From: Thamnocephalis sphaerospora
Lineage: Eukaryota > Zoopagomycota > Zoopagomycetes > Zoopagales > Sigmoideomycetaceae
Direction of reading: 5' to 3'
NCBI GenBank assembly: GCA_003614735.1
Contig: KZ992548.1
Location: forward strand, 1 to 32,410
DNA length: 32,410 nucleotides
Shown here: in pieces, positions 1 to 32,410 of the stretch
How positions within the stretch are numbered: position 1 is the stretch's first letter
How the letters are laid out: each line of letters begins with the position of its first letter
Notes under the pieces: generated by a model
Told to the model about the DNA's origin: nothing
What the model saw: the letters and a program-made list of their open reading frames with translations, nothing else
The model's database searches: none
Translations under genes and position numbers: made by a program

Positions 1-1480
1 GCTTGTGTGTCACGCATCATACTTGACCATGTCACCAGCTCCGTGTTCTCTATACTGCAACCTACACTGCTGATACGTGGTCTTTGAAAATGTTGACTGC
101 GTTGTCCAGGCGTCGCATATCAAACATGTAGCAGTTGTGATCTTCACTTGCCTATGCGCCAGGTCAGCACCAGCCACGGCAGACACGACTACATAGGTGA
201 CTTACAGCGACAAACGTGAACGCCTCCATAGGATTCCAGGCAATGGCGTTGACGCGAAGCTGTGCGTTTACCGCCAACGCCAGGTTAGTCGCCGGCACGC
301 TTACCTGCAGACCAAACACTTGTCTGACGACTCACCTGCATAATCTGCTTGGCCAGCGGCGTGCTGGAGCGCAGATCGTAGAGAATGACGGTTCGATCGG
401 AGCCACAACTGGCAAGTACATTCGTCTCTGTCTGGTTGAACTTGACCGTGTTTACCGTGTCTGCGCCCCACTCGAATGTAGTCACGGGTTCCGAACTAAG
501 CATCGGTAAGCGTATTATCAGCCGCTTGCTCTTCAGCATACGCCCAAGACAACAGGCATCTACCCACCGTTCTACATCCCACACATCCACCTGCGAGCCT
601 GAAGTGGCAAACACAGCATTCTGGCGATGGTGATCCACACCGCTAGTTGAGACAGGATTTTAGCGTAAATAAGCGGTGATGCTTATAGTTGCCAGCCTCG
701 CGTACACTTTCATACCTGAATGCATTTCTGCCGACATATGTGTTGACGGGCTAACAAATGCGCAATGCGTTAGCGGCCAAGTGCATGCTGGATCACCACG
801 CAATACTGAGCAGGCACGTTGCTGTCGCACCTAAATATGTCCAGACTCATCGGCGCTCGAGTGCGGCGACCAAATCTTCACCGTCTTGTCCATGCCCACC
901 GAGATGAAACGATCCAGTTGTGGAAAGGCACACACACCGTTGACGATACCACGATGGGCTGCCGTGCGCCACTCTGCTTTCCTAGATTATACAATGTTAT
1001 GCGTGTAAGCTGGTGCTCTGTACGCCACCCGCAAGAGACTTACTGCGCCGATAAGCTCCAAAGGCGGACCTCTGTCGGTCGCGCGTATGCACATAATATC
1101 CGTTAGATGCTATTGCCACCGCGGCCAAAAGATGTATGCTGCTACGCACCTCCGTCACCGCTGCCAGAAATCAGCGTATCCAGGCGTCCAGGGTGCTTTG
1201 CCATACAGTAGACGCCATCCGCGTGCCCACTCAGTGCCGTAACAAACGGCTTTGCAAACATGCGCTCCAGCTTGGCCGCGTTCAAAGCACGAGTATACTC
1301 GCGCGCCTGCTCAAACGGATTCACCGTAGGGTCAAGATTCCGCTGCATGCGATGCAGATCGGTGCGACGTGCGCGACGGTAGTCGTCGCTGCTGCGCGAG
1401 AGTGCCTTGACTTTCTGCAGCGGCGCCAGACAGTGGTCAGCAGCAGTGCGCCGCACACCCATCACAATCAGACGCACCAT
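1..1480 (-). CDS. DCAF13: SOF1/DCAF13, WD40 ribosome-biogenesis factor (C-terminus beyond left edge)
   Basis: Sof1/DCAF13 is a WD-repeat protein of the nucleolar small-subunit processome (U3 snoRNP, 18S rRNA maturation). Exons on the minus strand: 1478-1480, 1150-1414, 1044-1071, 846-981 (3' end uncertain), 716-750, 568-642, 336-495, 206-259, 66-151; the window ends inside the next intron. The spliced protein begins MKVKALSRSSDDY, then shows RALNAAKLERMFAKPF, LSGHADGVYCMAKHP, DGEVRLWSLSAQ, HRGIVNGVCAF, VGMDKTVKIW, GVDHHRQNAVFATSG, DVWDVERSEPVTTFEWG, LRVNAIAWNPMEAF and EDHNCYMFDMRRLDNAV, all at the family's usual places. The initiator ATG is an exon by itself: GTGCGT follows at once and a CTGCAG acceptor restores MKVK. 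The reading frame meets TAG at 831-833 just before a good donor; skipping it needs a noncanonical junction. Divergent to NOC2. Confidence 0.93.
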
Positions 1481-1744
1481 GATGAGCGGTTAATGTAGCG
1501 AGCTGCCGGGCGATGCGCGGTGCGTGACTCGGCAGAGAAGAGGCAAGGAGGGTGCTGTCTGCGAGAATGTGCAACCAGGCGGACAATAGCGGTCCGGTAG
1601 AGAATAACCAGAGAAAAAAAGAAAAAACACTGGCAAACGTTTGGTGTTGCGTCCATTCGACACTCTGCTCCTTCATCACCGCCGCTGTCCTTGCGCCGCA
1701 ACCACCTTCACGATCCACTGTTGCCGAACGCCTAAACATTCGCC
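1481..1744. promoter_or_regulatory. Divergent promoter between DCAF13 and NOC2
   Basis: Only 264 bp separate the two start codons, which point away from each other. Both products work in ribosome assembly (18S and 60S branches), so shared control is a reasonable inference. I see no clear TATA box; an A-rich tract lies near 1613-1627, as is common in nucleosome-poor fungal promoters. No specific factor site is claimed. Confidence 0.6.
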
Positions 1745-4700
1745 ATGGGAAAGGTGAAAAAGTCCGTAAAGAAGTTTGGCCAGACGCGGCTGAAGCAGAC
1801 GATCGAGAAGCGCCGTGCGGTGCAAAAGATCAAGAAGGAACGCAAGAAGCGTGAGCTGCGCAAGCTCGGTCGCGCTCAGCTGGACAAGGAAAACGAGGCG
1901 CGCGCCGAAGGCGGTGAGCATACAGCGACGACGGACAGCTTCCGGTAAAGGCGAGGCCGACTAACAGTGTGTCTAGAGAATCTTGATGAAGTTGGCGCAT
2001 TCCATACCTCAAAGGGCGGCGAGAATGACGACGGGCAAGTAGCAGCGGTGCTGCATGTGTGTGGTTTCGTTCACACCGGGCGCTAACATTGGTGCTGGTC
2101 TGTCACGCGTAGTTTTGCCATGATGAACATTGATGGCGCAGCCGGCGGTGAACTTGCTGAGGACAGCAGTGTGGATGGCTCTGGTGACGAGGCAAGTGAC
2201 AGCTGCCGCAAAGGCACACTCCATGCCATTCGCTACATACGACTAACGTCAGCGCTACTTTGTAGAACGACTCTGGAAGCGACCTGGGCTCCGATCTGGA
2301 AGCGGATGAGGACCTGCTGGAGGATGGCGATGCGGTGCAGGACACCAGCGACGAGGACAACTCGGATGCCGAGCCGAGCACAAAGGATCCTACCATGCGC
2401 AAGATGCTTGCAGAAAAGCACAAAAAGGATCTTGCCAAGCTGAAGGAGCAGGATCCCGAGTTTTTCCGCTATCTGGAGGATAATGACAAGCAGCTGCTCA
2501 AGTTTGACGTTTCTGAGAGCGAGGAGGAAGAGGAGGAGGACGATGAAGAAGATGAAGACGATGCTGAGGATGCTGCTGCCGGCAGTGACGATGAGCAAGA
2601 GGTGCGTGATGCTGACAGGATCGTCGTCTGGGACATCAAGTTTTAATACTGGCTGCCTGCTTCTTTGCGTATTCGGTAGATGGAAGAGGATGGTGGATAC
2701 GGACAGGAAGTTACAAAGGCCGTGCTTGCAAAGTGGGAGAATGCTATCATCAAGGTATTAGCAAGCAGGCGACATTGCACTAGCACTTTCTAGTATTCTG
2801 ACGCCAATGTGCATGCATCAGGAGCACTCTGTACGCGCTGGCAAGCAGCTGGCTATTGCGTTCCGCTCTGCCGTCCTTGCTGGACAGGAGGGTGCTGATG
2901 AGATGCCGTACACTGTAAACAGCGATGCTGGTAGGTGGTATAAAACTGCGACAGCGCAGATGGTTTTTAGCGAGCTAACTTGGCGACGACGCAGTCTTCA
3001 ACAAGGTCATCTTGCTTTCGCTGAAGCAGCTCCCTGGCCTCTTTGCGCACCACCTGCCCGTCAAACAGACAAAGAATCAGCGGTAATAATTGTTGGCTTG
3101 CTGTTCGCTTGACATTCTGCTTACATGCTTGCGTGCTGCAGGACGCAGCCGCTACCGAGTGGCTGCAAGAAATGGAAGGTTATGCGGCCGCTGGTCAAGG
3201 CCTTCCTAGCCAACCTGCTCGAGACGATCCGCCGCGTTTCGGAGCCGACCATTGTGCAGTATGTGCTGCAAGAGTCGGAGCGGATAATTACCTACTTTGC
3301 CTGCTTCCCGAAGCTTGCTGCTGCGTTCCTCAAGGTGGCGTGCGCGTGCGACTGCGGTGCGTTCGCTGGACTGTGCTCACCCTCCAGACACTACAGGAAC
3401 TTCTTAATGTCTGGGGTACCGGTCACGAGAGCACGCGTATGCTGGCGTTTGTTTGCATTCGCCGTATGGCTGCATTGCCTCAAAACAGCATGCTCGATGC
3501 GGCGCTGAAGGTAAGCGCTGCACCAAACACGCACCGTACGCGTGCGCTTACAAAGTCGACGCGCTGGTTGCAGGGCATGTACACCACCTTTGTCAAGGTG
3601 TGCCGCAACACCAACGCACACACACTGCCGGTCATCAACGTGCTCATCAGCTGTGCCGTGGATATGTTTGGCATTGATCTAAGCGCATCGTACCAGCATG
3701 CTTTCCTTTACATCCGTCAGCTGGCTATTCATCTGCGCGGTGCCATTGCGGCCAAGAGCAAGGAGGCCTATCGCTCGGTGTATAACTGGCAGTTCATTCA
3801 CTGCCTCCGTTTCTGGTCTGCTGTGCTTTCCACCTACTGCAGCGAGCGATTCCGCGCCGAGCGTGGCGAGTCTCCGCTGCAGCCGATGATTTACCCGTTT
3901 GTGCAGGTGGCGCTGGGTGCGAGCAGGTGAGAAGCGCGTCTTGTTGACCCGATGCTGACCTGTTAGCGGCTGCGTCAATGGCGTGCTAACGCACTGAGAT
4001 GTGTACAGGCTTATCCCGACGGCCCAGTACTTTCCACTGCGCTTCCACTGCATCGGGCTGCTTACGGATCTCGCGCGCAACACGGGTATCTTTATCCCGT
4101 TAGCACCAGTGATGTTTGAGGTGCGTTTTTGCTACATGCGTGGCCAGCACTGTGGAGGGCTAATGCACGATTATCTGTGATTCCGCAGGTGTTTGACTCG
4201 ACCGAGATGAAGCGCAAGCCAACGCCGTCCACGCTCAAGACGCTGGACTTTGACGTGATTATCAAGGCACCCAAAGAGTATTTACACACGCGTGTTTACC
4301 AGGTTGGTGGTGTTGCATCTGATTGCAACTATATTTCTACCGACTGGCAATGTGCTAATCTGCTGTCCGCGTTTTTAGGAAGGACTGACCGAGAATGTCT
4401 GCCAATGCATGTTCGAGTACTTTGAGAGCTATGCGCTTTCTATCGCCTTCCCCGAGCTGGCTATTCCAGCTATTGTCCAGGTATGCTTTGGCGATAGACG
4501 AGTTGCCTGATGGCCGACTAACCGTCTGCCTGTTGTACTGCACTGCGCATCAGCTCAAGCGCCACATCAAGCGTTCCAAGAACGCCAAAATTAGCAAGCA
4601 GCTGCAGAGCGTGGTGGAAAAGGTATGCGTTTAACGTGCGCACCGCACCCTGGCCGATCGATGCTAACACGGCTCCGACATTTGTACAGCTTGAACAGCA

Positions 4701-5029
4701 ATCGCGCTTCATCGAAAACAAGCGTGCCAGCACTGACTTTAGCCCGAGCGAATTGGCCAAGGCGGTAAGTGTTTATCAACTTGACTTGTATAATCTCTTT
4801 ATTTACACCGGGATGTAAACGTGCAGCACACATTCCTTGTTGGAACCAAGGTGGCATCGACTCCGCTTGGAGCACATCTAGTTTCGCTGCGCAAGATCAA
4901 GGAGCAGCGGCGACAGCTGTTGGAGGAGGTGAGTGTTTTAGCGGACGGCGATATGCTTGTTGAAATTATGGTTCTCATTTATCGCGCTGCTTTGTATAGA
5001 ATCAGTCCTCCGGAGGAAAGCGGCGCTAG
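1745..5029 (+). CDS. NOC2: Nucleolar complex protein 2 (NOC2), 17 exons
   Basis: NOC2 pairs with NOC1 and then NOC3 to move pre-60S particles from nucleolus to nucleoplasm. Exons: 1745-1913, 1977-2058, 2113-2191, 2266-2601, 2680-2754, 2822-2930, 2995-3082, 3142-3334, 3388-3510, 3574-3926, 4009-4120, 4189-4302, 4379-4480, 4554-4622, 4690-4764, 4827-4928, 5000-5029. They give 736 aa, close to the yeast protein. The N-terminus is the family's basic MGKVKKSVKKFGQTRLKQT; an acidic Asp/Glu/Ser stretch follows (about residues 105-210); the Noc2 core runs from VFNKVILLSLKQLPGLF through LLNVWGTGHESTRMLAFVC, AVDMFGIDLSASYQHAF, NWQFIHCLRFWSAVL and PTAQYFPLRFHCIGLL to FLVGTKVASTPLGAHL. Intron 3 (2192-2265) is GC-AG with a GCAAGT donor. 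The 63-nt intron 3511-3573 is in frame and stop-free. Exon 2 could begin at 1968 instead of 1977 (in-frame alternative acceptor). Confidence 0.96.
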
Positions 5030-5192
5030 ATAGATATGCAGGTCGACGTATGCACGTTGGCCGATGAGCCTGTGATGACAGTGTGAAGAGACATGGCGAT
5101 AAAACATGTTGTGCTCAAAAACCATGGTGTCTAGCAAAACTGGGTGGATAGACGGAGGGATGTGTAGGCGTGGATTGGTACGAGTAGGCAGT

Positions 5193-7102
5193 TTAGAAAA
5201 ATACGTCGTCAGAGTCGCTTTCTGTCCAGGCGTCGCCCGACATCTACGCGTGCAGACACGAGCGTAAGCACAATATCGGCCGACATACAAAGTGGCAACA
5301 AATACCTCGTCCTCTGTTCCACTCTGTGCCTCTGAGGCACCGTAGGCTCGCTTTGCCGCGTTGTGCCGGGTCGGAGTCCATGCAAACACCTCGCAGTCGT
5401 TGCCGCCAGAGTAAAGTTCCTGTTGCACGATGTAAGCGCAGCACGGTAATGTCATTATCATGCGTGCACTACCTCGTATGATGTGCGCCAAGCTACGCAG
5501 GTTACACGTCCGTATGCCGTGCGCCACTCGTTCATCAGCTCCCCGGTGAACAGGTCAAAGGCAAGGATTCGGCAGTTGTCGGAGGCATGGATAAGCGTTG
5601 GCCAGCGTCCAAAGCGGTCTAGTGCCAGCACGGGTGTCGCTCTAAAGTTGCGCTGATTTCGCAGTTTGTTGCCGTAGTTTACCTGGGCGGCGTGCGCGTC
5701 AGATCAGCAACGTAGCTGCGCTGTAGACACACACACGTAGACTGCACCATTAGATTGCGCCCCGTATCAGTCTGCCACAGCCGTATTCGTTCGTCATGGC
5801 CTGTGGAAACCAAATTCAAGCCGTCGCTTGTAAATACCAAGCCATTGACAATGTCATCATGGGCTTTTCCGGAGTCACCGCTAGATTTTCCACCTGTTAT
5901 CTGTAAGCAGCGATGTTCACTTTACGGATGCACATCGGACGGCTTACTGGTGTTGTGCTGGTCCAGCGTAAACATGCTGGACCTTGCTTTTCGCACATCC
6001 CAAAAACGTATGGTCTTGTCCGAACTGCACGCAGTACCATTAGCCACGGCAAACTACAGATGCTCGCGTTTGCAAAGACTTGCCCGCCTGACACCAGCAG
6101 ATGCTCATTACGCGGTGACCACTGGACGCACATGACCGAACCACGATGCCCTGAGTGGCAATGCGTTGGCGATGCAATCTGCGTGCGTAAAAAGCAGCCG
6201 ATACTCACCAGTAAGCGAATGGACGCAATCGCCCGTCTTTAAATCGCACAGACGGAGCTGCGGCCCACGGACTGCGGCTGTATCGCACTGGTTAGCCATG
6301 GCACTAGGCTTTGATCTGTTCAAACGTGCGTACACCTACCCGCAACCAGCGTATGGGACGCAATAGGCGACATGGCATGGGCAAACACGGACGCTTCCAA
6401 ATTGAATGTGGTGGCCGCCTGCAGCATCAATGTTAGTCATCGCACAACGCTGCTGCCCGGTCGCCTGCGCACCTGCATCGTGTTGGTGTCCCAGACCTTG
6501 ATCGTCTCGTCATAAGAGGAGGTGGTGAAGAGACCCGTATCGAACGGATACCAGCATATGTCGCTGGTGGCATTTTGGTGAGCATCCTTTCTATCAGCGC
6601 AATGGTGTCAGTGTGGCAGTGTCTGCTTGAATCGGGTAGCCGCACGCACCGCGCGGTCTTTGCAAGCGGCTCTATGCGCCGCACACGTGTCGTCTGCGCC
6701 AGATTCCAGTCAAGGTCATAGAGGCCAACGCCTCCTTCGGCGCCACCCGAAAGCAAACTGGAACATGTAGACGGTCGTCACCACTTTGTTGCGCGCCGAC
6801 AAAGAGCACCTGCAAGCCAGCACTTACTAGCGGCACCCGCTGCGCTCAATGTCCAGCGCATTCACGGCACCGCGGTGTATGCGTTTGAATTCCACGTCCA
6901 TGGACAGCGCAAGCGAGTCAACACGTCGGTAAAGGATGCGCGCCTGGATAGTGCGCGTCAACAGTGTTCCTATTTCGCATTGCACCAGCGAATGGCATAG
7001 CGAGCGTCTCACTGGCAGCTCGAGTGGACTACCGCTCTCGGGACTCTGTGCTTCCGCCGTTGTTGGCGTCTCTACCGTCCGCGCACGCTTGAATGGCCGC
7101 AT
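5193..7102 (-). CDS. ERCC8: Cockayne syndrome A-like WD40 protein (ERCC8/CSA, Rad28 family), 11 exons
   Basis: CSA is the WD40 substrate receptor of a DDB1-CUL4 ubiquitin ligase acting at stalled RNA polymerase II in transcription-coupled repair. Minus-strand exons: 6828-7102, 6650-6757, 6473-6590, 6340-6418, 6209-6277, 6084-6150, 5948-6024, 5748-5893, 5473-5682, 5306-5419, 5193-5243; 437 aa. Diagnostic order: IHRGAVNALDIE, YLLSGGAEGGVGLYDLD, WYPFDTGLFTTSSYDETIK, FAHAMSPIASHTLVA, VRGPQLRLCDLKTGDCV, GHRGSVMCVQWSPR, SDKTIRFWDVRKA, AHDDIVNGLVFTSDGLNLV, VNYGNK, ELYSGGNDCEVFAW, and a short acidic DAWTESDSDD tail, matching the ERCC8 layout end to end. The intron 6025-6083 is best read as GC-AG (GCAAGT), because only that junction keeps SGG|SDKTIRFWDV in frame. 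Stop codon is 163 bp from the convergent NOC2 stop. Confidence 0.95.
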
Positions 7103-7278
7103 TTCAAGTCAAAGTGGGTAAAGAGATAAGAGTGGTTATGCGTCACACTGCCAGCACCACCCTCAAATTAGCGGTAAGCGTTCATACAACATTTTGACAT
7201 CAATTGCCACGAGTGGCTCAGGAACCGCAGACGAGACTACATTCTCTTAAATACCACTGTATCGTGAAGCGTGCCCTG

Positions 7279-8976
7279 CTACAGCAGCTTGGCTGCCAGG
7301 CGAGCAAGCGTGTGACCAATCTTAAAGTGTGGTCGTTTGGGTGACGCCGGTGGTTCCTGTCCTAGACGGCGCGAACGGGTTAGAGGCAGTCGCGGATCCT
7401 GTCCTAATCTGCGTGAGCGCACAAGTGTCGGCCGTGCGCTCGATGCAGATCGAATAGGGAGGTCGGCAGTATAATCGATGATGGTGAATACATTGCTACT
7501 GTTACAGACTATCTTGCTGCTATTGCCGGCCAGCAGAGCCTCGTAGAGTTCGAGTGACGTGTCATCAGTAAAGAATAGGGCAGTCGGCGACGATGCCACT
7601 CTGATCATCCCGCGCAAGTTCAGCGCAGGATCCCACTGGGGGTCGTGCCATTTCGTGCGCGGCGTCATCTTTGCCCACTGGCTTCTTACCGGATACAGGC
7701 CGCTGGCAGACCAGCAATTGAGAATCCTGGAGGGTATATCGCGTACCACAGAGCCGTCGTGCAGACTCAAAAAGACTATTGCCTTCTCCTGCATGACGCA
7801 AAGCAGGTTGTGCGCCACAATAGACCATGGCTCCCAGATCTCTAATCTGGCCGACCATTTTTCCTTCAGCAAGGTGCCTGTGGGCCTATCGCATATCTCC
7901 AGCAGCACTAGATTATGCACCTTTGCACCGCCGCTGTTTGTCCACAGAAAGAACCGGTTGTTGTCCACGCGTCGCGGCCCAGTAACGCCTCTGTACATCT
8001 TTGTCTTCCCTGTTGCTTGGCACTGAAACGGCGCGGCGCGATCGGGCACAATCTGCCAAAGCTTGTAGGTGATTGTGACAAGATCGCCGTCTAATGCGTA
8101 GTCTGTACAGACGATGCGCACGCCATCTGCCGTAGTGCTCTGGACGCAGTAGTCCGACTTTTCCCCCAGTATGTCGGCGCATCGTGTGTTTCTGGCGAGA
8201 TCATACACCACCGTAGCGGTTTGCTTGGCCTCAGCACTCAGGCTATACTGTCCAATGAGCCAGTGGTTGTACACTTCCACGGCACGCAGATTTCTACCGT
8301 CGGTGGCGATGATGCGTGGTGATCTATGAAGCGCACTAAAGTGCCAGACATACAGGGAGCTTGAGTTGGCCACTGCACTCTCCTTCTTGAGATGTCTGAT
8401 TACAATAGCCAGGTAATGGTCCGAATGTAGGTAATGCTCTATTACAGCGTGTCTGGTGCTAATGCCACGCCAGCGCAGCCGTTCCAGTGCCCATGTCGGC
8501 CGTTCTTGCGATGGCTGCAGTCGCTGCGAGGCAACGGTGGCGTTCTCAGGCGGGTCTCCGCTAAAGGCGAACGGAATGCTCTGCAGACGTGCGCCGCGTG
8601 GTCGAGCTTCCGACACGCTACTCGAGCGGAGCATCACATATTTTCCATTGCGCCAGCGATACTCGATAGCGCGGCGCTGGCAGTAGATATTAAACCAGTC
8701 GAGCTGCACCTTTTGACACGGGCCCGCCAGTCCACCGGCACCATGGCCAGCGCGCAGCTCGATGGCCCGCTGCGTTCGTATGTGCAGGCTCAACCAGCAC
8801 ATCTCGCTTTTGTCATTGTGGGGAAAATGGCGCGCATAGCGGCGGCGCCATAGCTCTTGCTGAAATGCCACGCGGCTGCGCAACCACCGAGAGGTGCAAG
8901 AGAGCACCACCAGCGCGGCATCGTCGTCTTCGAGCGTAATGATGAGGTCGAGCACCTCGTTTGGAATACGATTCAT
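7279..8976 (-). CDS. F-box protein, intronless (paralogue of 27200-28711)
   Basis: Probable substrate receptor of an SCF ubiquitin ligase. The first ATG (8974-8976) begins MNRIPNEVLDLI, a typical F-box opening, with conserved SCTSRWLRSRV and QELWRRRYARHF downstream (residues about 1-50). The rest of the 565 aa has no repeat I can name, but aligns along its length with the protein at 27200-28711: RPRGARLQSIPF/RPTGTRIQSIPY, YLAI, SLYVWHFSALHRSP/SLYVWDLDALHKPP, DNRFFLW/DNRFILW, FTIIDYT/FTVVDYT. A beta-propeller-like substrate-binding region is inferred only. The C-terminal tail (from about residue 520) is specific to this copy and carries RSRRLGQ twice, 14 residues apart, in a basic, Pro-rich context. 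The open frame extends upstream of 8976 but has no earlier ATG. It has no introns, unlike its neighbours. Confidence 0.85.
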   Translation of the reverse strand: MNRIPNEVLDLIITLEDDDAALVVLSCTSRWLRSRVAFQQELWRRRYARHFPHNDKSEMCWLSLHIRTQRAIELRAGHGAGGLAGPCQKVQLDWFNIYCQRRAIEYRWRNGKYVMLRSSSVSEARPRGARLQSIPFAFSGDPPENATVASQRLQPSQERPTWALERLRWRGISTRHAVIEHYLHSDHYLAIVIRHLKKESAVANSSSLYVWHFSALHRSPRIIATDGRNLRAVEVYNHWLIGQYSLSAEAKQTATVVYDLARNTRCADILGEKSDYCVQSTTADGVRIVCTDYALDGDLVTITYKLWQIVPDRAAPFQCQATGKTKMYRGVTGPRRVDNNRFFLWTNSGGAKVHNLVLLEICDRPTGTLLKEKWSARLEIWEPWSIVAHNLLCVMQEKAIVFLSLHDGSVVRDIPSRILNCWSASGLYPVRSQWAKMTPRTKWHDPQWDPALNLRGMIRVASSPTALFFTDDTSLELYEALLAGNSSKIVCNSSNVFTIIDYTADLPIRSASSARPTLVRSRRLGQDPRLPLTRSRRLGQEPPASPKRPHFKIGHTLARLAAKLL

Positions 8977-10072
8977 AGCTGCATGGATAGGAGAAGCAAA
9001 ACAAAGGACCTTCTCATTGTGGATGCGTCCGTGTAACTCTGCGCGCCGCACGGTGCCTTATCTCCATGACAAAGAAATATGCGTGGCTGCGCTGCAGAGG
9101 AAACAGCGCAGCGGGATTGGTTACTCCTCTCAATGGTGTCATCGTGCGCCTGTACTAGTGCCGTGGTGATTGTATCGTGCCAGCTATTGCAGGTAGCGCC
9201 GGCTGGCATGCAGCACGCTTGGATAAATGTCTGGAACAAAGTTGCGCTTTAAGCACGATGGCAAAGAATATCAACGCACTGGGACGTACATGGTGGCAAG
9301 CTCATGCTTTGAAATCCAGCAAACGCCTTGCACCATCGCGTGATGCTATTTGGTCGTGCACTTGCTAAATGCCATTCAGTCAGGAAAGGGAATGTTAACG
9401 ACACAGCGGCATGTCTGCCTTCAGTGCGGAATAGCACTGTGGCCGTGCTGTAAGCTCATGCCTGCGTGTCATCTAAGCTCGCACTGTGACATTCACTGCG
9501 GTTGCACCGCTTATTGCCAAATGGCGCTTTCAGCAGCCCTTACACCGGCATAAGCAACCTCTGGCGACAGCCCTATTTCTTCCCCACTTGTGTGGAGCAG
9601 TCTACCCAAACTGAGGTGCCGACTGCTCCGATTCCAGTAATCATGCAACGCGTTGCCTGTCTTTACATAGTGCATTGATGACAGTGTTGTACGGTGTTTA
9701 GGGTTCTATGCGGGCAAACCACACGCATAACCAGTGCCGTGGCGCTCGGATGCAAGCACATCGGGACCGACCGCGCCATGAATGTGACGTTGCACTCCTG
9801 CACAAAAACATACCTGCATCTACCTGCCGCATTTGCAGCGCGCACGGAGCAGCAGCACGCTCAACCTTTACGCAAGGTTACAATGCGGTTAAATGCAGCA
9901 CCGCTGTTTTAGCCATGCATCCATAATCGCGGATAGCCGCATTAGCGCCGGAAGATGGTACGCCAAGTAATGCACACTCAAACAGCGTCGCAACGCAAGG
10001 GCAATCGATACACTTGTTGTTGGCGCCTGCTATTACGGATCCAAGCGTGTATAGACGTAGCATGGATGGCCT
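8977..10072. other. Intergenic, no supported gene
   Basis: About 1.1 kb between the start of the minus-strand F-box gene and the TATA box of the secreted-protein gene. Short open frames exist on both strands, but none shows a recognisable protein, a good start or phase-consistent splice sites. It presumably holds the upstream regions of both flanking genes. Confidence 0.5.
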
Positions 10073-10082
10073 ACATATAAAA
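10073..10082 (+). promoter_or_regulatory. TATA box of the secreted repeat-protein gene
   Basis: The sequence acatataaaa lies about 240 bp before the ATG at 10320, in AT-poor surroundings. Transcription would be expected to start around 10100-10115, leaving a 5' leader of roughly 200 nt. No in-frame stop lies between it and the ATG, so the signal-peptide ATG rather than frame length decides the start. Confidence 0.5.
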
Positions 10083-10319
10083 CGGCGTCGGCAAGACGAT
10101 CGCTTTGCATTCACTCATCACACCTGCTTCTGCAACCACCGATCTAGCTGGTCCAGATCTCTATTACTGCACACGCTTTGTCTCTCTACACAGGGCATCC
10201 CTTCCTTACTTGCATGTGAGCTGTTACATTGCAGTCTACGCAACAAATCCACGCATCCGTGTTTTCGCCTACCGCTCAACCGCCCGCCATCAGCATTCAC
10301 TCATATACGCCACTACACC

Positions 10320-11936
10320 ATGCATTACACCGCTGCCATTTTTCTGCTGATTGCCAGCTGCACTATCGTGACCGTAGACGCTGCTCCCACCAGTGACAGC
10401 ATTGTGCGCCGAACCTTTTTTGGCTCGCGAGGCGGCTCTGCGGCAGACTGCGGCAACTCCATTCCCTTCAAGGGATACCACCGGCCAAGACCAAGACCGT
10501 GCGGATCAAGGCTAGTACCATGCAATCCCAGGCCGGTGCCATGTGGTTCTGGGCCAAAGCCGTGCGAGCCCAAGCCGAACCCGTGCGGGTCTGGGCCAGG
10601 CCCATGCGAGCCTTCTTTGCCTTCCGACCACTGTCAGTACGGCAGCAGCCCTGATGGCAGCTGCCTGGCACCTCCGCAGCCTACGCCTACGCCGGCACCC
10701 GTGCCTGGTGGAGAAGAAACATCCGGCGGAGAGATTCCAACGCCAACTCCTGAGCCACAGCCGACGCCGACACCAACGCCAACACCGCCCAGCAATAGTT
10801 GTCAATACGGCAGCGTTCCAGACGGTGGCTGCTTGCCACCTCCGGCATCTACGCCTGCTCCAGTGCCCGGTGGCGAAGAAACCTCTGGCGGAGAAAACCC
10901 AACGCCGACGCCAGAGCCAGAGCCGACACCGGCACCGGCACCGCCATCAAATAACGGAACAGTCCCCACCACGCCATGCCAGTACGGCAGTAACCCCGAT
11001 GGCAGCTGTTTACCGCCCCCGCAGCCAACGCCTCCATCGGTGCCACAGCCAGCGCCTAGTGGTAGCGAGTCATCTGGCGGAGAGGTTCCAACGCCCACTC
11101 CCGAGCCGACACCGGCGCCGCCGTCAAATAACGGAACGGTACCTACCACGCCATGCCAGTACGGCAATAACTCCGATGGTAGCTGCTTGCCGCCTCCACA
11201 GCCCACACCTGCGCCCACGCCGGAACCGACACCAACTCCTGTGCCTACGCCAGAGCCAACGCCAACCCCCGTGCCCACACCAGAGCCGACTATTCAACCA
11301 ACACCACCGTCCGGTGGCGAGGAGTCCGCTGGTGGTGAGACACCCAGGCCTACTCCAACGCCAGTACCCGAGCCTACGCCAGTAGCGCCGCCAAACAACG
11401 GCACGACACCAAGTGTTCCTTGCAAGCATGGCAGTAACCCTGATGGCAGCTGCCTTCCGCCTTCGGAGCCTACACCAGTGCCAGAACCGGTACCCACGCC
11501 GCAGCCTTCACCCAAGCCATGCGAACCTGGTGAGAGCGGCGATGGTAAGGGACCGTGCAAGGACAAGAAGCCATGCGAGCCGAAAAAGGGAGGCAAAAAG
11601 CACAACGATAAGGACAAGCACAAGGGAAAGGGTCGCTGCAAGGATAATGGACCATGCAAGGACGACGATGACGACGCTGATGATTCCGATGGCGGACACA
11701 AGAGCAAGGGCAAGGACAAGGAGTCTCACGAGCCTAGAAGGGATGATAAGAAGAGGCACGATGGAGGCCATGATGGCGGAAAGCGTCCATGCAAAGACAA
11801 ATCGTGCAAGCCCAAGCCCAAGCCCAAGCCATGCGATACCGACAAGGGTGGCAACAAGAACCCGTGCAAGGACAAAGGTCCGTGTGAATCCAAGCCAAAG
11901 CCATGCGAGATCGGTGAAAGCAAGGGTCCCTGCTAG
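10320..11936 (+). CDS. Secreted Pro/Thr/Glu-rich protein with five Cys modules and a charged Lys/Cys tail
   Basis: 538 aa, intronless. Residues 1-22 are a clear signal peptide ([21 protein letters not shown] followed by APT). Residues about 55-100 carry a PC repeat: PCGS, PCNP, PCEP every 6-8 residues. Then come five modules of the form C-[QK]-[YH]-G-[SN]-x-x-D-G-[SG]-C-L, near residues 104, 160, 219, 278 and 367, separated by Pro-Thr-Glu spacers (PTPTPEP type) and SGGE motifs. From about residue 400 it becomes Lys/Asp/Gly-rich, with repeated PCKDK, PCEP and a run of Asp, ending in GPC. There is no transmembrane segment or obvious GPI signal. I do not recognise a catalytic domain. The likely role is structural or cell-wall/matrix, with disulphides from the regularly spaced Cys. 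The third-base variation between modules shows old duplications under protein-level constraint. Confidence 0.85.
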
Positions 11937-12231
11937 GCCAGGTACAGCATGACACCAAGGAAGCGCATCGAAATGACGCGCTTAGTCGTGATCGGATGCG
12001 ATACTGCATTCAGAATATAGCACATTATTTGCATGGGCCACCTTAGCGTTGTGGAACACGCTTCATAGACCCGCTGCTTGAGAATCAAATTTCACCTGTA
12101 GACGATCAGCTAATTAGTTTGTGCATCTACGCCGGTCTGACATCTATTCCGTCGAGCTGCTATTGTTCAATGCATAATTCGCTGAGACTACAGGCCGATC
12201 ATGTGCTTGCGAATGATTCCTGTAAAACATT
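11937..12231. other. Intergenic 3' flank of the secreted-protein gene
   Basis: I see no gene or strong signal here; it is the 3' flank of the secreted-protein gene, ending at the first copy of the upstream duplication. Confidence 0.4.
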
Positions 12232-12383
12232 TGCGAACAATAGAATAAGCTCGCCATTTGGTTGATTGCGACTGGACCGTTACCATAAGCTGCCATGCCA
12301 AATGTCATCATTGCACTTGAGCTATCGGCTTTGCACGTTTCGATTTCCAGTAGCCATGCCGCCTGCATGTCACTTGGCTTTGT
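12232..12383 (+). repeat. Direct duplication upstream of the 14-mer repeat gene, copy 1
   Basis: This stretch matches 12472-12613 in the same orientation over about 140 bp. Shared landmarks in order: GCGAAnAnTAnAATA, CTCGCCnTTTGGTnGATT, AGCTGCCATGC, AAATGTC, ATTGCACTTG, GCTTTG, TTTnGATTTnnAGTAGCCATGCCG and CTGCA. The copies differ by many substitutions and small indels, so the duplication is old. No coding potential is convincing on either strand. Confidence 0.8.
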
Positions 12384-12471
12384 GCGTGCAAGGGTGTGCT
12401 GGTTTGGCACTAATCCCGCAGCGTCCGTGATGTCTGCTACGCGGCATTTCTGGGTGAGTCTGCAGAACAAC

Positions 12472-12613
12472 AGCGAATAGTAAAATAGACTCGCCGTTTG
12501 GTCGATTATGGCAGGTAAAAGCTGCCATGCTAAATGTCTTGTATTGCACTTGGACTATTAGCTTTGTGCATTTTGATTTTTAGTAGCCATGCCGTCTGCA
12601 CATTGTCTGGATT
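12472..12613 (+). repeat. Direct duplication upstream of the 14-mer repeat gene, copy 2
   Basis: Second copy of the element at 12232-12383, starting 240 bp further on and ending about 160 bp before the ATG of the 14-residue repeat gene. Its position suggests a duplicated promoter segment or the remnant of a duplicated gene end; the sequence alone does not decide. Confidence 0.8.
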
Positions 12614-12770
12614 TTCACGGCCAAGGTCACGTTACGCGCAAACGTGTTAAATAGATGGCTGCCCGACGGCCAAAGTCCGTTGTCATCACTATCTAGCCAT
12701 TGTACTCTGCCACACTACATTCTGTCGCGAAAACAGACTCCACTTGTCACACTGCACTTGTCAAACTACG

Positions 12771-13364
12771 ATGGCTAAAATCACACGTCCTATTGTCCGT
12801 GGTGCGGCCACAATGATCAAAGCCGGTCGCGCTATCGCCCGTGGTGCAGTCGCAATCGCCAAAGCGGGCTGCATCGTCGTTCGCCATGCAGCAGCAGCCG
12901 TGCTCAAGACAGGTTACGCACTTGCTCGCTGCGTACTAGCTGTGGCCAAGGTTGGCTGCGCCATCAGCCTTTGCGCGGTGGCTGCTGTCAAAGTAGGCTA
13001 TGCAGCTGCACTTTGTGCCATGGCTACAGTCAAAGCAGCATGCACCCTTGCCCTGTGCGCCATGACATTGGCCCAGACTACCTGTGTCGTCGTTTGCCAT
13101 TTTGCAGCGACGAAAAAGACCAAGCCTGCAGTTATCCGCAGCAGGATTGCCATTGCTAATGCGATGCGCGCAAGTGTTTGTTGCATGGTGTCCGCGGCCA
13201 AAGTTGGACGCGCTTCTATTACGCTTGTTGAAGCCACGACAAAGACGGGACATGCTATCGTCCTCTGTCCTGTGGCCGTGGTCATGCTGGCCTACACCAT
13301 TGCATTGTGCACCGTGATGACAGCCAATGCAGGATGCAGCGCTCTCATCAGTGCTGCGGCATAA
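12771..13364 (+). CDS. Protein built entirely of fourteen 14-residue Ala/Val/Cys-rich repeats
   Basis: 197 aa, intronless, ATG at 12771. After Met-Ala the whole protein divides into fourteen units of 14 residues (the third has 15, the last 12). A unit reads roughly K-[AVT]-G-x-A-[ILV]-x-[LR]-C-A-[VM]-A-x-[AV]; examples are KAGRAIARGAVAIA, KVGCAISLCAVAAV, KVGYAAALCAMATV and KTGHAIVLCPVAVV. Lys (or Asn/Gln/Met in divergent units) recurs every 14 residues, Gly at the third position, Cys often at the fourth and ninth. There is no signal peptide in the usual sense, although the chain is very hydrophobic. Central units are regular; units 8-10 are more degenerate and more basic (KKTK). I know no family with this exact period. 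If helical, 14 residues give just under four turns, so the Lys would form a slowly turning stripe on an otherwise apolar rod. A membrane-associated, amyloid-like or surface-active role is possible but unproven. Confidence 0.75.
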   Translation: MAKITRPIVRGAATMIKAGRAIARGAVAIAKAGCIVVRHAAAAVLKTGYALARCVLAVAKVGCAISLCAVAAVKVGYAAALCAMATVKAACTLALCAMTLAQTTCVVVCHFAATKKTKPAVIRSRIAIANAMRASVCCMVSAAKVGRASITLVEATTKTGHAIVLCPVAVVMLAYTIALCTVMTANAGCSALISAAA

Positions 13365-13580
13365 GCTGCTCTATCTGCCGTGCCCTGCTGCTACCATATG
13401 ATATAGCTGCTACTCGCAATATTCTGCCAACAGGTTTGTGATTATTGTTGTCAACATCAAACGTTCGTCGACTCACCTGTGCGCTATCATCAGTAGACTC
13501 ATTGGCTTACGCGACACGCGTCAAATCGGCGCGCGTCGTTGGCTTTTATATGCGCGCGAGCACAGCAAGTAGTAAGCGGC

Positions 13581-13590
13581 CGTATATACT
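13581..13590 (+). promoter_or_regulatory. TATA-like element before the tentative small gene at 13642
   Basis: cgtatatact lies about 55 bp before the ATG at 13642; a second AT-rich element (cttttatatg) lies near 13542. Either could serve a small downstream gene. Confidence 0.3.
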
Positions 13591-13641
13591 AGCATATAGG
13601 CACGCGTGTACTGATACATAGTGATTGCCAGCTAGATTTGC

Positions 13642-13915
13642 ATGTCCACGCTACACACAAGGATCTGCAAGGCGTTCAAGCCATATGCAGTCGTCAATGC
13701 AGCGTCCGTTAAGGTGCAATACGCGATACAACTCAAATATAGGTAGGCCATCCCAACAGAAAGCCGTGCACGCTACCATCGCCCTTGCTTACATTGCGCA
13801 CTGTATTTGCAGTAAAAAATGGCGTGGTCATCATCGGTGTGCGATAGTTGTAGGTCAGCAGATGCAATGTAACTCTGGCACCAGCGTCAAGCCACACACA
13901 ACAGCACCATATTAG
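13642..13915 (+). CDS. Tentative small Ala/Val/Cys-rich protein, two exons
   Basis: Proposed exons 13642-13713 and 13760-13915 (GTGCAA donor, AACAG acceptor, 46-nt intron) give 75 aa. The junction joins KPYAVVNAASVK to KAVHATIALAYIAHCIC, which looks like two 14-residue units of the type in the neighbouring repeat protein (Lys followed by Ala/Val/Ile and Cys). The remaining 35 residues are basic and unlike the repeat. This rests on composition, a TATA-like element and acceptable splice sites only; the frame may be chance. Confidence 0.3.
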
Positions 13916-14202
13916 CAGCCGCTGTAACCATTGCTTTCTTTTCCCTTGCTCTTTATATGTTGTACTATCAGTTCCATACTTTTGTACCTTTAGTAACATA
14001 TCATATCAATTGATGAAAATACATCTAGTTATTTACCAAAACATGCTCAGCGTGTCTTGACAATCACTAAAAGCCGCCTCTATGTTCAGTAGCACACTCA
14101 TCTTGAACGCCTTATGGCACATACACAGCAGACATGCAGAGATGGCACTTGCGGCAGCAACGCACATCTACAGACGAGCTACTCGCGGTGTGAAGGCACG
14201 TG
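13916..14202. other. Intergenic, no supported gene
   Basis: An AT-rich stretch near 13970-14040 and short open frames only. I see no gene or signal here that I can support. Confidence 0.4.
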
Positions 14203-14535
14203 ATGGGCGATATCATTGTTGCAATCGTTGTCGTTTCTGTTTGCATCACAATTGCTGTCCAGCGTGCGCGCAAAAGCATCCATGCTGCACGTAAACGCAC
14301 ATTTGCGCGGCACATACCCTCCGTTTCCGCATCGCTGTTGGCCAGCTCTGGACTGCCGCCAAGTTCGCTGTTCAGTCGTGACAGAGTAAATTAGAGAACA
14401 CATAAGTACCGCAGACGACGAGATGACGTACAGGTCGGCCAAGGCTGCGGCGGAGGCGGCAGGCAGCGCTTTGCTAACCCAACATATGAACACGTCGATA
14501 GCATCAGCCACGCGAACCAACTTGTTGGTGAGTGA
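14203..14535 (+). CDS. Tentative small single-pass membrane protein with an NPTY tail motif
   Basis: Proposed exons 14203-14385 and 14434-14535 (GTAAAT donor, GTACAG acceptor, 48-nt intron) give 94 aa. Residues 4-19 (IIVAIVVVSVCITIAV) form one transmembrane segment near the N-terminus, directly followed by a basic stretch (QRARKSIHAARKR), as in proteins with the C-terminus in the cytosol. The second exon contributes a Gly-rich linker and FANPTYEHVDS, an NPxY-like endocytic or adaptor motif. An upstream exon coding for an outer domain is possible, because the ATG sits close to a possible acceptor. No homologue recognised; an overlapping minus-strand open frame is also present but lacks an ATG at its start. 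Confidence 0.35.
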
Positions 14536-15254
14536 AGCTGGCATGCCATTGGCTTCACTGGTGGACCTCAGGAGCCAAATACGTGCACTCACGCGATGAC
14601 GCTACGGCAGTGACTTGAGAGGCGGAACAGGGTAGCAGAGGTAATGTCAGAGGTGTTAATGGTGACATTGCGGTGTTTTCGATGGCAGCTGTCCGCCAGA
14701 CGCCATACCGGTATCAAATGAGCAGCTTTAGTGTCTTGCAAGAAAACGGCACCAACTAGCACAAGCAGCTAGCCTACCTCCTTCAAAAGCATAGTAAATA
14801 TATTTACCGTTGTTCAGCCGCCATGAAAGCAGCAGCCGGATAACCACTTTTCTTTCTCACTTTCTCTACTCCCTTTCACGACTATGATCAAGGCAAACCG
14901 ATACATCTCCACCCAAACTGATCAAGTGAATGTAGCGTAAGTGCGTTGCTTTTTCCAACAATTTACATTGATGCAAAGGTTGAAACCAATTAAACAGTCG
15001 CCCAGGTTGCACATGTCCAAGTAGTGCATCTGCAAAGGTTAGCAACAACGCTCTAGCCATGGATTTTGCAACGCTAGCTTTACAACGCTTTCGGTAGCTA
15101 CTTATTACAACGCCGTTGGCCACCACTCGCGGCGCTTTCACCACCGCCTCTTCTCCATTGACATTCTACTGCAACACAATCCGCTGGCCCGCGTGGAATA
15201 CATCCTTTGAGGCTGTCCTAACAAATAGCGCTACCAGATTTGCACACAGACACC
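14536..15254. other. Intergenic, no supported gene
   Basis: About 0.7 kb before the module-protein gene. A 92-codon open frame on the minus strand (14866-15144) starts with GTG and resembles nothing I know. The last 30 bp give a favourable CACCATGG start context for the gene at 15255. Confidence 0.4.
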
Positions 15255-17409
15255 ATGGCCAAAGTTGGCGGAAATGTTCCGACTGCCGAGGGGCTAGTTG
15301 AAGCAGAAAGGTCCATCCGGAATGCGCACATATCGCTGGACCTGGACATTGCCAACAGACCTGACTCTGGCATTAAAATCATTCGACATACATACTATGC
15401 TGCCGATGGAGCATGCACCACTCTGCCAGATGTCATTGTCGAGGCCGGGAGTACAACAAAGGCTGTGTTCAAGGCTGTAGACAACAAGCATCGGCTCAAG
15501 GGCTGCTTGCTTTACCAAATCGTACGCGCAGATGCTGCACCTTCATCCGCTAACGATCTGTATTTGCTGTTGGCCTGGAGGATCAAACCGGGCGGCAATG
15601 CATACATGATGCTCGATCTGCTGGAAAACAGAAAAGGCGTAATTGTCTGGGATACCAGGCGTTTGGAGAGCCACTACAAGGAGTACATCAGAGAACAATT
15701 ACAGACTACCAAAAGCGCACAGACTCGCACATGGGCAATGGACAATGACAGTGCCTTTACCGTGCGTGTCAACATGAATGACGCGTGCATTGGTAGCATG
15801 AAAGTGGACATTATCAAGGCAGAGAGTCCATTGGATGAAAAAAGGCCGTTTTTCGTAAGCCCTCAAAGGTATACACGCTGCACTGTTTATACGCTGTTCT
15901 CGATGCTAATATACCCTTGCATATCGCAAATAGATGCGATACTATTAGCTGGAGTACAATTGGTACGTGCTTCATCCACTGATTAGCTTTAGGAGTATGC
16001 ACCGCGTAGGCTAACGGCTACACCAACATCCGCATAATGCTAAACAGATGGAACATCTGCGTATAACAACCCGTCAGTCAGCTATCTGTTTGGTAGCAGT
16101 GTCGACATAAGCGTTCATAATAATTGCGACAACCTGCTGCTGTGCAATCCAAGCATTAGTGTATTGAAGGGAAAACACAAGTCTGACAGTCTGAGAGACA
16201 TTACGCCACATGAAGACAGGGTGATCAAGTTAAAGTCGGCATCCATGATTCGTGGACGCACACATGGCTGCATAGTTTATGAATTGGTGGAATTCAGCGG
16301 CCTTGCACCGGTTATTTGGAATCGCCGGACATTTCTTGTCATTGACGTAATCACCGTGCCCAATGCCGCGGAAAAACGCAAGGTTGCCGTTCAACTGTTC
16401 ACCGCTTTGGGCCCAAGCTTTTCGGCTGCAAACGATGGACTACCCGAAAAAGCACACAGAGATGTTTTCTGCCAATATATGACTACACATGGCCGGCCAT
16501 TCACTTACCGCATGGACAAGATGAATCTGAAGCTGGATTTGTCATTCGACCGCGAGAGACATGCAAGACTATATGTTAGACTTTCGCAGGTGTCACGGTG
16601 CCCGCAAGAAGATAAGCCATTGTTCTTTGCAGTCGAAAAAATCTGGTAAGTTGCAACCCTTTTTTCATCGAGCATGCTCGTTGACTCGTTACGCTGGCCA
16701 ACATAGCGCACCCTCGTCGTCTGTTCTTGAAGCCATTCAAAATGCGCTTAGAAATTTGGACAAGCATTTGCATCATCGGCTACGTCTTTGTGAGAACAAG
16801 ACCAATGGACCCAGGGGTGAAAAGAATGGCTTCATTCTGGAGCAGCTTTACCCAGATAAGGAGGAATCATTCAAGGAGTTTCATATTGGCTGCACAAATA
16901 GTCGCCTACGTAGCGGCGAGGCTTACCTGCACGGACTACCTGTACCCAAGGACAAGCAAAGCGATCTGTATATCCACATGATTGAGCCAGTTGCGCATTT
17001 CGATGACGGTTTTGTATGTTTACTTGTGTTGATGCAGAACATGGACGCATCGCTTGTCAATAGCACTAGCGATAGCAGCAAGCCCCCAATTCAGGGCTAC
17101 ACTGCTTTGATACTGTACACACCCAAGCACAAAGGAGAAGACGCGACAGACTTGGTGAAATATCTCCTCACCTACGCCAAGATGCCCCCTAACAGTAGCT
17201 ATGACGCTGGACATTTGATGGACCGTGAAATTCAATTTCCAGGCGAAAAAGCGCACCTATGTGTATACCAGGCTGCTGCACCGCCGCATGTATTGGCGGT
17301 TTCACTGGAAAATTCGCTGGGTCATAATGTAAGCTGCGCGTTAATTGGATTATACAGTGCGGTTGGCTCACCCATTCCGCGACATCGGCTGAAAGGCACT
17401 GCACGCTAA
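15255..17409 (+). CDS. Three-module protein of unknown family, four exons
   Basis: Exons 15255-15868, 15934-15962 (29 nt), 16048-16645 and 16707-17409 keep phase at every junction (GTATAC, GTACGT and GTAAGT donors) and give 647 aa with no signal peptide or membrane segment. It reads as three modules of about 200 residues: roughly 15-210, 215-410 and 415-640. Modules 1 and 2 share an order of motifs: an ISLDLDIANR/VDISVHNN beta strand, a GS or HE turn, KGCLLYQI/HGCIVYEL, a hydrophobic LYLLLAW/FLVIDV strand, and an acidic end LDEKRPFFV/QEDKPLFFA. Module 3 is more diverged. The strand pattern and module length faintly recall the actinoporin-like beta-sandwich superfamily of membrane-binding and lectin-like proteins, but no signature residue makes this firm, so no function is assigned. 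The next gene, 43 bp downstream, encodes one more related module. Confidence 0.7.
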
Positions 17410-17452
17410 GCAAAGTAACCATTTTGCTCACTGGAATTCAAGCAATTACCGC

Positions 17453-18031
17453 ATGTCTAAAGATTCGTATCCTACAGCGCCACCGCCACGCAGTATCCGT
17501 ATTAGTGTGCTCAACGTTCATGCTGGGCTTAAACTGCGTCTGATCGATTACATTGCTAGCGGAGTGCCTGTCAATAACATATCGAGCCAGGCGGTGTCGC
17601 ATGGCAGCGAGTTTGCGGCTTATTTCGAGTTTTCAGCGCAAGATTGTCGCTCCACCGTTCTTCTGCGGTTTGTTTTCGACAACGAAGCCTCCATTGGAAT
17701 GGATGTGCAAATCGACTTGGAATTACCAAGCTTCAGCGAAAACGGAAACAAGGCGCAGCAAACCACGATTATTCGCTACGTCGATAGCAACAATTGCACT
17801 GTAGCTGGGATGAAGCCTCACCGCCTGGATACAGTTTACAACATTGCTCCTGATGGAAGCGACGATAATTCTGATCAGCCAGAAATCTGCACGAATTGTA
17901 GCTTGATGGCACGCCAAGCACAATCACATATGCCCACCATTCCAGCGTATGCTGTGGCTATCCGTCATGGCTGTCGTAGCAATAGCTTGCTCAACTTTGA
18001 CGCATGCGTCACTATTGCTGAGAGCGCATAA
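17453..18031 (+). CDS. Single-module relative of the upstream three-module protein
   Basis: 192 aa, intronless, ATG at 17453, only 43 bp after the stop of the three-module gene. The first 110 residues follow the same plan as its modules: SIRISVLNVHAG, then SGVPVN, HGSEFAAYF, STVLLRFVF and GMDVQIDLELP. The C-terminal 60 residues are Cys-richer (ICTNCSLM, IRHGCRSNS) and have no counterpart upstream. The short gap leaves open whether it is a separate gene or a fourth module of the same transcript joined by a splice that skips the TAA; no strong donor before the stop supports a fusion. No signal peptide. Function unknown. Confidence 0.6.
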   Translation: MSKDSYPTAPPPRSIRISVLNVHAGLKLRLIDYIASGVPVNNISSQAVSHGSEFAAYFEFSAQDCRSTVLLRFVFDNEASIGMDVQIDLELPSFSENGNKAQQTTIIRYVDSNNCTVAGMKPHRLDTVYNIAPDGSDDNSDQPEICTNCSLMARQAQSHMPTIPAYAVAIRHGCRSNSLLNFDACVTIAESA

Positions 18032-18293
18032 TTGGCAGGTAGATACGGTGGAAAGATATGTGTATGCCGCTGATGACGCGGTACGGGTGTAAATTTAGAG
18101 TCTTGCTACGCATACGGCGTCGACTGTCCGAGCTACGGTGCATGTTAAACTTGTTCAGATGAGAATAAACGCTGTTGTTGCCGTCAGGAGCCAGGTCGGC
18201 CATTTCCCGTCGCGTTCTCGTGTTCCATTCGCAGCGTGCTGCTTCCCGCTTGCCAAGCAGCTCCAGTAGTAACCTCGTCAAGGCCGCGCGCAC
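18012..18293 (-). CDS. Possible terminal exon of an unidentified minus-strand gene
   Basis: A 93-codon open frame whose upstream end is closed by TGA, so it would be entered by splicing. Its sequence has the feel of a conserved protein: LLLELLGKREAARCEW, EMADLAPDGNNSVYSHL, NKFNMHRSSDSRRRM and KTLNLHPYRVISG. An ATG-initiated frame further up (from 18591, MMLANGQVDTRLLYADSF) could be an early exon, with the GT microsatellite inside an intron, but I could not connect the two with convincing splice sites. Its 3' end overlaps the convergent gene ending at 18031 by 20 bp. I do not recognise the family. Confidence 0.3.
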   Translation of the reverse strand: MRAALTRLLLELLGKREAARCEWNTRTRREMADLAPDGNNSVYSHLNKFNMHRSSDSRRRMRSKTLNLHPYRVISGIHISFHRIYLPIMRSQQ

Positions 18294-18403
18294 TCAACGA
18301 CCACACCTTGTGGCTCTTATCCTAAAATGCCCTTGCTAATGGAACGTATGTGCGTGGTAGGACGGCTGACATGCACGCGCTTATAAACTGTCTGCTCCAC
18401 GTG

Positions 18404-18405
<2 letters not shown>

Positions 18406-18435
<30 letters not shown>
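18406..18435. repeat. (TG)15 microsatellite
   Basis: An uninterrupted TG/CA dinucleotide run of 30 bp in the 560-bp gap before SPO11. It could lie in an intron or in the upstream region of SPO11 and is likely to vary in length between strains. Confidence 0.95.
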
Positions 18436-18436
<1 letters not shown>

Positions 18437-18589
18437 AACATTGCCCGCTGAGTAGGGGTGATTCGAGCGGAAAGATGTTTGTCAGCACTCATTCTATCCA
18501 TCACAAGCTGGACGGCACCAAGTGTTAGACATGCTCTAAAAGAATCGGCGTACAAAAGGCGAGTATCGACTTGTCCGTTAGCCAGCATC

Positions 18590-20400
18590 ATGCCTCAGCC
18601 CTGCTGGCACCGCATTCAATGTTCTAGTGCTGCAGAGCAGGGTGCCAGACGGTACGTAGCACCGTTAATACACTGTACTCTGCGTGTATGCTATTTACAC
18701 AATCCTAGAGCTTTTTCTATGCGCAAGATTGAATGTCTGCTGCTGCATATCGTTGAGCATATAGCATTGTTGACAGCGCCGCAGACATATGCGCCTGTGT
18801 CAGCAGCACAAGACAGCATATGGCGTCAAGTGAAGCCAACGCAAAGAGACCCGCTCCGCCTTGGTGAGTCGATTGCACACGCATGGTGCCGTTGTATGCT
18901 CTGTGCTGAGCACGTAAGGCGCTCGCTAGCCAAGCATTTGAGGGTACTGGAAATATGCTATCGTGTGCTTTCTGATAGCGTAGTGATGACCAAAAGGTAC
19001 GGGCAAAGCACTGGCGGTAACGCGCTCCGACTGCTACACGCTAATGGTACAAAGGGAGATTTACTATCAGGATGTAGGACTGTTTAGCTCGCAGTCTAAT
19101 AGCAATACTGTACGTGGCAAGTGCGCTCATCTGTCAGCGTACTTACGCGCCACTACTGCTGCAGATCATCGAAGGCCTAGCAAACATGCTGCACGTTCCA
19201 CGCGCCGCCCTAAACATAGTGAGCCACTACGAGTGTGCATTGCAGTGGTCTGCAGCGATTGATACGTGCTGTTTATCAGGTGGCCAGTGCTACTGGGCTT
19301 GTAGCCGGCACAATAGCGTTCACACCGACAGTCAATTGCACTAGCACTGCATCGCACCACGCGCACCAGCATGCGGCGTCAGCCCAGCAGGGCGTCCTCA
19401 TTCCAGATCTTGCATTTGTAAATGATATCCTTTGGCGGTGTGTGTGCGGCATTTTCTATGCGCAATGCTTGGGAGTATCCTATCTTGAACTGCACAGCTG
19501 CATGTCAAAGCGGATTGTATGCTGATTGTGGAAAAGGAGGCAGGTGTCGCTGTACTGTCAGTATCAAGTTCGTCTTGCATATTATGCGCTGATACGGCGT
19601 GTGCCACTTTAGGCCTTTTTCAAGCAGCTGCTTTCGTATGGGCTCCTAGAGCGAATGCCGAATTTACTGGTTGTAACGGCAAGTCTGTCGCTGCATTCTT
19701 TGCCGCGTAGTATAGGCTGACATTTGACACGTGCGTTCTCAGGGAAAGGGCTATCCGGTAGGACGCTAGACACTGTCAGCTGTCAGCTGCGCTAACCGTA
19801 TACCTTTAGGACATCTCCACTCGCAAACTAGTTCACAAGCTTTCCTCTCACGCCATCAGCTCAGACACAAATTGGCCTCTCAGGTAATGCAGCGGAGCTG
19901 TGTCTTGATTGCAGCAGATTGCCAACATGCACGCATGGCAGAGCGTACTGTCTCGTAGATTGGGACCCATACGGTACGCGTGCGATCGCAGAGTGGCATT
20001 ACCGGTAGTGGATCACGAGCACACAGCATAGGCATGGACATTGCTGCCATGTACAAGCACGGTGCTCGGGTGAGTAAGCATATCGCCATCTATTGGAGCT
20101 GATGACTATGTCGTTGACATTTGCAAAGAACACTGAAGAGCTAGCATGCCCCTCGCTGCAGCTGGTGTGCCTTCCAAAGCTGCAGAAAACACATGGGTGC
20201 GTGCATCGCTAAATGCCAATATACCAGCCCATACTCATGTCCTACGTCATGGTGGTCAACGGAAAAGTAGCATGTATCAGCTGCTCACGGCGCGCGATCG
20301 CACAAAAGCCATGCAGCTACTTCAAAGCCGGCGTCTGGGCGAGGGCTGTGCTATTAGGCAAGACGTGTGCGACTGCGCTTGTCTGATGCTGGCAAAGTGA
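18590..20400 (+). CDS. SPO11: SPO11 meiotic DNA double-strand-break transesterase, 14 exons
   Basis: SPO11 (topoisomerase VI A-type) makes the meiotic breaks that start recombination. Exons: 18590-18651, 18709-18863, 18930-18996, 19055-19109, 19165-19218, 19280-19439, 19511-19539, 19613-19678, 19743-19757, 19810-19883, 19942-19973, 20032-20069, 20129-20196, 20271-20400; 334 aa, all phases consistent. Landmarks: MRKIECLLLHIVEHI; LAKHLRVLEICYRVLSDS; VVMTKREIYYQDVGLFSSQ, where the second Tyr (about residue 99) is the catalytic one; NMLHVPRAALNIVASATGLVAG; GVLIPDLAFVND; LIVEKE (Toprim Glu); VVTGKGYPDISTR; YCLVDWDPYGMDIAAMYKHGAR (metal-binding Asp pair); LACPSLQ; LLTARDRTKAMQLL. Introns 19540-19612 (GCAGGT) and 19679-19742 (GCAAGT) are GC-AG, and GKGYP occupies a 15-nt exon. 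The first exon and the last junction are least certain; translation could start at 18719. Confidence 0.9.
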
Positions 20401-20621
20401 TTGACCGCAGGTATGCAATGCCAGTAGGAGACAGCTGCAGCGTCAGCTTTTCTATCACGCAAAACACGAACTGGAGGCGTTTTGTGGAGATCAAATGCAC
20501 ACACTCATTGCTGTTCTGGAAAACACGATAAACGTCGACACAAGGCACGCGCCGTCGCCTCACCGCGGCTGATGCAGCAGTCATCTCACTTGCTGTTACG
20601 GGTTTGTAATCATCATACTGC

Positions 20622-21189
20622 TTAATACAGGTCCGTTTCTGCAAAGTCCACGCTGAATCCCAGCGCGTGCAGTGCGCGATCGCGTCGCTTGTCGCGCTGC
20701 AGACGCGCTTCACGCTCTCGTTTCTGTGCCTGCAGCACCTCTTCCATCGAGGTAAGGCGAAGCGGCGTTTCATCCTCAATTTCCAGGCAGACTTCGCCTA
20801 GGAGCACGACATTTTCTCCGCGGATCACGTAAATGCCACGCGGCTCTTGGGCATAGATGTTGCCCGCGTATATCCGTTCTACGGTGTCTTGCAGCACCAG
20901 GTTTGCTGTGCGCCCCGTGGCCCCACCGCTGTCAGCCAACAGCGCGACCAAGGCAGCACCAGACACAGCTGCACGTCGCCAACATACCAAACTGGTCGTA
21001 GGATCGCAGAACGCCGAATAGCTTGCGACCATCGCGGAGTACAACCACCAGCTTTTCTGCAGACCGCGGAGCAGACGCGTAAGCCGTTCGCCGCCACCAA
21101 GGATCTGCTGTGCGCCTGCACTTACTGTCGACACAGTCGACCAGACTGGCCGAAGTGGTGAAGAACTGTCCAGGCGGGAATCCGTCCAT
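20622..21189 (-). CDS. LSM1: LSM1, cytoplasmic LSM1-7 mRNA-decay subunit
   Basis: LSM1 defines the cytoplasmic LSM1-7 ring that binds 3' ends of deadenylated mRNA with Pat1 and promotes decapping. Minus-strand exons 21126-21189, 20988-21056 and 20622-20905 give 138 aa. The Sm fold is complete: TTSASLVDCVDKKLVVVLRDG, KLFGVLRSYDQFANLVLQD (Sm1), TVERIYAGNIYAQEPRGIY and IRGENVVLLGEV (Sm2), followed by the long charged LSM1 C-terminal extension with EEVLQAQKREREARLQRDK and a final DFAETDLY. Length and order match the family. Its start is 149 bp from the divergent G-patch gene; its stop is 221 bp from the convergent SPO11 stop. Confidence 0.96.
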
Positions 21190-21338
21190 TGCAGACGCTT
21201 GAAGGGTAGATGAGCGAGGGTGATGGGTGGTAGACAGAAGTAGCGTGTGCACAAACAAGCGGCCTAGTCGCCACCACCATCTCCTCATTCTCACTCTCTA
21301 CTGTGACAGCGTGCTCGTCTGTTTTGCCATTGGTCGGC
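21190..21338. promoter_or_regulatory. Divergent promoter between LSM1 and the G-patch gene
   Basis: 149 bp between opposed start codons of two RNA-metabolism genes. There is a pyrimidine-rich stretch (21276-21300) on the + strand and no TATA box. Confidence 0.5.
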
Positions 21339-22683
21339 ATGAGCGAACAAACACCTTGTCCGGCCGCTGGTGGCCGCACCGACCTGCCAGAGGAATTCGA
21401 GCTATTCCGGCAGCTCAAAATAGCCATGGTGAGCTTTGCTGTGACCTGCCGCGCTGGACGGACGCCATGGCTGTGCCGTGGCCGACGAAGCGCCGGACAG
21501 CGCTGCCTCTAGCCGCACGATCACATTTTACCGGCCTGTTTTCTTTGTTTGGCGCGTATGCTTGCGGCCGCTGCATAGCATCGTATGACGGGCTCGTTTG
21601 CCAGCGCAAGTCCGCTGGAACCCACCGGCTACATCGACCTGGAGGGCGTCGAACAGGCGTCGGTGGAGGTGCCGATTGCGGACAGCAACATTGGATTTCG
21701 CATGCTACAAAAGATGGGCTGGCAGTCTGGACAAGGCCTTGGTCGGGATGGCCAAGGTGTGCATCTCGCATTGCCGTGTATTTCTGCGATCGTAGCGCTA
21801 ATGCGCAGCAACAGGCCGAGTGGATCCCATTCCGGTGGTGCGCAAAGCAGACGTCATGGGTATCGGCCGGTTGGAGGAGGATCATGCCATGCACGAAGCG
21901 GCAACGGCCGGGCCGCGGATGCTGGAAAGCGAGCGACAGGCTATTGAAACGGAAGAGGAGCGTATTTATCGCGAAGTGCGTACGGAGCATGCACGCAGCG
22001 CCTGTCTGCTTACGGATGAGAGCACTTACGCCCATTTGTCAGGCAGCGGTAGAGAAGCAACGCAATCTGCAGCAACATCTGGACGAGGTTACTTCGGTGT
22101 TTTACTGCGAACTGTGCGACAAGCGATATCAGAAGGTGGCCGAGTGGGAGAACCACCTCAGCTCATATGATCATAACCACAAGAAGGTGCGTGATGTCGC
22201 GTCAGCCGATGAAAGGACGCGCTAAACAGCTGGAGCTCTGATTGTGTGTCGCTGTACAGCGGTTTCTGGAGATGCGCCAGTCAACGCGCAAGACGGACGG
22301 ACAGAAAGCGCGCGAGCGTGACGCGAAACGCGTGGAAAAAGAGCTGGCACGCATGCAGCAGGCAGCGGAAAGTCGCGAATGGACCCGTGGAGGCGGCGTG
22401 TCAGCGGTGGACTCGACAGTTCCTGCCAAGCGATCCGCTGAAGTTGCGGCAGAGGAAAATCAGCCGGTAGCCTTGTCGCAGCCAGCTCAGGCAGCAAGCG
22501 TTGCGCCTGCTGCACCAGCAAGAACGCTTTCGCTATTCAACAAAAAGGTAAGCAGGTACTGCGTAGCTACATCTTAAATCGTATATTGAACATTCCTGTC
22601 GCGAGTAGCCGAGCGCTAGTCGGGCATCCGGCAGCGGCACTGGAAGCGGCGGCAAGATACAGTTTTCTTTTGGCAAAAAGTAG
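21339..22683 (+). CDS. G-patch and C2H2 zinc-finger protein (GPATCH8-like)
   Basis: Exons 21339-21428, 21443-21555, 21605-21756, 21815-21975, 22043-22186, 22260-22547 and 22609-22683 give about 340 aa. An N-terminal FELFRQLKIAM and DLPRWTDAMAVPWP segment precedes VEQASVEVPIADSNIGFRML, the G-patch core QKMGWQSGQGLGRDGQGRVD, PIPVVRKADVMGIGRLE, a coiled stretch, and one C2H2 finger (FYCELCDKRYQKVAEWENH followed by SYDHNHKK), then a charged helix and a KIQFSFGKK end. This is the domain order of human GPATCH8 and its fungal relatives; such proteins are thought to assist DEAH helicases in splicing. The first junction is irregular: only 14 nt (21429-21442, GTGAGC...) separate the two frames, too short for an intron and lacking AG, so there is either an assembly loss within an intron or a frameshift. 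Confidence 0.88.
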
Positions 22684-22786
22684 TGGCACACGCAGACAAT
22701 AAATCATCGCGTGTGGGGCAGTCATCGCGACCGAAGAGTGCAGGCCGTGGATATGCCCCTCATACACGTCATTCCTCTTCCTACCC

Positions 22787-23761
22787 ATGGCCGATTCCAC
22801 GAACAGCGCATTGCCCTCTGAGGCGACGCACACAGAGGAGCGTCAGGAGACGGTGGCAGGAAGTGCTGCCGAGGACCAGCCTGCTACTGCGGCAGCCGAC
22901 GAAATCACGCCTGCCACTGATGTTGAGACAGCGCCCGTTGAGGCGATGCTGACCGAGGAGGAGCTACAGGTAGGTTGGACGGGCCATCCGAGTTGCGTGT
23001 GCAATGGCTCATCGTGCACACAGGAGGTGGTGGCGCGCGTCGAAGCGCTAAAGAAGGACGGCAACGATGCGTTTGGGCACGCACGGTACGACGATGCCAA
23101 GGAAAAGTATCGCGAGGGCATTCAGCTGTGTCCGTCGCAGCAACGGCCAGAGCTCGCTGCAGTGCTATGGGCTAATCTGGCGGCCTGCGAGCTGAAACAG
23201 GTGCGGCAGAGCGGCGGTCTGGCGCAAGTGCGCTCGCTGATTGCGCGCACACGAGTAGGAACAGGCGGCTGAGGCAGCGCGGTCATGCGACAACGCGCTT
23301 GAGCTTCATCCGGCCTACGCAAAGGCACGGCTGCGGCGCGCACAGGCCAACGAGCGTGTTGGCAGCTATGTGGCGCTTAAATCGGCGCTTGCTGGTAACT
23401 ATTCCATTGAACGCACGTCATTGGCTTGCCGGATGATCTGACGGCGGCTTTCTGCACCAGACTATGAGCAGGTAAAGGAAGAGTCGCCTGACCTGGCGGC
23501 AGCGTGCAATGCGGCATTGGCACGTCTGCCGGCGAAAATCAAGGTGCAAGAGGAGCGTGAAAAGGAGGAGATGATGGGTAAGTGTTGGCTGGCGACTTTT
23601 GCATGCACAGGCTGGATCACTGACGCGGTTCTACGGTGCCAGGCAAGCTCAAAGACCTGGGCAACACGATTCTGGGCAAGTTTGGTCTGTCGCTGGACAA
23701 CTTTCAGATGACGCCCAACGGTGGCGAAGGCGGTGGTTACTCGATGTCGTTCAAGCAATAG
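22787..23761 (+). CDS. TTC1: TTC1-like tetratricopeptide-repeat protein, five exons
   Basis: Exons 22787-22969, 23024-23200, 23259-23394, 23461-23577 and 23643-23761 give 243 aa. Residues 1-60 are an acidic, disordered Ala/Thr/Glu region. From residue 62 three TPR units follow: VEALKKDGNDAFGHARYDDA, a middle one with VLWANLAACELKQ, and NALELHPAYAKARLRRAQ. A charged helix with EEREKEEMM comes next, then the TTC1 hallmark KLKDLGNTILGKFGLSLDNF and SMSFKQ at the C-terminus. TTC1 proteins are TPR adaptors that bind Hsp90/Hsp70 and small GTPases. ATG is 103 bp from the stop of the tandem G-patch gene. Confidence 0.93.
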
Positions 23762-23808
23762 ACGCGTGCAGCAGCGAGCTTCTATGTGTATTCTTGTTTA
23801 TGAGGCAA

Positions 23809-23814
23809 AATAAA
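23809..23814 (+). terminator. AATAAA polyadenylation signal of the TTC1-like gene
   Basis: AATAAA lies 48 bp after the TAG; a second copy at 23855-23860 could be an alternative. Confidence 0.6.
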
Positions 23815-23860
23815 AGAGTGTCCGAAATGCTTAGTACCGGCCCACGGTTGATCGAATAAA

Positions 23861-24576
23861 CGCCGTAACAGGCCAGCATGGAAATCTCGGCAGTCAGTCT
23901 AAGGACGAGACAGCGGAAGGAGATCTGCACGACAAGTGGACTAGCGTCCGCCGATACCCAGAGCACACTGTCAATCCCAGAGATTCTATACCGAGCACAG
24001 GTCCTGGCCAACTGTGTGCCGAGTATGGCAGGCACGCGTGGCATAGCCAGTTTATGGGATTGCATTCCACACCTGCCGCAGTGATCAGCCCAATGGCAGC
24101 GGCGGAGCTGGTCTTGAGCCGCAAAACGGGCGCTGCTCGGAGCATTGCGACTACCTGGGACCATTCTTGCCGCACCGCATGCTAGCATCGCCGCTTTGGC
24201 GTAGGTCGGTGCGGACAGGGGCACGATGCCAGTTGTAGAGAATCAGCCGTCGAGCATGTCCCTCTTTTATCAGCACGAGCTGCGGCAGTGCCTCAAAAGG
24301 GCAGCGCATGTCGTGATTTTGCTCTCAAAGTCTACTTTTTTGCATTTTGCAACAGCGCAGCTGCACCACCGCGCTGTATGGTTCGGCTATACTGCGATGG
24401 TGTGATGGCAGGTGCTGCCCAACAACCCAAATAGAGTGCGGTTTCCGCCGCTTCAGCCTTGTACGCGCCTTACAACGAGGACGCGTAACCAAAAACAACG
24501 GAATATCGCCACATGCGCGTAACGCATACACTACACGTGGCCTGGTTTGGAACAGACGGCGTCGACTCAAAGTCGG
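23861..24576. other. Intergenic, no supported gene
   Basis: About 0.7 kb with overlapping open frames on both strands (for example 23751-24224 on the minus strand) but without family resemblance, good starts or phase-consistent splicing. Confidence 0.4.
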
Positions 24577-24584
24577 CTTATATC
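24577..24584 (+). promoter_or_regulatory. TATA-like element of the secreted phosphatase gene
   Basis: cttatatc lies about 85 bp before the ATG at 24665, a usual distance for a short leader. Confidence 0.35.
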
Positions 24585-24664
24585 ACACCTACATGCGTAC
24601 GCTGCTCCCAGGTCGTCTGTATGCGCACCCTGCCTTCGCCGCCCTGCAACCGTAGTCTACAGCC

Positions 24665-26406
24665 ATGAAGTATCTGTCGGCCACCGTGCTGCTATGCGCG
24701 CTCCTGGCGCCGTCGGCAGAGTGCACCATACCTGTCAAATACTACGAGGGTCTGCCCGACCTAACCAAGGTCGAAAGCAATACGTGGATAACGAAAGTCA
24801 AGCAGCTGTTTGCCAAGGAGAAACTTTTGGGCGATGTTGTGCTTGGATACATGCAGCGTTGTGCGACGCAAGACGAGGCGATCGATGCGATGTCGGTAAT
24901 GCTCGGCAAAGGAATTGCACTGGATGCGCTCCCGTCGTCCAACCCGATGAGCGCAGAGCTTGTGCACTCGGTGTGCTCTGGAAAAACCATGCAAACATGC
25001 CAGATCACAGTACAGCGCGAGATATGGGACAAACTTGCCAAGATTCGCATCAACGAAGCACCACGGCAGCCAAGGGATGACTTTTGGGGCATGGCGCTGG
25101 AGTACGGCTACGATGCACCGCCAATTGTCGCGCACCATGACATACGCTTCATTCCCGGCCATTTGCTGGGCCGGAAAGAGGACGCTGTAGGTGCGGCCGA
25201 CATGAAGACAACCGCAAAGGGTCTCCAGTATCTGGTTGGCGATGATGGCGGAGCACGACCCCTCAAAGACCCTATCTTCCACGCCCGCTGCTGGGGCAGG
25301 ACGGATGCAGGCAGCACTCCGATGGCGGCGCCGAAATACGAAGATCCGGAACACAACACGTTTAGGGATGCCGAGGCCCTGAAGAACCGCCGTATTGTAG
25401 CGGTGGGCGATCTCCATGGCGATTTGGAGGCCACACTTGATGTGCTGTACATGGCCGGCGTCGTCGACTCCAACGGAGAGTGGGCTGGTGGCAACAATAC
25501 CATCCTTGTCCAAACGGTAGGTAGTAGCGCGGCAAACGGGCCTGATTACCGCGTTGCCAGTATCTGACCTGCATCTAGGGCGACATTCTGGATCGCGGCC
25601 CTGATACCGTTCCGTTGCTGGAGCTGTTCCCGCGACTGGCCAAGGAGGCAAATAAGGTTGGCGGCCGAGTAAGTACATGCGATGGCCAGTCTGCCTGCTC
25701 TATCGTGTCTTTAACGCGCATGCCTCAGGTTATTCAAATCTTAGGAAACCACGAACTTATGAATCTTGCCGGCGACTATCGCTACGTTAATCCAGCAGAC
25801 AAGGGATTCGCTGGCCCTATGTCGCGCTACCTTGCATTCAGCCAGCACGGCCGGTTTGGGCAGCGGCTTCTCGACCTGCCTTTGGTGCATCAGATCGGCG
25901 ATACGGTGTTTGCGCACGGCGGCATCACGCCAGAGTGGGCGCGAAAGAACATCCACACGGTCAACACGTTTGCGGCGAAAAAGCTGCGCGAACTCACTTC
26001 TGTCGTGAATCCCGCCAAGTACTCGGATGTGCCGGTACTTGGTCTCGAGGGCCCGGCATGGTACCGCGGCTACGCGCTAGGCAACGAGCGTGTTGTTTGC
26101 GCCGCCCTGAAGCGGGCACTGGACATTATGGGCGTCAAGCAAATGGTCACCGGCCATACGCTGCAGAACAAAGGCCAGGTCCTTACGCGGTGTGACGGTC
26201 GTCTGTTCGTCATCGACGTCGGTATCTCGCGCGCCTACAAGGGCGCTCAGGCCGCAATAGACATCAGTCCGAACGGCATGGTGCGTGCCATCTATCCATT
26301 CGGCACGTTCACCCTGAAGAGTGCAGAGCCGTCCAGACGTAATTCGGGCTCCACCGCTTCTTCCTCGGCACCCTCGTTCAAGTCCAGAGTTGCCTTGCAC
26401 CTGTGA
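24665..26406 (+). CDS. Secreted calcineurin-like metallophosphatase (Shewanella-like type), three exons
   Basis: Exons 24665-25516, 25579-25668 and 25729-26406 give 539 aa. Residues 1-20 (MKYLSATVLLCALLAPSAEC) are a signal peptide, so the enzyme is secreted or enters the secretory pathway. Residues 21-240 form an N-terminal region without a motif I know, with four Cys. The phosphatase core has all metal-binding motifs in order: GDLHGDLEAT (about 248), GDILDRGPD (285), GNHE (320), VFAHGG (about 374) and VTGHT (about 454). The pattern GDLHGD...GDILDRGPD...LGNHE with RYLAFSQHGRFGQRLL resembles the Shewanella-like PPP phosphatases found in fungi and plants, which may act on phosphotyrosine or phosphothreonine. 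A Ser-rich tail ends the protein. The exon 2 junctions fall within the active-site motif region but keep frame exactly. Confidence 0.9.
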
Positions 26407-27016
26407 AGAACGCCATCACGCCCGTAACGTATGCGTAATGCAGTACCGCTTGTCATTTTTGGCCTATTATCTCATCGAATGCCCATGCATCTGCGCTTGT
26501 GTTTTGTGTTGGTACCGCCGGCGCAGCTCTATAATATAGGAAATAGCTATCCGTCGTTGCATGCTACTGCTGCTTCAATCTATAGCTCACTCTCGCTCAA
26601 TATGCCCGTTGCCCATCTAGATGGCCATGTGTGCGCATACCACAGCAGTGTCCGTCTCATGTACCACGCATAGAAAGAACGGAGCTCACCGCTTCCTGCC
26701 GACGCTGCCAGCCGGTTTGAAGCAATGCAAACTTGTGTAGCTACCATTCCTTACGCTATCGTGACCTTTGCAACACGGGGGTGCCCAACACACACCACCG
26801 TACTGCAGTATGAGGCCACAATAATGACGCTGCATTATAAATGCAAGATACTGTCTCCATCGAACCCCCCTGAACTATCTATGCATGTACAAGGCCGCAG
26901 TATCAGTGATGGTGCCGTATAGTGCGCTGGCAACGCCGCGAGGCACGCGATTGTGCTGTTCTTCTAGGACACGCATCCGACAGCCCCCCCCTGGATCTTT
27001 GCACGCACCCCCTCTG
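26407..27016. other. Intergenic, no supported gene
   Basis: About 0.6 kb with only short open frames. Two C-runs (near 26865-26870 and 26984-26991) are the only compositional oddities; they lie upstream of the second F-box gene. Confidence 0.4.
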
Positions 27017-27025
27017 CTATTTAAG
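27017..27025 (+). promoter_or_regulatory. TATA-like element of the second F-box gene
   Basis: ctatttaag lies about 180 bp before the ATG at 27200, just after a Cys-rich-looking C-run; a weak TATA box by sequence only. Confidence 0.3.
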
Positions 27026-27199
27026 CCGCTATCACCAAGCAGACACCGGGGATAAAGCATCAAACCTCACCTCTTTCGCTTGCATCATCTCCTAAACCAT
27101 TTCTGCGTTACGCTCGTCTCTCGCCTCGAACGGCGCCATTGGACTGGTTGCATTTTTGGTGTGGCTTTGTCGCGCACTCGTCTTTTTACTTGCGCCACT

Positions 27200-28711
27200 A
27201 TGAAGCACATACCAAACGAGATTCTTGATCTTATATTTAATCTATTAGACGATGACACTCTACTTGCGCTAGCTCGGGTCTCCGAAGGGTGGAAAAGCCG
27301 CGTAGCTTTGCGACAGACATTGTGGCGCCAGCACTTCAAGCTAGAGTTTTTACAGTTTGACGACGCCGAGCAGGAATGGCTACACCAGTACAGGCGGACG
27401 TACGAAGCCAGGATGTTAGCTAGCCAGGCTACCAACAAATCGTCAAGCGAGGGCGGCAGCGCGCCAATTTGTTGGCTTGATGCTTGCCTCAAGCGCCATG
27501 CCTTTGAGCACCGTTTACATCATGGCCACTACACATCTCATCAACTCACTAGTGTAGCCAATATTCGCCCGACTGGCACTCGTATTCAAAGCATTCCATA
27601 CGTTCCTTGCAGCTCTTCGGCACGCAATGTAAAAGTCGCATCACAGTGGCTAACAGCTTCGCAGCAGTATCCCATGTGGCTTTTGGAGCAACCGTGCTGG
27701 GATGGCATAGACGTGGAGCATATGGGTGTCTCGGGCAACAAATGGCAGTCGGATAGGTATTTGGCCATCACAACATGGTCAACATCCATTGGCTGCCATT
27801 CTCTTTACGTTTGGGATCTGGATGCGCTCCACAAACCACCAAACGTCATTGCCAAGGGCAAATGGCAAATACGCGACGTGGAAATGTATGGAAACTGGCT
27901 TGTGTGCCGCTATATGAATGCTATCGAAATTGAGCAACAGTTCAAGCTTGTGTGTCATCTTAAGAATGAAACTCACCGCATGGAGATTCCAGGCGACTGC
28001 AGCAGAGACTATATCCAGCGGGTTGCGGCAGACAGCGCGTGCATCATTCGGATAGGTAATATCAAAGGCACTGTTCGCATCGCCATGACCACCTATACAT
28101 CACAGCAGATTACGTCCGGCCAAACAGCGCTACTCCAGGAAAAGGCAGTCATAGTAGTGAAAATGCACTACAAGTATGGCGGCTCTATTCTATTGCAGCG
28201 CGTCGATGACAACAGATTTATCTTGTGGTCTTCTAGCCGTGAAACGCTAGATTCCTACTCGGCACCTACAATAGTCCTGGTAGAGATAGTAGACAGCGTA
28301 GAAGGCATATCGCTGAGAGAGAGGTGGGCGCGCAGGATAAAAGTCAGCAGGGCCCCGCCAACTGTATCCCGTGATCTGCTCGTCGCTAACGAGAACACTG
28401 TATTAAGCCTAAGCGATGGCACCGAGGTGAACCATCTGTACTCGCCCATCCAGATGCGCAATAGTCTTGAAGATGCAATCAAGTACAATCCAAGGAACGA
28501 TGCCAAGTTGGATATACCCAGGAACGCCCAGCAAGAATCGTCTCCGACTGCAACACTCTATGGTTACAGGGGCACATTTACTGTAGTTGACTACACAAGC
28601 CATATCTGCCACTCGAAGCCGACCATCAAGCAGAAGCAAAATGCTACCGTATCGTCGCAGATGCATGATTGGATGCACTCCATTCTTAGCACCTTGCGCG
28701 GTCAGCGCTGA
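27200..28711 (+). CDS. F-box protein, intronless (paralogue of 7279-8976)
   Basis: 503 aa. It begins MKHIPNEILDLIFNLLDDD, a clear F-box (residues 1-45) with LARVSEGWKSRVALRQTLWR following, so it likely recruits substrates to an SCF ubiquitin ligase through Skp1. The remainder aligns with the other F-box protein in this window, with shared blocks GTRIQSIPY, VASQWL, SLYVWDLDALHKPP, EMYGNWLV, QRVDDNRFILW, LVEI and FTVVDYTSH. It lacks the basic Pro-rich C-terminal tail of its paralogue. The open frame reaches upstream to 27080, but the first ATG is at 27200 in the F-box itself, which fixes the start. Convergent with the ABC transporter, 149 bp between stops. Confidence 0.85.
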   Translation: MKHIPNEILDLIFNLLDDDTLLALARVSEGWKSRVALRQTLWRQHFKLEFLQFDDAEQEWLHQYRRTYEARMLASQATNKSSSEGGSAPICWLDACLKRHAFEHRLHHGHYTSHQLTSVANIRPTGTRIQSIPYVPCSSSARNVKVASQWLTASQQYPMWLLEQPCWDGIDVEHMGVSGNKWQSDRYLAITTWSTSIGCHSLYVWDLDALHKPPNVIAKGKWQIRDVEMYGNWLVCRYMNAIEIEQQFKLVCHLKNETHRMEIPGDCSRDYIQRVAADSACIIRIGNIKGTVRIAMTTYTSQQITSGQTALLQEKAVIVVKMHYKYGGSILLQRVDDNRFILWSSSRETLDSYSAPTIVLVEIVDSVEGISLRERWARRIKVSRAPPTVSRDLLVANENTVLSLSDGTEVNHLYSPIQMRNSLEDAIKYNPRNDAKLDIPRNAQQESSPTATLYGYRGTFTVVDYTSHICHSKPTIKQKQNATVSSQMHDWMHSILSTLRGQR

Positions 28712-28860
28712 TTCTAGCAATACATCTACACGTAACAGCATCTTTTCTCACTCGCTAGCTGGGCACAAATACTTGTATTGGTGTATTCGCTACTTAAACA
28801 ATTTTCAGATATGCTATACTAATGATAATAGAATAATAATGTGTGGGGGTGACGTGCGTA

Positions 28861-32410
<3,550 letters not shown>

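Follow-up and report, generated by a model that had tools for sequence, protein, structure and literature searches.

A tandem array of diverged 14-residue units in Thamnocephalis sphaerospora: a likely coding, orphan repeat frame and a putative membrane-associated helical protein

Introduction

What does a reading frame assembled almost wholly from tandem 14-residue units represent: a gene maintained by selection, or a decayed minisatellite that happens to be open? The question is raised by a locus in the window, by which is meant the whole stretch of DNA analysed here, 32,410 nucleotides of Thamnocephalis sphaerospora (assembly GCA_003614735.1, contig KZ992548.1, positions 1 to 32,410 of the forward strand). 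If the gene is real, it would have grown in its entirety from one single 14-residue unit and been maintained by selection, and no relative of it can be detected; it would thus offer a compact case of orphan-gene origin by tandem duplication. It would also allow one to see, in a natural protein, how a helix is tuned between resting on a membrane and crossing it by a single charged residue in every 14. The unit is unmatched in the Pfam, NCBIfam and PHROGs profile libraries.

Extent, period and register of the array

The frame encodes 197 amino acids, contains no internal stop and is composed of Met-Ala, 13 units of 14 residues, a final unit of 12 residues and one inserted Leu (Table 1). Residues separated by 14 positions score on average 1.07 on the BLOSUM62 scale, compared with −0.25 ± 0.14 for shuffled sequences, whose maximum is 0.34: none of 5000 shuffles attains the observed value, and the 14-residue period that had been proposed from inspection is significant. 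Lags 28 and 42 are likewise elevated. In the window, 94 frames running from stop to stop reach 100 amino acids; ranked by the z score of their best lag, the repeat frame comes second (8.8, at lag 14), after the frame of the upstream Pro-rich gene (10.1), and two further frames that overlap it on this DNA likewise peak at lag 14, with z scores of 7.4 and 5.1. With the default threshold, Tandem Repeats Finder did not list the array.

Table 1. Features of the repeat frame and of its predicted product
Feature	Coordinates	Strand	Basis
Whole repeat frame, 197 amino acids plus stop, 14-residue repeats	12771..13364	+	Frame, lag score, unit profiles
Units 1–3, 42 bp each	12777..12902	+	Unit alignment and unit profile scores
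Lone inserted codon, Leu45; sole register slip, after unit 3	12903..12905	+	Lag analysis and register
Units 4–7, well conserved (as are units 2, 3 and 12)	12906..13073	+	10.0–19.4 bits
Units 8–11, most diverged block	13074..13241	+	−0.4 to 4.2 bits
Units 12–14; start Lys of unit 13 replaced by Met, unit 14 shortened to 12 residues	13242..13361	+	Unit alignment
Residues 1–39, strongly amphipathic, cationic, helix-like; 'surface' class	12771..12887	+	Hydrophobic moment 0.52–0.64, windows starting at 1, 8, 15 and 22
Residues 163–183, transmembrane-like, IVLCPVAVVMLAYTIALCTVM	13257..13319	+	−2.1 on an approximate scale; Kyte-Doolittle up to 2.5

The unit consensus is KAGCAIVRCAVATA (K-A-G-C-A-I-V-R-C-A-V-A-T-A). 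Lys opens 10 of the 14 units, Gly occupies position 3 in eight, and Cys is found at positions 4 and 9 in five and seven, respectively, much as the original prediction had described; Ala is present at position 10 in seven units, at position 5 in eight and at position 12 in ten. Scored against a profile built from the 13 remaining units, every unit exceeds its own shuffled letters (P 0.005 or less), and each prefers the present register over all rotations. The leave-one-out scores are clear for units 2–7 and 12 (10 to 19 bits) and weak for units 1, 8–11, 13 and 14 (−0.4 to 4.2 bits). The proposal that all residues after Met-Ala obey the period with one slip thus holds for the register and for the single slip, the extra Leu, but is too generous towards the last unit, which is only 12 residues long, and towards the 7 of 14 units that are weak.

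Two possible additions to the array were rejected. The segment 12651–12770 is open and in frame on the forward strand, lacks an in-frame ATG and contains no detectable unit. Look-alikes picked out by eye around 13.65 kb and at 14.1–14.4 kb gave an E value of 1.9 or worse with a unit hidden Markov model in the former case and were not listed at E up to 10 in the latter.

Ancestry of the units and coding status

DNA identity between units is about 45–46% (46% at lag 42), a value that marks them as old, in line with the age originally claimed. Identity at third codon positions amounts to 0.337, compared with 0.296 for a synonymous-codon shuffle in which 1 of 500 replicates reaches the observed figure; the units therefore share a common DNA ancestry and are not the outcome of convergence alone. 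Above the level expected from base composition, the homology kept between units is 0.24 at the first codon position, 0.34 at the second and 0.09 at the third, and this concentration in the first two positions fits an old tandem duplication selected for the protein. Neutral decay from the consensus along a star tree yielded the observed asymmetry in none of 6000 simulations, 3000 for each of two rates, and such decay would be expected to leave about four stops where none is found (P 0.012–0.015). None of 2000 simulations along a duplication tree reached the asymmetry either, but their identity of 0.31 departs from the observed 0.45, which makes this run a poor control. From the codon asymmetry between units inside one gene we infer selection on the reading frame.

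The synonymous codon usage of the frame scores 0.040, which is 4.3 SD above a background-codon version of the protein (−0.097 ± 0.032) and below a version with the neighbours' usage (0.088 ± 0.028). This is a weak test, because higher values are obtained for a reverse frame (0.142) and for the +2 frame (0.083) on this stretch and because the training frames were picked only for being stop-free (11 candidate pieces, two of which contained a stop and were dropped). Neither AATAAA nor ATTAAA occurs in 13365–14000, an absence that says little since AATAAA is encountered just five times on the forward strand of the window. The frame is open without the need for any intron, so that the intronless structure put forward earlier stands as a prediction from the sequence. 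The repeat frame is considered likely to be coding.

Composition and helical character

The predicted protein contains 53 Ala, 25 Val, 14 Cys, 12 Lys, 10 Arg, one Glu and no Asp; the 22 basic residues face a single acidic one, the pI is 10.0 and the GRAVY index 1.12. The maximum of the mean hydrophobic moment lies at 102 degrees, equivalent to 3.5 residues per turn, and none of 300 shuffles reaches the alpha band, while the beta-type hydrophobicity signal shows no excess (0.185 versus 0.191 for shuffles). AlphaFold2 run on the single sequence returns helix and no strand, with low confidence (best-model mean pLDDT 56.8 for the whole protein and 60.3 for residues 1–100). An alpha-helical protein is thus supported by the periodicity, the fold itself being predicted.

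The basic residues are largely arranged on one heptad phase, namely at residues 3, 10, 17, 24, 31 and 38 and, after the slip, at 46, 53, 60, 74 and 88, with residues 6 and 20 off phase; Lys/Arg power is observed at periods 7 and 3.5. Within residues 1–44 six of the eight Lys/Arg share this phase (P 0.0002). Past residue 114 it is kept by only four of nine, so that the stripe weakens where the units are diverged. The first 60 residues hold 11 Lys/Arg and no acidic residue, with a hydrophobic moment of up to 0.64. Basic residues at positions 3, 6, 10, 17 and 20 are unlike a signal peptide, and none is evident by eye. When 26 windows of 18 residues are sorted by scales and class boundaries that are approximate, 19 are 'globular', four, all within residues 1–39, are 'surface' and three are transmembrane. 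The best transmembrane candidate, residues 163–183, straddles the border between units 12 and 13, where Met stands for Lys; the next best, residues 55–75, is borderline at −0.2 on the same approximate scale. The 14 Cys are spaced by 20, 9, 5, 14, 9, 5, 9, 4, 28, 1, 28, 14 and 9 residues. Only one adjacent Lys/Arg pair is present in the 197 residues, at 115–116, on the border between units 8 and 9 and thus at one of 13 borders.

These properties bear on the suggestions made about the nature of the product. With a putative apolar Lys-striped rod the striping and the alpha-helical moment are in agreement; the charge is not conferred by Lys alone, Lys or Arg recurring roughly every seven residues in the first units. 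Membrane insertion agrees with the hydrophobic moment as well as with the transmembrane-like stretch near the C terminus and is to be regarded as putative. A surface-active coat is unsupported: no signal peptide is seen by eye and the Cys spacing differs from the hydrophobin order.

Search for relatives

Profile searches with the repeat protein returned no match above the curated cut-offs in Pfam (best E 4.9) and NCBIfam (best E 5.2), none at E up to 10 in PHROGs and no relative among PDB sequences. In a collection of 5.8 billion proteins searched at E up to 10, no relative was found among 1746 candidates with the real protein as the query, nor among the 7994 candidates with the most shared words when a consensus array was used instead. 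Seven pattern matches in viral contigs and 115 in prokaryote genomes gave no confirmed relative. The genome of origin (14.46 Mb, 594 contigs) was queried with the whole protein, the consensus array and the second half; among the best-scored candidates, which alone were scored, the frame itself was the sole match. A description of this unit was not found among the open-licence PMC papers in the matches listed, which is not proof of absence.

The view that the array belongs to no known repeat family is consistent with this lack of matches in Pfam, NCBIfam, PHROGs, PDB sequences and the 5.8 billion proteins, and the frame may represent a new repeat family, since no relative was found. The reach of the search can be gauged from simulated relatives: at 25% identity 37 of 40 score at E 0.001 or less, although the simulated changes are conservative and flatter this scoring step. 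Five-residue words in common number on average 7 at 50% identity and 2.5 at 40%. As the word filter finds so few of them, many relatives below about 50% identity would be missed by the protein search, and the absence of matches bears on close relatives only.

Comparison with known repeat proteins

Several known systems share individual traits with the repeat protein. The 11-mers of alpha-synuclein and apolipoproteins form amphipathic helices in tandem, bind lipid and carry a balanced or acidic charge; they differ in both period and charge, and neither Pfam nor the 5.8-billion-protein search revealed a sequence match. Synthetic lung-surfactant mimics of the KL4 type are hydrophobic helices of about 21 residues with regular Lys at a five-residue period, and are thus alike in the spaced Lys on a hydrophobic helix and unlike in being synthetic and in repeating every five residues. 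Hydrophobins are characterized by eight Cys in the order C-CC-C-C-CC-C, and an assignment to this class was rejected, as the repeat protein contains 14 Cys with other spacing. Orphan repeat proteins are common among fungi generally, and the present product is rated an orphan, helical and built of tandem repeats, whose unit is new.

Perilipin 4 is described in two papers (PMC5889406, PMC8064757) as long and highly repetitive, a short helical unit recurring along an amphipathic helix that faces lipid. The repeat protein resembles it in being a long repetitive array of predicted amphipathic helix, whose alpha periodicity is strongest in residues 1–39. However, perilipin 4 is built from 11-mers, whereas here the lag score is 1.07 at 14, −0.19 at 11 and −0.13 at 33; because the 11-residue period fails, the protein is not assigned to perilipin-like helices. 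It is in addition far more hydrophobic, nearly all-cationic and rich in Cys (14), has a likely transmembrane end and lacks a Pfam match. Tandem 14-amino-acid repeats with a predicted alpha-helix and a potential transmembrane domain are reported (PMC6684095) for HR4, a member of the RPW8 family of Arabidopsis. The likeness extends to unit length, tandem arrangement and helical prediction. The HR4 unit as given there, IQV[H/D]QW[T/I]DIKEMKA, has no pattern evident by eye in common with the consensus of the present array, and in that account its repeats lie C-terminal to a coiled-coil domain, whereas the orphan protein consists wholly of repeats and contains no Pfam domain.

Proposed explanation and alternatives

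The explanation that we favour, and to which a little less than an even chance is accorded, is a real, single-copy, lineage-restricted gene derived from an old 42-bp tandem duplication, with selection acting on the 14-residue pattern, and encoding a cationic membrane-associated helical repeat protein. The computation shows the old tandem duplication and the codon-position asymmetry, and the encoded pattern would since have been kept by selection, a reading drawn from that asymmetry. As 14 residues correspond to four turns of 3.5, Lys1, joined by Arg8 in the N-terminal units, would fall on a single cationic stripe flanked by Arg4, and Ile, Val, Ala and Cys would surround the remainder of the helix. 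The cationic N-terminal units might rest on an anionic membrane surface, their Lys and Arg reaching the lipid headgroups, while the more hydrophobic units 5–8 and, above all, units 12–13, in which Lys is missing, might sink into the bilayer or span it as an anchor; the membrane-crossing stretch would be due to unit 13 having lost its stripe Lys. Small residues at heptad spacing (Gly3/Ala10 and Ala5/Ala12) could permit tight helix packing, and the protein would be a scaffold or coat embedded in the membrane rather than an enzyme. Gly3 in 8 of 14 units argues against a long unbroken helix. Also against the favoured explanation stand the weakening of the Lys/Arg stripe, the 19 of 26 windows that class as 'globular', the low confidence of the AlphaFold2 models, the two other frames with higher codon-usage scores and the mismatch in identity of the duplication-tree run. 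A bolder and more doubtful proposition is that the protein is the founding member of a new repeat family, confined to one zoopagalean lineage, in which a 42-bp unit gave rise to a two-heptad, Lys/Arg-striped hydrophobic helix array grading from an N-terminal surface helix to a C-terminal crossing anchor by loss of single lysines.

The main rival is a mitochondrial membrane protein, whose basic amphipathic N terminus would be a presequence and whose hydrophobic units would form inner-membrane helices. The wholly basic charge and high moment of the first 60 residues and the transmembrane-like residues 163–183 agree with it, yet it is considered unlikely: the presequence-like stretch consists of repeat units and for that reason may be accidental, and Lys at the start of 10 of 14 units would make crossing of the bilayer costly. 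Still less probable is a soluble helical rod, solenoid or coiled coil with the Ile/Val/Cys face as its core. Fourteen residues equal two heptads, the Lys/Arg spacing and power at periods 7 and 3.5 point the same way and the low-confidence AlphaFold2 models are helical; however, a GRAVY index of 1.12 with a single acidic residue is atypical of soluble coiled coils, and Gly is present in 8 of 14 units.

Codon-position asymmetry not seen in any of the 6000 star-tree decays, together with the missing stops, renders it very improbable that the locus is a non-gene, a decayed 42-bp minisatellite open by chance, despite the lack of an orthologue or domain in the databases searched, the equal or higher codon usage of other frames and, with little weight, the missing AATAAA and ATTAAA downstream. 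A beta-solenoid forming a surface-active or ice-binding type of coat, in which each unit would supply a 14-residue strand-turn with KxG turns, is marginally less credible again. Some ice-binding beta-solenoids do contain short tandem units that carry Cys and are about as long as those here, and it is this resemblance that recommends the idea; the beta signal does not exceed that of shuffles, no strand appears in either model and no signal peptide is seen by eye. A Kex2-processed precursor giving rise to peptides is scarcely credible: such precursors are reported to be widespread in fungi (PMC7329392), whereas here the sole Lys/Arg pair leaves 12 other unit borders without one, and again a signal peptide is not apparent by eye.

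Genomic neighbourhood

Upstream of the array, a forward-strand frame at 10320–11936 has a start that looks by eye like a signal peptide, followed by a repetitive protein rich in Pro/Thr and in Lys/Asp/Cys, with no Pfam match. An 84-nt direct duplication (12310–12393 and 12543–12626, 73% identical, 233 nt apart) is located just upstream of the repeat frame; a search of the genome with 12240–12640 gave only the self match at E up to 0.01.

Downstream, an intron-split gene or gene pair on the forward strand at 15255–18031 begins with MAKVGGNVPTAEG, and three pieces of it that were scanned had no Pfam match. It is followed at 18480–20400, on the same strand, by a SPO11-like meiotic recombination gene of several exons, recognized from the pieces VQREIYYQDVGLF, IIEGLANMLHVPRAALNIV and CLVDWDPYG, which we take to resemble Spo11/Topo VI-A motifs; its Pfam match to TP6A_N (E 0.026) is below the cut-off. 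Several Zoopagomycota have been sequenced as uncultured mycoparasites (PMC6784888). One neighbouring gene provisionally places the window in a fungus of the Zoopagales, a spliced, by eye secreted-looking metallophosphatase on the forward strand at 24665–26410: its top match is from Thamnocephalis sphaerospora, with 59% identity over 67% of the query, and Syncephalis figures among the best eleven.
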